Shown one piece after another: positions 1-64,000 of a DNA stretch of 64,000 nt. The stretch comes from Tangfeifania diversioriginum (GTDB lineage Bacteria; Bacteroidota; Bacteroidia; Bacteroidales; Prolixibacteraceae): NCBI RefSeq assembly GCF_900141875.1, contig NZ_FQZE01000003.1:124001-188000 (forward strand), given 5' to 3'. Within the stretch, counting starts at the first letter, position 1. Each line of letters starts with the position of its first letter. The notes under the pieces were generated by a model. It saw only the letters and a list, made by a program, of their open reading frames with translations. It searched no databases and was not told where the DNA came from. Made by a program: the position numbers and the translations under genes.

Positions 1-2
1 CG

Positions 3-242
3 GCCGACAAACTCGAGATACCTGGTCCGGTTCTGCAAATTGGCAGCCGCGGAAAAGCAGTTGTTGCCCTGCAGGATGCGCTAAAACTGCTGAACATTAA
101 CGTGGGAACCTCTGATGGCGCTTTTGGCCCAAAAACCGAAGGTGGCGTTAAAGAATTGCAAACCCGGAAAACAGAACTGGAAATTGATGGCGTATATAAC
201 AACAAAACACGTGATTTGCTGGAATCGCTTTTTCAGGCCTGA
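3..242 (+). CDS. C-terminal end of a peptidoglycan-binding domain protein (5' truncated by window)
   Basis: An open frame enters from the left edge and stops with TGA at 240-242. The 79 visible residues include a typical PG_binding_1 fold: a start of the type LQIGSRGKAVVALQ, then the D-G-x-FGPKT turn and a second short repeat. This domain binds cell-wall peptidoglycan and usually sits at an end of lytic or envelope enzymes. The catalytic part, if any, lies outside the window, so the enzyme class cannot be named. The downstream hypothetical gene starts 44 bases later on the same strand and may be co-transcribed. Confidence 0.75.
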   Translation, partial: ADKLEIPGPVLQIGSRGKAVVALQDALKLLNINVGTSDGAFGPKTEGGVKELQTRKTELEIDGVYNNKTRDLLESLFQA

Positions 243-286
243 CAATTCATAAAATTTTTCTGAAGTAAAATCAAAAGCATTAAATT

Positions 287-787
287 ATGGGAAAAAAAGT
301 AGCTGAATTAACCGTTTCAGAATTTCAAATACTGCTAAACGATTATTTCGCAGAGCCGGTCAAGCGGTATAAAATGACATTCGATGAGATAAAAGATCTG
401 GCAGAACGCCTGAACCGGAAAATTGATGTTCCGCTCGTTAAAGAAACCAAAGAAGAAAAAATCCTCATCAAAATTATTCTGAAGATTGATACCTTTCTGT
501 ATGACAATCTGCCAAATGAATTTTACGATTTGATACGAAGTACCGACCGCGGAATTGACGATAAAGAGGCCAAACGCTTGGTGAGGCGGCTTTCGAAGTC
601 AGCCAATAAAAGAATCGACATTCCTTACATACCCGAGTTTGCCGAAAAATTTGCCTTTCGTTTTGTTATCGGCATGGTGGTAAAGGCAGCCCGTAAAAAA
701 CTCAACTTCGATAAAGTCCGTGCTGACTCAGATAATATGGTGGTGCCCGACTCAGACGAGGACATTGAAAAAATGGTAGAAGATTAA
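287..787 (+). CDS. Hypothetical protein, 166 aa
   Basis: I do not recognise the family. The protein is soluble, charged and apparently all-helical, with no signal peptide. Two Lys/Arg-rich helical stretches (about residues 88-110 and 128-142) surround a short hydrophobic segment, and the C-terminus is strongly acidic (DSDEDIEKMVED). The ATG at 287 is the first in frame and follows an AT-rich leader. It lies 44 bases behind the peptidoglycan-binding protein, which suggests the same transcript. No function is proposed. Confidence 0.6.
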   Translation: MGKKVAELTVSEFQILLNDYFAEPVKRYKMTFDEIKDLAERLNRKIDVPLVKETKEEKILIKIILKIDTFLYDNLPNEFYDLIRSTDRGIDDKEAKRLVRRLSKSANKRIDIPYIPEFAEKFAFRFVIGMVVKAARKKLNFDKVRADSDNMVVPDSDEDIEKMVED

Positions 788-882
788 TTCCAAAGAACAA
801 TTCAAAACCACCCAAACCTTTTTTACTTCCCGGAGAATTTGACTATTTTGGTTGAGTTAATTAAAACCAGAAATTCATACCA

Positions 883-2010
883 ATGAAACCAAAATTCAAT
901 ATCGCTATTCTGGGCTGCGGGAAAGTAGCCCACCTTCATGCCAAAGCCATAAAAAACCTGCCAAATGCAAATCTGGCGGCTGTTTGGAGCCGCACAACCG
1001 AAACAGCTCAAAAATTTGCGGAGCAATACAATACAACAGCCTTTGTATCCATTTCAGAAATGATTAAAAAAGCTTCGGTCGATTTGGCAATTGTTTGCAC
1101 CCCGCATCCGTTTCATCGCGAGCCAACCATTGAAGCCGCAAAAGCCGGTGCGCATGTACTGGTTGAAAAACCGCTGGCTTCAACACTCGAAGACAGCGAT
1201 GAAATGATAAATGCCTGTAATGTAGCAGGTGTAAAACTCGGGGTCATCAGCCAGCGGCGCTGGTACGCCCCTGTAATGCGGGTGAAAGAGGCCATCGATG
1301 CCGGTAAAATTGGCAACCCGGTTTTCGGCACCATTAATATGCTGGGCTGGCGCGATAAAAACTACTACGATGCCGATGCCTGGCGCGGCACCTGGAAGAT
1401 GGAAGGCGGCGGTGTGCTGGTTAACCAGGCGCCCCACCAATTAGATATACTGCTTTGGTACATGGGCGAAATTGACGAAGTGTATGGATTGTGGAAAAAC
1501 CTGAACCATCCCTACATTGAAGTGGAAGACACAGCTGTAGCAATTGTAAAGTTCAAAAATGGCGGCATCGGAAACATCATTGTCAGCAATTCGCAAAAAC
1601 CCGGAATTTACGGAAAAGTGCAAGTGCATGGCGAAAACGGAGCCTCGGTTGGCGTTCAGACAGATGGTGGCGCTATGTTCGTGGCCGGCATGTCCAACGT
1701 GCTGGAGCCGCCGGTAAACGACTTGTGGACTGTTCCGGGCGAAGAAAGATTGCTTGAAAAATGGGTAAAAGAAGATTCAGATCATTTCAATTCCATCGAT
1801 CCCACAATTTTTTACATGGAAAAACAGATTGAAGACTTTTTGCATGCCATTGAATCAGAAACGCAGCCAATGGTAACCGGCGAAGATGGCCGCAAAACCG
1901 TGGAACTTTTCACAGCCATTTACCGTTCAACGCGCGATAACCGGCCTGTGAAATTTCCATTGAAACCTGAAAACAAACCGGATATGGACGGGCGACTGAC
2001 CGGTTTATAA
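883..2010 (+). CDS. Gfo/Idh/MocA family oxidoreductase
   Basis: A 375-residue NAD(P)-dependent dehydrogenase of the glucose-fructose oxidoreductase/inositol dehydrogenase superfamily. The N-terminal Rossmann fold opens with ILGCGKVAHLHA (GCGKVA at 11-16) and ends at the family motif EKPLA (95-99), whose Lys is the usual catalytic residue. The C-terminal alpha/beta domain carries the GGGVLVNQAPHQLD substrate-site motif (about 175-188, His185). There is no signal peptide, so it is cytoplasmic. Substrates in this family are sugars, sugar acids or cyclitols, and the sequence does not decide which. The stop codon overlaps the end of the convergent folE gene by six bases. Confidence 0.88.
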   Translation: MKPKFNIAILGCGKVAHLHAKAIKNLPNANLAAVWSRTTETAQKFAEQYNTTAFVSISEMIKKASVDLAIVCTPHPFHREPTIEAAKAGAHVLVEKPLASTLEDSDEMINACNVAGVKLGVISQRRWYAPVMRVKEAIDAGKIGNPVFGTINMLGWRDKNYYDADAWRGTWKMEGGGVLVNQAPHQLDILLWYMGEIDEVYGLWKNLNHPYIEVEDTAVAIVKFKNGGIGNIIVSNSQKPGIYGKVQVHGENGASVGVQTDGGAMFVAGMSNVLEPPVNDLWTVPGEERLLEKWVKEDSDHFNSIDPTIFYMEKQIEDFLHAIESETQPMVTGEDGRKTVELFTAIYRSTRDNRPVKFPLKPENKPDMDGRLTGL

Positions 2011-2733
2011 GCCGGAATATCTGAGGAACTCTTCGCGAACCGATTTTTCTTTAAACCTGCCCCCGTATTCTGCAGTTACCGTTGTGCTGCTTTCGTCTTG
2101 TATGCCGCGGCACGATACACACATGTGTTTGGCATCGATTACCACAGCCACATCTTCGGTTTTCAGTACCTTTTTGAGTTCATTGGCAATTTGAACGGTC
2201 AGCCGTTCCTGAACCTGCGGGCGACGTGCAAAATAATCCACAATCCGGTTAATTTTGCTCAGCCCAATGACCTGTCCACTGGAAATATACCCAACATGCG
2301 CCTTTCCAACAATCGGTAAAAAATGATGCTCGCAAAACGAGTTCAGGTTAATATCTTTTTCCACCAGCATTTCGTTGTACTTAAATTTATTGTCGAAAAC
2401 CGAAATGGCTGGTTTATTATCCGGATTGAGGCCATAAAAAATTTCCTGCACAAACATTTTGGCCACGCGGTGCGGGGTTCCCTGCAGGCTGTCATCGGTT
2501 AAATCGAGCCCCATAGTCGCCATTATATCCCGGAATTTATCTTCAATAACAGTCATCTTCTCAACATCAGATTTTTCGAATGCATCGGGGCGCAATGGTG
2601 TTTCAGCAGAGGTGCCAACATGATTTTCACCCAGTATTTCATAGCCATTCAACTTTCCTTTTGAATGGCCGTTTCCGTTGAGTTTGGCTTTTCCATTTCC
2701 GTTAACACCTTGAAGTATCATTTCGTTTTTCAT
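2005..2733 (-). CDS. folE: GTP cyclohydrolase I
   Basis: It converts GTP to 7,8-dihydroneopterin triphosphate, the first step of tetrahydrofolate or pterin synthesis. The core (about 55-240) holds the zinc ligands: Cys134 and His137 in SFCEHHFLP, and Cys205 in HMCVSCRG. The GQVIGLSKINR and RPQVQERLT segments are characteristic. At 242 residues it is longer than the usual ~190-220 because of a low-complexity N-terminal tail rich in Gly, Asn and Lys (about 8-31) that is not part of the enzyme fold. The next in-frame Met after M1 is M5, so the tail appears to be really translated. It is divergent from the sulfatase gene and convergent with the oxidoreductase. Confidence 0.95.
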   Translation of the reverse strand: MKNEMILQGVNGNGKAKLNGNGHSKGKLNGYEILGENHVGTSAETPLRPDAFEKSDVEKMTVIEDKFRDIMATMGLDLTDDSLQGTPHRVAKMFVQEIFYGLNPDNKPAISVFDNKFKYNEMLVEKDINLNSFCEHHFLPIVGKAHVGYISSGQVIGLSKINRIVDYFARRPQVQERLTVQIANELKKVLKTEDVAVVIDAKHMCVSCRGIQDESSTTVTAEYGGRFKEKSVREEFLRYSGL

Positions 2734-2958
2734 TTTTTCCAGAATTTTAATTCATTGCTTTTTCAATTACTCATGATTTCCCAAACAGCTATTGCAGTTT
2801 TTTGTTTAAAAAAACCAAGTCAACAAATAAACAAGAATCGTATAGCAAAACATTTCCAACTTTACTACTGAAAAAAATTGACTGATTTTTTTTCAGGAAG
2901 TATCCCTTTCAACGACATTTTATTTAATTTTAGGGGGAGAAAATCGAACCATTAAATT

Positions 2959-4317
2959 ATGCTGAAGACTTTTAAAATTTTATTGTTATTAACCTGTATA
3001 AGCTCTTTTTCGCTGTTGTACGGCAATCCCCCTTTGTCGGGAAAAAGCACACCGCAACCCAATATCGTTTTAATTATGGTTGATGACCTGGGGTACGGCG
3101 ATTTATCAGTTACCGGTGGCGAAGATATTCACACACCGCACATTGATGAGCTGTTTGAAAACGGCATGACTTTTACCAACTTTTACGCCAATTCCACAGT
3201 TTGCTCCCCCACCCGGGCCAGCCTGCTGACCGGCCGGTATCCCGATTTGGCAGGAGTGCCGGGAGTAATCAGGACACATGAAAACAACAGCTGGGGATAT
3301 TTTAACGAAAACCTCCCCACCCTTCCGCAAATGATGAAAAAAGCCGGCTACCGGACAGCCATGGTGGGCAAATGGCACCTGGGGCTGGAATCGCCTAACC
3401 TGCCCAACGAGCGGGGATTCGATTTTTTTCATGGTTTTCTGGGTGATATGATGGACGATTATGAAACCCACCTCAGGCACGGCATAAATTACATGCGCAT
3501 GAACGAAAAAGAGATTGAACCGGAAGGCCATGCCACCGATCTCTTTTCCGACTGGGCCATCGATTATATCAAATTACAACAAAGCAGCAATACACCCTTT
3601 TTTCTGTACCTGGCCTACAACGCCCCGCATTTCCCCATTCAACCTCCCGAAGAGTGGGTAGAAAAGGTCAAGAACCGCGAACCTGAACTTTCTGATCTGC
3701 GGGCTAAAAATGTAGCTTTTGTGGAACATCTCGATGATGGAATCGGCCGGGTAGTGAAAGCCCTCGATGAGTTCAAGCTTACGAAAAACACTCTCATTAT
3801 TTTCACGTCCGATAACGGAGGACACCTCCCCAGCGGAGCGTCAAACGGAAACTTGCGGGGCGGCAAACAGGATATGTACGAAGGAGGCATTAAAGTGCCC
3901 ACCTGCTTTGTTTGGAAAGATGGCATCAAACCGGGAACGAAAACCGAAAACCTGGGACTGACCATGGACATTTTTCCAACTCTTTGTGAAATTACAGGAA
4001 GCAAAATCAACCATGAAACAAACGGCATAAGCCTATACCGCACATTAATGGGAAATTCGCAGGTAACCGACAACCGCGTGGTTTATTTTATGCGGAGAGA
4101 GGGCGGCAAATATGGAGGTCTGTGTTATTATGCCGTCAGACAAGGGCAGTATAAACTGGTTCAAAATACACCTTTTGAGCCTTTTCAACTTTTCAATCTG
4201 GATACGGATTCCAGGGAACAAATACCATTGCTGCCGTCATCCGAAAAATTTACAGAGCTGAGGTACCGCTTGTCGCAACACATTCGTGAAGCCGGGAAAA
4301 TACCGTGGCAGAAGTAA
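2959..4317 (+). CDS. Secreted sulfatase (S1 family, formylglycine type)
   Basis: A hydrolase for sulfate esters, probably on sulfated glycans. Residues 1-22 form a Sec signal peptide. The metal site starts with NIVLIMVDDLGYGD (Asp42-Asp43). The sulfatase signature C-S-P-T-R is at 82-86, and Cys82 is the residue that maturing enzymes convert to formylglycine. GKWHLG follows, and a downstream TSDNGGH segment supplies further metal ligands. The 452-residue length is normal for the family. No anaerobic sulfatase-maturase gene is present in the window. The leader before the ATG is AT-rich. Exact S1 subfamily and substrate cannot be read from sequence alone. Confidence 0.93.
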   Translation: MLKTFKILLLLTCISSFSLLYGNPPLSGKSTPQPNIVLIMVDDLGYGDLSVTGGEDIHTPHIDELFENGMTFTNFYANSTVCSPTRASLLTGRYPDLAGVPGVIRTHENNSWGYFNENLPTLPQMMKKAGYRTAMVGKWHLGLESPNLPNERGFDFFHGFLGDMMDDYETHLRHGINYMRMNEKEIEPEGHATDLFSDWAIDYIKLQQSSNTPFFLYLAYNAPHFPIQPPEEWVEKVKNREPELSDLRAKNVAFVEHLDDGIGRVVKALDEFKLTKNTLIIFTSDNGGHLPSGASNGNLRGGKQDMYEGGIKVPTCFVWKDGIKPGTKTENLGLTMDIFPTLCEITGSKINHETNGISLYRTLMGNSQVTDNRVVYFMRREGGKYGGLCYYAVRQGQYKLVQNTPFEPFQLFNLDTDSREQIPLLPSSEKFTELRYRLSQHIREAGKIPWQK

Positions 4318-4394
4318 ATGTGGGCCAGAGTTTGCCAAATCTGTTAAAAAAGCTAATTTAGCCACCCTCAAAAAAATCTGTAAAACCTACTGGT

Positions 4395-5621
4395 GTGAAA
4401 ATAGTTAAGATCAAACTTCACTGGCAAATTCTTATCGCCCTCGTTTTAGCAGTTTTATTTGGATATTATATTCCCCAGGGAGTAAAATATGTTTCATGGG
4501 TGGGCGATATTTTTCTGCGTGCCTTAAAAATGATAATTATCCCGCTGGTTTTCAGTTCTATTATTAGTGGTGTTTCCAGTATTGGAGGCGGAAAAAACCT
4601 TGGAAGGCTCGGCATTAAAACTCTTTTCTACTATTTATCAACCAGCACGTTGGCCATTGTTACAGGATTAGCAGTAGTGAACCTGGTTAAGCCCGGCGTG
4701 GGCGTCGATTTGGGATTTTCCAAATCAGTTGAAGGACTGGAAGAACATGCCGGTTCGGTCAGAGATATTTTTTACAGACTGATTCCCGACAATGTGATTG
4801 ATGTGATGGCACGCGGGGAAATACTTCCTGTTATCTTTTTTGCCATCCTTTTTGGCTATTTCATAACTCAGGTTGGAAAAAAATACAAAGAATCACTCTC
4901 CACATTTTTCGATGCCATGTTTGAAGTGATGATGAAATTAACTATGTTCATTATCCGTTTTACCCCGCTTGGAATTTTCGGAATTGTTTCGGCCGAAGTC
5001 GCACGCAACTCCGAAGACCTGGCCAGCGTTGCCGGCAGCCTGGCCATTTACAGCCTCTGCGTGGTTTCTGCACTGCTTTTTCATGCATTTGTAACACTTC
5101 CCGTTATTGTGCGCGTGGTTGGAAAAGCACATCCTTTCAGGCATTTAAAAAATATGGCAACACCGCTGCTCACCGCATTTTCAACCTCTTCGTCGAGTGC
5201 CACGCTTCCGTTAACAATGGATGCGCTGGAACACAACAGCGGCGTTTCCAATAAAGTTACAAGTTTTACTTTACCCCTTGGAGCCACCATCAACATGGAC
5301 GGGACGGCCCTTTATGAATGTGTGGCTGCCATGTTCATCGCCCAGGCTTATGGTGTCGATTTAACTTTCGGACAGCAAATACTGGTTGTTATTACTGCAC
5401 TGCTGGCATCAATAGGTGCAGCCGGAATTCCAATGGCCGGGCTGGTAATGATTACTGTGGTACTGTCGGCAGTCGGCCTTCCGCTTGAAGGCATCGGCCT
5501 GATTCTGGCAGTTGATCGAATCCTCGATATGCTGCGTACTTCAGTTAATGTTTGGAGCGACAGCTGCGGCGCAGTAACCATTGCACGGTCGGAAAATGAG
5601 GAAACCAGCGTTGCCGTTTGA
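4395..5621 (+). CDS. Dicarboxylate/amino acid:cation symporter (DAACS family)
   Basis: An inner-membrane secondary transporter of the GltP/DctA/ASCT type, taking up a dicarboxylate or amino acid with Na+ or H+. It is 408 residues with about eight membrane segments. The family motifs are present: the serine-rich re-entrant loop FSTSSSSATLP, the cation site GATINMDGTALYE, and the C-terminal DRILDMLRTSVNVWSD substrate site. In the last motif W-S-D replaces the more common T/L-G-D. The start is GTG at 4395, and no ATG fits the conserved N-terminus. It lies 77 bases behind the sulfatase and could be read with it. The substrate is unknown. Confidence 0.9.
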   Translation: MKIVKIKLHWQILIALVLAVLFGYYIPQGVKYVSWVGDIFLRALKMIIIPLVFSSIISGVSSIGGGKNLGRLGIKTLFYYLSTSTLAIVTGLAVVNLVKPGVGVDLGFSKSVEGLEEHAGSVRDIFYRLIPDNVIDVMARGEILPVIFFAILFGYFITQVGKKYKESLSTFFDAMFEVMMKLTMFIIRFTPLGIFGIVSAEVARNSEDLASVAGSLAIYSLCVVSALLFHAFVTLPVIVRVVGKAHPFRHLKNMATPLLTAFSTSSSSATLPLTMDALEHNSGVSNKVTSFTLPLGATINMDGTALYECVAAMFIAQAYGVDLTFGQQILVVITALLASIGAAGIPMAGLVMITVVLSAVGLPLEGIGLILAVDRILDMLRTSVNVWSDSCGAVTIARSENEETSVAV

Positions 5622-5724
5622 AGGAAATCGCAGGTTAACAAAAAAATTTAACTTTTTTAAGATTTCCGAATTCCCGAAATATTTATTTTTGCGAAAATTT
5701 CAGCAAACGGAAAAACAAAAAATA

Positions 5725-6906
5725 ATGAGCGTGAAAAATTTATTTAAACTAGTATTTCTACTTGTCATTCTGTTTATTTCCACACAGTGTAAAAAAAACA
5801 ACGACGACATTCTTTACAACCGGAGTTACATCGACGAAATTAAACCAGCCCGGGAAAAACTAGTTTTCTTTATAAGAACGAATTTTGTACCGGGAGGAAC
5901 ATTTGCCATTGCCAAAGACGGTGAAATGATATACTCCGAAGGAATTGGACTGGCCTCGAAAGATCTTGAAGTACCCGTTACCCGGAATACCAAATTCAGA
6001 ATTGGTGAACTTTCCGAGCTGTTTACCAATCTTATTTTTCACCGCATGGTAAAAGAGGGCCTGCTGCATCCCGATTCCACTATTCAAAATTATTATCCCG
6101 CTTTCCCCGAAAAACAATACCCGCTCCCTTTGCATCACCTTGTTCAGCAAACATCGGGTTTACGTAACCCCAAAGTTAACGAACGCGATCAAATGGCTTT
6201 GAATGTGAGCCTGAAAAGAGGGATTGAATTATTCCGCAACGACTCACTAGCTGCCCAACCCGGGTGGTACCAGTCGCCCAACATATTCAACTACAACCTG
6301 CTGGGAGCCGCCATGGAAGAAGTTTCCGGCAAAAGATTCCACAATCTTCTGAAAACGTATGTTACCGACACGCTTCATCTTCAGAACACCGTTACTGATA
6401 ATCCATTTATTACCATAAAAGGCCGCACCAATTTTTACGACTACAACTATATTTCGCAGGTAGTTAATGCCACTTCCAAAGATTTACGTTTTCGTGCACC
6501 ATCGCAGGGAATCCTCTCCAATGCGGAAGATCTTGTGAAGTTTGGCAATGCAATGCTCTTTTCCGACTATTTTACGGAAATTATTGATGATAATTTTTTT
6601 GAATCAATTCCACTTTACAACAATATACCCTCGCAAATGGCCAACGGCTGGATGTTGATGACCGACACCAGCGGGCGTACCATTTACGGCAAAAGCGGAA
6701 CAGTTACCGGAGGCACTGCTGCAATGCTGGTTTATCCTGACGAAAAACTGGTTGTGGCAGCTGTTGTAAACCTTACAGGGTTAACCAATCAGATGCCTGT
6801 TTTCGACATGGCCCAACCATTTTTACATGAACCGGAAGACGGTGCACAAAATACCGGGGAGGAAGAAAGCGAACCGGCCAGGGCAGATTCAACATCTCAA
6901 AAATAA
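5725..6906 (+). CDS. Lipoprotein with serine beta-lactamase/DD-peptidase fold, catalytic residues degenerate
   Basis: A protein of the beta-lactamase superfamily (class C/esterase-like). An ATG at 5725 gives a 393-residue protein with a lipoprotein signal ending ISTQC (Cys22). The upstream in-frame ATG at 5581 lies inside the symporter gene and gives no signal peptide, so I prefer 5725. Framework motifs are intact: FRIGELSELFTN (91-102), LHHLVQQTSGLR (136-147), NYNLLGAAMEEVSG, and the KTG-like KSG at 323-325. However, the active-site SxxK aligns with E-L-S-E (95-98) and the YxN motif with P-N-I (185-187). Nucleophile, Lys and Tyr all appear lost, which points to a non-catalytic binding protein. 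Confidence 0.82.
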   Translation: MSVKNLFKLVFLLVILFISTQCKKNNDDILYNRSYIDEIKPAREKLVFFIRTNFVPGGTFAIAKDGEMIYSEGIGLASKDLEVPVTRNTKFRIGELSELFTNLIFHRMVKEGLLHPDSTIQNYYPAFPEKQYPLPLHHLVQQTSGLRNPKVNERDQMALNVSLKRGIELFRNDSLAAQPGWYQSPNIFNYNLLGAAMEEVSGKRFHNLLKTYVTDTLHLQNTVTDNPFITIKGRTNFYDYNYISQVVNATSKDLRFRAPSQGILSNAEDLVKFGNAMLFSDYFTEIIDDNFFESIPLYNNIPSQMANGWMLMTDTSGRTIYGKSGTVTGGTAAMLVYPDEKLVVAAVVNLTGLTNQMPVFDMAQPFLHEPEDGAQNTGEEESEPARADSTSQK

Positions 6907-6967
6907 GTGCGAAAACTGGGGGTTTGCATAAAAAATTCTATCTTAGTTAATTAAACAAAAGACTGAT

Positions 6968-7588
6968 ATGGAAACCCTTGTTTTATTGGGAGTTTTAATT
7001 GGACTGGCCGGGGGAATTGGTGCCACCGCTTACTATTTCAGAAGCCGGAAAACCAACGAAGTACAGGATCAATCCACACTATTGCTCAACAAAATAAAAC
7101 AGGTATGCAAACTCATCACTATCGAAGGTGAATTTTCGGAAGTATTTGCCCACCGCGACGGGAAGAGTGTGTTTTTCAAATTGCTGCAACTCGAGAAAAA
7201 AGCGTTGCTGGTTGTAAAAGCCAAAGTGCTGATTGGCTTCGACCTGGCAAAAATTAATATTGAAATGAAACCCGAACAGAAAAAGGTTGTCATTTCGCAC
7301 TTTCCCGATCCGGAAATATTAGGTATGGAAACCGATTTGGAATATTACGATGTGCAAAAGGGAATGATCAATAAATTTTCGGAACTCGATTTGAATAAAG
7401 TGAATAAAAAATCGAAAGAGTTCATCCGGGAGAAAATTGAACAAAGTTATCTTTTTGACATCGCCCGAAACCAGGCTACCGATACAATGGGCGTTATTCA
7501 CCAGTTAATCGATTCGGTTGGCTGGTCACTCGAAACCGAAGAAATCAAACTCCCGCGGCCGGAAGAAAAAAGAAAATTATCGGATTAA
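6968..7588 (+). CDS. DUF4230 domain-containing membrane-anchored protein
   Basis: A 206-residue protein with one N-terminal membrane helix (about 3-23, Gly/Ala/Leu-rich), then a predicted extracytoplasmic DUF4230 domain. That domain shows the recognisable order of a short LITIEGEFSEVF strand, a LLVVKAKVLIGFDLAKI segment, VVISHFPDPEIL, and a long C-terminal amphipathic helix. The function of the family is unknown. The gene stands between the degenerate beta-lactamase lipoprotein (62 bases upstream) and the convergent ftsY. Confidence 0.75.
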   Translation: METLVLLGVLIGLAGGIGATAYYFRSRKTNEVQDQSTLLLNKIKQVCKLITIEGEFSEVFAHRDGKSVFFKLLQLEKKALLVVKAKVLIGFDLAKINIEMKPEQKKVVISHFPDPEILGMETDLEYYDVQKGMINKFSELDLNKVNKKSKEFIREKIEQSYLFDIARNQATDTMGVIHQLIDSVGWSLETEEIKLPRPEEKRKLSD

Positions 7589-7647
7589 CGACTGCATTTT
7601 ATGCAGGATTATGCCCGGAAAATTTTGGCTTTCAATAAAATTCTGAA

Positions 7648-8604
7648 TCAATCTTCTGAGAAAAGCGATTCAACAAATTCCCGTCTTCTGAAAATTTGCA
7701 GGTGCTCCATTTTCTCACCAATCCCGATGTATTTTACCGGGATTTTAAACTGATCTGAAATTCCGATAACCACGCCACCTTTGGCGGTACCGTCGAGTTT
7801 GGTCAATGCCAGTGCAGTAACTTCGGTAGCTTTGGTAAACTGTTTGGCCTGCTCAAAGGCATTCTGCCCGGTTGAGCCATCGAGGATCAGCAGCACCTCA
7901 TGTGGTGCTCCGGGAACAATACGAGCCATCACCTTTTTAATTTTCGAGAGCTCGTTCATCAGGTTTACCTTATTGTGTAATCTCCCGGCAGTGTCGATAA
8001 TTACCACATCGGCATTTTGAGCTTTTGCTGATGAAAGTGCATCGTAAGCTACGGATGCCGGGTCGGAGCCCATTTTTTGTTTCACAAGTGGAACATCAAC
8101 GCGTTGTGCCCATATTTCGAGCTGCTCAATAGCTGCTGCCCTGAAAGTATCGGAAGCTCCCAAAACAACTGACTTACCGGCTTGTTTGAACTGGTAGGCC
8201 AGTTTGCCAATGGTAGTGGTTTTACCTACTCCGTTTACCCCCACAACCATAATCACATAAGGTTTCTCCGTTTCAGGAATATCAAAATCCGACACATCCC
8301 CGGAATTGTTCTCATCGAGCAATGCGACAATTTCTTCTTTTAAAATGGAATTCAATTCATCAATGCCCATGTATTTATCGCGGGCCACACGTGCTTCAAT
8401 CCGTTCAATAATTTTCAGTGTGGTATCAACGCCCACATCCGAGGTAATCAATACTTCCTCAAGGTTATCGAGCACCTCATCGTCCACTTTTGATTTTCCA
8501 ACGACTGCCCGTCCGAGTTTTTTAAAAACACTCTCCTTGGTTTTTGAAAGGCCTTTATCGAGGTTTTCTTTTTTATTTCTGGTAAAACTTCCGAATATTC
8601 CCAT
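7648..8604 (-). CDS. ftsY: Signal recognition particle receptor FtsY
   Basis: The SRP docking GTPase that brings ribosome-nascent chain complexes to the SecYEG translocon at the inner membrane. An N domain (about 20-100) is followed by the G domain with P-loop GVNGVGKTT (122-130), the insertion-box region SDTFRAAAIEQL (151-162), DTAGR (204-208) and TKLDG (268-272). The 318-residue protein lacks the long acidic A domain of the E. coli protein, which is usual in this phylum. It is the last gene of a minus-strand row after rpmB-rpmG-DUF4295, but a hairpin terminator separates it from them, so it has its own promoter or relies on readthrough. Confidence 0.97.
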   Translation of the reverse strand: MGIFGSFTRNKKENLDKGLSKTKESVFKKLGRAVVGKSKVDDEVLDNLEEVLITSDVGVDTTLKIIERIEARVARDKYMGIDELNSILKEEIVALLDENNSGDVSDFDIPETEKPYVIMVVGVNGVGKTTTIGKLAYQFKQAGKSVVLGASDTFRAAAIEQLEIWAQRVDVPLVKQKMGSDPASVAYDALSSAKAQNADVVIIDTAGRLHNKVNLMNELSKIKKVMARIVPGAPHEVLLILDGSTGQNAFEQAKQFTKATEVTALALTKLDGTAKGGVVIGISDQFKIPVKYIGIGEKMEHLQIFRRREFVESLFSED

Positions 8605-8671
8605 GATTATTTTATTTGAAAGGGCTAAAAATAGTAAATAATTCTTTTTTGGGGGAGTGAGGCATCAGAAT

Positions 8672-8708
8672 AAAAAAAAGCTTCCACCAGTTGATGAAAG
8701 CTTTTTTT
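8672..8708 (-). terminator. Bidirectional-looking hairpin terminator after the L28-L33-DUF4295 operon
   Basis: An A-run plus AAGCTT and a matching AAGCTT plus T-run form a stem around a loop of about 13-16 bases. On the minus strand it lies about 20 bases after the DUF4295 stop and before ftsY. Because A- and T-runs flank both sides it could work in both directions. Confidence 0.7.
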
Positions 8709-8728
8709 GTGTGTAAAAACCCGTCACA

Positions 8729-8881
8729 CTATTTCTTAAAATAGTCTTTTACCTCGTCGTTGGTAATAACTTCTTCTTTAAACATGTATCCGCCGGTTTC
8801 GGGTGATTTAATCATTTTAATCACTTTTGAATGGCCTTTACCGGCACCTTTTTGTAATGTTGCAACCGCTTTCTTTGCCAT
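8729..8881 (-). CDS. DUF4295 small protein linked to ribosomal genes
   Basis: A 50-residue basic protein that starts MAKKAVATLQKGAGKGHSKV and ends VKDYFKK, typical of DUF4295, a family found almost only in Bacteroidota. It is encoded directly behind rpmG with six bases between. Its size, basic charge and constant linkage to L28 and L33 suggest a ribosome-associated protein (inference). A TAG stop at 8729-8731 is followed by the operon terminator. Confidence 0.88.
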   Translation of the reverse strand: MAKKAVATLQKGAGKGHSKVIKMIKSPETGGYMFKEEVITNDEVKDYFKK

Positions 8882-8887
8882 AACTTA

Positions 8888-9076
8888 CTATTTTATTTCT
8901 TTATGAACTGTAACTTTTTTCAATACAGGATTATACTTTTTCAACTCGAGCCTTTCGGTTGTATTTTTCCTGTTTTTGGTTGTAATGTAACGTGAGGTTC
9001 CCGGCATACCGCTATTTTTATGCTCGGTGCACTCCAATATAACCTGAATCCTGTTGCCTTTACCTTTTTTTGCCAT
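8888..9076 (-). CDS. rpmG: 50S ribosomal protein L33
   Basis: A component of the large ribosomal subunit near the E site. The 62-residue sequence has the L33 pattern [31 protein letters not shown]. Only one Cys is present instead of the two CxxC pairs of zinc-binding L33, so this is the zinc-independent form. The gene lies 12 bases behind rpmB and six before the DUF4295 gene. Confidence 0.97.
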
Positions 9077-9088
9077 TTCCCAAAGTCT

Positions 9089-9331
9089 TTAAATTTTTTC
9101 AATAAAACCTTTTTCCTGTGCTTCCTGAAGTGCGGCTTTTACACCTTTTTTATTAATTGTGCGGATTCCTGCAGCCGAAACTGTAAGTTCAATCCAACGA
9201 TTTTCTTCAGGATAGTAAAATTTCTTTTTAAACAGGTTAACATTAAATTTCCTTTTAACCCTGCGTTTCGAGTGGGAAACTGTGTTGCCCACCATTGCTC
9301 TTTTACCTGTTATCTGACAAACTCGTGACAT
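9089..9331 (-). CDS. rpmB: 50S ribosomal protein L28
   Basis: An 80-residue large-subunit protein with the canonical start [21 protein letters not shown] and the [16 protein letters not shown] basic segment. I place the start at the ATG complementary to 9329-9331. An in-frame start 33 bases upstream would add an 11-residue leader absent from the family. It is the first gene of the L28-L33-DUF4295 operon, so the promoter should lie in the 225-base gap before the DUF456 gene. Confidence 0.97.
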
Positions 9332-9556
9332 TTTTATATAATTTCTTGATGTACAAACAAACACGTTATTTTAACGGCTTGCAAAGAAAGTACTTTTTTA
9401 ATAAATAATCAAGTTGTAGTGCAAGTTTTTCCACAAACATTTAACATTAAATTGTAAACATCATGCTTTTGACAGTATTTACGAAATGAAGAAGTATGCC
9501 AAAATGCACATCATTTCAAAACTCTCACTATTTTAGCGGCAAAAATAAAAATTTAA

Positions 9557-10039
9557 ATGGATTATCTGTTAATTGTTTTGGGCGCGCTGTTTATTATAGC
9601 CGGGATTTTAGGAGGCATTTTACCTGTTTTGCCCGGCCCGCCACTGAGTTACGTTGGATTACTGCTTCTTCATTTTACTGAAAAATACCAGTTCGAAACC
9701 CGCTTTTTAATTATCTGGCTTATTGTGGCTGCTGTAGTTACCGTAGCCGATTATTTTATTCCGGTTTGGGGAACCAAGCGGTACGGAGGCAGCAAACAGG
9801 GAATCTGGGGCAGCATCATCGGGCTCGTCATCGGGCTGTTCTTTTTTCCGCCCTTCGGAATTATTATTGGTCCGTTTCTTGGTGCCGTTGCCGGAGAACT
9901 TGTCGCGGGCAAAGATTCAGGTTCTGCCCTGAAATCCGGCTTTGGATCGTTCATGGGCTTCCTTTTGGGGACACTCATCAAACTGATTGCCTCCGGCCTG
10001 ATGGCGTGGCATTTTGGCAAAGAATTATTTTTTGGTTAA
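9557..10039 (+). CDS. DUF456 domain-containing membrane protein
   Basis: A 160-residue integral membrane protein of about four to five helices. The Gly-rich helix pairs typical of DUF456 are visible: GILGGILPVLPGPPLSYVGL near the start, then GIWGSIIGLVIGLFFFPPFG, GPFLGAVAGEL and GFGSFMGFLLGT. These Gly-zipper segments are related to small pore- or scaffold-forming proteins, but no function is established. It stands alone on the plus strand, tail to tail with the TPR protein that follows. Confidence 0.85.
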   Translation: MDYLLIVLGALFIIAGILGGILPVLPGPPLSYVGLLLLHFTEKYQFETRFLIIWLIVAAVVTVADYFIPVWGTKRYGGSKQGIWGSIIGLVIGLFFFPPFGIIIGPFLGAVAGELVAGKDSGSALKSGFGSFMGFLLGTLIKLIASGLMAWHFGKELFFG

Positions 10040-10052
10040 AAAGGAACATGAA

Positions 10053-10826
10053 TTATTCTTTACTGCCGTTCCAGTACTCACTGCACCTTTGCTCTTCTGC
10101 AATTCTTAAAATAGAAAATCCCAAATCTATTGCCCGTGTAAAATCATCGCAGGCTTTTTCTTTAAATCCCAGTTCCCAGTTGGCCAGACCGCGCAGAAAC
10201 CAGGCATTTTTATTTCCCGGTTCCAGTTCAATAGTTTTGTTGCAATCGGAAACAACTCCTTGCATGTCATTTGGGAAACGGGTTCCGGCCCGGTTAATCA
10301 AAGCCCGCGCATCATCAGGGTTTTGCTGAAGGTAAACATCCAAATCAGTTTTGGCTTCAGCAGATTTCCCCAGGGCCAAATAAATCCTTGCCCTTTTTAA
10401 AATCAATTCGGGTTGTTCTTTTTCCCAAATTTTTTGAGACAGTTCACCGAGCAACTCCTCAAAATTGGGTTTTGTCCAAAAGCCCATGGTCATTTTAATG
10501 CGGCCGTTGCACATATCATCAACCAAATCGAAGGAAAGATAATAATCATTATTTTCAAATTTATAAACACCCGGCTCCGGACACATCGCACCTTCTTTAT
10601 CGTTGAATGAGATGGTTTTTCCATTGATTTGATAATCTGTTACCACATCAGTGTTTTGGTCGATTCCAAAATCAACTTCAACTTTTCCATCATCCCGGAA
10701 CTCCAAAGCAACTGGTCCGGTTTGGGTCATCCTTACCCATTTGCCTTCAACAGGATTTGAACCGGCTTTTTCCTGCGCATTAAAAAAACCGCAAAAAAGA
10801 AATGCGAAAATTGTTAGTAGTTTCAT
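10053..10826 (-). CDS. Secreted TPR-containing protein of unknown function
   Basis: A 257-residue exported protein with signal peptide at 1-17. Residues 25-115 look like a small beta-rich domain (WVRMTQTGPVALEFRDDGKVEVDF), similar in style to lipocalin-like DUF domains of this phylum. Residues 130-250 form about three tetratricopeptide repeats, for example ILKRARIYLALGKSAEAKTD and NAWFLRGLANWELGFKEKA. It is probably a periplasmic or surface protein-interaction module. Its start lies 10 bases after the end of the ExbB-like gene, so the two are likely one transcript. Confidence 0.65.
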   Translation of the reverse strand: MKLLTIFAFLFCGFFNAQEKAGSNPVEGKWVRMTQTGPVALEFRDDGKVEVDFGIDQNTDVVTDYQINGKTISFNDKEGAMCPEPGVYKFENNDYYLSFDLVDDMCNGRIKMTMGFWTKPNFEELLGELSQKIWEKEQPELILKRARIYLALGKSAEAKTDLDVYLQQNPDDARALINRAGTRFPNDMQGVVSDCNKTIELEPGNKNAWFLRGLANWELGFKEKACDDFTRAIDLGFSILRIAEEQRCSEYWNGSKE

Positions 10827-10836
10827 TGTTTAAATT

Positions 10837-11208
10837 TTATTGATTTGAGTTGTTTTTCTTTTTCAGGGCAATGAGAAGAATTATTCCGGCACGGGCAACG
10901 ATGAACACAAAAATTCCGAAAAGCGGATCGACCAGCGACATTTTCAGTCCGCTGGCCAGTAGATGTGGTGTTAGTTCGCCGGCAGCCTCCACCTGGTCAA
11001 AAGCGTGAATTAATCCAAAAGTTCTCCCCAAAAATCCCCATGCCACTGCAAACCAACCAATGTGATTAATCAGGCTTACTGCCTTTTCGTGATTTGCTTT
11101 TTTTAGAAATGCCCAAATAAAGAGGCCAATGATTACAAGAAGCAGCATAAAAATGGGAACTGTAAAAACAAGACCTCCGTCGATAAATTTTCCAACTAAT
11201 CCATTCAT
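10837..11208 (-). CDS. Small MotA/TolQ/ExbB-like membrane protein
   Basis: A 123-residue protein with three membrane helices (about 12-35, 47-65 and 92-115). The segment around FGLIHAFDQVEAAGELTPHLLASGLKMSLVDPLFGIFVF resembles the conserved channel part of MotA/TolQ/ExbB proton channels (G-x-I-x-x-F, then P-x-x-L-A-x-G-x-x-x-A-L). It is shorter than ExbB and no ExbD partner is next to it. The assignment is therefore to the fold, not to a transport role. Confidence 0.55.
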   Translation of the reverse strand: MNGLVGKFIDGGLVFTVPIFMLLLVIIGLFIWAFLKKANHEKAVSLINHIGWFAVAWGFLGRTFGLIHAFDQVEAAGELTPHLLASGLKMSLVDPLFGIFVFIVARAGIILLIALKKKNNSNQ

Positions 11209-11403
11209 GAGATTTGATTTTTAAATTTGTACTGAATCAAAAATAGGGCAGATTCAGTTCCCATTATTTTTTATGAGACGGCTGAATGAATTTATCCGCT
11301 TTTCAACAAATATATAACGATGAGACGAAAAATGCTATCATTTTGAATAAGGTGTTTTAGTTTTAATTATCGGCTAACCTTTATTTTGAAACGCCAGTGA
11401 AAT

Positions 11404-11886
11404 ATTCCACGCAAAACCCGCAAAATATTTTGACGCAAACCCCGCTAAGTTTTTTTACAAATTATTGACTACACGGTGAATATTATTTTTTAACGTTTTT
11501 GAATTGAAATTTATTAGCAAGCCTAATTTTAAACCCGATAATTTCAGATATGTAAGTAGTTGTGCATAATGAACAGGGGCAACGGATTCTACAGCTTTTA
11601 CCTCAATTATTACTTTATTATTAACCAGAAGATCAATTCTATAACCAACTTCTTGTTTTACTTCCTTATATATAAAAGGCATTGGAACTTGTTGCCGAAC
11701 AGAAAATCCTAATTCTTTTAAATCATAAGTAAGAGCGTTTTCATACGCAGACTCCAGCAAACCTGGGCCAATGCTTTTATGTAGCTCAATTGCTGCACCT
11801 ATAATCTTGTATGATATATCGTTCTCGTTCATCAATTTTTATTTTGCGGATTTAGCGATTTTAATTTAGCGAGCTTTGCGTGGAAT
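11404..11886. repeat. Inverted repeats bracketing the GxxExxY gene (candidate mobile unit)
   Basis: ATTCCACGCAAA at 11404-11415 reappears inverted as TTTGCGTGGAAT at 11875-11886. Outside these perfect 12-mers the two flanks stay similar, with repeated GCAAA and CGCTAA words for about 45 bases. The unit of about 483 bp holds one gene only. No target-site duplication was evident by eye. Confidence 0.6.
11455..11835 (-). CDS. GxxExxY family protein (PDDEXK nuclease-like)
   Basis: A 126-residue protein of the GxxExxY family. The name-giving motif is GPGLLESAYENAL (about 23-35). A PDDEXK-type core follows: GYRIDLLVNNKVIIEVKAVES, with Asp, Glu and Lys in the right order. The C-terminus (HYAQLLTYLKLSGLKLGLLINFN) is equally typical. 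The fold is that of small nucleases, but no activity has been established for the family. The gene is alone on the minus strand inside a pair of inverted repeats, so it may be a mobile or mobilised gene. Confidence 0.88.
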   Translation of the reverse strand: MMNENDISYKIIGAAIELHKSIGPGLLESAYENALTYDLKELGFSVRQQVPMPFIYKEVKQEVGYRIDLLVNNKVIIEVKAVESVAPVHYAQLLTYLKLSGLKLGLLINFNSKTLKNNIHRVVNNL

Positions 11887-12001
11887 AAAGTTAATAAAAC
11901 TCTTAACAAGGAAAAGTCTTCATTTCGTAAAAACGTTTATTAAACACGTATTTCATCGATAAAAAAAGGCAGACAAGTGTATTTTCTGTAATATTGTTAC
12001 T

Positions 12002-13075
12002 ATGAATCGTATCAAAGAAATAAAACCGAAAATTGTTCTTTTCCATCTTTTATTTTGGACAGGAGTGTGGTTTTTCTACTTTTATTTTTTCAGCTACAAT
12101 TCAAACGATAATGTTTACATCACCTGGTTTTCGAGCTGTTTGCTGCCAGTTACAATGATGGTAACTTATTTTGTGGTTTATTTTCTGATTCCGCGTTACC
12201 TGCTGACCAAAAAGTACGGAAAGCTTGCGCTTTACAGTTTCTATACCTTTGTTTTTTCCGCCTACATCATTGTACTCGTCATTTACGGTTGCCTCATTTT
12301 TCTGCTTGGGTTTAATATTTCGATGATGCCACCCATGAGCAAGAATTTCCTTTTTATACTGCTTCTGGTTTATCTGGTTGCAGGCGTAGTGAGCTTTATT
12401 ACCATACTCAATCATAATTTTAAAACGGCCTCGGTGAACAAGGAATTGCAAAACAAAATACTGGCAACCCAGCTTCAGTTAAAGGAGCAGGAATTGCATT
12501 ACCTGAAGCGCCAGATTCATCCGCATTTTTTGTTTAACACGCTCAACACCATTTATGGTTTCGCTATCCGGCAATCGAAACAAACGCCTGAAATTATTTT
12601 GAAATTGTCGAATCTACTCGATTATATATTGTACCAGGTGAATAAACCAAAAGTGAGTCTGAAGGAAGAAGTGCTGCATATTAAGGAATACATTGAACTG
12701 GAAAAAATCCGGTTTCAGGATACACTGAAGGTTGAATTTTCGTCGGGTGAAATTGATGAAAAACTCCAGGTGGCACCCATGCTTTTAATTCCATTTGTGG
12801 AAAATGCATTTAAACACGGCACGCTGGAAGAAGGTTTTTTAACCATAAAAATCCAAATCTCAGTCTCGGATAATAACTTGTCATTTTCGATTGGAAATTC
12901 ATTTCGCCAGTCAGATGACAAATCACAAAATGGAGGAATCGGACTGGAAAATATCCGTAAAAGAATGGATTTGAATTACAGGAATAACTATGAACTGAAA
13001 ACTGAAAAAAAAGAGAACTGGTATTTGGTCAAACTGACAATTTTTGAAATTGAAGAACAGAATTTTAATATATAA
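12002..13075 (+). CDS. LytS-type sensor histidine kinase
   Basis: A 357-residue membrane kinase of the His_kinase (PF06580) family. Four helices (about 12-32, 44-64, 78-105 and 115-137) form the sensor. A linker coil leads to QIHPHFLFNTLN, whose second His (175) is the phosphorylation site. The C-terminal ATPase has LIPFVENAFKHG (N box) and GIGLENIRKRM (G box). It partners with the LytTR regulator 167 bases downstream. The signal is unknown. Close placement before the rhamnosidase block hints at a carbohydrate or envelope signal, but only by position. Confidence 0.92.
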   Translation: MNRIKEIKPKIVLFHLLFWTGVWFFYFYFFSYNSNDNVYITWFSSCLLPVTMMVTYFVVYFLIPRYLLTKKYGKLALYSFYTFVFSAYIIVLVIYGCLIFLLGFNISMMPPMSKNFLFILLLVYLVAGVVSFITILNHNFKTASVNKELQNKILATQLQLKEQELHYLKRQIHPHFLFNTLNTIYGFAIRQSKQTPEIILKLSNLLDYILYQVNKPKVSLKEEVLHIKEYIELEKIRFQDTLKVEFSSGEIDEKLQVAPMLLIPFVENAFKHGTLEEGFLTIKIQISVSDNNLSFSIGNSFRQSDDKSQNGGIGLENIRKRMDLNYRNNYELKTEKKENWYLVKLTIFEIEEQNFNI

Positions 13076-13080
13076 TTTTC

Positions 13081-13142
13081 TGACCCCACCTAACCTCCCC
13101 AAAGGGGAGGAACTGTCCCCCTCCGGGGGATTTAGGGGGTCA
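13081..13142. repeat. 62-bp nested palindromic repeat element
   Basis: The ends TGACCCC and GGGGTCA pair with each other, extended by CCTAA/TTTAGG. Inside are two further hairpins, CCTCCCC-AAA-GGGGAGG and TCCCCC-TCC-GGGGGA. The result is a three-armed foldable element followed by an A-run. It sits between the kinase and its regulator. Elements of this look are dispersed in many Bacteroidota genomes. Here it may also act as a partial terminator. Confidence 0.75.
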
Positions 13143-13242
13143 AAAAAAACTTTAAAAAGGCAATAAATTACTTTTGGTAACTCAAATGAAGATTAAGGAA
13201 TGATAACGTTCAATAATGTTACTATTAGCTAATTAAAACTGA

Positions 13243-13959
13243 ATGATGCAGAAAAAAATTCAAAGTCTGATAGTTGACGATGAGCGGGTGGCACGTGAAA
13301 TTCTCGAAAGCCACCTCTCGAAAATTGAAGCCGTAGAAATTGCCGGCAGTTGCAAAAATGCGGTGGAAGCATTTAATATTTTGAGCAGACAGAAAATCGA
13401 TCTTATTTTTTTGGACATCAACATGCCGGAGATTTCAGGATTGTCGCTGGCAAAGTCGATAAACCGGGATGTTAAAATTATTTTCACCACTGCCTATCGC
13501 GAATATGCCGTGGACGGATTCGACCTTCAAGCGGTCGATTATTTGCTGAAACCGATTTCTTTTGAACGATTGTTGCAGGCCATCAATAAATACCTGGATG
13601 AAAATACCCCGCTCCAAATCTCTGAATCAAACGAACTGGTACCCGAAAAAAGTGATTCCTTTTTTGTGCGTGCCGACCGGAAAATGATAAAAATTTGCCA
13701 CTCCGAAATACTTTTCATCGAAAGCCTGTCCGATTATATTAAAATTCACTTAACCGATAAAACCGTTGTCACACGCGAAACCATTACAAGCATTGAGGCA
13801 AAACTTCCAAAGAATGAATTCATCCGTACCCACCGCTCTTTTATTGTTTCCATCGATAAAATCGATTCATTTACCTGCGAATTGATGGAAATCGGAAAAA
13901 AGCAAATTCCAATTAGCCGGAGTTACAAAAAGGAAGTACTTGAAACGCTTGAAAAATAA
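13243..13959 (+). CDS. LytTR-family response regulator
   Basis: A 238-residue transcription factor. The receiver domain (about 5-120) has the acidic pair Asp12-Asp13, the phospho-acceptor Asp58 in LIFLDINMPEISG, a Thr-Ala pair in FTTAYREYA, and Lys103 in DYLLKP. The LytTR DNA-binding domain (about 140-235) shows FFVRADRKMIKICHSEILFIESLSDYIKI and FIRTHRSFIVS. It is the cognate partner of the LytS-type kinase upstream. Target genes are not evident, and the operator would be a pair of short direct repeats that I could not assign. Confidence 0.93.
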   Translation: MMQKKIQSLIVDDERVAREILESHLSKIEAVEIAGSCKNAVEAFNILSRQKIDLIFLDINMPEISGLSLAKSINRDVKIIFTTAYREYAVDGFDLQAVDYLLKPISFERLLQAINKYLDENTPLQISESNELVPEKSDSFFVRADRKMIKICHSEILFIESLSDYIKIHLTDKTVVTRETITSIEAKLPKNEFIRTHRSFIVSIDKIDSFTCELMEIGKKQIPISRSYKKEVLETLEK

Positions 13960-14039
13960 CAGAACTAATCCTCTCATTCCCGATTTGTGTAAAGAGACGC
14001 AATTGTTCATTTTTTTTCAAATAGCTAAGACTGTAATTG

Positions 14040-15728
14040 TTACATCGCACTTTTCCCCGTAAAATTCAGTGTAATTTTATTCTGTTCAGGCATTAAACGA
14101 AATATTTTCTCGTTTTCAGGTACAGTAAAATAACCGGATGAAGCTTCCACATTGTAATTTACCCCACGAAACTGCATATCCGCTTTTCCAGGCTGAATCA
14201 GAATAAACGGAAGCTCTGCATTTTCGATGGTATTTAACTCCAGAAACCAATCCAGGTTTTCACTGCTTTCCAAAGTAATTTCCATAGTATTTTCATCCAG
14301 AAGAATATGGAAAATTCCTTGTCTGTCATTCAATTCCCAAAAAACTTTTAGTGTTCCGTTTTCCGGTTCAGTGGTTGTAAGCTTCTCCCCGTTCAATACA
14401 ACTTCCTGCCCGTTTTTGGTTGCTTTAAAATAAAGCCCTCCTGTTTTTTCTGCAGAACTCCAGAAATAACCATCAACAAACGGAAGTGTAAAATAAAGGC
14501 ACTGGTTGGAAGTTCCTTTTTCGGTTAAATAGGAAGATGCCATGTTTTCGTCAAACAGATGAATATCGCGGAACCAAAGAACGCCGTTGTCGGAAAGCAG
14601 ATTGGCACGGTAAAACCGGCTGTTAAACCAAACGGTTTTTTTATGGCTCGCCGGCAAATCGTTCAAAACAGTCACCGAAGTGGCCGGCGTGGTTTTGTAA
14701 TTTTCAGAAAACCATTTTCCCGATTGGGCCAGTGTTTCCACTTGTATTTTATTTTCATCGCGCAATTTTGCAATTAACGGAAGTTGAATTTCAAATCCTT
14801 TTTGCATGGCCTCCCATGTAAACGAATTTTCCTGCCCGGCCTGCACGTAAGCAAATTCAAGACTTTCACCTTCAACAAAATGGTTAAAATACCCGTTTAC
14901 CCAGGTTGAGTCGCCTCCTCCTTTTTTATACACCGGTTCAAGCGAAACCACCCCCTGCCGGTTGGTTCCCAAACCGTTATCATACTGATGGATCGGGTCG
15001 CTGCCAAGCATCCTGAAAATGGGAACAGGAATTTGATTTTCGCTGTTTTGGGCGGGCATGTATGCATTTTTTTTGCTTGCATAATAGGCCTGGTTCCAGT
15101 AGCCGCCCCACAAGCTGTAACCATCGGTGCCCACCTGGTCTTTGCAATTACAGGAGGCCACAATCCCGTATTTTTCATACATGTAATTCAATGAATGCGC
15201 ATCGATAAACCAACAGCCCACCGATTTTGGATAATATCCGAAAATTGCTTTAAAATCGGTCATATAAACATCCACCAACTTTTCACGTTCTTCAGGGGTA
15301 TATCCGGTGGCAAAACCCACATCGGCATGCCAGTCCCACGGGTAGCGGCCACGCCACTCAAGCCCGGCATTTTCAACCAGTGGCTGCGGAATTTCAAACC
15401 AGCCCCCGATTTCAAAAACACTGTCGGGTAAACTTTTCAGCAGATTTTGATAGCGTGAATCCATCAATGCATCATATTGCAAAAGAAATGTTCCCCCCAA
15501 ATCATATTGCTTCATCATTTCAATTTGTTTTACAACTGTTTGATAAAGCACATCCTCAGTAATATCTTTACTCCGCGGTTCCAATAGCCGAATAAAATTA
15601 ATGATGTTCACAATCTTTGGTTCTTCATTTTCCTGCGCCGGTTTTGCTTCCTTTTGTTTTGGTGCCGAACATGAAAAAAGAAAAAAGAATGGTAAAAGAA
15701 AGCTTATAAAAGTTGGTACTGATTTCAT
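14040..15728 (-). CDS. DUF3863/DUF3864-like secreted lipoprotein, putative glycan-active
   Basis: A 562-residue exported lipoprotein (signal 1-20, lipobox LFSC, Cys20). The middle part resembles the Bacteroidota DUF3863/DUF3864 pair: NIINFIRLLEPR near the start of the mature protein, WHADVGFATGYTPEER, and a GCWFIDAHSLNYMYEKYG segment recalling polysaccharide-deacetylase or barrel-type glycosidase cores. The C-terminal 130 residues look like a beta-sandwich. Biochemical activity is unknown. It follows the first rhamnosidase by 54 bases on the same strand, so a role in the same glycan pathway is likely. Confidence 0.65.
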   Translation of the reverse strand: MKSVPTFISFLLPFFFLFSCSAPKQKEAKPAQENEEPKIVNIINFIRLLEPRSKDITEDVLYQTVVKQIEMMKQYDLGGTFLLQYDALMDSRYQNLLKSLPDSVFEIGGWFEIPQPLVENAGLEWRGRYPWDWHADVGFATGYTPEEREKLVDVYMTDFKAIFGYYPKSVGCWFIDAHSLNYMYEKYGIVASCNCKDQVGTDGYSLWGGYWNQAYYASKKNAYMPAQNSENQIPVPIFRMLGSDPIHQYDNGLGTNRQGVVSLEPVYKKGGGDSTWVNGYFNHFVEGESLEFAYVQAGQENSFTWEAMQKGFEIQLPLIAKLRDENKIQVETLAQSGKWFSENYKTTPATSVTVLNDLPASHKKTVWFNSRFYRANLLSDNGVLWFRDIHLFDENMASSYLTEKGTSNQCLYFTLPFVDGYFWSSAEKTGGLYFKATKNGQEVVLNGEKLTTTEPENGTLKVFWELNDRQGIFHILLDENTMEITLESSENLDWFLELNTIENAELPFILIQPGKADMQFRGVNYNVEASSGYFTVPENEKIFRLMPEQNKITLNFTGKSAM

Positions 15729-15782
15729 TGTTGTTTTGATAAAAATTTGCGTTCAATTGATTTTTCAAGAATTCAGGCTCCG

Positions 15783-18479
15783 TTACTGTTTTATCTGAAA
15801 AGAATAGGAACCCGATGCCAGTTGAAGAATGATCTGTTTTCCGTCATTCTGGATTACTTCGATATTTTGATTTTCAGAAAGTTTCTGATTGTTTTCCCGT
15901 AAATCATTCGTTTTCAAAGTCAAAGTAGCCGTGCTGTTGGCCGGAATTTCAACATTGTACTCCACTCCTCTTCGTTGTTTTTCCCACGAAGAAACAATCT
16001 CCCCGTACGGACTTTTATGTTTGGCTTCAAATTGTTCGAGGTCCGGCACAAAATTGGGTTTCAGAATGATATTTTTAAAACCCGGCTGCTCTTCATCGGG
16101 AAAAATTCCACCCAGCGCCTTGTAGTACCAGGCATTTATTTCGCCAAACATAATGTGGTTCATCGAAATATCGCTTTCGGCATCCAGCGGCCAGTTTTCG
16201 AAGAAGGTGGTTGCGCCGTTCACAATCCACCAGCCCCAGGAGGGAAACGTTTCCTGCGCGGCCACTTCGTACGCCAGTTCGTGGTAGCCGTTTTCGCTTA
16301 GAGCATTTAAAATGGTTTTGGTTCCCAGCAGTCCCACGTCAATGTGTTTGTCGTCTTCAATGACTCGTTCTGCCAGGTTTTTAGCCACTTTTCCCCGCAA
16401 CTCATCAGGTACAAGCCCCCAGTGCAACGCCACGCTCAGCTCGGTTTGCAGGCCGCTGCCATACATTCCGGCTTCCCGGTTGAGAAACTTTTCATTGACC
16501 GCCGTTTTTATTTTATTGGCCAGTGTAGCATATTTAGCAGCATCCGCGGGTTTTCCGAGCAATTTTGCGGCCTTCGAGAGAATAGTGGCATCCACAAAAT
16601 AGTAGGCAGAAGAAGTAAGTTCTTTGGGCGAAACCGATTTCACCGGCACCCAATCGCCCAAACCCCAGTCGGTTATTCCCGATGGATAATTTTCGTCGAT
16701 GTAATCCACGTACCGTTTGATGTTGTCGTAATTCTGCTCCAAAATTCGGGTATCGCCATAAAACAGGTAAATGTTCCAGGGAATGATGGCAATGGTACTG
16801 GTCCAGTCGGGACCATTAGCCCAGTGGTAGCCCCAGCCATCGGTGGGGATAATTGCAGGAAGCACGCCGTTGGGTTGTTGCTCGTCGCGGTGGTCATCTA
16901 ACCATTTTTCATACACCGTAATTCCATCGTAATTGTACAAACCGGTTTCAATGGCAATGTGCGCATCGCCGGTCCAGCCGTTTTTCTCCCGCTGCGGACA
17001 ATCAGTTGGATAACCAAACAAATTGGAGAGATAAGACGCATTGGCCGCTTCCCATATTTTATTCAGCGTGTTGTTCGACGAATGGATTTTCCCCACCGGC
17101 GGCACATCACTGTGCATAAAATATGCGGTCAGGTTTTCTTTTGTCAGTTCCAGCGGTTGGTCGGCTGTGACTTCCACATACTGAAAACCTTTGTAATTAA
17201 ACCGCGGCATAAATTCGTCCTCTCCTTTTCCACTGAGAATAAAAATATCAGTTTGAAACGGGTCGGAATCGTCGATGGGTCGGTAGTGTACATCGATGTT
17301 CGACATGTCGGCACGACCAGCAGAATCAAGGCGTTCCACGTGTTTCAGGCGAATAGTGGTTCCCTCTGGTCCCGAAACTTTCATTCGGGTTACACCGGCC
17401 ATGTTCCGGCCAAAATCGAACAACCATTTGTTTTCACCCTGCTTTTTCATCTCCACTGCCGGAATTTCGGTTACATTGCGGACTGGGTGCAGTACCTGCG
17501 CTGTAATGTTTTTCGACGGAGCGCCGGTATTTGTGGCGTTTCGCCAACCTTCGGCCTCAAAACCGGGTAAATCCCAGCCGAGTTGTTCGAGCCGGGCATC
17601 ATAATGTTCAGCGGTGTAAATACTGTTAAAAATTAACGGACTGAGGGCTGTTTGCCAATCCTGACCGGTACTGATGGTTTCCACCGAACCATCGGAATAG
17701 GTAATGCGCAAATCCATACAAAATTTGGGGCGGGCGCGCCACGGTGCTTTATCGAAAAACCACACAGCAGTTGACTGATGGTTGTACCAGCCGTTGCCCA
17801 GCAATACACCAACGGCATTTTCGCCCTGCTGCAAGTTTTCGGTAACATCGTAAGTAACGTAAAGATTACGGCGGTCGAAACGGGTATAAGTCGGGTCGAG
17901 CCGGTGGTCGCCAATACGTTGTCCGTTTATGGAAAGTTCGTACAAACCGGCCACTGCAATGTATGCCCGTGCTGATTCAATTTTTTTGTTCGTGCTGAAT
18001 TCTTTCCGGAAATACGGCGCCGGTTTCACATTGTAGTCGTGCGTATCGGTAATCCATTTCCCTTTCCAATTGGTCTGTTCTATCATGCCGGTTTCAAAAA
18101 AAGCAACCGGCGACCAGTCGGTCCAACTGCCGGTTTCGTCCTGTACCCGGACACTCCAGAAATAGCGGGCAAACGGTTGCAATTTCGGTCCGTTGTAAAC
18201 CGCAGGAATAACTGAAGAATGGACAGTTCCTGATTCCCAGACATTGCCATCTCCTGATGCAACTTCGGCTTCTTCAGTTCCCACAACCAACTGAAAAGCC
18301 TCCTGCAAATAACCCGGTTGTTCCGACTGAACCTGCCAGATAAACCGCGGGTGGGTTTCATCGATACCGATGGGGTTTTGGAGGTGTTCACATTTAAGGT
18401 TTGTTACTTGGATTTGTGCTGAACTCTGAAAATTTAATAGTCCCAGCAAAAATAAAATGGGCAGAAATAGTTTGTTCAT
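15783..18479 (-). CDS. Alpha-L-rhamnosidase (GH78), copy 1
   Basis: An 898-residue exported enzyme (signal peptide about 1-21) that hydrolyses terminal alpha-L-rhamnose. An N-terminal beta domain starts LKCEHLQNPIGIDETHPRFIWQ. The Bac_rhamnosid_N and concanavalin-like domains follow, then the (alpha/alpha)6 catalytic barrel with DCPQREKNGWTGDA (about 490-505), which supplies the acid Glu and conserved Asp. GDWVP, SWGWWIVNGATTFFENW and a C-terminal beta domain complete the usual GH78 order. It heads a likely operon with the DUF3863-like gene. A pair of 19-bp direct repeats lies just upstream. Confidence 0.94.
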   Translation of the reverse strand: MNKLFLPILFLLGLLNFQSSAQIQVTNLKCEHLQNPIGIDETHPRFIWQVQSEQPGYLQEAFQLVVGTEEAEVASGDGNVWESGTVHSSVIPAVYNGPKLQPFARYFWSVRVQDETGSWTDWSPVAFFETGMIEQTNWKGKWITDTHDYNVKPAPYFRKEFSTNKKIESARAYIAVAGLYELSINGQRIGDHRLDPTYTRFDRRNLYVTYDVTENLQQGENAVGVLLGNGWYNHQSTAVWFFDKAPWRARPKFCMDLRITYSDGSVETISTGQDWQTALSPLIFNSIYTAEHYDARLEQLGWDLPGFEAEGWRNATNTGAPSKNITAQVLHPVRNVTEIPAVEMKKQGENKWLFDFGRNMAGVTRMKVSGPEGTTIRLKHVERLDSAGRADMSNIDVHYRPIDDSDPFQTDIFILSGKGEDEFMPRFNYKGFQYVEVTADQPLELTKENLTAYFMHSDVPPVGKIHSSNNTLNKIWEAANASYLSNLFGYPTDCPQREKNGWTGDAHIAIETGLYNYDGITVYEKWLDDHRDEQQPNGVLPAIIPTDGWGYHWANGPDWTSTIAIIPWNIYLFYGDTRILEQNYDNIKRYVDYIDENYPSGITDWGLGDWVPVKSVSPKELTSSAYYFVDATILSKAAKLLGKPADAAKYATLANKIKTAVNEKFLNREAGMYGSGLQTELSVALHWGLVPDELRGKVAKNLAERVIEDDKHIDVGLLGTKTILNALSENGYHELAYEVAAQETFPSWGWWIVNGATTFFENWPLDAESDISMNHIMFGEINAWYYKALGGIFPDEEQPGFKNIILKPNFVPDLEQFEAKHKSPYGEIVSSWEKQRRGVEYNVEIPANSTATLTLKTNDLRENNQKLSENQNIEVIQNDGKQIILQLASGSYSFQIKQ

Positions 18480-18489
18480 AACATGATTT

Positions 18490-18541
18490 TAAAAAAGTCA
18501 GGGCGAATTTACAGCAAAAACATAAAAAAGTCAGGGCGAAT
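18490..18541. promoter_or_regulatory. Pair of 19-bp direct repeats between rhamnosidase 1 and the ATPase gene
   Basis: The word TAAAAAAGTCAGGGCGAAT occurs exactly at 18490-18508 and again at 18523-18541, 33 bases apart, which is about three helical turns. It lies 10 bases upstream of the rhamnosidase start on the minus strand and about 120 before the ATPase start on the plus strand. Same-face tandem sites suit a dimeric activator such as an AraC-type regulator. That role is inference. Confidence 0.5.
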
Positions 18542-18659
18542 CACACAGAAAGTTTATTTATGGAAGATTTCCTATTTGAAGATAAAAAATAGCATTTTGT
18601 TTTTATGTATTTTTTCAGTTACATTTGAAAAATATGGTAAAAATTACAAACTTTCAATT

Positions 18660-19940
18660 ATGACTGAAAAATATTCGACGATTTTAAATAATGCCAGTAC
18701 TTATAATATTTGGGATGGAAAGCCTTTTTCCGAAGGATTTAAACGACATTTTTATCTTACAAAAATCAGAGACTACCTGGAAACCAAACTCATAAAAGTT
18801 TTAGTTGGTCAGCGCCGTGTTGGAAAAAGTTACATCCTCAGGCAAATTATAAATTACCTGTTTTTGGAAAAAAAAGTTCCACCTCAAAACATTTTTTATT
18901 TGAATAAAGAATATCTGATTTTTGATGAAATAAAATCATCCATTGATTTGGAACACCTGTTCACCCTGTTCAAAAAAAAATATGCACATCAGGGGAAAAT
19001 GTATATTTTTTTAGACGAAGTTCAGAATATTGATGGATGGGAAAAGTTCGTAAATTCGTATTCCCAGGATTACACTTCAGAATTTGAGTTATTCGTAACA
19101 GGTTCAAACTCAAATATTCTCTCGGGAGAACTTTCAACTTTACTTTCAGGACGATTTGTTGAAATTGAAATTTTTCCGTTCAGTTACACTGAATTTATTT
19201 CGTTTAAAAATAGTGATGCAAATAAATCAAGTTACCTGGAATATTTAAAAACCGGTGGTTTACCGGAGTTGTTTTTTATTGAAAAAGAGGAAGTACACCG
19301 GCATTATGTCGATAGTTTAAAAAACACAATAATACTTAGGGATATTGCAGGACGACATACCATAAAGGATTTGCCACTTTTAGAGGAAATCTTTAAATTT
19401 TTAATTGTAAATATCGGCAACCTGACTTCATTTAGCAGTATTGTAAAATATTTCAAAAGCAAACAGAAAAAAACAAATTACGAAACTATTTCTTCTTATG
19501 TCGGGTATTTAAGAGATACTTTCATTTTACATCAGGTTGAACGTTTTCAAATTCGCGGGAAACAGAGTCTTGGTGGCGAATACAAATATTATCTGAACGA
19601 TTTGGCCTTTAAAAATTACCTGTTCGGTTTTTTCCCTTCCGATGTAGGATATAATCTTGAAAATCAAATTTATATTCAACTAAAACAAATGGGGTTTCAA
19701 GTATCTGTAGGAAAATTGGATAACCTGGAAATTGATTTTGTTGCTCAAAAACCTGATAAAACGGTTTATGTACAGGTAGCTTACCTGCTAAACAGCCCAA
19801 AAGTTATCGAACGCGAATTTGGCAATTTATTATCGGTTAAGGATAATCATGAAAAGGTAGTCATTTCGCTAGACGATGTACGTTTTTCTGATTATGAAGG
19901 CATAAGGCACCTTCAGCCATGGAAGCTAAAACTATTATAA
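18660..19940 (+). CDS. AAA+ ATPase with DUF4143 domain
   Basis: A 426-residue ATPase of the AAA_14/DUF4143 group. The P-loop is GQRRVGKS (50-57), Walker B is MYIFLDEVQ (114-122), and a sensor TGSNS follows. The C-terminal DUF4143 part ends with a restriction-nuclease-like segment (LEIDFVAQKPDKTVYVQVAY). The ATG at 18660 is preferred. The frame stays open to an ATG at 18483, but that extension crosses the 19-bp repeats and looks like non-coding sequence. Roles of the family are poorly known. The gene is alone between rhamnosidases and looks like an accessory insertion. Confidence 0.88.
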   Translation: MTEKYSTILNNASTYNIWDGKPFSEGFKRHFYLTKIRDYLETKLIKVLVGQRRVGKSYILRQIINYLFLEKKVPPQNIFYLNKEYLIFDEIKSSIDLEHLFTLFKKKYAHQGKMYIFLDEVQNIDGWEKFVNSYSQDYTSEFELFVTGSNSNILSGELSTLLSGRFVEIEIFPFSYTEFISFKNSDANKSSYLEYLKTGGLPELFFIEKEEVHRHYVDSLKNTIILRDIAGRHTIKDLPLLEEIFKFLIVNIGNLTSFSSIVKYFKSKQKKTNYETISSYVGYLRDTFILHQVERFQIRGKQSLGGEYKYYLNDLAFKNYLFGFFPSDVGYNLENQIYIQLKQMGFQVSVGKLDNLEIDFVAQKPDKTVYVQVAYLLNSPKVIEREFGNLLSVKDNHEKVVISLDDVRFSDYEGIRHLQPWKLKLL

Positions 19941-19961
19941 AAACTCCAGAGCCCCCTATTT

Positions 19962-22736
19962 TCACTCGACCCTGAACCTGTAATTTCCCGAACCGGTTTC
20001 TACTACCAACCGGTCATTCTCTTTTGTTATTTTATGAATTCCGGAAACGCCTTCCAAGTATGCATTGTTCTCCCAGATTTTTTCACTTCCCTCAAAAACC
20101 GTAACGTTTTCAATATCTGAAACCGGCAAGGCAACCGTTGCGGCGGTATTCATTGGAACCACAACCTCATGTGCAAATGAACCGTCTTCCTTTTTCCAGT
20201 TTGAAACCACTTTCCCCGCCACAGTTTCCACTGATGCATTCACAAAACCGAGGTCTTGCGGAACATGCGGTTCGATGTGGATTTGCCGGTACCCTTTTGT
20301 GGTGTTTCCTTCCATGGGCGATTGAATGCCGGCCAGAAACTTGTAAAAATATTCCGTAATGGAACCAAACATCTGGTGGTTATGCGAATTTTCGCCCGAC
20401 CATTTTTCAAGCAACGTGGTGGAATTGTTTTCAATCCAATAGCCAAAGCTGGGCCAGGTTGTTTGGGTGGCCACGCTGTAAGCCAGTTCGTTTTCGCCTC
20501 CCTCAACCAATACCGGCCACAGGTATTTGGTACCAATGATTCCGGTATTCAGGTGGTCATCCCGCATTTTGATATCATCCACAATGGTTTGGAATACTTT
20601 ATCGCGGTAACCTTCCGGCACCACATCACCCACAAGCGCCAGCAACTGGTAGGTCTGGTAAGTTTCCTCTGTTCCGTACAACGCAGTTTCCGGGTTGAAA
20701 AACTTCCGGTTAAAATGTTGTTTAATGGTGTCGGAAAGAGCACGAAAAGTTTCAGCATCTGTTTCAAAACCCAGTTCATCCGCAATTTGGGAAAGCAGCA
20801 GGCTGTTGTAGTAGTAATAAAAAGTGTTTACCACCGGGTGGTTTGGGCAATCGCTTTCTCCCGGCGCACACCACTCGCCCAGCGAATACCAGTAGCCATC
20901 GAAATTATCGATGATGAAAGGTTCAGACGGGTCTTCGTCTTTGGAGCCCAGGTTTTTCAGGTATTGCAGGTATTCTTTCATCACCGGGTAATGTTCTTCC
21001 AGAATCCGGGTATCGTCGTAATAGTGGTGCATCCACCAGGGAATGAGAATGTAGGCACTGCCCCAGGCCACGCCGCCGCCCATGCCACCCACCAAAACTG
21101 GTGAAGTGTTGGGAATACGGCCGTTTTCCTCCTGCGAATCGCGCATGTCGTTCAACCATTTGGTGTAAAACGGCGCCATGTGGAAATCGTGCATCGATGC
21201 TTCGGCAATCACCTGTCCGTCGCCGTTGTAGGCCCCTTTTTCGCGGTGGGGACAGTCGGTGGGGTAACTTTGCATGTTCCCCATTTGCGACCACACGCCG
21301 GCCCGGTGAATTTGATTCAGCAGCGAATCGGATGATTCAAACGTACCGTTTCGCTTGTTGGCCGAACGCACTACCCGACCTTCAACTTTCAGATATTCTG
21401 GGTTTTTATCATCGCTTGTGGTTACTTCAATGTAGCGGAATCCGGTGTAAAAAAACCGTGGTTCATACACTTCTGTTTCATTGCTTTTGAGGGTGTAATC
21501 TGTCCAGGTTTGGGCATGGTAATCGAATTTAGTACTCATTTTATCGCCTTCTTCCAGCGGTTTGGGAAACAGCGAGTCGTTCAGTGTTTCGGAACCGCGA
21601 ATGCGGATGACCTGTCCGGGGGAGCCTTTTACTTCCAGCTTCCACCAACCCGCAATATTCTGTCCCAAATCAAACAGGAAAACGCCCGGTTCCGGGTTGG
21701 TTTCTTTTACCGGTTCCAACGTTTGGGTAACCTCAATGGCGGGCGTCAGTTGCGATTTCAAATTGCCGCCGGGTTCATTTGCAACAATTACCGGGTTCCA
21801 GCCAGCATCATCAAAATCTGCATCGGCCCAGCCAGGGACTTCTTTTTGAGCATCGTAATCTTCACCGCCGTATAAATTATTGAATGTAACCGGGCCATCT
21901 GTGGTTTTCCAGCTGTTATCAGAAACTATCACCTCGCTGCAGCCGTCGGCATAATCGATCATCAGTTGCATCCAGAGGGCCGGATTGCCAAACGAAGCGC
22001 CGCCACCTCCCCAGCTCCAGCGGCCTTCTGTTTTCCGAAAATTCCAGGCGCCGTTGCCCAGCATGGCTCCGGCTGTGTTAGTCCCGTTTTTCAGCAAATC
22101 GGTAACATCGTAAGTAGAATACAAAATGGTTTCGCGGTAATCGGTTACGCCGGGATCGAGCACGTGGTTGCCAACTTTTTGGCCATTCAGGTAGAATTCG
22201 TAAAAACCGGCAGCCGTAACATAGGCAACTGCCTGTTCAATTTCTTTTTCAACCTTAAATTGTTTGCGAAGTAGCGGACTGGCATCGATAATCTCATTTT
22301 GAGTTGTAATCCACTTTGCCGCCCATTCGTTTTTATTCAGGATGCCGGTATGGAAAAAAGCCGGTTCGCTCCAAACTGAAGTTTTGTCATCCAGCCACAC
22401 ACGCACCCGCCAGAAATATTTAGTGTTACTTTGCAGCGGTTTGCCGCTGAATTCAACATTCACGGTTTCGTCTCCGGAAATTTTCCCGGAATCCCAAACG
22501 GAACCGGTTTCATTTTCCGTTTCTTTTGCTGATTCACCAACAATTATCTGATATGCAGTTTGTTTTTCATCGCGCTCTTCAGAAAAAATCTTCCACGAAA
22601 AACGAGGCTGTTCCACATCCACGCCCAGTGGATTGGTGAGGTACTCGACGGTTAACTCCGAAATATTGGTTTTATGGTTTTGAACGCACGAGATTATAAT
22701 AATTGCTATTAGGAAAAGGAAGTAAGTTTTTTTCAT
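19962..22736 (-). CDS. Alpha-L-rhamnosidase (GH78), copy 2
   Basis: A 924-residue exported lipoprotein (signal ending IISC, about Cys17). It has the same GH78 domain order as copy 1: beta domain with LTVEYLTNPLGVDVEQPRFSW, N-terminal carbohydrate-binding part with LGNGAWNFRKTEGRW, catalytic barrel with DCPHREKGAYNGDGQ (about 492-506), and C-terminal beta domain. The barrel motif differs from copy 1 (AYNGD for GWTGD), so linkage or aglycone preference may differ. An 11-bp tandem repeat lies about 80-100 bases upstream of its start. It is tail to tail with the ATPase gene. Confidence 0.93.
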   Translation of the reverse strand: MKKTYFLFLIAIIIISCVQNHKTNISELTVEYLTNPLGVDVEQPRFSWKIFSEERDEKQTAYQIIVGESAKETENETGSVWDSGKISGDETVNVEFSGKPLQSNTKYFWRVRVWLDDKTSVWSEPAFFHTGILNKNEWAAKWITTQNEIIDASPLLRKQFKVEKEIEQAVAYVTAAGFYEFYLNGQKVGNHVLDPGVTDYRETILYSTYDVTDLLKNGTNTAGAMLGNGAWNFRKTEGRWSWGGGGASFGNPALWMQLMIDYADGCSEVIVSDNSWKTTDGPVTFNNLYGGEDYDAQKEVPGWADADFDDAGWNPVIVANEPGGNLKSQLTPAIEVTQTLEPVKETNPEPGVFLFDLGQNIAGWWKLEVKGSPGQVIRIRGSETLNDSLFPKPLEEGDKMSTKFDYHAQTWTDYTLKSNETEVYEPRFFYTGFRYIEVTTSDDKNPEYLKVEGRVVRSANKRNGTFESSDSLLNQIHRAGVWSQMGNMQSYPTDCPHREKGAYNGDGQVIAEASMHDFHMAPFYTKWLNDMRDSQEENGRIPNTSPVLVGGMGGGVAWGSAYILIPWWMHHYYDDTRILEEHYPVMKEYLQYLKNLGSKDEDPSEPFIIDNFDGYWYSLGEWCAPGESDCPNHPVVNTFYYYYNSLLLSQIADELGFETDAETFRALSDTIKQHFNRKFFNPETALYGTEETYQTYQLLALVGDVVPEGYRDKVFQTIVDDIKMRDDHLNTGIIGTKYLWPVLVEGGENELAYSVATQTTWPSFGYWIENNSTTLLEKWSGENSHNHQMFGSITEYFYKFLAGIQSPMEGNTTKGYRQIHIEPHVPQDLGFVNASVETVAGKVVSNWKKEDGSFAHEVVVPMNTAATVALPVSDIENVTVFEGSEKIWENNAYLEGVSGIHKITKENDRLVVETGSGNYRFRVE

Positions 22737-22814
22737 GTTTTTTCGATGTTTTATTTGATTCGGCCCTTAGCTGCAATTTTGTTTTTATATGATGCTTTCA
22801 TTTCTTTCAATACC

Positions 22815-22838
22815 TGATAGTATCATATGATAGTATCA
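22815..22838. promoter_or_regulatory. Tandem 11-bp repeat, possible operator of rhamnosidase 2
   Basis: TGATAGTATCA occurs at 22815-22825 and 22828-22838, a 13-base period. Each copy is nearly its own reverse complement, differing only at the centre. It lies in the 138-base gap upstream of the rhamnosidase 2 start and downstream of rhamnosidase 3. The shape suits a dimeric repressor or activator site; the regulator is unknown. Confidence 0.45.
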
Positions 22839-22874
22839 AAGTTAGTGATTTATTTGAAAAGAGGGCAGTTCCTG

Positions 22875-25301
22875 TTATCTGTGACTTTCATTCTTCACCA
22901 GTTCAAATGGCGTTAAATTCTCCACTTTCACCGTAAAATCCTCCGGCACATTCAGCGAATAGTGAACCTGATTATCGGCGTGTTTCCACTTCAGCTCAAT
23001 CACCCCGTTGTCAACCGGAACGGAGCCGGAACATTCGTCCAGGCCGATGTCGGCAAACCGGATGGTTACTTCTTTTTCGAGGTAATCGATATTACTGATT
23101 CCCAACACATCGCGGTACAGAACATGCCCCAGATAGGAGGCAAACCCATGATTGCAACTGGCATGCGCACTCATATTTTCCCACAAGGTTCCGGTGATTT
23201 CCGCCATGGAATAAAAATAATCCTGGATTTCGTTAAGCAACTGACTTTGCAATCCGTACTTTGAAAGAATATCCATGCGCAGGTAATTGCCGATAAACGC
23301 ATTGGCGCGAAAAACATTTGGATACGTTTTCGTGTCGTCGCGGTTGGGACCAAATTCGGTGGTTAGTTTTTTCCACAAATCCGGATGGGTTTTGGGTGAG
23401 GCTATGTTAAAAAAGAAAGCGTAATACTGGCACACCTCGGTTGTATTTTCGGTAACAATAAGCTCTTTGTCTTCACCGCGCACGACGTTATCCACAAAAA
23501 AATCGCCGTTAAACGATTGTTCCAGAATGGCTTGTTTCACCTTGCCGGCTTTATTTGACCACGTTTCGTTCTGATACAATTTGCCGGCTTTTTCCAGGGC
23601 GGCACTATAAAGCATGTTGGTGGGATAATTCACATCCTGCACAAAATCGTTGGCGCGCGACCATTCCACAAAAATCCAGCTATCCAGTTTTTCCAGCAGG
23701 CCGGATTTGTTTTCAAAGGCTTCGAAATAATCGAGCAACGCCGCAATCCGGGGCTCCAGCTTTGCAACCAACTCAGGGTCTCCACCCCTGCTGGCATAAT
23801 CTTCAACCTGAACGATAAACCACATGGCCCAGTTAGGAATAAATACCCCGTCGTTGTGGTCGGCCGGATAGCACATGGGCAGCATGCCGTCGGGCAGAAA
23901 CTGAAAACTATCGGCCAGCGCGTAGTTCTCATAAAAATTGTGGGCTACGTCCGATTTGCCGGTAAACCCTTTTTCCATGATGGCCATAAAATAACTATCG
24001 CACAGCCAGCCGGCCCGTTCGCGCGAGGGACAGTCCATGAAAATATCCACTGCATTTTGCCGGAAGGTTTGCCTGGCAGCATCGTAAATGGCGTTCAGTT
24101 TTGGATTGCTGCTGGCAAAAGTTGCCCGGGGATTGTCAGGATAGGCATACTCCCGGATGTAAACATCGTGAATGGTACAGCTTCCCTTCGTTACAACCGC
24201 TTTCAAATATTTGAATGTGTACGATTCAAAGGTCTCCAGGTTGTAAGTTCCCGGTTCCAGTTCGTAAACCACCTGGTTGTTCACGTCGGGCATCCGCTTT
24301 TTGGAATTCACATCGCCGTCGGTCAGTATTTCATCGAAATGGAAAATGATGGTGGAAGGCTCAGAACAGCTAATGCGGCTTCCGATAAATCCCGACAGGT
24401 TGGTGCCAAAATCGAAGGTAGCAAACTCATTTTCAGAAAGAGCAACCGGATTTTCCAAATATTTTTCTGAAACCTGCGTCATATTTTGGGTTGTCATTTC
24501 CTGCATCCGTTGCGAGGGCAAGACTTCGATTTCCGATTCCGGGTATCCTTTAAATTGCTCGCTGATGTTCACCAGCGACCGGTCCTTGTAATACCGTTCA
24601 GGTTTTTGAAAATCAACAGTTCCTTTGGCATAAATTTCATCAGGCTGTAAAGTTTCAAATCCGGGCATTAACAGGTTTCGCGGAATCAGTTGTCCTCCGG
24701 GCTGTTCCGCAAGTTTCACGGGAGTGAGCGGTACATCTGCCGACGTTTTCCAGTCATCAAAACCTTCGCCTAACCGGTAGTATTCGGTAAACGGGCGTTG
24801 AAAACTGTACCGTTCCACTTTCTGCAGGCGTTCTTTCAATTCAAATGCTTTAAATCCCGGGTCACTTCCGGTGGCCAGAACAATTTTCCCGTCCGATTCC
24901 AGTTCTGCCTGCAAAAACGAAGGCTGGTCGAGGGTGTAGAAGGTGTTCACATTGTAACCGGCCACTTCAATAGCCAAAACATTTTCGCCGGCTTTCGACA
25001 CATCTCCGATGTCGTATTCATCTACCCGGAAAAAACCGTGGGCTGTCCGTGCCGGACCGTATCCCAGAAACTCGCCGTTCAAAAAAACACGGTAAAGTGT
25101 GGAGCCGGTTAACCGCAATGTAAATCCGCTGTTTTTTTCAGCCTGAAAAACGCCCTGAAACCCCAGTGTCAGGTTCATTTCTGTTTCGCGACCTTCGGCC
25201 CAAACAGGCACGGCTTCATTCATCAATTCCGGTTTGGAAGCGTCGGGGGATTTGCATGCCATCGCAAAAATTAAAAGTAGTACCGAAAGATTTTTCATCA
25301 T
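22875..25301 (-). CDS. GH78-like alpha-L-rhamnosidase family protein, copy 3
   Basis: An 808-residue exported lipoprotein (signal about 1-16, ending AMAC). It belongs to a more divergent GH78 branch. The N-terminal beta domain has FTLRLTGSTLYRVFLNGEFLGYGPARTA with the Y-G-P-A-R motif, and the helical barrel starts with DIFMDCPSRERAGWLCDSYF (about 415-435). The usual GD after GW is replaced by CD. The late motif GTLWENMSAHASCNHGFAS supplies the general-base region. Substrate may be rhamnose or a related deoxysugar. It is the most upstream of the minus-strand rhamnosidases. Confidence 0.85.
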   Translation of the reverse strand: MMKNLSVLLLIFAMACKSPDASKPELMNEAVPVWAEGRETEMNLTLGFQGVFQAEKNSGFTLRLTGSTLYRVFLNGEFLGYGPARTAHGFFRVDEYDIGDVSKAGENVLAIEVAGYNVNTFYTLDQPSFLQAELESDGKIVLATGSDPGFKAFELKERLQKVERYSFQRPFTEYYRLGEGFDDWKTSADVPLTPVKLAEQPGGQLIPRNLLMPGFETLQPDEIYAKGTVDFQKPERYYKDRSLVNISEQFKGYPESEIEVLPSQRMQEMTTQNMTQVSEKYLENPVALSENEFATFDFGTNLSGFIGSRISCSEPSTIIFHFDEILTDGDVNSKKRMPDVNNQVVYELEPGTYNLETFESYTFKYLKAVVTKGSCTIHDVYIREYAYPDNPRATFASSNPKLNAIYDAARQTFRQNAVDIFMDCPSRERAGWLCDSYFMAIMEKGFTGKSDVAHNFYENYALADSFQFLPDGMLPMCYPADHNDGVFIPNWAMWFIVQVEDYASRGGDPELVAKLEPRIAALLDYFEAFENKSGLLEKLDSWIFVEWSRANDFVQDVNYPTNMLYSAALEKAGKLYQNETWSNKAGKVKQAILEQSFNGDFFVDNVVRGEDKELIVTENTTEVCQYYAFFFNIASPKTHPDLWKKLTTEFGPNRDDTKTYPNVFRANAFIGNYLRMDILSKYGLQSQLLNEIQDYFYSMAEITGTLWENMSAHASCNHGFASYLGHVLYRDVLGISNIDYLEKEVTIRFADIGLDECSGSVPVDNGVIELKWKHADNQVHYSLNVPEDFTVKVENLTPFELVKNESHR

Positions 25302-25323
25302 TGTCTGTAATTTATAACTGATT

Positions 25324-25668
25324 TTAATTGTTTTGCTTTTTGTTTTCCAGATTTTTTAATCCCTCTTCCAACTCCTTCATTATCTGAGCATCTTCGGTTC
25401 TAATCCTGGTTAAAGTATTTTTCATATTTCGCTGAACCTCGCGTTTGCCCTCGGGTTGAGCTGTCAAGGATTCCTTGACAACTGAAATTTCGTTTAGCTC
25501 GTCTTCCTTAAAAATGTTCCGAATGTGCAGGCTCCCATTTAGTTTTGTGGGTTGAAAAAGTTCGCCCATTTGTGCCTGCGAAAGCCAACCGGTTTCATCT
25601 TTTAATCGAACATCAATTCGCGTTTGCCCGTCTTCGGTTTGATAGAGTAGTATTTCTGAATCTGACAT
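25324..25668 (-). pseudogene. RhuM-family N-terminal remnant 1
   Basis: A 114-residue ORF. Residues 1-75 match the start of the RhuM ('virulence protein') family: ILLYQTEDGQTRIDVRLKDE, WLSQAQMGELFQ, SLHIRNIFKEDELNE. This is a winged-helix DNA-binding region. Full members run to about 300 residues. Here the match ends near residue 82 and an unrelated charged tail follows, so the C-terminal domain is missing. It is the first of three such remnants in a row and ends 22 bases upstream of rhamnosidase 3. It may still be translated. Confidence 0.6.
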
Positions 25669-25701
25669 TATGTATTTTCTTCTTTTACTGTTTTCCCAAC
25701 T

Positions 25702-26055
25702 TCACCTTGTGTTATTTCTTTTGTTTATCAGATTTACGATAATCTTTATAATTGTTCCCTTTTCTTCTGTTTTACTTACTGCAATTATTAAATCAAGATT
25801 GTAATATTTGATGTTTCGTTTAATTTTCCGTCCGCCTTCTTTTTGAACTTGTGCAATTTTTGCACAAGTTGAATTTTCTTCTAATTCCTCAGATTTGTAT
25901 ATGTTTGAAATGTGCCGGTTTATCGAAGTCCTGTTTGTTTCAAACAAAGATTCAAGCTGATACTGATTTAGCCAAACAGTTTCATTATCAAGTTGAACCT
26001 CAATTTCTGTTGTTCCATCTATTGTTGTAAATATTTGAATTTCCGATTTATTCAT
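25702..26055 (-). pseudogene. RhuM-family N-terminal remnant 2
   Basis: A 117-residue ORF with the same RhuM start in diverged form: IQIFTTIDGTTEIEVQLDNE, VWLNQYQLESLFETNRTSINRHISNIYKSEEL, then YYNLDLIIAV at 83-92. It then leaves the family alignment, where full-length proteins continue with VGYRV. It differs enough from remnant 1 to be an independent paralogue, not a fresh duplicate. Confidence 0.6.
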
Positions 26056-26073
26056 TTCTGTTATTTCTCAAAA

Positions 26074-26205
26074 TTAATGAATCTTTAAATGAACAGACTG
26101 GCTTTTTTCGATAAGGTTTTGTAAAAATATTTTATCCATCGCTCTGGCGAAATGCAGTTGAACATCAATTTTGGTTTGATAAAGTAGCATTTCTGAATCT
26201 GCCAT
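26074..26205 (-). pseudogene. RhuM-family remnant 3 (43 codons)
   Basis: A short ORF starting MADSEMLLYQTKIDVQLHFA. The first 12 residues and IDVQL match the start of remnant 1, but the recognition-helix part is deleted and the frame jumps to HFARAMDKIFLQNL, like a later part of such proteins. It is most likely a decayed gene. The 127 bases from here to the Fic gene contain nothing else I can identify. Confidence 0.45.
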
Positions 26206-26332
26206 ATTTATTTCTTTTTTACCATTTTTCCCGGCTCAGTTTCTTTTTAACCACATGCTGCCAAAATTTGTGTGGAACTTGTTTAATCCCGGGATTGCAA
26301 TATGCCTATTGTGGTTGCCTGTCTGTACTGAT

Positions 26333-27436
26333 TCATTTAACTAATTCATAATTTGTACTCCGTCCTCCTGCTGCATCTTTTTGCAAAATGTTTTTGTCTA
26401 TCAAATCATTGATGTCCCGTATCGCAGTATCTTTCGAGCATTTTGCAATCTTTGCCCATTTTGAGGAAGTCAGTTTCCCGTCAAATCCATCCAGTAACAT
26501 ATTCAACAGTTTCTTCTGCCTTACATTTATCGATGTTTTTAAATGCTTTGACCAAAAATCCGCTTTAAACAAAACTCTGCCCAACACAGCGTCAGTCGAT
26601 TGCAAAGCATTTATCAGACACTTTAAAAACCATATCATCCAATCCGTAATATCGAGATTCCCTTTTTGTGTCTTTTCCAGTATTTCATAGTACGCTTTTC
26701 TTTCTGTTCGTATCTGTGCCGACATACTGTAAAAACGCTGATTGCTTCTGTCTGACTGAGCCAGTAGCATATCCGTCAATGCTCTTGCAATTCTGCCATT
26801 CCCGTCTTCAAACGGATGTATGGTAACAAACCATATATGAGCTACTGCTGCTTTAAGGACCAAATCAATTTTTGAAGTTTTGTTAAACCAATTCAGAAAC
26901 AGCATCATTTCCTTTTCAACCAGTGATGAATCCGGTGCCTGAAAATGCACCTTTTCTTTACCCATAGCGCCCGATACAACCTGCATGGGTCCGGTGGTAT
27001 CCTTTCGCCAGTCAGCAACTGTTATCTTGTACATTCCGCTTCGTCCTGTCGGGAACAGTGCCGCATGCCAATCAAAAAGTCTGTCGGTTGTTAACGGGTT
27101 AAAACAATTTTGTGTGGCATCCAGCATCATTTCAACAACACCGTCAACATTTCTGTCCGACTCAACTGAACCGGCTATTTCCATTCCCAACCTGCGGGCA
27201 ATTGAGGAGCGAACCTGGTCGGGGTTTAAATATTCGCCTTCAATTTCTGACGATTTTACGACATCGAGTGTCAGCGTTTCAAGCAGGGCATCATTCTTCA
27301 GGTCGAATCCCAACGATTCCATTTTCCCCATGAGTCTGCCCTGTAAATTCCTCGCTTCACTCAGCAAGGAAACTATCTCATCATTTTTCCAGGTGAAATT
27401 TGGCCAATTGACCTGTTGATAAATAAATGCTTTCAT
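26333..27436 (-). CDS. Fic family protein with DUF4172 N-terminus
   Basis: A Fic-domain enzyme, usually an AMP-transferase acting on protein hydroxyls. The N-terminal DUF4172 region has QQVNWPNFTW. The active-site loop HPFEDGNGR is complete. An inhibitory helix motif S-S-E-I-E-G-E lies before the Fic core, so this is a self-inhibited class II Fic protein with its glutamate in place. A C-terminal winged-helix region (KKLLNMLLDGFDGKLTSSKWAKI) suggests DNA or regulatory binding. The frame is open to 27457, but the ATG at 27436 gives the family-like start MKAFIYQQ. No separate antitoxin is needed for this class. Confidence 0.92.
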   Translation of the reverse strand: MKAFIYQQVNWPNFTWKNDEIVSLLSEARNLQGRLMGKMESLGFDLKNDALLETLTLDVVKSSEIEGEYLNPDQVRSSIARRLGMEIAGSVESDRNVDGVVEMMLDATQNCFNPLTTDRLFDWHAALFPTGRSGMYKITVADWRKDTTGPMQVVSGAMGKEKVHFQAPDSSLVEKEMMLFLNWFNKTSKIDLVLKAAVAHIWFVTIHPFEDGNGRIARALTDMLLAQSDRSNQRFYSMSAQIRTERKAYYEILEKTQKGNLDITDWMIWFLKCLINALQSTDAVLGRVLFKADFWSKHLKTSINVRQKKLLNMLLDGFDGKLTSSKWAKIAKCSKDTAIRDINDLIDKNILQKDAAGGRSTNYELVK

Positions 27437-27457
27437 TCGCTGCATGATTTGCATCAA

Positions 27458-27852
27458 ATATATGGTTTATTTGCTGCACAAAAAATTAATCGTCGCATTT
27501 ATTGCGACAAATAATCAAATTATTCGTTGCATGGTTATTTTTTTGAATGTAGGAAATAATATTTGTAGCCGATGAAATTAGCACTATACCCCAAATGCAC
27601 TATACACAATATTTCTTGCTGACCTTTGCTCATCATCAGCTGCTTACCAAGCATTTAAAAAAATCAAATCTTCCAATCGGAGAACTGCTGTCCCCAAAAA
27701 ATTAATTTTTAGGGACGGCAAAAAAGAGGGGCCAGCCAGACAAGTTATTTTGCAATTTTGGAGTGTATGTTGGCATGTGTGAATTGCAAATGTGCTTGAC
27801 TGTGTGGGCTGGTTTAATTTGTCAATGTGCAATTTGTGCAATTATTGTGCAA
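27458..27852. other. Non-coding accessory spacer with palindromes
   Basis: There is no convincing gene. It contains an imperfect 35-bp palindrome at 27686-27720 (TGCTGTCCC facing GGGACGGCA, with A5/T5 inside). A looser ~80-bp palindrome covers about 27730-27812 (CAGCC and TTGCAATT facing AATTGCAA and GGCTG). Three near-tandem TGTGCAATT words run into the stop codon of the next gene. A 65-codon minus-strand ORF crosses both palindromes and is not credible as a gene. Confidence 0.5.
27787..27814. repeat. 28-bp direct repeat, copy downstream of the AlbA_2 gene
   Basis: This 28-bp block (beginning CAAATGTGCTTGACTGTG) is identical at 29256-29283. The two copies bracket the 27853-29178 gene. This copy is also the right arm of an imperfect ~80-bp palindrome. 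Confidence 0.8.
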
Positions 27853-29178
27853 TTACACATTTTTTAAAATGTAATAAGATCCAGCTCCCTTTTGTCCACT
27901 ACTTTCCAACAATTCTTTATTCACTAACTCAGTAAGGTCATTACTTGCTGTGTTTCTTGAGCAACCATTTATATTTTGATACTCACTATTCGTAATTTTG
28001 CCATTTTCTTTTACGTATTTCAAAGCTTCAATTTGTCTCTGATTTAATCCAAGAGATTCAAAATATTCAACGCTAAAACTATCTTTTCTAAACTCCACCC
28101 AAAAGCCTGACATGTCGTAATAATATTTGGGTTGGGGAATACCAAATTGAATGCATTCGTTAATTATTTTTATCGTTCCTCTTCCCCAAGATTCAATATA
28201 CCCACTTCTGAAAAGAGCATTTGCAATATCAGGATTGAAAGGTTTTGAAGGGTGTTTAGTCAATAGCTTTTCAATTGTCCAGTTTTCAGGCAACTGTCCT
28301 TCATTCCAAAAAATCAATTTATCGTCATACACGCTAATTTGGATTGGGACACCACCAGAATAATCTTTGTGACAAACAGCATTTAAAAGTGCCTCACGAA
28401 CAGCATTTTTTGGATATTCATATTTTTCAATCCTGTTTAAACCTTCATAACTTATTGATGATTTGATGTATTTGGTAAAAAGCAAGTCCATTGTTTTTTC
28501 AACCTGTTCAAAGATGTTTCCCGTAATTTCATCCTGAAATTTCAATTCATCGTCAGTCTCAAAATATCCAATTTTGACAAATGCACCGGTAACATATTTT
28601 GTGGGTTTTGGATGAAATAGAAGAATTGCTGCTCTTTTTAAGTAACTATTTTCAATCAACTGCAAATTGTCAGCTAAATCTTCATCTGTATCTGTCAATA
28701 CATCGTCTTCAATCCGTTGCGCTTTAACAGCTTTTTTTCTAAAAAAATCAAAGGTTTCTTTCTTTAAATCGGCAATTGAAATGTTTGGAAAAGGAACACC
28801 ATCCCACCGCTTCCCTTTGCGTTCTAACATAAATTTATCGAGTGCAGCACCTTTTAATTCCTGTTTTGTACTGCCACTTCTGTAATGATATTGACCTTTG
28901 TAATTTACAGGGTTAGGATAGGGTTCGATAATTATTTCAATGAATTGCTTTTCATTTTCGACCAGTAAATTAATATCGCAAATAATCCCCAAATTGGTTG
29001 CAATTTTGTTTGGTAAGTCGTCCATCAATCTTTTGGCATTATCAATACCAACAACCTCGCCTTTGTCGTTTTTGCCGATGTAGATTTTGCCTCCTTGCGC
29101 ATTTGCAAAACCGCAAATCCATTTCAGGTATTCATCGCGCCAACTTTCTTTCCACTCTATGTTTTGTTGCTCCTGCAT
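27853..29178 (-). CDS. AlbA_2/Schlafen-like DNA-binding protein with GHKL ATPase domain
   Basis: A 441-residue putative regulator. The N-terminal AlbA_2 (divergent AAA_4) domain covers about 1-125, with EWKESW, FANAQGGKIYIGKNDKGEVVGI and IEIIIEPYPNPVNYKGQYHYRSGSTKQEL. A HATPase_c_4 domain follows (about 258-350): AVREALLNAVCHKDYS, LIFWNEGQLP, SWGRGTIKI. A C-terminal winged helix has NQRQIEALKYVKENGKITNSEYQ. Members occur singly in accessory regions as regulators or defence components. It is bracketed by exact 28-bp direct repeats, which suggests it moved in as a unit. Confidence 0.88.
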   Translation of the reverse strand: MQEQQNIEWKESWRDEYLKWICGFANAQGGKIYIGKNDKGEVVGIDNAKRLMDDLPNKIATNLGIICDINLLVENEKQFIEIIIEPYPNPVNYKGQYHYRSGSTKQELKGAALDKFMLERKGKRWDGVPFPNISIADLKKETFDFFRKKAVKAQRIEDDVLTDTDEDLADNLQLIENSYLKRAAILLFHPKPTKYVTGAFVKIGYFETDDELKFQDEITGNIFEQVEKTMDLLFTKYIKSSISYEGLNRIEKYEYPKNAVREALLNAVCHKDYSGGVPIQISVYDDKLIFWNEGQLPENWTIEKLLTKHPSKPFNPDIANALFRSGYIESWGRGTIKIINECIQFGIPQPKYYYDMSGFWVEFRKDSFSVEYFESLGLNQRQIEALKYVKENGKITNSEYQNINGCSRNTASNDLTELVNKELLESSGQKGAGSYYILKNV

Positions 29179-29255
29179 AAGTTACAAACATACCCTTTCT
29201 GATGTTACAAATTCATTCAATTGATTACCTCTTTTGCATGGTTTTGATCAAATTC

Positions 29256-29283
29256 CAAATGTGCTTGACTGTGTGGGCTGGTT
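29256..29283. repeat. 28-bp direct repeat, copy upstream of the AlbA_2 gene
   Basis: An exact second copy of 27787-27814, located 78 bases upstream of the AlbA_2 gene start. Unlike the first copy it lacks the left arm of the palindrome. Just beyond it the DUF1998 remnant begins. Confidence 0.8.
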
Positions 29284-29313
29284 CTGTTATCATTTTTAAA
29301 ATTTATTTTCAGA

Positions 29314-29511
29314 TTATCCTAATTGTTTTAAAAAATTCAGTGCATTTTCTCTGTCAAGAATTTCATGGATTTTTTGGTTTTCATAATTACGTAAGCTACG
29401 ATAGCAAGAAGGAGAGCATTCACAAGTATCTAATAAATTTACTGCTCTCTCGATTACTGATTTTAATACTTCCCCATCTTCTGTTACAAGTCGTCTTGAA
29501 TGACCTGCATT
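29314..29511 (-). pseudogene. C-terminal stub of a DUF1998 (DrmB-like) helicase
   Basis: An open minus-strand frame of 65 codons before the TAA at 29314-29316. It reads like the extreme C-terminus of DUF1998 helicases. The key line is CECSPSCYRSLRNY followed by ENQKIHEILDRENALNFL, which fits the family end C-x-C-x-x-S-C-Y-x-C-L-R-x-Y-x-N-Q-x-x-H-x-x-L-D-R. The fourth Cys is already Ser. No start codon is available, and an in-frame stop lies directly upstream inside a palindrome. I read it as the remains of a defence-type helicase such as those of DISARM, cut off at the palindrome. Confidence 0.6.
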
Positions 29512-29548
29512 TTATTCATTGCAAACAAAGTTTATGAATAGTGCAGGT
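29503..29548. repeat. 46-bp imperfect palindrome at the helicase stub break point
   Basis: ACCTGCATTTTATTCAT at 29503-29519 faces ATGAATAGTGCAGGT at 29534-29548, with a two-base bulge and a 14-base loop. The coding remnant ends exactly here, and repeat module R1 begins ten bases beyond. This suggests a recombination boundary. Confidence 0.55.
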
Positions 29549-29557
29549 TAACAAGTA

Positions 29558-29780
29558 AAATTCTTATTTTTGTATCGTTCACGACTTCTTGCAGAGCATT
29601 TCAAGAATTCAATAATCACTTGAATATCAACAACAACCAAATATAAAATCGTCGTTAAGTACATAGAAAAAATTCCTGCAAAATAAACCGGGTTGTAGCC
29701 TGCCCGACTATGTCATTCAGGCGGGTTCAACATGGACTCATCACTGGGCGCTGCACGCTGCTCAGAGTCCTATTTATTAG
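29558..29780. repeat. 3'-flank module R1, behind the FRG gene
   Basis: Bases 29558-29698 align without gaps to 31242-31382 with 11 differences in 141 (about 92% identical). A second homologous block follows, GTTCAAC plus a 39-base tail ending TCCTATTTATTA, after an extra 26 bases (29699-29724) that R2 lacks. The module starts 12 bases after the FRG stop codon. The minus-strand frame in the 141-bp core stays open and reads YNPVYFAGIFSMYLT...RYKNKNF. Confidence 0.85.
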
Positions 29781-29791
29781 GTGCCGATTTT

Positions 29792-30952
29792 TCATCTTGA
29801 AGCAGTTAATCTTGTCCTAAACTTTATTTTGTATGTCTGCTCCATATTAAAATTTGCATATAATTTATTTATTTGTTCAATTTCTTCTTTTGGAATGACA
29901 TTCTGAGAATTCTTTAATTCATACCCAAAATCCATTAAAAATTGCTTCAATGTCTCTTTATTAAGTGATTTAAATTTAGGGTCTTCACATACATACTCGA
30001 ATGTTTCAATTGAAAATATTTTTCGTCTTTTAATTTTGTCAATTTCTGCCTCCATTAAATTTAATCCTTCATGAGGGTATATCTTTTTTCCAAGGTCCAT
30101 TTGATTAAATATGTAATTACATAATTCCTCATCATGTTTAAATCGAAATTTTTTAAAAGTGTTTTCTTTTTGCAAGCAATGTGATTTATCCATCATAGCA
30201 ACATAGCTGTTTTGCATATGACATCTCATAAAAGGCTGGAATCCTACAGGTAAAATTTTAACCGGTTGTGATTCCAATGGTATTAGATTATTTATATGAT
30301 TTGTTTGTTTTTGGAATATTACGCCAAATTGAGTTTTATAGCTTTTTTTGAAATCTTCCTTGTTGAGAGGTTCCCATTTATGTGATTGATTATCAAACTT
30401 ACAACAAGCAAAAAATAGGGCAACCTCGAAGTCAGCTGTAATATCCAACCAGCATGTTTCAAGTCCATAATGTTGAGCTAATTGTTCGTATAACAAATCA
30501 ATATAAATTTTGGCTGGTGCTTTATTGAATGAATATTGGCGCGATATAAACTTTTGAGTATGGTCTAATTTTAGTAATAGTTCAAGAAAATCTGCAATTC
30601 TCATGTAAGCAACAAACTCCTCAATCAATAATTCCTTTGAATTCTTCATCTTACTTAACCTACGATATAGCGAAGCTTGAGATGAGTCAAATAGTTGATT
30701 TTCTCCCCTATAATAATAACTTCTTTGAGCTTGCCTTATTACTGTCCCATGTGGATATGTCATAATGAAACCATCAATATACATGTCAGAAAAGACTTCT
30801 TTGAAAAAATCAAGTCTATTCCAACCATTTGGATACGGATTGTAATTATTGTTTCGTAATTTTCTTATTTCTTCAGCTTTTATTCTGTCAGTTTCATTTC
30901 CTTTTAATAAAGAGAATATTTGTTCTTTCGTTATGTCAATATATTTATTCAT
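29792..30952 (-). CDS. FRG domain-containing protein
   Basis: A 386-residue soluble protein. The FRG domain spans about residues 55-230. Its name motif appears as YYYRGENQLF (79-88), and the second hallmark is QHYGLETCWLDITADFEVALFFA (160-182). The C-terminal 150 residues are Lys-rich with no recognised domain. FRG proteins are widespread, of uncertain biochemistry, and often found in phage-defence neighbourhoods. Codon use is clearly more AT-rich than in the metabolic genes on either side, which fits recent transfer. It is followed by module R1 and preceded by the attC-like palindrome. Confidence 0.88.
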   Translation of the reverse strand: MNKYIDITKEQIFSLLKGNETDRIKAEEIRKLRNNNYNPYPNGWNRLDFFKEVFSDMYIDGFIMTYPHGTVIRQAQRSYYYRGENQLFDSSQASLYRRLSKMKNSKELLIEEFVAYMRIADFLELLLKLDHTQKFISRQYSFNKAPAKIYIDLLYEQLAQHYGLETCWLDITADFEVALFFACCKFDNQSHKWEPLNKEDFKKSYKTQFGVIFQKQTNHINNLIPLESQPVKILPVGFQPFMRCHMQNSYVAMMDKSHCLQKENTFKKFRFKHDEELCNYIFNQMDLGKKIYPHEGLNLMEAEIDKIKRRKIFSIETFEYVCEDPKFKSLNKETLKQFLMDFGYELKNSQNVIPKEEIEQINKLYANFNMEQTYKIKFRTRLTASR

Positions 30953-30978
30953 TTTGGGAAGTGTCGAGTTAAATTGGC

Positions 30979-31110
30979 AACTAACGGTAAATTGTATGAG
31001 TAGTGGCAGATTGCGGGCTTATCACCTGTCAAACCGCTACGTAGATTGAGCGGGCTACAAACCTTGATATTTAACACTTTCCCTGCCATTACTTATACAA
31101 AATGTTGAAC
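30979..31110. repeat. attC-like 132-bp imperfect palindrome
   Basis: The outer arms ATTGTATGAGTAGTGGCAG (30991-31009) and CTGCCATTACTTATACAAA (31083-31101) pair at 16 of 19 positions. An inner hairpin CCGCT/AGCGG lies near the middle. The ends carry CTAACGG on the left and GTTGAAC on the right (31104-31110), the latter fitting the integron core GTTRRRY. Size and architecture resemble integron attC sites and the large attC-like repeats seen between accessory genes in Bacteroidota. No integrase is in the window. Confidence 0.55.
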
Positions 31111-31241
31111 TAAATCCCTGCGGGATAGCTGAATTAAAAACACTCACAAAGTACTCATTTATTCCGTTGAAAATGAATTTCATCTTAATTCAATTGTTTC
31201 AATTTTCTATCGCCCCAAAAATTTTAAATATATAACAAATG
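31111..31241. other. AT-rich spacer between the attC-like palindrome and module R2
   Basis: No gene or RNA is recognised. With the palindrome and R2 it forms the 481-base gap between the FRG and HEPN genes. A short CCCTGCGGGA hairpin lies just after the palindrome. Confidence 0.4.
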
Positions 31242-31433
31242 AAATTCTTATTTTTGTATCGTTTACGACTTCTTGCAGAGTAGTTTAAGAATTCAATAAT
31301 CACCTGAATTTCAACAACAACCAAACCTAAAACCCTCGTTAAGTACATAGAAAAAAATCCTGCAAAATAAACCGGGTTGTAGTTCAACACAGAATAATCG
31401 CTGGGTCGTGCCGACCGCTCATATTCCTATTTA
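31242..31433. repeat. 3'-flank module R2, behind the TPR-HEPN gene
   Basis: The second copy of the R1 module. The 141-bp core is 31242-31382. It is followed directly by GTTCAAC (31382-31388) and the 39-base tail, which runs into the stop codon of the HEPN gene. The minus-strand frame is open with a possible GTG start (31390) and reads YNPVYFAGFFSMYLTRVLGL, a hydrophobic helix, then SARSRKRYKNKNF. It therefore could encode a 63-residue membrane peptide, though I do not call a gene. Confidence 0.85.
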
Positions 31434-32975
31434 TTATCTTCTGGCTTTTTCATTCTTAATTATCATTTCTTCTCTGGCACAAAAAACATAACTAAAAATT
31501 GCTGAACGAGTTAATTGTAGAAGATGTTTTGTTTTTAATTCAAAAACTTCTTTTGAGGTATGTGCAGAAAATTTTTTATCTGATATTAAACTCAATTTTG
31601 AGTCGTTTGATTCTGTAATTGAGAAAATACCATGTTCAATTTTATTTCTCCAGACTTTATAAAATCCAAATTCTCCATTTTTTTTATTTAAGTCACAGGC
31701 AATACTAAAAAGAGCAGTAAGATGAATATTTTTAAATGAATTTATTTTTTCCCACCTGTTAGATTTTTCTTTATAATGATGCCAAAAACTTTCGAAATAA
31801 ATGTTTTCATTTACTCCGACATCAAGGTCAAAAAGATAACAAATTCCTTCTGCTATTTTGTCAAGGATACCAAAACAGAGCCTAAAGCTTGTTCTTAGTT
31901 TTTCATGCTTAACACCATTGTGTATATCAAATGATAAGTCCTCATAGTGTACATTGTCATTATTTTCTTTAAACAAGTAATCGAAGTATAAACTTCTAGA
32001 TAAAGAAAATTCTGACTTAATTCTATTATGGAGCATTTCTAAATGAATTATTTTTTTGTCATTTGTTATTAATCCCGGATAGCCAATCACTAGATTGTCA
32101 ATTTTGGCTCCGTTGCATTTACAGTATAAACCGTACTCTGATAAATTCAAAAAGTTATCGAGATAATATTTAGTCTCTTTCGAATGTTTTTGATATTCTA
32201 GCTTATTTAATTCTTTCTCCTCACCAATTTTTTTGAAATCAAAATTATTCGCTTGTAAAAACTCTTTGCTTTTTTGCAACCCAGATTCTACGGTATTCTT
32301 TATTACATCCAAATGAATTGGATTTTTGAGTGCTTTTGTAAATAGGTTATAAACTTCCAAAAACAAGGAAATTGTTATTTCAGTATTTGCAGCTCGAAGC
32401 ATATATAAAAGTCCATCTGCTTTTGAGACTAGAGCCTGAGGAAAATTGGGATTGAATTTTAATACTGTGTCAAAAAGCTGTAAAGCTTCTACTATCCTAC
32501 CAGAATGATTTAAATTGTTCCCTAAGTTTGTTAGAACCTGAATGGAATATTGGTCAAGATTTTTTAAGTCTAATTTTTTAAAAGATTTTAAATATGCTTG
32601 TTTCGCATCGAAAAGATACTCTCTAACTGCATCTGGTTTGGGAAAGAATTCAGTATTGTTGTGAATTGAAATTTTATAAAGAGCATGATAACCATTTCCT
32701 AAGCAATAATCAATGCTATCTTCTCTAATATATTTTTTAAGAACTTCTTTATTATCATTGAATAATTTTAGCCCTTTAATAACTGCTTCTCTTTTATATG
32801 CTTCACTTCCAAGATTTATGTATGAACCTGCAATTTCAGCTAACAAGTACAAATCATCTTTTTCCTTTTCCGAAAATTCAGAAAATTGAGACTCTAATTC
32901 GTCAAATGCCTCTTTATATTTTCTGTTGTTAAGAAAAGTATCAATTCTATTTTTTAACTCTTTTGCTTCTTGCAT
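31434..32975 (-). CDS. TPR protein with C-terminal HEPN domain (LA2681-like)
   Basis: A 513-residue soluble protein. The N-terminal two thirds are helical repeats of TPR type, for example NLDQYSIQVLTNLGNNLNHSGRIVEALQLFDTVLKFNPNFPQALVSKADGLL. The C-terminal part ends with FGFYKVWRNKIEHGIFSI, where R-N-K-I-E-H (443-448) fits the Rx4-6H catalytic motif of HEPN ribonucleases. This arrangement matches LA2681-like HEPN proteins. HEPN nucleases cut RNA in toxin-antitoxin and abortive-infection systems, so a defence role is likely but unproven. The gene is very AT-rich, stands alone, and is followed by module R2. Confidence 0.72.
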   Translation of the reverse strand: MQEAKELKNRIDTFLNNRKYKEAFDELESQFSEFSEKEKDDLYLLAEIAGSYINLGSEAYKREAVIKGLKLFNDNKEVLKKYIREDSIDYCLGNGYHALYKISIHNNTEFFPKPDAVREYLFDAKQAYLKSFKKLDLKNLDQYSIQVLTNLGNNLNHSGRIVEALQLFDTVLKFNPNFPQALVSKADGLLYMLRAANTEITISLFLEVYNLFTKALKNPIHLDVIKNTVESGLQKSKEFLQANNFDFKKIGEEKELNKLEYQKHSKETKYYLDNFLNLSEYGLYCKCNGAKIDNLVIGYPGLITNDKKIIHLEMLHNRIKSEFSLSRSLYFDYLFKENNDNVHYEDLSFDIHNGVKHEKLRTSFRLCFGILDKIAEGICYLFDLDVGVNENIYFESFWHHYKEKSNRWEKINSFKNIHLTALFSIACDLNKKNGEFGFYKVWRNKIEHGIFSITESNDSKLSLISDKKFSAHTSKEVFELKTKHLLQLTRSAIFSYVFCAREEMIIKNEKARR

Positions 32976-33412
32976 GGTACTCTTTTAAGCTTGAAGATAA
33001 CTATGTTGTCTGTGATCCACAGCTATACAATATTTCTTCCCGCCGGAAATAGTGTCAACCTTTCTTATTTTATAAAGTAACTCGGTTTGCCTGTCATGTT
33101 GCAAAAAGAAGTTGGGCAGGGAAGCAATCCGGGATGGTTTGTTGGATTTGGAATTTCGCACAGGTTTTGGTTTTCAGTTTTTGTTAAACAATAAGGTGAG
33201 CTAAATTAGGGATTGCTGCCCGAAAAAGCAAATAAAAGCCTTATATTAATGGTTATAAGCGAAATAGCAAATCTCAAATAACAAATAACAAATAAATTCC
33301 AAAATATGAAAAACCAATTATCGAAACAATATATATTTCAGAATTTAAGAAATTTATTATCATTTCCTGTTAAAGAAAACTATCCTGTAAAGCGAGAAAT
33401 TATTTACCGAAT
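32976..33412. other. Non-coding boundary of the accessory region
   Basis: The 437 bases hold no credible gene. Around 33270-33300 is a tandem CAAATAA-type run, a motif seen scattered in Bacteroidota genomes. GCAGGGAAGCAATCC at about 33117 and GGATTGCTGCCC at about 33210 form a loose inverted pair. A 43-codon plus-strand ORF from 33306 runs into the opposite gene and has no recognisable features. This is where the sequence returns to the composition of the core genes. Confidence 0.4.
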
Positions 33413-34417
33413 TCAAATTTCGTTGGTATGCCAATAACAAATCTTAATACTTTCCAGCGCCGATTCCGGCATGCATTTTTCAGGTTGCTTGTTTTCTTCA
33501 GCACAGGAAATGAAATAGTTCATTTCGGACAGGAATCCATCGTTTCCCTCACCTGCAGAAACTGTTTTGGTTTCAGTATCGGTAGCAATAACAATGTTAT
33601 CCGGATCATTTGTTGAATAATGCACACTTGCATTTTCGAAGCGGGCAGAAAATCCGGCCTGAAACGGAAACCGGGTATGGAAGGTGTTGCCACCTTCAAT
33701 TTTCACATTTAATTCCGAATTGCCGTATTTCCACATTGCCGAAACATAATCGTAGTTACTAAGTTTGCCCGGCAAACAGTTGGCCGTGATTTTAACGGGA
33801 ACACCGCAAACCCACTGGGCAAAATCGATGTCGTGAATGACCAGGTCGAACAAAGCGCCGCCCGATGAGCCAAAATCTTTTTGCTTGTCTTTCCACTGGC
33901 CCCAGGCGGGCACACCCGAAAACCGCGACAACGAAAGAAATTCCAGCCGGCCAAGTTCCCCGCTGTCGATCCAGTTTTTCAGTGTTTGATACGGAGGCAT
34001 AAAACGCACCACGTGGCCCACCATCATAATTTTATTCATTTTCCGGGCCCGATTCAAAAGCTCCTCCCCCTTTTCAACGTCAAGTGTAAAAGGTTTTTCC
34101 AGAAAAACGTGGGTTCCGGCTTCAAGTGCCGTTTTGGCCATTTCAAAATGCAGGTTGGTATGCACGGCAATCACACAGGCATCGGGTTGTTCTGTTTTCA
34201 AACATTCAGCAAAATCGCTGTAAATATTCACTTTCGAAAGCTCTTCGGCATCAATGCTGCCGGTGTCAAAATTTCCGGATTCCCCTTTCAGGTTTTCGTG
34301 AATGTTTTCCGTGTTTTTATCCACTATGGCCGCTAACCGGGCATTCGGATTTTTCAGGATATTTCCGGTGTGGGTTTTTCCCATGAACCCAAATCCTACT
34401 ACTACAATTTTTATCAT
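33413..34417 (-). CDS. Gfo/Idh/MocA family oxidoreductase
   Basis: A 334-residue cytoplasmic NAD(P)-dependent dehydrogenase. It starts with VVVGFGFMGKTHTGNI (Rossmann glycines at 8-13), carries HVFLEKPFT (Lys of EKP) near residue 112, and SSGGALFDLVIHDIDFAQWV in the substrate domain. The start codon lies directly against the stop of the upstream SMP-30 gene (34418), so the pair is translationally coupled and probably handles the same sugar acid or lactone. Confidence 0.9.
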   Translation of the reverse strand: MIKIVVVGFGFMGKTHTGNILKNPNARLAAIVDKNTENIHENLKGESGNFDTGSIDAEELSKVNIYSDFAECLKTEQPDACVIAVHTNLHFEMAKTALEAGTHVFLEKPFTLDVEKGEELLNRARKMNKIMMVGHVVRFMPPYQTLKNWIDSGELGRLEFLSLSRFSGVPAWGQWKDKQKDFGSSGGALFDLVIHDIDFAQWVCGVPVKITANCLPGKLSNYDYVSAMWKYGNSELNVKIEGGNTFHTRFPFQAGFSARFENASVHYSTNDPDNIVIATDTETKTVSAGEGNDGFLSEMNYFISCAEENKQPEKCMPESALESIKICYWHTNEI

Positions 34418-35299
34418 TTAATCAACTCCTTTCATTTTTGTTTTCAATGTATAAACCGATGTGCGTGCGGTAATAAAAAGGGTTTTTCGTTTTTTTCCGC
34501 CAAAAACAACATTCGAAGGACTTTCAGGCACTTCAATTTTCTGAATCAGTTCGCCCTCCGGGTTGTAAACCCACACTTTTCCTGATGTGAGGTAAACATT
34601 GCCCTTTTTGTCGATGGTCATTCCGTCGCTTCCTTTGGGCGCAAAAAAAGTTTTATTTGCGAGCGTTCCATCCTGCTGAATGTTGTATTTCCAGATTTTG
34701 TCGTCGTTGATATCAGCTACGTAAAGCGTTTTTCCATCGGGTGTTCCAATCAAGCCGTTGGGCTGTTTGAAATCGTCGATTACCCGGATTATCTCTCCTT
34801 CGGGGCTCAGGTAATACACACCACGCACATCCTGTTCTTCGCCACGATTTTCATTCCACCAGCTCCGGTGGTAATACGGATCCGAAAAATAGATGCCTCC
34901 GTTTGGTGCAATCCACAAGTCGTTGGGGGCGTTAAGCAATTTCCCGTTGTACCCTTCGTGAATGAGATGAAACTCCTTATTTTCATCGAAATAACCAAGT
35001 TGGTTATACAAATCGGCACAGGTCACCAGCTGGCCTTTGTCGTTGAAATACATTCCGTTTGAACGCCGGGTGCCTTCCAGCCACAGCGAAACGCCTTCAT
35101 TTTCATCCCACACATAAATCCGGTCATTGGGCTGGTCGGTAAAATAAACTTTCCCGTCAGGGGCCACTGCCGGTCCTTCGGTAAATGAATAGCCGGTTCC
35201 GGCTTTTTCAATTTCGGCATTTTTTGCTACAATTTGGCTATTTTGAGAAAAGCCTGTAAATGAAAGCAGCAGGAAGAAAGCAATACTTAATATTTTCAT
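34418..35299 (-). CDS. Secreted SMP-30/gluconolactonase family protein
   Basis: A 293-residue six-bladed propeller with signal peptide (1-18). It has the metal-site motifs of lactonases: FTEGPAVAPDGKVYFTD (first blade, Glu), LNAPNDLWIAPNGGIYFSDP (Asn-Asp) and QPNGLIGTPDGKTLYVAD. Such enzymes open aldonolactones in the periplasm. Here the product would feed the coupled Gfo/Idh/MocA dehydrogenase. Substrate is unknown. Confidence 0.9.
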   Translation of the reverse strand: MKILSIAFFLLLSFTGFSQNSQIVAKNAEIEKAGTGYSFTEGPAVAPDGKVYFTDQPNDRIYVWDENEGVSLWLEGTRRSNGMYFNDKGQLVTCADLYNQLGYFDENKEFHLIHEGYNGKLLNAPNDLWIAPNGGIYFSDPYYHRSWWNENRGEEQDVRGVYYLSPEGEIIRVIDDFKQPNGLIGTPDGKTLYVADINDDKIWKYNIQQDGTLANKTFFAPKGSDGMTIDKKGNVYLTSGKVWVYNPEGELIQKIEVPESPSNVVFGGKKRKTLFITARTSVYTLKTKMKGVD

Positions 35300-35636
35300 T
35301 TTAAATTAATTAAAAAACATTCCAATTATGGCGTCGAAAATTATATTTTGAAATCTAATGTCACGCTGAGTATCCTATTAATTTTTATTGGCAAAATGAG
35401 TAAAAAACAGTAAATCCATGCTGTCATTTCGAATGAGGTACGAATGAGAAATCTGTTCCTTTTGGAAGGGATTTCTCCTCCTGCGTCGTCGAAATGACAG
35501 AATTGCCTGGATTTGTATTTTATTCATATTTAATATCTTATAAAACATTATCGTTATTAATGAAGTTAAAGTGTATTTCACAACGTTTTCTCACAAAGCT
35601 ATTCCGGTGAAAGACTACACTCAGACAATTAAATTT
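35300..35636. other. Intergenic region containing a dispersed palindromic repeat
   Basis: The 337 bases between the SMP-30 start and the end of the next minus-strand gene contain no gene. The one structured part is the 80-bp palindromic element at 35421-35500, listed separately. The rest is AT-rich and should include the promoter of the SMP-30-oxidoreductase pair. Confidence 0.5.
35421..35500. repeat. 80-bp palindromic repeat element
   Basis: Perfect 12-bp ends CTGTCATTTCGA and TCGAAATGACAG enclose a nested stem GAGAAATC/GATTTCTC with an inner TTCC-TTTT-GGAA hairpin. Elements with TGTCATTTCGA ends and a GAGAAATC core are scattered in many Bacteroidota genomes. There is no coding capacity. 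Confidence 0.8.
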
Positions 35637-36917
35637 TTACGATGGCCTTTCATATCCCGTTCTGTATTTTCGGGCCATCAGTTCCGCAGCAGCCGGGTTG
35701 TTTGAAACTTTTTTGGCTGCCGCATCCCATTTTACTTCTTTATTAGAGTAATACGATGCCATGGCCAGTTGCACTGTGGCAGTCGATTTCCAGGCATCTT
35801 CCACCGTGCAGCTCAGCAGCCGTTTATCTTTTGCTTTTACCGCCTTGATAAAATCGGCCACATGTTTTTCCTGCATATCGGGCGTTGGAATATCCATTTC
35901 CTGCTGTCTCTGGTTTCTTCCGGCGGGCATCAGTACCAGCTTATAATCGGATGCAAACAGCGTGGCTTTTTCGCCATAAAAGAAAACGCCGTTGTTAAAC
36001 TGCGGATTCAAATCTCCGGTGCCCCACAACCGGTGCTGCCAAAAAACAGGCATTTCGTGAAAATACAAGGAAGCATTCAACGTATCAGGGGTAGTGATTT
36101 TGCCTTTCAGCATTTCAAGGTTGCCAGTGGCCTGAAATGATTCAGGGATCTCAAAATCCATAATGGTACGGATGATGTCAATATGGTGAATGCCCCAGTC
36201 CACCAGGTGCCCGTTGCCGTATTCCTTTTCGAGTCGCCAGGCTTTGTGCCCTATGTTTGGCCGGTAGGGCAGTTTGGGTGCCGGTCCGCACCAGGCATCC
36301 CAGTCGAGCGAAGCGGGTGGTTCCTGAATTGTATTGTCTTCCAGCACCGGATTATAATGAATTTGTGCCCCAATCTGATGTATTTTCCCGGTAGTTCCGT
36401 TTTGAATCAATTCCTTTGCTTTTTGAAAGGCTGAACTCTGCCGCCGCTGAAAACCAACCTGAACAATATTCCCGGCTCTTTCAGCTGCTTTCATCATGGC
36501 TTTTCCTTCGCGCACATCATAGGCCAGTGGTTTTTCACAATAAATATCCAGCCCTTTTTTGCAGGCTGCCACAAACTGCAAAGCATGCCAATGCGGAGGA
36601 GTAGCTATCATAACGGCTTCAAGATCTTTCAAACCGAGCAGTTCCCTGTAATCTTTAAAAGTTTTTGGCCGGCTTCCCTGCAACGATTCAATCTCAGCAG
36701 CACTGTTTTTAAGATGTTCCGAATCCACATCGCAAACTGCAATAACTTCTACCCCGCCTACTTTAAGTGCAGCAGTGGTAATTACCATCCCGTACCAGCC
36801 GCAACCAATGAGGCCTATTTTAATTTTGCGATTTTGGGAAAATGCGGGAATATGAAACGCTGTTATCAAACCGGCTGTTCCGATGGAGGCTTTTTTAATG
36901 AATGATCGTCTGTACAT
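35637..36917 (-). CDS. Tat-exported Gfo/Idh/MocA family oxidoreductase
   Basis: With the start at 36917 the protein is 426 residues and begins MYRRSFIKKASIG, a twin-arginine signal. The frame is open 22 codons further but that leader has no signal-like features, so I prefer 36917. The Rossmann motif is IGLIGCGWYGMV, the catalytic-Lys motif is YCEKPLAYD, and YGNGHLVDWGIHHIDIIRTI lies in the substrate domain. Secreted members with the cofactor bound, such as periplasmic dehydrogenases of this phylum, act on glycan-derived sugars. It has no close partner gene. Confidence 0.9.
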   Translation of the reverse strand: MYRRSFIKKASIGTAGLITAFHIPAFSQNRKIKIGLIGCGWYGMVITTAALKVGGVEVIAVCDVDSEHLKNSAAEIESLQGSRPKTFKDYRELLGLKDLEAVMIATPPHWHALQFVAACKKGLDIYCEKPLAYDVREGKAMMKAAERAGNIVQVGFQRRQSSAFQKAKELIQNGTTGKIHQIGAQIHYNPVLEDNTIQEPPASLDWDAWCGPAPKLPYRPNIGHKAWRLEKEYGNGHLVDWGIHHIDIIRTIMDFEIPESFQATGNLEMLKGKITTPDTLNASLYFHEMPVFWQHRLWGTGDLNPQFNNGVFFYGEKATLFASDYKLVLMPAGRNQRQQEMDIPTPDMQEKHVADFIKAVKAKDKRLLSCTVEDAWKSTATVQLAMASYYSNKEVKWDAAAKKVSNNPAAAELMARKYRTGYERPS

Positions 36918-37097
36918 ATTTTTTGGTTTTAGCTGGTATTTAATTTCAAATATAGCATTTAATGGGAAATGCAAAATACCCAATCTTCATTAAGCGCTGA
37001 CACTATTTTTCAAAACTATATTTTGAACCCTGTTAAATAACTCCCTATTTTTAACTATTTTGCACAATTACAAAACCGGGTTAAATACAACTGACTA

Positions 37098-41456
<4,359 letters not shown>

Positions 41457-41460
41457 AACA

Positions 41461-43083
41461 ATGGAAAAGCCAAAAATATTACTCGTTGACGACCTGGAGG
41501 AAAACCTGGTAAGTCTTGAAATGATCCTGAAAGGATTTGATGTCTCTTTTATTAAAGCTACATCGGGGCCAGAAGCCTTGCGCAAAACCATTAACGACGA
41601 TTTTGCACTTGCCATTCTCGACGTTCAAATGCCCGGGATGGACGGGTACGAAACTTTATCGTTGATGCGAAAAAGGCAACGTACAAAGTTTCTGCCTGTA
41701 ATATTTGTTTCGGCCATTCACCAAAGCGATTTGCACATTATAAAAGGTATTGAAACCGGGGCTGTCGATTTTATTCCCAAACCCATAATACCTGAAATTT
41801 TGGTGGGGAAAGTAAAAAATTTTCTCGATTTGTTCTCGCAGCAACAGGAGTTGAAAAGCCTGCTGCAAAAGTTGGAAGAAAAGAACAAAGAGCTTGAAAT
41901 ACAGAAAGAAAAAGCAGAAGAAGCCACACAGGAAAAATCCATGTTCCTGGCCAATATGTCGCATGAAATTCGCACACCCCTCAACGGCATAATCGGAATT
42001 TCAAAAATTCTGGAAGAATCGAAACTCGATCCGGAACAGAAAGAGTTGACCGAAATAATTACCACCTCGGGCGAAAACCTGCTCAATATTGTAAATGACA
42101 TTCTCGACTTCTCGAAAATTGACTCGGGCCAAATTAAACTGGAAAAAATTGATTTCAGCCTGAATAAAATTGTTGAAAATATTGTAAAATTAATGAAACT
42201 AAATGCCGACAAAAAAGGGAATACCCTGTCGGTAAAAATCAATGAAAATGTTCCGGACACACTAACCGGCGATCCCCACAGGCTGAATCAAATCCTCACC
42301 AACCTGGTAAACAATGCCATTAAGTTTACCCAAAAAGGGAGTATTGAAATACGGGTTGAACCAGTCAATACAGACGAAAAAGAAACAGAGCTTCTTTTTA
42401 AAGTAATCGACACCGGGATTGGAATTTCAGAAGACGGTCAGAAAAAACTTTTCAAAGAGTTTTCGCAAACCGAAAGTTCCACATCCAGAAAATACGGCGG
42501 CACCGGTCTGGGGCTGGCCATTTGCAGTAACCTCACTTCGCTGATGGGCGGAGAAATTGGGGTTACAAGTACCGAGGGCAATGGTTCTGAGTTTTGGTTC
42601 AGTTTAAAATTTGGCTACAAACAACAAACACAAAAAGATATGCCCACAGAAGATATTAATATCCCTGCCGACATTAAAATTTTATACGCTGAAGACAATC
42701 CGGTAAATCAGCGCGTTACTCAACTTTTACTGCAAAAAATTGGTATCGAATGCGAAATTGCAAGCAACGGGCAGGAAGCCATTGAAATGTACAAAACCAA
42801 CCCGTTCGACTTAATTTTAATGGACATGCAGATGCCCGAAGTTGACGGCATTGAGTCGGCAAAACAGATCCGGAAAATCGAACAAAACAACGGAGTTGAA
42901 AATCCGGTTTTTATTGTGGCGGTTACGGCAAACACTTTTTCTGAAGACAAACAAAAATGTTTCAATGCAGGCATGAACGATTTTATCAGCAAACCATTTA
43001 AGGAGGCAGAACTGAAAAGAATAATCAAAAACGCAGCAACCAATAAACAAATAAAACCAATTGATGAGCCTCCACAAAACTGA
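41461..43083 (+). CDS. Cytoplasmic hybrid kinase (REC-HisKA-HATPase-REC)
   Basis: A 540-residue soluble kinase. An N-terminal receiver (Asp54 in [13 protein letters not shown]) is linked by a short coil to HisKA (His168 in [12 protein letters not shown]), an ATPase domain with [11 protein letters not shown], and a C-terminal receiver (Asp455 in [13 protein letters not shown]). With no membrane segment, it is probably driven by phosphotransfer to its first receiver from the large kinase upstream. The end overlaps the cheR start by 20 bases, so the four signalling genes form one operon. Confidence 0.94.
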
Positions 43084-43903
43084 AATACAAGACATTGAAC
43101 TCAACCTGCTGCTACAGGCCATTTACATGAAATATGGCTACGATTTCAGAAACTACAGCAAGGCCCACCTGAAAAGGAGGATACTCCAAAGGTTAAAACT
43201 GAGCGGATTAAAAACAATTACAGAGATGCAAAAATTAATTCTCTGGGATACTGATTTTTACAAAATTTTCCTGAAAGACCTTTCCATTAACGTCACCGAA
43301 ATGTTTCGCGACCCGGATTTTTATGCCGCATTTCGCGAAAAAGTAATTCCTGACTTGCGGACCTACGCCCACATTAAAGTGTGGCATGCCGGCTGCTCCA
43401 CCGGAGAGGAAGTCTATTCGCTGGCCATACTATTGAAAGAGGAAAACCTGCTGGAAAAAACGCAAATTTATGCCACCGATTTCAATAAAAATGCGCTTGA
43501 GGTTGCCAAACAAGGAATTTACAGCAAAAAAGAAATTGACCTTTACGACCAAAACTACAAACATGCCGGAGGCAAACATAAACTTTCAAACTATTACACA
43601 TCGAAATACGGTTCGGTTTTGTTCGATAAATCGTTGTCGAAAAATATAGTTTTTGCCGACCACAACCTGGTAACCGACGGCGTATTTGCTGAAGTCAATC
43701 TTGTTTTCTGCCGCAACGTATTAATATATTTCGACAAGAAACTGCAAAATAAAGTTTTGCGCCTGTTTTCCGAAAGCCTTACCAAAAGGGGGGTTCTTTG
43801 TCTGGGAACAAAAGAGAGTCTCCGTTTTACCGATTTCGACAATAAATATTCGGTTATCGATAGCAAAATGAAAATTTATAAAAAATTACCGGAAACAAAA
43901 TGA
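43064..43903 (+). CDS. cheR: CheR-type protein glutamate methyltransferase
   Basis: It transfers methyl groups from S-adenosylmethionine to glutamates of signalling proteins. The 279-residue protein has the helical N-terminal domain ([16 protein letters not shown]), [11 protein letters not shown], the SAM site [16 protein letters not shown] and [12 protein letters not shown]. The ATG at 43064 is preferred over the TTG at 43061. It overlaps the preceding kinase by 20 bases and the following cheB by four. No chemoreceptor, CheA or CheW is present, so the target is probably a linked kinase. Confidence 0.93.
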
Positions 43904-44463
43904 CTAAAGCCATAGTATTAGGAGCTTCGTTTGGCGGAATGGAAGCCATTAAGAACCTGCTTTTCATGCTTCCTGCCCAGTGCACAATTCCTATTGTTGC
44001 TGTTTTACATATTGGCAACAATACAATTGACACCTATCTTTCAATGCTGAACAAAAACAGCCACTATAATGTAAAAGAAGCCGAAGAAAAAGAATCAATC
44101 AAACCCGGAAATTTCTACTTTGCACCGCCCAATTATCATGTGCTGATTGAAGACAATTTTACAATCAGTCTTTCAACCGATGAAAAAGTTAATTTCTCGC
44201 GCCCTTCAATCGATGTGCTTTTTGAAACGGCAGCGTGGAGTTTACATAATGAACTCATTGGGGTATTGCTCACTGGCTCAAATAACGACGGAGCCAACGG
44301 ACTGAAAACAATCAGGGAGCTCGGCGGCACTACCATTGTGGAAAACCCGGAAACCGCTTTTGCCAAAACCATGCCCGAAACCGCTGTAAAAATCAGCCAT
44401 CCGCACTTTATTCTCGATTTAAAAGAAATTGCAGGTAAAATCACAGAACTGACAAATGAATAA
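43900..44463 (+). CDS. cheB: CheB-type methylesterase domain protein (no receiver)
   Basis: A 187-residue stand-alone CheB catalytic domain that removes methyl groups added by CheR. The triad is complete: Ser10 in GASFGGMEA, His37 in AVLHIG, Asp130 in LLTGSNNDGANG. The N-terminal receiver domain of classical CheB is missing, so phosphorylation would have to act in trans. ATGA overlap with cheR shows translational coupling. Usual CheB is about 350 residues; single-domain forms are typical of non-chemotaxis signalling operons. Confidence 0.92.
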   Translation: MTKAIVLGASFGGMEAIKNLLFMLPAQCTIPIVAVLHIGNNTIDTYLSMLNKNSHYNVKEAEEKESIKPGNFYFAPPNYHVLIEDNFTISLSTDEKVNFSRPSIDVLFETAAWSLHNELIGVLLTGSNNDGANGLKTIRELGGTTIVENPETAFAKTMPETAVKISHPHFILDLKEIAGKITELTNE

Positions 44464-44490
44464 TTTGATAACCAATAAAATATATTAAAA

Positions 44491-45795
44491 ATGAAACGAG
44501 TAATTCTGTTAGCAATTTCACTTTTTGCAGTCTCAAGTTTAATTTTTGCGCAGGAAAATTATCAACCTTCAAAAGAAAACCTTGAAAGCCGCGAATGGTT
44601 TCAGGATGCCAAGTACGGATTATTCATCCACTGGGGTGTTTACAGCATTTTGGGCGATGGCGAATGGGTAATGAACAACCAAAAAATTCCCGTCAAACAA
44701 TACGAGCGGCTGCCCTCCTTTTTCAATCCCATTGATTTTGATGCGGCCGAATGGGTATCGATGGTAAAAAAAGCCGGGATGAAATACATCACCATCACCA
44801 GCAAGCACCACGACGGGTTTGCCATGTTCGATTCCGATGTGAGCGAATACGACATTGTGGACAAAACACCCTACGGAAAAGATGTTATAAAAATGCTGAA
44901 AGATGAGTGCGACAAACAGGGAATCAAACTGTTTTTCTACCATTCGCAACTGGATTGGCACCACCCCGACTATTTTCCACGCGGAGGAACAGGAAGTGGT
45001 TTCACAGGCAGGCCGCAAAACGGCAACTGGGACAACTACATCGACTACATGAATGCCCAGTTAACCGAACTGCTGACCAACTACGGCGAAATTGGCGGAA
45101 TTTGGTTCGATGGCATGTGGGATAAAAAAAATGCCGACTGGCGCCTTGCGGAAACCTACTCCCTTATTCACGAACTGCAACCCGGGGCAATGATTGGCAG
45201 CAACCATCACGTAAAACCTTACCCCGGAGAAGATTTTCAGATGTTTGAACGCGATTTGCCGGGCGAAAACACCATGGGGTTCAATCAAACCAATACCATT
45301 TCGGCTTTGCCGCTGGAAATGTGCGAAACCATGAACGGAACATGGGGGTTCAACCTTCAGGATCAAAATTACAAATCGGTAAAACGACTCATCCAAACCA
45401 TGGTAAAGGCTTCCGGCTACGGTGCCAATTTTTTGCTCAACACCGGTCCAATGCCCAATGGCGAAATTCAGCCCGAAAATGTGGATACCCTAATAAAAAT
45501 GGGAAAATGGCTCGAAAAATACGGGGAAACAATTTACGAAACCCGCAAAGGCCCCATCGCACCACAAGACTGGGGAGCTACAACCATTGCAAAAGACGGA
45601 ACCGTTTACATTCATCTGCTCGAATTAAAAGATGAAAACCTGTTAATCCCGTCACTTCCTGAAAAAATTAATTCGGCAACCTATTTTACGGGAGGCGAAA
45701 AGGTTAATTACTCGGAAACCGATTATGGCATTTTGCTAAACATTCCGAAAGAAAAACAGGAAAACTACGACACAATACTCACAATTAAAATGTAA
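44491..45795 (+). CDS. Secreted alpha-L-fucosidase (GH29)
   Basis: A 434-residue exported glycosidase (signal 1-20) releasing terminal L-fucose. GH29 motifs are in order: WFQDAKYGLFIHWGVYS, YITITSKHHDGFAMFDS, FYHSQLDWHHPDYFP, and the nucleophile Asp207 in GGIWFDGMWD. A compact C-terminal beta domain closes it. The gene follows cheB by 27 bases but has different content and is probably transcribed separately. Two hairpins behind it mark the end of the transcript. Confidence 0.93.
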   Translation: MKRVILLAISLFAVSSLIFAQENYQPSKENLESREWFQDAKYGLFIHWGVYSILGDGEWVMNNQKIPVKQYERLPSFFNPIDFDAAEWVSMVKKAGMKYITITSKHHDGFAMFDSDVSEYDIVDKTPYGKDVIKMLKDECDKQGIKLFFYHSQLDWHHPDYFPRGGTGSGFTGRPQNGNWDNYIDYMNAQLTELLTNYGEIGGIWFDGMWDKKNADWRLAETYSLIHELQPGAMIGSNHHVKPYPGEDFQMFERDLPGENTMGFNQTNTISALPLEMCETMNGTWGFNLQDQNYKSVKRLIQTMVKASGYGANFLLNTGPMPNGEIQPENVDTLIKMGKWLEKYGETIYETRKGPIAPQDWGATTIAKDGTVYIHLLELKDENLLIPSLPEKINSATYFTGGEKVNYSETDYGILLNIPKEKQENYDTILTIKM

Positions 45796-45897
45796 CGTAT
45801 TAAATAATTTTTCAACCGGTAATCATTAAAAAAAATGTAACTAATCAGTCTGGTTTTTGTTTTTCTGGTGATGGTTTGAAAAAGCAACAAAAAAACA

Positions 45898-45919
45898 GCC
45901 CCGACCTTCAGGTTGGGGT
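45898..45919. terminator. GC-rich hairpin behind the fucosidase gene
   Basis: CCCCGACCT and AGGTTGGGG pair at eight of nine positions around a two-base loop, about 100 bases after the fucosidase stop. There is no long T-run, so termination is plausible rather than certain. Confidence 0.5.
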
Positions 45920-45941
45920 ATTAATATGATACGGAAGAGGA

Positions 45942-45996
45942 TTGAGATTTTTGAAAAACTTGTATTTTTAATTTACAAGTTTTTCAAAAATCTCAA
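45942..45996. terminator. Long perfect hairpin, 23-bp stem
   Basis: Bases 45942-45964 and 45974-45996 are exact reverse complements (arms starting TTGAGATTTTTG and TACAAGTTTTTC) with a nine-base loop. It is much longer than a normal intrinsic terminator. It may stop transcription from either side, or be a small palindromic element. Confidence 0.6.
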
Positions 45997-46294
45997 GTCA
46001 ACAGTCAACAGCTTACCTTTTCTGTTTTTTCTATATTTTCAACAATCAACATAAATTTGAACTGATTAGTTACAAAAAAATGAATGTGAAACTATATTAC
46101 CTGATTGCACAAAAGATTAAAAAAAATCATTGCTTTTTTTTAATGATTCTAAATTAGTTAATGAAATTTTTAACATATATAATTATCTATATATTTAGCA
46201 CCGCGTTTAGGAAAATACTTTAAAATTTCGCAACTTTTCGTGAATTTTATTGTTCATTTTGGTGACTAATTTGTAATAATTAAAAGACAAAGAT

Positions 46295-48559
46295 ATGTTT
46301 GATTCAGACCTGATTGAAAAAGTGTATGGACAAATGTCCGAAAGGGTAAAAAAAGCCCGTCAAAAACTCAACCGCCCGCTCACCTACGCCGAAAAAATAC
46401 TTTACTCGCATTTATACGAAACACAACCGCTTGAAACTTTTAAGCGGGGTGGCGATTATGTGGATTTTGCACCCGACCGCGTGGCCATGCAGGATGCCAC
46501 AGCGCAAATGGCATTGCTGCAATTTATGAACTCGGGAAAAGATACCACAGCAGTGCCTTCTACTGTGCACTGCGATCACCTCATTCAGGCGCAGGTTGAA
46601 GGAAAAACCGATCTCAGTGTCTCACGAAATGCCAACAAAGAAGTTTTCGATTTTCTGGAATCAGTTTCCAATAAGTACGGAATTGGTTTCTGGAAACCCG
46701 GAGCAGGCATCATCCACCAGGTAGTGCTTGAAAATTATGCTTTCCCTGGTGGAATGATGATCGGGACCGACTCGCACACGCCCAATGCCGGCGGTCTTGG
46801 TATGATAGCCATTGGTGTTGGAGGAGCTGATGCAGTAGATGTGATGGCCGGAATGCCCTGGGAGCTAAAAATGCCGAAACTGATTGGTGTTAAACTTACC
46901 GGAAAACTAAATGGATGGACAGCTCCCAAGGATATCATTCTTAAAGTAGCCGGAATTTTATCCGTGAAAGGCGGAACAGGCGCTATCATCGAATATTTTG
47001 GCGAAGGAGCCGAATCGCTTTCTGCCACAGGGAAAGGGACCATTTGTAACATGGGGGCAGAAGTGGGTGCAACTACCAGTATTTTTGCGTTCGACGAAAG
47101 CATGCAACGCTACCTGAAAGCTACCGGAAGAGAAAAAGTGGCTGAAATGGCCGGCAAAATGAAAGATATACTTTCGCCGGATCCGGAAATCTACGAAAAT
47201 CCCGAAAAATATTACGACCAGCTTATTGAAATCAATCTTTCTGAACTCGAGCCACACCTTAACGGGCCGTTTACCCCCGACCTGGCCACTCCTGTTTCAA
47301 AAATGAAAGAAACAGCAAAAGAAAATGGCTGGCCGCTCGATGTTTCAGTAGGGTTAATTGGCAGCTGCACCAACTCGTCTTACGAAGATATTTCGCGTGC
47401 AGCATCAATTGCCAAACAGGCGGTTGACAAAGGACTGAAAGCAAAATCGGAATTCACAATTACACCGGGTTCTGAACAGGTTCGCTACACCATTGAGCGC
47501 GACGGATACATCGGCATCTTTGAACAGATGGGCGGAAAAGTTTTTGCCAATGCCTGTGGCCCGTGCATCGGACAGTGGGCACGCCCGGGTGCCGATAAAA
47601 ATGAAAAGAATACCATCGTCCATTCGTTTAACCGCAACTTCTCGAAACGAAACGACGGAAACCCCAACACCCACGCATTTGTTACATCACCTGAGTTGGT
47701 TACAGCAATAGCCATTTCCGGCCGGCTCGATTTTGATCCAATTAATGATACCCTCACCAACGAAAAAGGCGAAGAAGTGAAATTGGATGCCCCAACCGGA
47801 TTTGAACTCCCGGTGAAAGGATTCGACGTTAAAGATGCCGGCTACCAAAACCCGGCCGAAGACGGCTCAAAAGTGGAAGTAAGTGTGGCTCCGGATTCCG
47901 ACCGGTTGCAACTGCTCGAACCTTTCGATCCGTGGGACGGAAAAAACATCACCGGAGCAAAATTGCTCATTAAAGCATTAGGCAAATGTACCACCGACCA
48001 TATTTCAATGGCTGGTCCGTGGCTGCGTTTCCGTGGTCATCTCGATAATATTTCGAATAACCTGCTGATAGGTGCCGAAAATGCATACAACAATGAATCA
48101 AACAACGTAAAAAACCAGTTGACAGGTGAATACGGAAAAGTTCCGGATGTACAACGTGACTATAAAGAAAAAAATATTCCAACGGTTATTGTTGGCGACC
48201 ACAACTATGGCGAAGGCTCATCGCGCGAACATGCTGCCATGGAGCCCCGCCACCTGGGAGTGAGGGCTGTAATTGTAAAATCGTTTGCACGCATTCACGA
48301 AACCAACCTGAAAAAACAGGGAATGCTGGCACTTACTTTCGATAACGAAAACGATTACGGCCTGATTCAGGAAGACGATACATTTAACTTTGTTGATTTG
48401 AATGAATTTGCACCAGGCAAACAACTTTCCGTGGAAGTAGTCCACGCAGATGGCTCGAAGGATTCAGTAAAGGTAAATCACACTTACAATGAACAACAAA
48501 TCAAGTGGTTTAAAGCAGGCTCAGCATTAAATTTAATCAGAAAACAAAACAAAAATTAA
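46295..48559 (+). CDS. acn: Aconitate hydratase (mitochondrial type)
   Basis: It converts citrate to isocitrate with a 4Fe-4S cluster. The 754-residue protein has the cluster ligands Cys358 in [10 protein letters not shown] and Cys421/Cys424 in [19 protein letters not shown] lies in the N-terminal part, and the swivel domain has [22 protein letters not shown]. Length and motif set match the mitochondrial ACO2-like branch, not AcnA or AcnB. It heads an operon in which citrate synthase and two isocitrate dehydrogenases follow, with 11 bases to the next gene. Confidence 0.96.
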
Positions 48560-48570
48560 AAAAGATATTC

Positions 48571-49797
48571 ATGCAAAAAATTAAAGTTCAAAATCCCGTT
48601 GTGGAACTCGATGGCGATGAGATGACGCGGGTTATATGGGATTTTATTAAACAAAAACTGATTCTCCCCTACCTCGATATTGATTTGAAATATTACGACC
48701 TGGGCATGGAAAACCGCGATGCCACCGGCGACCAGGTTACAGTGGACGCAGCACATGCCATAAAAAAATATGGCGTGGGCGTAAAATGTGCCACCATTAC
48801 GCCGGACGAAGCCCGTGTAGATGAATTCAAACTGAAATACATGTGGAAATCGCCCAACGGAACTATCCGGAATATAATAGGAGGAACTGTTTTCCGCGAG
48901 CCGATTCTGATCAAAAACATCCCTCGCCTTGTTCCCGGCTGGAAAAAACCCATCTGCATCGGACGTCATGCGTTTGGCGATCAATATAAAGCTACCGACT
49001 TTGTTACCAAAGGAAAAGGCAAACTCACCATTACGTTTACACCTGACGATGACAGCGAGCCGCAAAGCTACAATGTTTATGATTTTGAAGGCGACGGTGT
49101 AGCCATGGCCATGTATAACACCGACGAGTCGATTCGTGGTTTTGCCCGCTCATGTATGAACCAGGCTATCCTGAAAAAATGGCCCTTGTACATGTCAACC
49201 AAAAACACCATTCTGAAAAAATACGACGGGCGGTTTAAAGATATTTTCCAGGAAATTTACGAAAACGAATACAAGGATAAGTTTGAAGAAATTGGAATTA
49301 CCTACGAGCACCGCCTGATTGACGACATGGTGGCTGCTGCGCTAAAATGGGACGGCGGATTTGTGTGGGCCTGCAAAAACTACGATGGCGATGTACAAAG
49401 CGACACAGTAGCCCAGGGATTTGGCTCGCTCGGACTTATGACTTCAACGCTGGTAACTCCCGATGGAAAAACCATGGAAGCCGAAGCTGCTCACGGAACA
49501 GTAACACGCCATTTCAGGCAGCATAAGCTGGGCAATCCAACTTCTACCAATCCAATTGCATCCATATTTGCCTGGACACGCGGTCTCGAATTCCGCGGCA
49601 AACTGGACAACAACAGCGAGCTGGTAAATTTTGCCCACAGCCTGGAACAGGTTTGCATTGAAACCGTTGAGTCGGGTAAAATGACCAAAGATTTGGCACT
49701 CGTAATACATGGTAAAGATCTCAAAGAAGCACACTACCTTACAACACAGGATTTTTTGGAAGCATTGGACAAAAACCTGAACAAGAAACTGAACTGA
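48571..49797 (+). CDS. icd: NADP-dependent isocitrate dehydrogenase (eukaryote-like type II)
   Basis: Oxidative decarboxylation of isocitrate to 2-oxoglutarate. The 408-residue sequence is of the IDH1/IDH2-like homodimer branch: [21 protein letters not shown] at the start, [36 protein letters not shown] (isocitrate site), [12 protein letters not shown] (metal Asp) and [11 protein letters not shown]. Start at 48571 sits 11 bases after acn. A second, prokaryotic-type enzyme follows 135 bases later, so the operon carries two unrelated-subfamily enzymes for the same step. Confidence 0.95.
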
Positions 49798-49932
49798 TTA
49801 GAATTGCGGCTATACAGTTTCTGTAGAGCAAGACTGCAAATACTGATTTTCAGCTACGCCACTTAGAGAACAAAATATTCACAATTTTTTGCTATCTTAA
49901 TGGCATTCAATGACTTTCTTTTAAACCATAAA

Positions 49933-51195
49933 ATGGAACAAATAAAAAACATAAATGGCAAGTTGCAGGTACCCGACAAACCGGTCATTCCCTTTATTGA
50001 AGGCGACGGAATCGGGCACGACATCACCATGCCATCGCAAAAGGTAATTGATGCTGCAGTTGAAAAAGCCTACGGCGGCAAGCGAAAAATAATCTGGAAA
50101 GAAGTTCTGGCCGGCGAAAAAGCTTTCAGGCAAACCGGCAGTTACCTGCCCGATGCCACCATTGAAGCCTTCCGGAAATACCTGATTGGGATAAAGGGGC
50201 CATTACAAACTCCTGTTGGTGAAGGAATCCGTTCGCTTAACGTGGCACTGCGGCAAACACTCGATCTATTTGTTTGTCTGCGCCCGGTTCGCTGGTTTAA
50301 AGGTGTCCCCTCACCCATCCGTTATCCCACACTGGTTGACATGCATATTTTTCGCGAAAATACTGAAGATATTTATGCAGGTATTGAATATATGGATGGC
50401 AGTGCTGATGCAAAAAAGTTAAGCAACTTTCTAATTCAGGAAATGGGCGTTAAAGAAATCCGATTCCCCGGAAGTTCTTCTTTCGGTATAAAACCTGTTT
50501 CAAAAGAAGGCTCTGAGCGATTAATCAAGGCAGCAATTCAATATGCCATTCAGCGCGAATTGCCTTCGGTAACGCTGGTACACAAAGGCAACATCATGAA
50601 ATATACCGAAGGAGCTTTTAAAATATGGGGATACGATTTAGCTGAAAATGAATTTGGTGACTATACTTTTACCTGGCGGCAGTTTGAGAAAATAAAATCA
50701 GAAAAAGGCCGCCTCGATGCCGAGAAAGCACTGGAGGATGCAAAAAAAGCAGGCAAAGTAATTGTAAAAGATGTGATAACGGATGCCTTTTTACAGGAAT
50801 CGCTGTTAAAACCTTACGACCATTCGGTAATTGCAACCATGAACCTGAACGGCGATTACATCTCGGATCAACTGGCAGCAATGGTAGGTGGAATTGGAAT
50901 TTCGCCCGGAGCCAACATCAACTCTTCAAGTGGCTATGCCATTTTTGAGGCTACCCACGGGACAGCTCCCGATATTGCTGGTTCAGGAAAAGCAAATCCG
51001 AGTTCGCTGATACTTTCGGCTGTCATGATGCTCGAACACATCGGCTGGATTAAAGCTGCCGAACATGTGTACGACGCCATGGAGCATGTTTTTGCCAAGC
51101 GAAAAGTTACCTCCGATTTGTATGCCCAAATGGAGGGCGCCACGCTTTTAACCACTTCCGATTTTTCGGATGAAGTGATAAAAAACATGCATTAA
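49933..51195 (+). CDS. icd: NADP-dependent isocitrate dehydrogenase (prokaryotic type I)
   Basis: An E. coli Icd-like enzyme of about 420 residues. Key motifs are [34 protein letters not shown] (with the serine that IDH kinase/phosphatase modifies in E. coli), [14 protein letters not shown], a Lys/Tyr region [16 protein letters not shown], and [19 protein letters not shown]. The frame is open from an ATG at 49900, but 49933 ([14 protein letters not shown]) fits the family start better. It is read with acn, the type II enzyme and citrate synthase. Confidence 0.94.
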
Positions 51196-51230
51196 TTCAT
51201 TTTGATTATTAATACAAAAAACAAAAGAAT

Positions 51231-52556
51231 ATGGAATATATTAAGTACCGTTTTTTTCAAAAAGCAAGCAAGTGCTCGAAAGAGTTTCAACGTATTAAAA
51301 ATGAACATGCCGATAAAGTGATTGCTGAAGTTACATTAGGACAGGTTCTCACAGGAATGAAAGGAATTCCTTTACTGGTTACCGATACTTCGAAGCTCGA
51401 TCCGAATGAAGGAATTCGTTTCAAAGGTTATTCAATTCCTGAACTGCGGGAAAAACTTCCCAAAATATCATCAACAGGAGAACCGCTTCCTGAAGGGCTT
51501 TTCTACCTGATGCTGATTGGCGAAATACCAACGCATGAAGACGTAATGAATCTTTCGAAAGATTTTGCAACTCGTGCTCACGTACCGCAACATGTTTTCG
51601 ATGTTATCGATGCAATGCCAATGAATTCGAGGCCGATGACACAGTTCAGCGCTGCAATTCTGGCCATGGCCACCGAGTCAATCTTTCAAAAAGCTTACAG
51701 GGCCGGGGTAAATAAAAAATACTACTGGGATTCGACCTACGAAGATGTAATGAACCTGATTGCACGCCTGCCCCGGGTGGCGGCCTATATTTATCGCCGT
51801 AATTTTTACAACAACGAACAGATTGAACCTAATCCACGTTTAGACTGGGCCGGAAACCTGGCTCACATGATGGGATTTGATTCAGAAGATATTCGCAGAC
51901 TGTTCCGTCTTTACATGGTTATTCATGCCGACCACGAAGGAGGAAATGTATCGGCACACACCGCACACCTTGTAGGTTCGGCACTGAGTAATCCATATTA
52001 CGCATATTCGGCAGCAATGACAGGCCTTGCAGGGCCACTCCACGGTTTTGCAAACCAGGATGTGATTCACTGGATTTCTCAGATGATTGAAGATTTGGAT
52101 ACCGACAAGCCTACTGACGAACAGGTGGCAACCTATTGTAAAAAGACACTGGAAGAAGGCCGCGTTATTCCGGGCTACGGTCATGCAGTGCTCCGTAAAA
52201 CTGACCCAAGATTTACAGCACAACAAGATTTTGCAGAAAAATACATTAAGGATGACGCAATGATTGACATTGTAAATCAACTCTATAAAATTGTTCCTCC
52301 TATTTTGTCGAATGTTGGTAAAATTAAAAATCCATGGCCAAATGTCGATGCATTCAGCGGCTCCCTGCTCTACCACTACGGAATAGAAGAATACACCTTC
52401 TACACCGTACTGTTTGGTGTTTCCAGAGCCCTTGGGGTTTTAGCATCGTTTGTAAACGACCGTGTTTACGGAATGCCCATTGAAAGGCCAACTTCGCATC
52501 CGTTGGAATGGTTCCGCGATAAAGTGGAAGGGAAAAAGAGCAACAAGAAATGTTAA
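51231..52556 (+). CDS. gltA: Citrate synthase (eukaryote/mitochondrial-like)
   Basis: It condenses oxaloacetate with acetyl-CoA. The 441-residue protein resembles the mitochondrial branch: GIRFKGYSIPELREKLP, MPMNSRPMTQFSAAILAM, MVIHADHEGGNVSAHTAHLVGSAL (active-site His), PGYGHAVLRKTDPRF (second His) and the final Asp region NVDAFSGSLLYHYG. It ends the acn-icd-icd-gltA operon, only 17 bases before a strong terminator, so all four enzymes from oxaloacetate to 2-oxoglutarate are co-regulated. Confidence 0.95.
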   Translation: MEYIKYRFFQKASKCSKEFQRIKNEHADKVIAEVTLGQVLTGMKGIPLLVTDTSKLDPNEGIRFKGYSIPELREKLPKISSTGEPLPEGLFYLMLIGEIPTHEDVMNLSKDFATRAHVPQHVFDVIDAMPMNSRPMTQFSAAILAMATESIFQKAYRAGVNKKYYWDSTYEDVMNLIARLPRVAAYIYRRNFYNNEQIEPNPRLDWAGNLAHMMGFDSEDIRRLFRLYMVIHADHEGGNVSAHTAHLVGSALSNPYYAYSAAMTGLAGPLHGFANQDVIHWISQMIEDLDTDKPTDEQVATYCKKTLEEGRVIPGYGHAVLRKTDPRFTAQQDFAEKYIKDDAMIDIVNQLYKIVPPILSNVGKIKNPWPNVDAFSGSLLYHYGIEEYTFYTVLFGVSRALGVLASFVNDRVYGMPIERPTSHPLEWFRDKVEGKKSNKKC

Positions 52557-52572
52557 CATATTTTCTATAGAG

Positions 52573-52597
52573 AAGCCGGCTCAAAGCCGGCTTTTTT
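52573..52597 (+). terminator. Intrinsic terminator of the TCA operon
   Basis: AAGCCGGCT-CAA-AGCCGGCTT followed by TTTTT: a nine-base perfect GC-rich stem, three-base loop and T-run, 17 bases after the citrate synthase stop. Confidence 0.92.
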
Positions 52598-52672
52598 ATT
52601 GATATTCCACAAAATCCGAAAAACATTTTGTCCACCAAACTGTTCAAACAATTAAACAAAAGACAATTAAAG

Positions 52673-53233
52673 ATGCAATTAAACAAAGCCATAAAAAACC
52701 GCTGGAGTCCGCGTGCATTCTCACGCCAAAAGGTTACCGACGAAATGCTTGATTTACTTTTTGAAGCGGCCCGCTGGGCCCCCTCATCAAGAAACGGGCA
52801 ACCCTGGCATTATTACTATGTGAGACGTGAAGACAAGGAAACATTTCAGCAGGTTCTCGATATTTTAACGGGAATTAATCCTGGATGGGCACAACATGCA
52901 CAGGTACTCATCATTACAGTAATGAGAAGAAAACATGAATTTAACAACCTCCCAAACGGCAAGGCACTTCACGACATGGGAGCTGCCAGCGCATTAATGG
53001 GAGTGCAGGCCGCAGAAATGGGACTGCAAATTCATCAGATGGGTGGTTTCGACAAAGAAAAGGCAACAGCTTATTTGAATCTCGACACTGAAAACTTTGA
53101 GCCAGTGACGTGCATTGCTGTTGGCGCCGAGGGGGATGCAAATCAATTGCCCGACGACCTGAAAAAACGGGAGTTGGAACCCAGGGAAAGAAAAGAAAAA
53201 AAGGAATTTGTTATTGACCTCGGCAGGCATTAA
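52673..53233 (+). CDS. Nitroreductase family protein
   Basis: An FMN-dependent NAD(P)H oxidoreductase of 186 residues. The ATG at 52673 gives MQLNKAIKNRWSPRAFSRQKV, the standard start. A TTG at 52628 would add 15 unlikely residues. FMN contacts are in RWSPRAF, AARWAPSSRNGQPWHYYYVRR and the C-terminal AVGAEGDANQLPDDLKKRE. Natural substrate is not known. It is tail to tail with the lipid kinase gene, two bases apart. Confidence 0.93.
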   Translation: MQLNKAIKNRWSPRAFSRQKVTDEMLDLLFEAARWAPSSRNGQPWHYYYVRREDKETFQQVLDILTGINPGWAQHAQVLIITVMRRKHEFNNLPNGKALHDMGAASALMGVQAAEMGLQIHQMGGFDKEKATAYLNLDTENFEPVTCIAVGAEGDANQLPDDLKKRELEPRERKEKKEFVIDLGRH

Positions 53234-53235
53234 AA

Positions 53236-54168
53236 TTACACACCACAAACTTTTATTGCGTGGTGCATAATTTCAATCTTCAGGGAAGTTGTTTCAGGAA
53301 TAATTTCCCCATCAACCTGACACTCGTGGGAGGCTGGCAAACTAATAGTTGCTTTGTCGGTGGAATATACTTTAACATATTTCATGTGGTGTAAACTGCC
53401 TGTAAAAGCCGCAAAAATGAAGGTAAAAACAAACCACCACGGATAGGGCCTGATAATTACGATTTCAAATTTGCCGTCATCAATTTTCCCGGTTGAATTA
53501 ATTATTGCCCCCGTACCAAAACTTTGTGCATTGGCAATTACCAGCATTTCAGTTTTCATTTTTTTGCGCCGCTGCCCGGGAATTTCAATATAAAAAGGGA
53601 AATAGGTTTTCCCTTCCATCAGTTCTTTAAACAATTGCTTGCCGTATCCTATAAGTCCTTTTGAACCTTCTTTCTCAAACCGCTTAACAATGCGGGCGTT
53701 AATTCCCACATCGCTCAGGTGCAGACAATAGAACCGGTCGTTAATTTTAATAACATCCATTGGATTTGCCGGATTCTCCAGGTTGAAATTCAGAGCCCGC
53801 CGGAATTTTTCAGGGATCCCGAGGTTATAAGCCAGTCCATTTGCTGAACCTGATGGAATAATTCCCAGTTCGATATCGGTTCCCAAAAGTTCAACAGCAA
53901 CCATGTTAACTGTGCCGTCGCCTCCTGCGGCAATCACTTTTTGAGGTTCAAAATCGTTAATTTGCGACCTGATTTTATTGGGATCGTCTTCGCCCGTGGT
54001 TTCAAAAACCTTCCACTGAAAATTAAATTTTTCAGCAGTTTCTGAAATAATCGACCGGTAATCGTCTGTCAGGGCATTTCCAGACATTGGGTTAACAACA
54101 AACAGTATTTTTAAATTTGTATGATTATTCAATTTTACTAATTTAAACGTGATTAAAAGCAGAGACAC
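53236..54168 (-). CDS. Diacylglycerol kinase family lipid kinase
   Basis: A soluble, DgkB/YegS-type lipid kinase, 310 residues with the annotated GTG start at 54168. The nucleotide site is VIAAGGDGTVNMVAVELL (GGDGT 82-86), preceded by ILFVVNPMSGNA, and followed by LGIIPSGSANGLAYNLGIP and SLPASHECQVDGE. The start codon is uncertain because no ATG is near; a TTG about 36 bases inside is possible. It is divergent from the App1-type phosphatase gene, 71 bases away. Confidence 0.9.
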   Translation of the reverse strand: MSLLLITFKLVKLNNHTNLKILFVVNPMSGNALTDDYRSIISETAEKFNFQWKVFETTGEDDPNKIRSQINDFEPQKVIAAGGDGTVNMVAVELLGTDIELGIIPSGSANGLAYNLGIPEKFRRALNFNLENPANPMDVIKINDRFYCLHLSDVGINARIVKRFEKEGSKGLIGYGKQLFKELMEGKTYFPFYIEIPGQRRKKMKTEMLVIANAQSFGTGAIINSTGKIDDGKFEIVIIRPYPWWFVFTFIFAAFTGSLHHMKYVKVYSTDKATISLPASHECQVDGEIIPETTSLKIEIMHHAIKVCGV

Positions 54169-54239
54169 CCAGGTTCTGATGTCTGTTGCTCTTATTCCAT
54201 AAAGTTGTAATATTATAAAAAAAACAAATAAAATTAGGG

Positions 54240-55370
54240 ATGAAATACCTTAAACCCATAATAAAAGGAGCCTACAAACCAATAAAACGGCTGAAAGTCT
54301 ATTTTAAACAAAAAGCCGGATGGTTAGATATTCCTAAAATAATGCCTTTCAAGGGATACGGAAATGAAAAAGAAATTATCATCCAGGGAATGGTGATTGA
54401 GGACAAAGGCCTCACAAAACCCCATGACAAATTAAAATTCTGGCAAAATATGCTGGCCACCATTAAAAGATTTTCGGGTGACGAAATTGCCGGGGTGAAT
54501 GTAAAAGCCACCTTCCGGGAGCAAACCCAATTTGCCGAAACCGATGAACAGGGATTTTTTCTTTTCAGCTTTAAAATAGATAATAACGAAGAACAAACTG
54601 TTGGCGACTGGCTTTCTGTGCAATTTGAACTTGTAGATGAAATTGTTGAGAACCAGCCCAAAACTACTGCAACCGGTTATATCCGATTTATTCCGCAAGG
54701 AAATGAGCACATTATTGTATCCGATGTTGATGACACGGTAATGGTTTCGCATTCAACCCAAACCCTCAAAAAACTCAGGCTCATGCTGTTTAAAAATGCC
54801 CTCACCCGTGCTCCTTTTCCAGGGATTTCTTTTTTTTACAAAGCGCTGGCAAAAGGGACAGACACTGCTGTTTCCCATCCGTTTTTCTATGTTTCAAGCA
54901 GTGAATGGAACCTTTATGATTTGCTCGATGATTTTTTCAGCTACAATCAGTTGCCCCGTGGTGTTTTTTTATTGAAAAGACTGGAGCACAGCATTCTGAA
55001 ATTTTGGAAATCGGGAGGCGGAAACCATCAGCACAAATTTGATAAAATCAGGCACCTGCTGCAGTTTTATCCCAACCGCGCATTTATTTTAATTGGCGAC
55101 AGCGGACAACGCGATCCGGAAATTTACTCGCGCCTGGCGCTTGAATTTCCAGGACGTATAGAAACCATCTTCATCCGGAAAATTCGTTCACGGAGTTTTC
55201 TGAATAAAAATGAAGAGCATACAGCCAAACTGACCGAAGTACAAACCGGTTATTTCGAAGTAAAAAACAGTCACGAAGCTGCACTTATTGCATTGCGCCG
55301 CGGTTACATCAGTTCAAAATATTTTAGTGAGACTGAAGCAGGATTGTCAAAACAAAACGCCTCAGATTGA
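54240..55370 (+). CDS. App1-family phosphatidate phosphatase (DUF2183)
   Basis: A 376-residue protein of the App1 family. After an N-terminal beta domain (about 40-150, like a Big/transthyretin fold) comes the HAD-like catalytic part with HIIVSDVDDTVMVS (DxDxT at 162-166), PGISFFYKAL, YVSSSEWNLYDLLDDFF and ILIGDSGQRDPEIY. Yeast App1 hydrolyses phosphatidate to diacylglycerol. Its divergent neighbour is a lipid kinase of the opposite direction, which supports a lipid-phosphate role. Confidence 0.88.
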   Translation: MKYLKPIIKGAYKPIKRLKVYFKQKAGWLDIPKIMPFKGYGNEKEIIIQGMVIEDKGLTKPHDKLKFWQNMLATIKRFSGDEIAGVNVKATFREQTQFAETDEQGFFLFSFKIDNNEEQTVGDWLSVQFELVDEIVENQPKTTATGYIRFIPQGNEHIIVSDVDDTVMVSHSTQTLKKLRLMLFKNALTRAPFPGISFFYKALAKGTDTAVSHPFFYVSSSEWNLYDLLDDFFSYNQLPRGVFLLKRLEHSILKFWKSGGGNHQHKFDKIRHLLQFYPNRAFILIGDSGQRDPEIYSRLALEFPGRIETIFIRKIRSRSFLNKNEEHTAKLTEVQTGYFEVKNSHEAALIALRRGYISSKYFSETEAGLSKQNASD

Positions 55371-55392
55371 GTTGAAAGAAATTAAATAAATG

Positions 55393-56172
55393 TTAGCCCG
55401 ATACTTTTTTAATAAATTGAATGGAGCGTTCGTTAAAAACCTCGGGCTGATCGAGGTTACAAACATGCCCGCTATTTCGGATTACCTCCAGCTTCGAATT
55501 CAGGTGTTTTTTCACGAGGTTGGAAACCATGGGCAGAAACATGTGATCGCGCTCTCCCATTAAATATAAAACAGGGGCCGATGCTTCTTTGACCAAAAAT
55601 TCTTTGAGATTATCCCTGATCTCGCCCGACATGCGCAGCCACTTTTTAAACTCCCTGTCTCCCAGCCTCACAGCTTCACTAATAAACAGGTTTCGCGACG
55701 CGGTATGTTTGCGCGAAGGAATTAAAATCCAGGCATTCAGCCTGTACAACCACATGTATGGCAGAATGGAATTCAACAATTTGGCCACGCTAACCAATCC
55801 ATTTATCTTTTTATTAAACTGAACAACTGCACCTCCCAGAATTATTGACTCCGCTCTTCCCGGTGCCAGTTTATCCATAGCACGAATTACAATGCATCCC
55901 AGCGATATTCCTACAAAATGTGCCTTTTCGATGTTCAGGTGGTCCATGGTGTAGATTACATCTGCTGCTATTTCATCAAATTTGTATATCTCTTCCTTAG
56001 AGTATTGTTTTTTCGATTTTCCGTGCCCCCGCAAATCGACCAGTAAAACATTAAATTGTTTTTTGAAGTCGCGCAACTGCCTGAACCAAACCACATTGCT
56101 CCCTCCTGCTCCGTGTACAAAAACCACCCAGGTTTTTGATGTTTTATGTCTGAATATTTTGTGATACAACAT
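55393..56172 (-). CDS. Alpha/beta hydrolase
   Basis: A 259-residue alpha/beta-fold hydrolase without signal peptide. VVFVHGAGGSNVVWFRQL gives the oxyanion region, LLVDLRGHGKS follows, and FVGISLGCIVIRAMD holds the nucleophile in G-I-S-L-G. The acid is probably the Asp in LYLMGERDHMFLP and the His the one in VIRNSGHVCNLDQP. Substrate unknown. It is tail to tail with the App1-family gene, 22 bases apart. Confidence 0.88.
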   Translation of the reverse strand: MLYHKIFRHKTSKTWVVFVHGAGGSNVVWFRQLRDFKKQFNVLLVDLRGHGKSKKQYSKEEIYKFDEIAADVIYTMDHLNIEKAHFVGISLGCIVIRAMDKLAPGRAESIILGGAVVQFNKKINGLVSVAKLLNSILPYMWLYRLNAWILIPSRKHTASRNLFISEAVRLGDREFKKWLRMSGEIRDNLKEFLVKEASAPVLYLMGERDHMFLPMVSNLVKKHLNSKLEVIRNSGHVCNLDQPEVFNERSIQFIKKVSG

Positions 56173-56313
56173 CGCGTCAAATATATGCTTTTTTTAGCCT
56201 CGGTTAACAACACAAAATGTATTCCGAAAAATCATTAATCCTGATCCATTCAAAATATTCTACTGTCGTGTCAACGATGAATTGTGATTGGACTGGACAC
56301 TACTATAAAAAAA

Positions 56314-57132
56314 TTATTTACCCGGATAAACCGGACTCATCCACTCCTCTTTGGGTAAATATTTGCTACCGCTGGCCCATTTAATTCCTCTTTGCAAAAT
56401 CTCCCAGGCCTGGGGGATATCAAAATCGGCAGGTGTATGCCCCACCGAAATATAAAATACACGGCCTTTGCCATAGGTTTTTTTCCATACCACTGGAACG
56501 ACAGCTCCGTCAATCCATTCCGCATGATCGCCGTTGAATGTAGTTGTGGCAAGCACTTTTACATTCGGATCTACATGCATGTAATATTGTTCTGAATTGA
56601 TCTCAAAATTGCTGACTCCTTTTGTGAGCGGGTCGTTTTTGTCGGTAATTTCCACGGTATAATCAATAACACCACCGGGGTGGGCTACCCACTGGCCGCC
56701 AACCATAAACTGGTATTCGGTATTGTTCCTGAACGAATCGCCCAGTCCGCCATGAGTTCCTGCCAGGCCAACTCCGTTTTTCACAGCTTCAAGCAGGCCT
56801 TTTTCCTGTTCCTGCGAAATCTGGCCCATGGTCCACGACTGAAAAACCAGGTCGGTTTCTTCCATAACCTCTTTATTGGTATAAACGTCGAGCGATTCAG
56901 AAACTGTAACAATTGCCCCCTGCGTTTTCAGCCAGTTGTGTACTTTTTCAGTCAATTCTTTAGGGTAATGGCCATCCCATCCGCCCCAAACCATCAACAC
57001 TTTTTTCCCTTCCAGGGAGGGCAATTCATCCGGTGCTGCGGGAGGATTTTCAGCTGAAGCAAGTGTATTTAAAATAAACAATAGCAGAAATGCAAATCCG
57101 GTAATACGAGCAGTTTTAATTTTTGAAATCAT
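56314..57132 (-). CDS. Secreted ThuA domain protein
   Basis: A 272-residue exported protein (signal 1-27) with a class I amidotransferase-like ThuA fold. It shows KVLMVWGGWDGHYPKELTE, DLVFQSWTMGQIS, KNGVGLAGTHGGLGDSFRN, VGGQWVAHPGG, and the C-terminal YGKGRVFYISVGHTPADFDIP. ThuA-type proteins occur in glycan utilisation gene sets next to Gfo/Idh/MocA enzymes; the chemistry is not well established. The GH20-like gene 71 bases upstream is on the same strand. Confidence 0.88.
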   Translation of the reverse strand: MISKIKTARITGFAFLLLFILNTLASAENPPAAPDELPSLEGKKVLMVWGGWDGHYPKELTEKVHNWLKTQGAIVTVSESLDVYTNKEVMEETDLVFQSWTMGQISQEQEKGLLEAVKNGVGLAGTHGGLGDSFRNNTEYQFMVGGQWVAHPGGVIDYTVEITDKNDPLTKGVSNFEINSEQYYMHVDPNVKVLATTTFNGDHAEWIDGAVVPVVWKKTYGKGRVFYISVGHTPADFDIPQAWEILQRGIKWASGSKYLPKEEWMSPVYPGK

Positions 57133-57203
57133 TTTATTTTGGTTTAATTGATTTTTCCGAGCAGTAAAAATAGCAATTGTTTCGGCTAAAAAACAAAATC
57201 CTT

Positions 57204-58280
57204 TTAATTTTTCCAGGCATCCACCAGTGCTTTAAAACAGTCGGCTGAATTGTCGTGCCGTTCATCGCTCGTTGTTCCACGGTAACTTTCCATAAAAGTA
57301 CCGGCTGGTCCCCAAACCGTTTGTAACATCCCCCGATACATAGGTTTCATTTCTTCGGTAGCTCCATCAATAAACAAGCGCATCATTTTTTCCTGTTCCA
57401 CAGCATTTTCTGCATTTCGCCACGGGCAGGTCAACACCTGTAACCCTTTTGCAGCAAACAAAACAGCTGTCGGGTCAGGACGTTCGTAGTGCCAGTCGCA
57501 TATTACTACATCTTTCGGAATCATATCGATTGCACGGTGGGTGTTGTTAAAACTTCCTTCCCAAAATCCAATTCCTGTTGCTTTTCCGTCAATCAGCCGG
57601 TCGCCCCAAATCCAGAGCTCTTTTCCCGATTCATTTAAATGATTTCTTATTTTTGATACTTCGCCGGCAAAAAGTTCAGCTTTGTCGCGCCCATAACAAC
57701 GCGGGCATTGCTCGTGCCCGATGTAAAACACCTCATCCATTCCGGCATGAAATGCATCGGTTTCAAAGACTTTAGTAATTTCATCTACCAACGCAAAAAC
57801 CACCTCATGCACTTCGGGATGCAACGGGCAGTAACTTTTGCAATACAAACCATCGTCGTTGGGCCATTCATAATCATCCGGAAGTTCAACTTCGGGTGTT
57901 TCATCAAATTCGGGATACACTTCGAGCAACTTACCCGGTGTACCATGCCACGACTGATGACCCAGCAAATTAATTTGCGGAATCAGCCTGATATTATTGG
58001 CGTTACAAACTTCAACCAGTTTTTTCACATCCTCTTTTTTCAGCGGATTGTTCCCCACCAGTTCGGGGTGCGACTGGTAATCGTATTCCCAATCAACCCG
58101 TAAAATGAGCAGATTCAACTCAGTATCAGCCAATTCATTGTCAATAAATTCAACAAAGTCATCTACCAAACCAGGTGGCGGCGCAGCAATACAAAGCCCT
58201 TTTACCGGATAAGGCGGATTGGCATTTAAATGGAAAAAAGAAAGGGTTAAAACAGCAAGTAACAGCGTAACTTGTTTCAT
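57204..58280 (-). CDS. Secreted GH20-like glycoside hydrolase
   Basis: A 358-residue exported TIM-barrel protein (signal 1-20). It resembles GH20 beta-hexosaminidases in the segments IRLIPQINLLGHQSW and FHAGMDEVFYIG (178-189), where Asp182-Glu183 correspond to the catalytic pair of the H-x-G-x-DE motif. ELWIWGDRLI and CDWHYERPDPT follow. It lacks the usual N-terminal GH20b domain and is shorter than typical enzymes. An added C-P-R-C pair (about 192-195) could bind metal. Precise substrate is not clear. Confidence 0.72.
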   Translation of the reverse strand: MKQVTLLLAVLTLSFFHLNANPPYPVKGLCIAAPPPGLVDDFVEFIDNELADTELNLLILRVDWEYDYQSHPELVGNNPLKKEDVKKLVEVCNANNIRLIPQINLLGHQSWHGTPGKLLEVYPEFDETPEVELPDDYEWPNDDGLYCKSYCPLHPEVHEVVFALVDEITKVFETDAFHAGMDEVFYIGHEQCPRCYGRDKAELFAGEVSKIRNHLNESGKELWIWGDRLIDGKATGIGFWEGSFNNTHRAIDMIPKDVVICDWHYERPDPTAVLFAAKGLQVLTCPWRNAENAVEQEKMMRLFIDGATEEMKPMYRGMLQTVWGPAGTFMESYRGTTSDERHDNSADCFKALVDAWKN

Positions 58281-58453
58281 TTTTTATTGATTATAGTTTA
58301 TAGCGTGAATTTAATAAAAAATGAATTCCCGCATAAATTATCATTTATAGCTACACTCCCCCCACATTATTTCCAAAATGTTGGAAAGTTTTTAAGCCTA
58401 TTTTTTTATTGCACTCAAATTTTCCGTAATTTTTAGGATTAAATAAAACAATC

Positions 58454-59677
58454 ATGGAAAAATCGCTAAAAGAAGAAATCCGCAGTTTTATAACCGAAGG
58501 AGTTCATGAAAAACCAGTTGAAGCTAATCCCGATAAGTTCTGGGAAAACCTTATAAATACAGGCACTGAATTGTGGCTCGACACCGGCGACATGGTGGAA
58601 GCCGAAAAAAACTGGACAGCCGAAATGACCGCACTCACTACCAACAACACGCTGGTTAACAAAGAAATTCAAAAAGGTATTTACGATGAATTTATTTCCG
58701 ACGCGAAAGAGATTGTAAGTTCGTTGCCGCCCAGGGAACAAATTATTGAAATTGCTTTTATTTTGAATGCCCGGCATGGTTTGCGGCTAGCCAAAAAGTT
58801 CGGTGGTTTTGTGAGTGTTGAACTTCATACCGACACCGCGCATAATATAGAAGCAACCACTGAGTATGCGAAAAGATATTTTGAAATTTGCCCTGAACAG
58901 TTCATCATAAAAGTACCTTACACCGCTGCAGGCTTGCTGGCTGCCCGCAAACTACGCGAAATGGGTGTAAAAATTAATTTCACACTCGAGTTTTCGGCAC
59001 GGCAAAATGTGATGGTAACAGCCATTACAAAACCCAATTATCAAAATGTTTTTTTGGGAAGAATTGGTGCCTACATAAAAGACAACCACCTTGGTGACGG
59101 AACCGGTGCCGGCGAACGCACCGTGCTGGAAACGCAGAAATGGGTCACCAAAATTTCGGAAAATCATAAAGAACCTTCAAAATTAATAGCAGCCAGTTTA
59201 CGAAGCTATGAACAACTGGAGGCTCTTGCCGGATGTGATGTTTTTACCATGCCAATAAAAGTAGCTGCCGAAGGAAAAGAAAAGCTCACAGGAGATTTCA
59301 AACCGAAGTTACACGAAGTTTATCCGGTTGGACTCAACAAAAAAGCAGGGAAATATTTCCCCGGTAAACTTTGGGAAGTGACCGAACACGAACTTGAACT
59401 GGCAAAAAGCATGGATGACAACTGTCCGGCCAACGGGAATGAACTTATTGACCGTGTTCATGCAGCAGGATGCGGCGACATGTTTCCTTACCTGAGCGAA
59501 AAAGATTTGAATTACATTTCAGCTGACGGCAAAATTCCGAACCATGGGCGCTGGGCCGAACGCATTGAAAGCGGTGAACTGGCAATCGACACCTTACTGA
59601 ATTTGGCCGGGCTGGCCAGTTTTGCCAACGACCAGGCACAACTCGATGCCCGCATTGAAAGAATAATCAGGCAGTAA
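58454..59677 (+). CDS. Transaldolase family protein
   Basis: A 407-residue class I aldolase-type barrel. Family features are LWLDTGD (about 40-46), TTNNTLVNKE, the Schiff-base Lys153 in FIIKVPYTAAGLLAARKL, INFTLEFSARQ and KLIAASLRSYEQLEALAGCDVFTMP. It is longer than housekeeping transaldolases (about 220-330), mainly through a C-terminal helical extension. It may act in the pentose phosphate pathway or on another sugar phosphate. It is tail to tail with the histidine kinase gene, five bases apart. Confidence 0.78.
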   Translation: MEKSLKEEIRSFITEGVHEKPVEANPDKFWENLINTGTELWLDTGDMVEAEKNWTAEMTALTTNNTLVNKEIQKGIYDEFISDAKEIVSSLPPREQIIEIAFILNARHGLRLAKKFGGFVSVELHTDTAHNIEATTEYAKRYFEICPEQFIIKVPYTAAGLLAARKLREMGVKINFTLEFSARQNVMVTAITKPNYQNVFLGRIGAYIKDNHLGDGTGAGERTVLETQKWVTKISENHKEPSKLIAASLRSYEQLEALAGCDVFTMPIKVAAEGKEKLTGDFKPKLHEVYPVGLNKKAGKYFPGKLWEVTEHELELAKSMDDNCPANGNELIDRVHAAGCGDMFPYLSEKDLNYISADGKIPNHGRWAERIESGELAIDTLLNLAGLASFANDQAQLDARIERIIRQ

Positions 59678-59682
59678 AAAAA

Positions 59683-61473
59683 TCAGTCGGTTACCCGCGG
59701 AAGAATAAAATAAAAAAGTGCGCCCTGCCCGGTTTTTCCGTTGCTTTCAACACCAAATTTGCCTCCCAGCTTGCCTACAATTCTTTTTACAATGGAAAGC
59801 CCTAATCCGTAGCCTTCAGCTTTCCCCGGATCGAGCCGTGCATATTTCCGGAAAAGTTTCGATTGCTCCTCTTTTGTCAGTCCTTTTCCATTGTCTTTAA
59901 TCCAGAATCTCACGTGGTTATTCTCCGGAAAATCGGCCCCCACCTCGATTTCAGGAGGAGTGCCACCATATTTTATGGCATTGCTAAGGTAATTGGTCCA
60001 AACCTCTTCAATCCATGGGGCATGACCCATTGCCTGAGGCCAGTTTTCGGGTTGTTTAATTTTTGAACCGCTCGCCGTTATATCTTGATGCAACCGCTTT
60101 TGAGCCTCCCTGAAAATCGATTTCATGTTCAGTGGTTTCATCTCAATTTCGGTGTGGCTTACGGTGGCCAGAATTAACAACTCCTGCGTAATGTGCATTG
60201 CTTTTTCAGCCGAACTTCTTACCAACCCAATAATCTCTTTCAGTTGTTCAGGGTCGTTTCCTTCAATGCTGTCAACTAAAATTTCGGTAGAAGAAAAAAT
60301 GGAGCCGAGTGAATTCTTAAGATCATGTGCAACGGTATGCGAAAAAGCATCGAGATCCTCAATGAGTTTTCCTCGCTTTTCAATTTCTGCCCTGAGTTTT
60401 TGGTTGGTTTCTTTCAATTCAACTTCCCCCAGTTTCATAGATGTGATGTCGTGAACCTGAATGAAATGGCCCGAAATTTTGTGGTCCCGGTTAAAAACAG
60501 GAGACACGCGAACCTGGTAATATTTGTCGGTGCCATCAAAATAAACTTCCAAATCCTTTGGTCCGGTACCTTCATTTTCAATTACAGTGACAAAATTTTT
60601 ATAATCTGAAAACACTTTGGTAAAAGATTCGCGTATGATTGATTTTTGCCGGAGTTGAAAAATCGAATGAACCGCTGAATTGCAATCTTCAACAAAACCT
60701 TCTGAATTCACAACCAAAACGCCATCATCCATGGTTTCAATGAGCTTGTTGCGGGCAAAAGGCACAAGGTCGAATATTCGATACTTAACAATACCGAATG
60801 TAATGATCAACCCAGTAAAAACAAACAGAACAGGTGTCCAGTCAAAACCAGGTACTGGATTCAGACCTGTAATATACATCAAATTACCGGTGAGAGGAAT
60901 AACAGTTGCAACAAGCAAAGTACTTACCTGCGATTTGTAATAGGCGGTAAATTTATAGATGGATTGCACAAGATTGAAAACCCCCATCAAAATTAACAGG
61001 ATCGAGTAAACCCAGAAAAACCAGAACCAAACTCCGTGGTAATAGTACACCATATTAATTTCCGGGTCATACTCAATACTTATCCAAACCAAATGGTGTA
61101 AGTGATTGGTAAAAACCAGCATCAGCGTAATAAATGGAACAACCAGGAGGAGTGAAATATTTCGGGGAGTAAGTACATTTACTTTCTGACTGAAAGCCGC
61201 TGTAAATAAATAATAACTAACCGGCAAGAATACTATTCCCACATAGGAAAATTGTGTCCAGATAATTTTTGACTGAAGTGTATAAATAGTGTATTCAATC
61301 CCGTTACCTGTAGCCCAAACCGCAGCAAACAACTCAACAAAAATTAAATATTTAACATCGGGTGACTTGCGGTATTTCCAAAGGACAAAAATTGTAGCAA
61401 CTGCAACAAGTGCTGCAATCAATTCAATAAAATTTTCTCTGCTGAAATAATATAAAAAGCTGTTTATCATCAT
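59683..61473 (-). CDS. Sensor histidine kinase with N-terminal 7TM domain
   Basis: A 596-residue membrane kinase. Seven hydrophobic helices in the first 235 residues form a histidine-kinase 7TM sensor. A PAS domain (about 242-350) has IETMDDGVLVVNSEGFVEDCN. The HisKA H-box (AFSHTVAHDLKNSL, near residue 380) and HATPase_c (EEVWTNYLSNAIKYGG, FWIKDNGKGL, EGYGLGLSIVKRIV) follow. No response regulator lies next to it, so it is an orphan kinase. The signal is unknown. Confidence 0.93.
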   Translation of the reverse strand: MMINSFLYYFSRENFIELIAALVAVATIFVLWKYRKSPDVKYLIFVELFAAVWATGNGIEYTIYTLQSKIIWTQFSYVGIVFLPVSYYLFTAAFSQKVNVLTPRNISLLLVVPFITLMLVFTNHLHHLVWISIEYDPEINMVYYYHGVWFWFFWVYSILLILMGVFNLVQSIYKFTAYYKSQVSTLLVATVIPLTGNLMYITGLNPVPGFDWTPVLFVFTGLIITFGIVKYRIFDLVPFARNKLIETMDDGVLVVNSEGFVEDCNSAVHSIFQLRQKSIIRESFTKVFSDYKNFVTVIENEGTGPKDLEVYFDGTDKYYQVRVSPVFNRDHKISGHFIQVHDITSMKLGEVELKETNQKLRAEIEKRGKLIEDLDAFSHTVAHDLKNSLGSIFSSTEILVDSIEGNDPEQLKEIIGLVRSSAEKAMHITQELLILATVSHTEIEMKPLNMKSIFREAQKRLHQDITASGSKIKQPENWPQAMGHAPWIEEVWTNYLSNAIKYGGTPPEIEVGADFPENNHVRFWIKDNGKGLTKEEQSKLFRKYARLDPGKAEGYGLGLSIVKRIVGKLGGKFGVESNGKTGQGALFYFILPRVTD

Positions 61474-61598
61474 AAATCCTTAGGGATTCGTGACCCAAAA
61501 TTAATTAATTTTTTAAAATGATTACCTTTATTTTTGCAGATGATATTGCCATTTGACCAACTACTTCCTACATTTGCTCAGAGATTAAAATAATTAAA

Positions 61599-62417
61599 AT
61601 GCTTCCCACAATAGAAAAATTAAAATACACTGATCAGAATAATTTTTTTCTGATGGCCGGCCCGTGCGCAATTGAAGGCGAAAAAATGGCGATGGAAATT
61701 GCTGAACAAATTGTAGAAATTTCCAACCGGCTTAAAATTCCTTTTATTTTTAAAGGCTCGTACCGAAAAGCCAACCGCTCACGGCTCGATTCTTTTACCG
61801 GAATTGGCGATGAAAAAGCGCTGAAAATTCTGCGAAAGATAAATGAAACGTTTGCTATTCCAACTGTTACTGATATTCATTCAGCCGCAGAAGCACCAAT
61901 GGCAGCTGAATATGTTGACGTGCTGCAAATTCCGGCCTTTCTTTGCCGCCAGACCGACATCCTGGTAACAGCTGCCCAAACAGGAAAAGTGGTAAATATT
62001 AAAAAAGGCCAGTTTCTGTCTGCCGCGGCCATGCAGTTTGCTGTAAACAAAGTAAAAGAAAGTGGAAACGATAATGTGATTCTTACCGAACGGGGAACCA
62101 CTTTTGGTTACCAGGATTTGGTGGTGGATTACCGCGGAATTCCCGAAATGCAAAAAATGGAAGTTCCGGTTGTACTCGACATCACCCACTCGCTGCAGCA
62201 ACCCAACCAGGTTAGCGGTGTAACAGGCGGCCAGCCCGAACTGATTGAAACCATAGCCCGCGCCGGAATTGCAGTGGGTGCCGACGGTATTTTTATTGAA
62301 ACACATCCCAATCCGGCAGAAGCAAAGTCGGACGGCGCAAATATGCTGAAGCTTGACCAGCTGGAACCGCTGTTGGAGAATCTGTCTGAATTGTATAAAT
62401 TTGCACAAAAGCTTTAG
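61599..62417 (+). CDS. kdsA: 3-deoxy-8-phosphooctulonate synthase (KDO-8-P synthase)
   Basis: It joins phosphoenolpyruvate and arabinose-5-phosphate to make KDO-8-phosphate for lipopolysaccharide. The 272-residue barrel has FFLMAGPCAIEGE, FKGSYRKANRSRLDSFTGIG, DVLQIPAFLCRQTDILVTAA, TERGTTFGYQDLVVDYRG and GIFIETHPNPAEAKSDG. A toxin-antitoxin pair follows only two bases after its stop. Confidence 0.97.
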   Translation: MLPTIEKLKYTDQNNFFLMAGPCAIEGEKMAMEIAEQIVEISNRLKIPFIFKGSYRKANRSRLDSFTGIGDEKALKILRKINETFAIPTVTDIHSAAEAPMAAEYVDVLQIPAFLCRQTDILVTAAQTGKVVNIKKGQFLSAAAMQFAVNKVKESGNDNVILTERGTTFGYQDLVVDYRGIPEMQKMEVPVVLDITHSLQQPNQVSGVTGGQPELIETIARAGIAVGADGIFIETHPNPAEAKSDGANMLKLDQLEPLLENLSELYKFAQKL

Positions 62418-62419
62418 CA

Positions 62420-62632
62420 ATGAAAACAATAGAATTAAAGGTAAAAGATAAAGTTGCAGAAAAATTTTCCAGAATGGATGCTGTTGAACGTAAACAATTA
62501 TTAAAAAAAGTTGAAGAGTTTGTAACAAAAGAATCCAAATTCATGCAAACTGTCAGAGAAATGCAACGTGAAGCGAAAGATAACGGCTTGACACAGGAAA
62601 TCCTGGATGAAATCCTTAACGAAAACAAGTGA
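62420..62632 (+). CDS. Putative antitoxin of a PIN-domain toxin-antitoxin pair
   Basis: A 70-residue highly charged, helical protein (MKTIELKVKDKVAEKFSRMD at the start) with a Lys/Glu-rich C-terminal helix. Its stop overlaps the toxin GTG start by four bases (GTGA). Size, charge and coupling fit an antitoxin that represses and neutralises the PIN protein. It starts two bases after the kdsA stop. Confidence 0.72.
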   Translation: MKTIELKVKDKVAEKFSRMDAVERKQLLKKVEEFVTKESKFMQTVREMQREAKDNGLTQEILDEILNENK

Positions 62633-63030
62633 AGATTGTCCTCGATACAAATGTATTAATCAGTTCGATACTAATTGAAGGAAGTATTACAGATATAGCT
62701 TTGACGAAAGCCGAAAAATATCACGATATTTTATGTTCAGACAAAATTTATGGTGAACTTGTCAAAGCATTAATGCTTCCAAAATTTGACAAGTATATTA
62801 GTCGCTATCGACGCAAGAAATTTATGGAATCGTTTGAGAACAGGGCTACTTTCGTTAAAGTTGAAGAAGTTATAAATGCCTGCCGCGATCCAAAAGACAA
62901 CATGTTTCTGGAATTGGCTGTATCTGCAAAAGCTGATCTTATTATTACCGGTGATAAAGATTTACTTGAATTGAATCCTTTCCGGGGCACTCAAATTATT
63001 TCACCAAAAGAATTTATTGAGCAAATATAA
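62629..63030 (+). CDS. PIN-domain toxin
   Basis: A 133-residue PIN ribonuclease of the PIN_3 toxin type. Acidic metal-site residues are at VLDTNVLISS (Asp6), in the middle around CSDKIYGELVKAL, and near the end in DPKDNMFLELAVSAKADLIITGDKDLLEL. The GTG start overlaps the antitoxin stop by four bases. Such enzymes cut RNA. The pair was likely inserted behind kdsA, where the genomic position favours steady expression. Confidence 0.88.
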   Translation: MKIVLDTNVLISSILIEGSITDIALTKAEKYHDILCSDKIYGELVKALMLPKFDKYISRYRRKKFMESFENRATFVKVEEVINACRDPKDNMFLELAVSAKADLIITGDKDLLELNPFRGTQIISPKEFIEQI

Positions 63031-63036
63031 AATACG

Positions 63037-63450
63037 ATGAAAAACAGACGAACATTCCTGAAAAAACTTGCGGCCGGAACAGTTGCGGCCGGTTTCCTGT
63101 CTTTTACAAAAAAAGCCTCAGCCGGCGAAGTACAACTCAAAGGCGCATTAATTCACCATGTATTTTTCTGGCTAAAAGAGCCGGGTAATAAAGCGCACAG
63201 AAAACAGTTTGAAAAAGCACTGGAAGATTTAATAAAAGTGGATACCATAAAAGTGAGTCACATTGGAGTTCCGGCTGAAACTGAAGAGCGCGGAGTAGTT
63301 GAAAACTCCTACACCTATTCCTACATGGTAATGTTCGACAGTTTGAAAGATCAAAACATTTATCAGAAACATCCGCTGCACCTGAAATTTATTGAAGAGA
63401 ACGAACATCTGTGGGGAAAAGTAGTGGTTTACGATTCGGTGGATGCTTAA
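63037..63450 (+). CDS. Dabb-domain (stress-responsive A/B barrel) protein with Tat-like signal
   Basis: A 137-residue exported protein. The N-terminus MKNRRTFLKKLAAG is a twin-arginine-type signal. The mature part is a small ferredoxin-like Dabb barrel with LIHHVFFWLKEPGN, VSHIGVPAETEERGVVENSY and YSYMVMFDSLKDQNIYQKHPLHLKFI. Function of secreted members is not known. It starts six bases after the PIN gene and may be read with it. Confidence 0.82.
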   Translation: MKNRRTFLKKLAAGTVAAGFLSFTKKASAGEVQLKGALIHHVFFWLKEPGNKAHRKQFEKALEDLIKVDTIKVSHIGVPAETEERGVVENSYTYSYMVMFDSLKDQNIYQKHPLHLKFIEENEHLWGKVVVYDSVDA

Positions 63451-63529
63451 CCAGGGAAGACGGACTTTTCCCGAAGGAATCCCTGTAAAACAATTCCGAC
63501 ATTTCGAGTTAGAAAACTCAAATTCCCGG

Positions 63530-64000
63530 TCAATGAAAAAACAGATACGCCATTAAAATCGCGGCAATAATTCCGGTAAAATCGGCGATTAAACCACAAA
63601 CCACTGCGTAGCGGGTATTTTTAATTCCCACCGCCCCAAAGTACACCGCCAGAATGTAAAATGTGGTATCGGTGGCTCCCTGCACTGTACTTGCCACACG
63701 CCCGATAAACGAATCGGCACCATGCGTGTTCATGGCATCCACCATCATTCCACGGGCGCCGCTGCCGCTGAGTGGTTTCATCAGTGCAGTTGGCAAAGCC
63801 GGTGTAAAATCGGTATTGATGCCCACCAGCTCAAAAACCCAGGTAAAACCAGAAATGAGCCATTCCATTGCCCCGGAAGCCCGGAAAACCCCGATGGCAA
63901 CCAAAATGGCCACGAGGTAGGGAATAATTTTCACGGCCGTTTTAAAGCCATCTTTGGCCCCGTCGATAAAAGCCTCATATACATTCACTTTTCGGATTAA
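63530..64000 (-). CDS. SpmB-like nucleoside-recognition membrane protein (5' end outside window)
   Basis: The C-terminal 156 residues of a membrane protein with Gate/nucleoside-recognition domains like spore maturation protein B. Motifs are YLVAILVAIGVFRASGAMEWL, LPTALMKPLSGSGARGMMVD, GRVASTVQGATDTTFYILAVYFGAVGIK. The frame is open past the right edge (the last codons read LIRK before VNVYEAF), so a GTG at 63988 is not needed as start. In this phylum SpmA and SpmB are often fused, and this is likely the B half of such a fusion. Confidence 0.82.
   Translation of the reverse strand, partial: LIRKVNVYEAFIDGAKDGFKTAVKIIPYLVAILVAIGVFRASGAMEWLISGFTWVFELVGINTDFTPALPTALMKPLSGSGARGMMVDAMNTHGADSFIGRVASTVQGATDTTFYILAVYFGAVGIKNTRYAVVCGLIADFTGIIAAILMAYLFFH

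What the first reader, a model, noticed from the sequence alone, without database searches (positions are those of the whole stretch)
31434..32975. Stand-alone TPR-HEPN protein, candidate RNA-targeting defence effector
The RNKIEH motif (443-448) fits the HEPN ribonuclease Rx4-6H site and is preceded by helical repeats that could sense a phage or ribosomal target. The gene is alone, AT-rich and cassette-like. LA2681-type HEPN proteins are predicted, not experimentally defined, defence proteins.
Basis: partly seen in the sequence, partly recalled or inferred. Interest (0 to 1): 0.6.

Follow-up and report, generated by a model that had tools for sequence, protein, structure and literature searches.

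The report
TPR-HEPN nuclease in integron-type gene cassette
A predicted RNA-cutting protein of a known but apparently untested family sits in a Bacteroidota genome as a swappable gene cassette, and some of its relatives elsewhere lie beside known virus-defence genes, so it is probably part of a movable anti-virus toolkit.

Summary
The ORF is real: 513 aa, minus strand. Residues 304-503 match Pfam HEPN_LA2681 (157 bits, cut-off 27); R443, N444, E447 and H448 are invariant in 18 aligned sequences (this one and 17 relatives). AlphaFold2 predicts a TPR superhelix followed by a helical bundle; the fold search for HEPN is supportive but weak. "Cassette-like" is literally true: the gene fills a 1,569-bp unit with complementary start and end, as in integron cassettes. 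A blind test finds such ends here and around the neighbouring FRG gene, but in 0 of 50 control ORFs. Its 69%-identical homologue in another Bacteroidota MAG also lies between attC-like sites, whose stem shows compensatory changes. Some relatives sit by BREX, Qat or Gabija genes, in a P2-like gpA-portal hotspot, 12 nt behind a NACHT gene in E. coli, or (once) between rtcB and rtcA. Best reading: a stand-alone RNase defence effector, TPR part sensing, HEPN part cutting; neither was tested. Unexpectedly, attC-like arrays are common in related genomes and follow a tyrosine recombinase lacking the IntI-specific insertion, possibly an unrecognised integron lineage. The protein is a new member of a known family; its carrier may be a new variant.

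The parts
31434..32975 (-). TPR-HEPN protein, 513 aa, LA2681-like HEPN
32157..32975 (-). N-terminal TPR superhelix, residues 1-273
   Evidence: AlphaFold2 helices 2-273; VIA Z 13.3-15.6 to TPR structures, alignments within residues 1-256 in most rows; single sub-threshold TPR_1 match
31467..32066 (-). HEPN_LA2681 domain, residues 304-503
   Evidence: PF18733, 157.3 bits; domain model pLDDT 86.4, pTM 0.88
31632..31649 (-). RNKIEH, residues 443-448: predicted RNase motif Rx4H
   Evidence: R443, N444, E447, H448 invariant in 18 aligned sequences, the window's included
31433..33001 (-). HEPN gene cassette, 1569 bp: starts GTTATCTTC, 26-nt leader, ends in the complementary GAAGATAA that contains the stop codon
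31104..31388 (-). ORF-less cassette, 285 bp; 217 nt covering most of it and the end of the HEPN gene match 6 places in the genome, this one included
30978..31110 (-). attC-like site, 133 nt, folded stem
   Evidence: model R1 118.1 bits, though it is one of the 14 training sequences; 95.6% of stem cells paired, 11 of 15 pairs changed on both sides
29776..30985 (-). FRG gene cassette (ORF 29792-30952, 386 aa)
   Evidence: ends 10 of 12; FRG PF08867 41.4 bits; PADLOC PDC-S15 35.8 bits
29549..29792 (-). second copy of the ORF-less element, after the FRG gene, alike only over part of its length

Best explanation
The gene encodes a stand-alone LA2681-family TPR-HEPN protein. Shown: family membership, the invariant catalytic motif, a predicted TPR plus helical-bundle architecture, and integron-type cassette ends around the gene. 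Inferred: the TPR superhelix binds a phage- or infection-made cue, releasing or dimerising the HEPN domain. HEPN then cuts host or phage RNA (tRNA-like substrates are the best guess), leaving 2',3'-cyclic phosphate ends, and stops infection by abortive infection or dormancy. Also inferred: in enterobacteria an adjacent NACHT protein supplies part of the sensing, and in one gammaproteobacterial MAG RtcB/RtcA encoded next to it could reseal the cut RNA. In this Bacteroidota genome the gene travels as a cassette, as other candidate defence genes of the genome do.
For: PF18733 157 bits. R443/N444/E447/H448, K320/E322 and D372/K373 invariant in 18 aligned sequences. Full model pTM 0.90; HEPN chains first in VIA for the domain model. 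dN/dS about 0.11 against L049, dS near saturation. Neighbours of relatives: PglZ 1047 bits, BrxA 268, QatA 309, QatC 294 and QatD 207 in L052; BrxC 1908 and SoFic 150 in L055; GajB 666 about 4.4 kb away in L050; SieB 80 in L062, between genes that I read by eye as P2-like gpA and portal, the hotspot named in PMC9122126 (passages). NACHT + HEPN pair, query genome included, in 8 E. coli genomes, 6 complete and 2 covering 79%. RtcB and RtcA neighbours in L061. Patchy spread: 4 of 395 genomes of the phylum and 2 of 61 in the relatives search, own genome included in both; 23 of 5426 E. coli with the L044 gene as query. Of 10 proteins of this genome's cassettes and their surroundings scanned, 5 match a PADLOC model at 1e-5, AbiP2 RT 640 bits, PDC-S36 135 and HamC2 133 the strongest.
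Against: No activity was measured. No PADLOC model matches the protein. Neighbours were chosen by eye before scanning: proteins of 4 of 13 genome loci went into, where those of L056 and plasmid L041 matched nothing; no defence gene was identified at L051, L053, L054, L059 and L060, where few ORFs were scanned. Foldseek gives no E under 0.1 for the HEPN domain, and rhodopsins score close behind the HEPNs in VIA. One kind of promoter motif was sought upstream and not found, so the cassette may be silent.
Confidence: 0.6

Rival explanations
1. A stress or RNA-quality-control RNase, part of a cut-and-repair cycle with RtcB/RtcA, with no specific role against phages.
For: In L061 the gene lies 18 nt after rtcB and 1 nt before rtcA, with a Ro60/TROVE gene about 1 kb before rtcB. 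RtcB and RtcA act on 2',3'-cyclic phosphate ends (PMC7790460 and PMC11090510, passages), the ends HEPN RNases are described to leave (PMC3710099, passages).
Against: Seen at 1 of 13 genome loci; at others the neighbours are defence genes, a prophage hotspot or islands; very patchy distribution.
Confidence: 0.2
2. A toxin-like stabiliser of the cassette array, held in check by something from the ORF-less cassette that follows it.
For: The ORF-less element follows the HEPN gene directly and recurs at 6 places in the genome, this one included.
Against: The same element follows unrelated genes; no such element lies behind homologue L049; no MNT or other antitoxin gene was found beside it.
Confidence: 0.07
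3. A silent or decaying cargo cassette without present function.
For: 26-nt leader; one promoter motif type sought upstream and not found; integron cassettes far from a promoter can be silent (PMC12409362, passages).
Against: Intact ORF, all invariant residues kept, dN/dS about 0.11 against its nearest homologue.
Confidence: 0.1
4. An orphan effector that works only with a partner protein such as the NACHT protein seen in enterobacteria.
For: NACHT gene 12 nt upstream in E. coli; L051 has an AAA ATPase gene two genes upstream.
Against: No such gene lies directly upstream in the window or in L049.
Confidence: 0.03

Closest known systems
LA2681 HEPN family (Pfam PF18733; Anantharaman et al. 2013, PMC3710099, passages read)
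   Same: Sequence family, conserved Rx4-6H, TPR fusion
   Different: The table row that I saw names TPR fusion and TPR operons only; cassette carriage, the NACHT pair and the Rtc neighbours are not in it
Integron defence cassettes of Vibrio and mobile integrons (Darracq, Getz, Kieffer 2025, known to me only through passages and the reference list of the review PMC12409362)
   Same: Candidate defence gene as an attC cassette in a genome with other such cassettes
   Different: Bacteroidota host; a small group of cassettes away from any integrase; the main array of the genome follows a recombinase without the IntI insertion
Integron-cassette HEPN 3jrt (Vpc_cass2), a row of the table in PMC3710099
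   Same: HEPN protein encoded in an integron cassette; appears in VIA at Z 6.5
   Different: Another HEPN family of that table; its chain of 166 residues is too short for the TPR part
NACHT (NLR-like) defence proteins
   Same: In E. coli a NACHT gene directly precedes the LA2681 HEPN gene
   Different: None beside the gene in the window
HEPN-MNT toxin-antitoxin pairs
   Same: HEPN fold; HepT chains among the VIA matches
   Different: No MNT antitoxin beside the gene in the window

Membership tests
LA2681-like HEPN (PF18733) | Profile match over the curated cut-off | tested here: met
   157.3 bits against 27
LA2681-like HEPN (PF18733) | Rx4-6H motif conserved | tested here: met
   R443 and H448 invariant in 18 aligned sequences
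LA2681-like HEPN (PF18733) | TPR fusion | tested here: met
   Model and VIA; Pfam TPR_1 itself stays under its cut-off
HEPN superfamily | HEPN four-helix bundle | tested here: inconclusive
   HEPN chains rank first in VIA (Z 9.4, 9.1, 8.6) but rhodopsins reach 8.2; Foldseek best E 0.11, to YutE
HEPN superfamily | Metal-independent RNase activity | not testable with these tools
   needs an assay
Integron gene cassette | Complementary start and end of the same unit | tested here: met
   10 of 12 beyond GTT in a blind search, 0 of 50 controls
Integron gene cassette | attC with a conserved folded stem | tested here: met
   Downstream site 30978-31110: 11 of 15 pairs compensatory. The short site directly after the HEPN stop folds no better than its shuffles
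Integron gene cassette | Recombination by an integrase | not testable with these tools
   needs an assay
Complete integron (IntI + attI + cassettes) | IntI with its specific insertion beside the array | tested here: not met
   Recombinase beside the main array lacks the insertion; the genome's true IntI has no attC match in the 18 kb read around it; no integrase match lies in the window's part of C52
HEPN-MNT toxin-antitoxin | Adjacent MNT antitoxin | tested here: not met
   Neighbours scanned are FRG, SLFN_AlbA_2/HATPase, Fic and RhuM-like
Known PADLOC defence systems | Match to a PADLOC protein model | tested here: not met
   0 families at E up to 1

The most novel reading that the evidence does not exclude
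The cassette belongs to an unrecognised integron lineage of Bacteroidota in which a tyrosine recombinase with an extra N-terminal domain and without the IntI insertion excises and inserts folded attC cassettes. It collects and exchanges anti-phage genes such as this TPR-HEPN RNase and an AbiP2-type reverse transcriptase.
Probability: 0.4. Interest if true: 0.82.

Novelty: new variant of a known kind. Interest (0 to 1): 0.56.

Why it matters
The HEPN protein is a clean, single-gene test case for a family proposed in 2013. The name LA2681 occurs in one paper of the library searched, and I found no test of it; but DefensePredictor (PMC13092281, passages) validated four systems with HEPN domains whose sequences I could not see, so one of them may be a relative. 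The Rtc neighbours suggest an RNA-end readout (2',3'-cyclic phosphate capture). If the array result holds, integrons are far more common in this branch of Bacteroidota than IntI-based searches report (PMC9024848, passages: in Bacteroidetes earlier only integrases without cassettes, then a complete integron in Salinibacter). It would also mean that recombination of folded attC sites does not need the IntI-specific insertion, which can be tested directly.

Tried and rejected
The full-length Foldseek search of the PDB and its VIA second look were filled by TPR and other repeat structures, and the viral library had no E under 0.01. So the HEPN part was folded and searched alone; Foldseek gave no E under 0.1 there. 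Absence of a family in these lists is no evidence. phmmer against PDB sequences found TPR proteins and weak matches that I take as chance. No phage record matched the window protein; one record matched the L044 relative over 47%.

The neighbours SLFN_AlbA_2, Fic and the RhuM-like fragments were considered as further cassettes and rejected: the blind test gives 5 of 12, no candidate, and 4 of 12 for each RhuM fragment. A hairpin in the short site after the HEPN and FRG stops was considered as a compact attC; its folding energy is not clearly better than shuffles, so it is named only from the complementary ends.

The first cassette-end comparison used landmarks that I chose by eye (14 units, mean 9.8 of 12 against 4.5 across units, 0 of 100000 permutations; two units, C26 and L049_a, scored 6). 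That is biased, so the blind search is the one to quote: 10 of 19 ORFs tested reach 10 or more. Of the nine others, AbiP2 RT reached 9, HamC2 8, C26 8 with a pair other than the one read by eye, a 212-aa ORF 6 and L049 461 aa 6; the four window neighbours above are the rest. The 50 control ORFs are all those of 150 aa or more outside the cassette zone in the window and in L028, overlapping frames included.

On the attC stem one measure is weak: 38 of 500 shuffles reach the number of further pair types.

Enrichment of defence genes in the cassettes of related genomes was tested on 47 cassette-zone ORFs and 47 of 127 control ORFs drawn at random (at 1e-10). Cassettes: 20 models, each matched by one member, under 7 names (SduA, PD-T7-4, bSEFIR, PDC-S05, PDC-S06, PDC-S09, mad3). 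Controls: 6 models, each by one member, under 3 names (mad2, mad3, PDC-S01). The number of members is not given; a trend only, not a result. A Bacteroidota-type promoter motif (recalled) upstream of the gene was sought and not found.

Full report
1. What is there. The ORF at 31434-32975 on the minus strand is 513 codons long with an ATG start. Residues 304-503 match Pfam HEPN_LA2681 with 157.3 bits against a cut-off of 27. Only one TPR is seen by Pfam, and under its cut-off. AlphaFold2, with 18 aligned sequences, gives a confident model (pLDDT 87.3, pTM 0.90): helices 2-273 form a repeat superhelix and helices from 307 to 505 a bundle. The repeat part aligns to TPR structures at Z 13.3 to 15.6 in the 50 rows shown. 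The HEPN part alone (pLDDT 86.4, pTM 0.88) puts sacsin HEPN, a HEPN protein (4nqf) and Csm6 on top (Z 9.4, 9.1, 8.6), with a rhodopsin and HepT at 8.2 and HepT, YutE and AF_0298 at 8.1. Foldseek's best match is YutE at E 0.11. The fold evidence supports HEPN but would not carry the case alone; the sequence family does.

2. Conservation. In 18 aligned sequences (the window's and 17 relatives of 20 to 69% identity), the invariant residues include K320, E322, D372, K373, R443, N444, E447 and H448 in the HEPN part, and Y90, N94, N150, R160 and E163 in the repeat part. This resembles the arrangement described for active HEPN RNases: Rx4-6H, a polar residue after R and an upstream acidic residue (PMC3710099, passages). 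Against its closest homologue (L049, 69%) dN/dS is about 0.11, with dS near saturation. The family is rare: 4 of 395 genomes of the phylum and 2 of 61 in the relatives search, own genome included in both, and 23 of 5426 E. coli genomes with the relative from L044 as query.

3. The gene is a cassette. A repeat begins at or just after the stop codon and recurs at 6 places in the genome, this one included. Reading the flanks showed the hallmark of integron cassettes (recalled): each unit starts with GTT followed by letters complementary to its own end. A blind search (any GTT within 120 nt upstream, any AAC/AAT from 15 nt before to 60 nt after the stop) finds 10 of 12 matching positions for the HEPN and FRG genes of the window, and 10 or more for 10 of 19 ORFs tried. 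It finds 5, none, 4 and 4 for AlbA, Fic and the two RhuM-like fragments, 10 or more in 0 of 50 control ORFs (highest 9, once), and in 0 of 2000 shuffles of the HEPN flanks. The HEPN cassette runs from 33001 to 31433, with a 26-nt leader and its stop codon inside the end motif. It is followed by an ORF-less cassette (31388-31104), an attC-like palindrome (31110-30978) and the FRG cassette (30985-29776). In the MAG contig L049 the 69% homologue lies between near-identical attC-like sites in a row of four ORFs with four sites.

4. The attC site. Fourteen sites (10 of this genome, 4 of L049) align over 139 columns. The stem has 95.6% of cells paired against 69% in shuffles and 33-49% when slid, with compensatory changes at 11 of 15 pairs; one of five measures, the number of further pair types, is reached by 38 of 500 shuffles. 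I drew the stem from the fold of one of the sequences, which favours it. A covariance model from them finds 23 sites in the genome at E 0.01 or better, the 10 training sites included; 150 of 1087 first-look candidates were scored, so 23 is a lower bound. In 22 sources of 403 kb, among them the window, L028 and 12 of the genome loci of relatives, it finds only the window's site and one match at E 0.26.

5. The array of the same genome. Eight sites on one strand at C52:223094-236602 form an array, about 66 kb from the window's cassettes on the same contig. Read by eye, each unit's start pairs with its end, and the first unit begins 86 nt behind the stop of a 373-aa tyrosine recombinase; in the blind search four single-gene units of this array score 8 to 11 of 12 and a 212-aa ORF of a unit with several genes 6. 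This recombinase matches TIGR02249 only outside its positions 181-240; aligned to the genome's true IntI it lacks the IntI insertion there, and it has an N-terminal extension. The true IntI (357.5 bits, cut-off 265) has no site in the 18 kb read around it. Of 10 proteins from this genome's cassettes and their surroundings, 5 match a PADLOC model at 1e-5: an AbiP2-type reverse transcriptase (640 bits), PDC-S36 (135), HamC2 (133), PDC-M48B (59) and an HTH protein (24); 5 match none.

6. Relatives. The model finds sites in 49 of 61 genomes of the relatives search, own included; two genomes reach 55, which is the number of candidates scored per genome, so these are lower bounds. Around 18 homologues of the array recombinase, 12 loci hold sites: 39 in all, and by comparison with the coordinates all lie downstream of the recombinase on its strand. 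One of the 12 (L128) matches only from residue 90 and has a stop inside, as has L126. Of the 6 loci without a site, 5 have under 520 nt of contig downstream; L121 has 10 kb and none, though sites lie beyond it. I left out two homologues whose contigs end within about 105 nt downstream (G035:C5, G036:C28). Around 18 other tyrosine recombinases, 2 loci hold 3 sites. The control set is not matched for genome or contig length, and loci were drawn from a list that I had already seen. The IntegronFinder 2.0 paper (PMC9024848, passages) says that an extra domain distinguishes IntI and reports, for Bacteroidetes, only integrases without cassettes earlier and then a complete integron in Salinibacter. 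My paper searches listed no paper on arrays with such a recombinase by title or opening of the abstract; I opened passages of two of the listed papers, and the library is partial.

7. Where relatives of the HEPN gene live. Of 13 loci from the genome scan, known defence genes were confirmed by PADLOC near 3: L052 (PglZ, BrxA upstream; QatA, QatC, QatD downstream), L055 (BrxC, SoFic) and L050 (GajB, about 4.4 kb away). I chose neighbours by eye: proteins of 4 of the 13 loci and of plasmid L041 went into that call, and those of L056 and L041 matched nothing. L056, L057 and L058 have a long gene ending 12 nt upstream; that of L056 has no PADLOC or Pfam match. In E. coli RefSeq names the gene in this place NACHT (L065) or hypothetical (L066, L067, shorter). 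With the E. coli pair as query, 8 of the 23 E. coli genomes hold it, the query genome included, 6 complete and 2 with 79% coverage; of the other 15 I looked at one (L066). In L062, a prophage contig, the gene lies before a SieB gene between genes that I read by eye as P2-like gpA and portal, the place described as an anti-phage hotspot in PMC9122126 (passages); L063 and L064 gave the same match and were not listed. In L061 it lies between rtcB (436.8 bits) and rtcA (242.6 bits), with a Ro60/TROVE gene about 1 kb before rtcB. L049 is the cassette row. No defence gene was identified at L051, L053, L054, L059 and L060, where two, one, none, one and one ORFs were scanned.

8. How it probably works. 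Inferred: the TPR superhelix recognises a cue of infection, HEPN domains pair, and RNA is cut with a 2',3'-cyclic phosphate end. The Rtc neighbours fit that chemistry, because RtcA makes and RtcB joins such ends (PMC7790460, PMC11090510, passages). In enterobacteria a NACHT protein may add a sensor. With a 26-nt leader and no promoter motif found by the one search made, expression in this host would depend on read-through from upstream or on rearrangement; integrons have been described as stores of defence genes in Vibrio (PMC12409362, passages).

9. Verdict. The protein is a new member of a known family for which I found no test. Its carriage as a cassette is well supported. Its defence role is likely but unproven. 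The recombinase-attC arrays are the boldest part and need an assay.

Noticed in passing
G000:C52:220659-236602 (L037, L018): Cassette array behind a 373-aa tyrosine recombinase without the IntI insertion; homologous recombinases precede attC-like arrays in related genomes.
   Followed up: partly
L018:3941-5458: AbiP2-type reverse transcriptase (PADLOC 640 bits) inside an attC-bounded cassette; blind end test 9 of 12.
   Followed up: partly
L061:1967-8567: Gammaproteobacterial MAG with Ro60/TROVE, rtcB, LA2681 HEPN and rtcA in a row.
   Followed up: partly
L065, L066, L067: E. coli islands with integrase genes at tRNA-Asn or tRNA-Thr; the LA2681 HEPN gene lies 12 nt behind a gene named NACHT in one and hypothetical (shorter) in two.
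   Followed up: partly
L028:8591-9553 (G000:C42): A true IntI integrase (357.5 bits) without attC matches in the 18 kb read around it.
   Followed up: no
window 29549-29792 and 31233-31449: ORF-less element found at 6 places in the genome; one copy borders what I read by eye as a group II intron reverse-transcriptase fragment (L018:6595-6789).
   Followed up: partly
window 27782-27814 and 29251-29283: 33-nt direct repeat, 97% identical, on either side of the SLFN_AlbA_2/HATPase gene; the attC model does not match there.
   Followed up: no
window 25324-26205: Two short RhuM-like ORFs and a third similar stretch, probably remnants.
   Followed up: no
window 4368-4450: Weak attC-model match (E 0.26), probably chance.
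   Followed up: no
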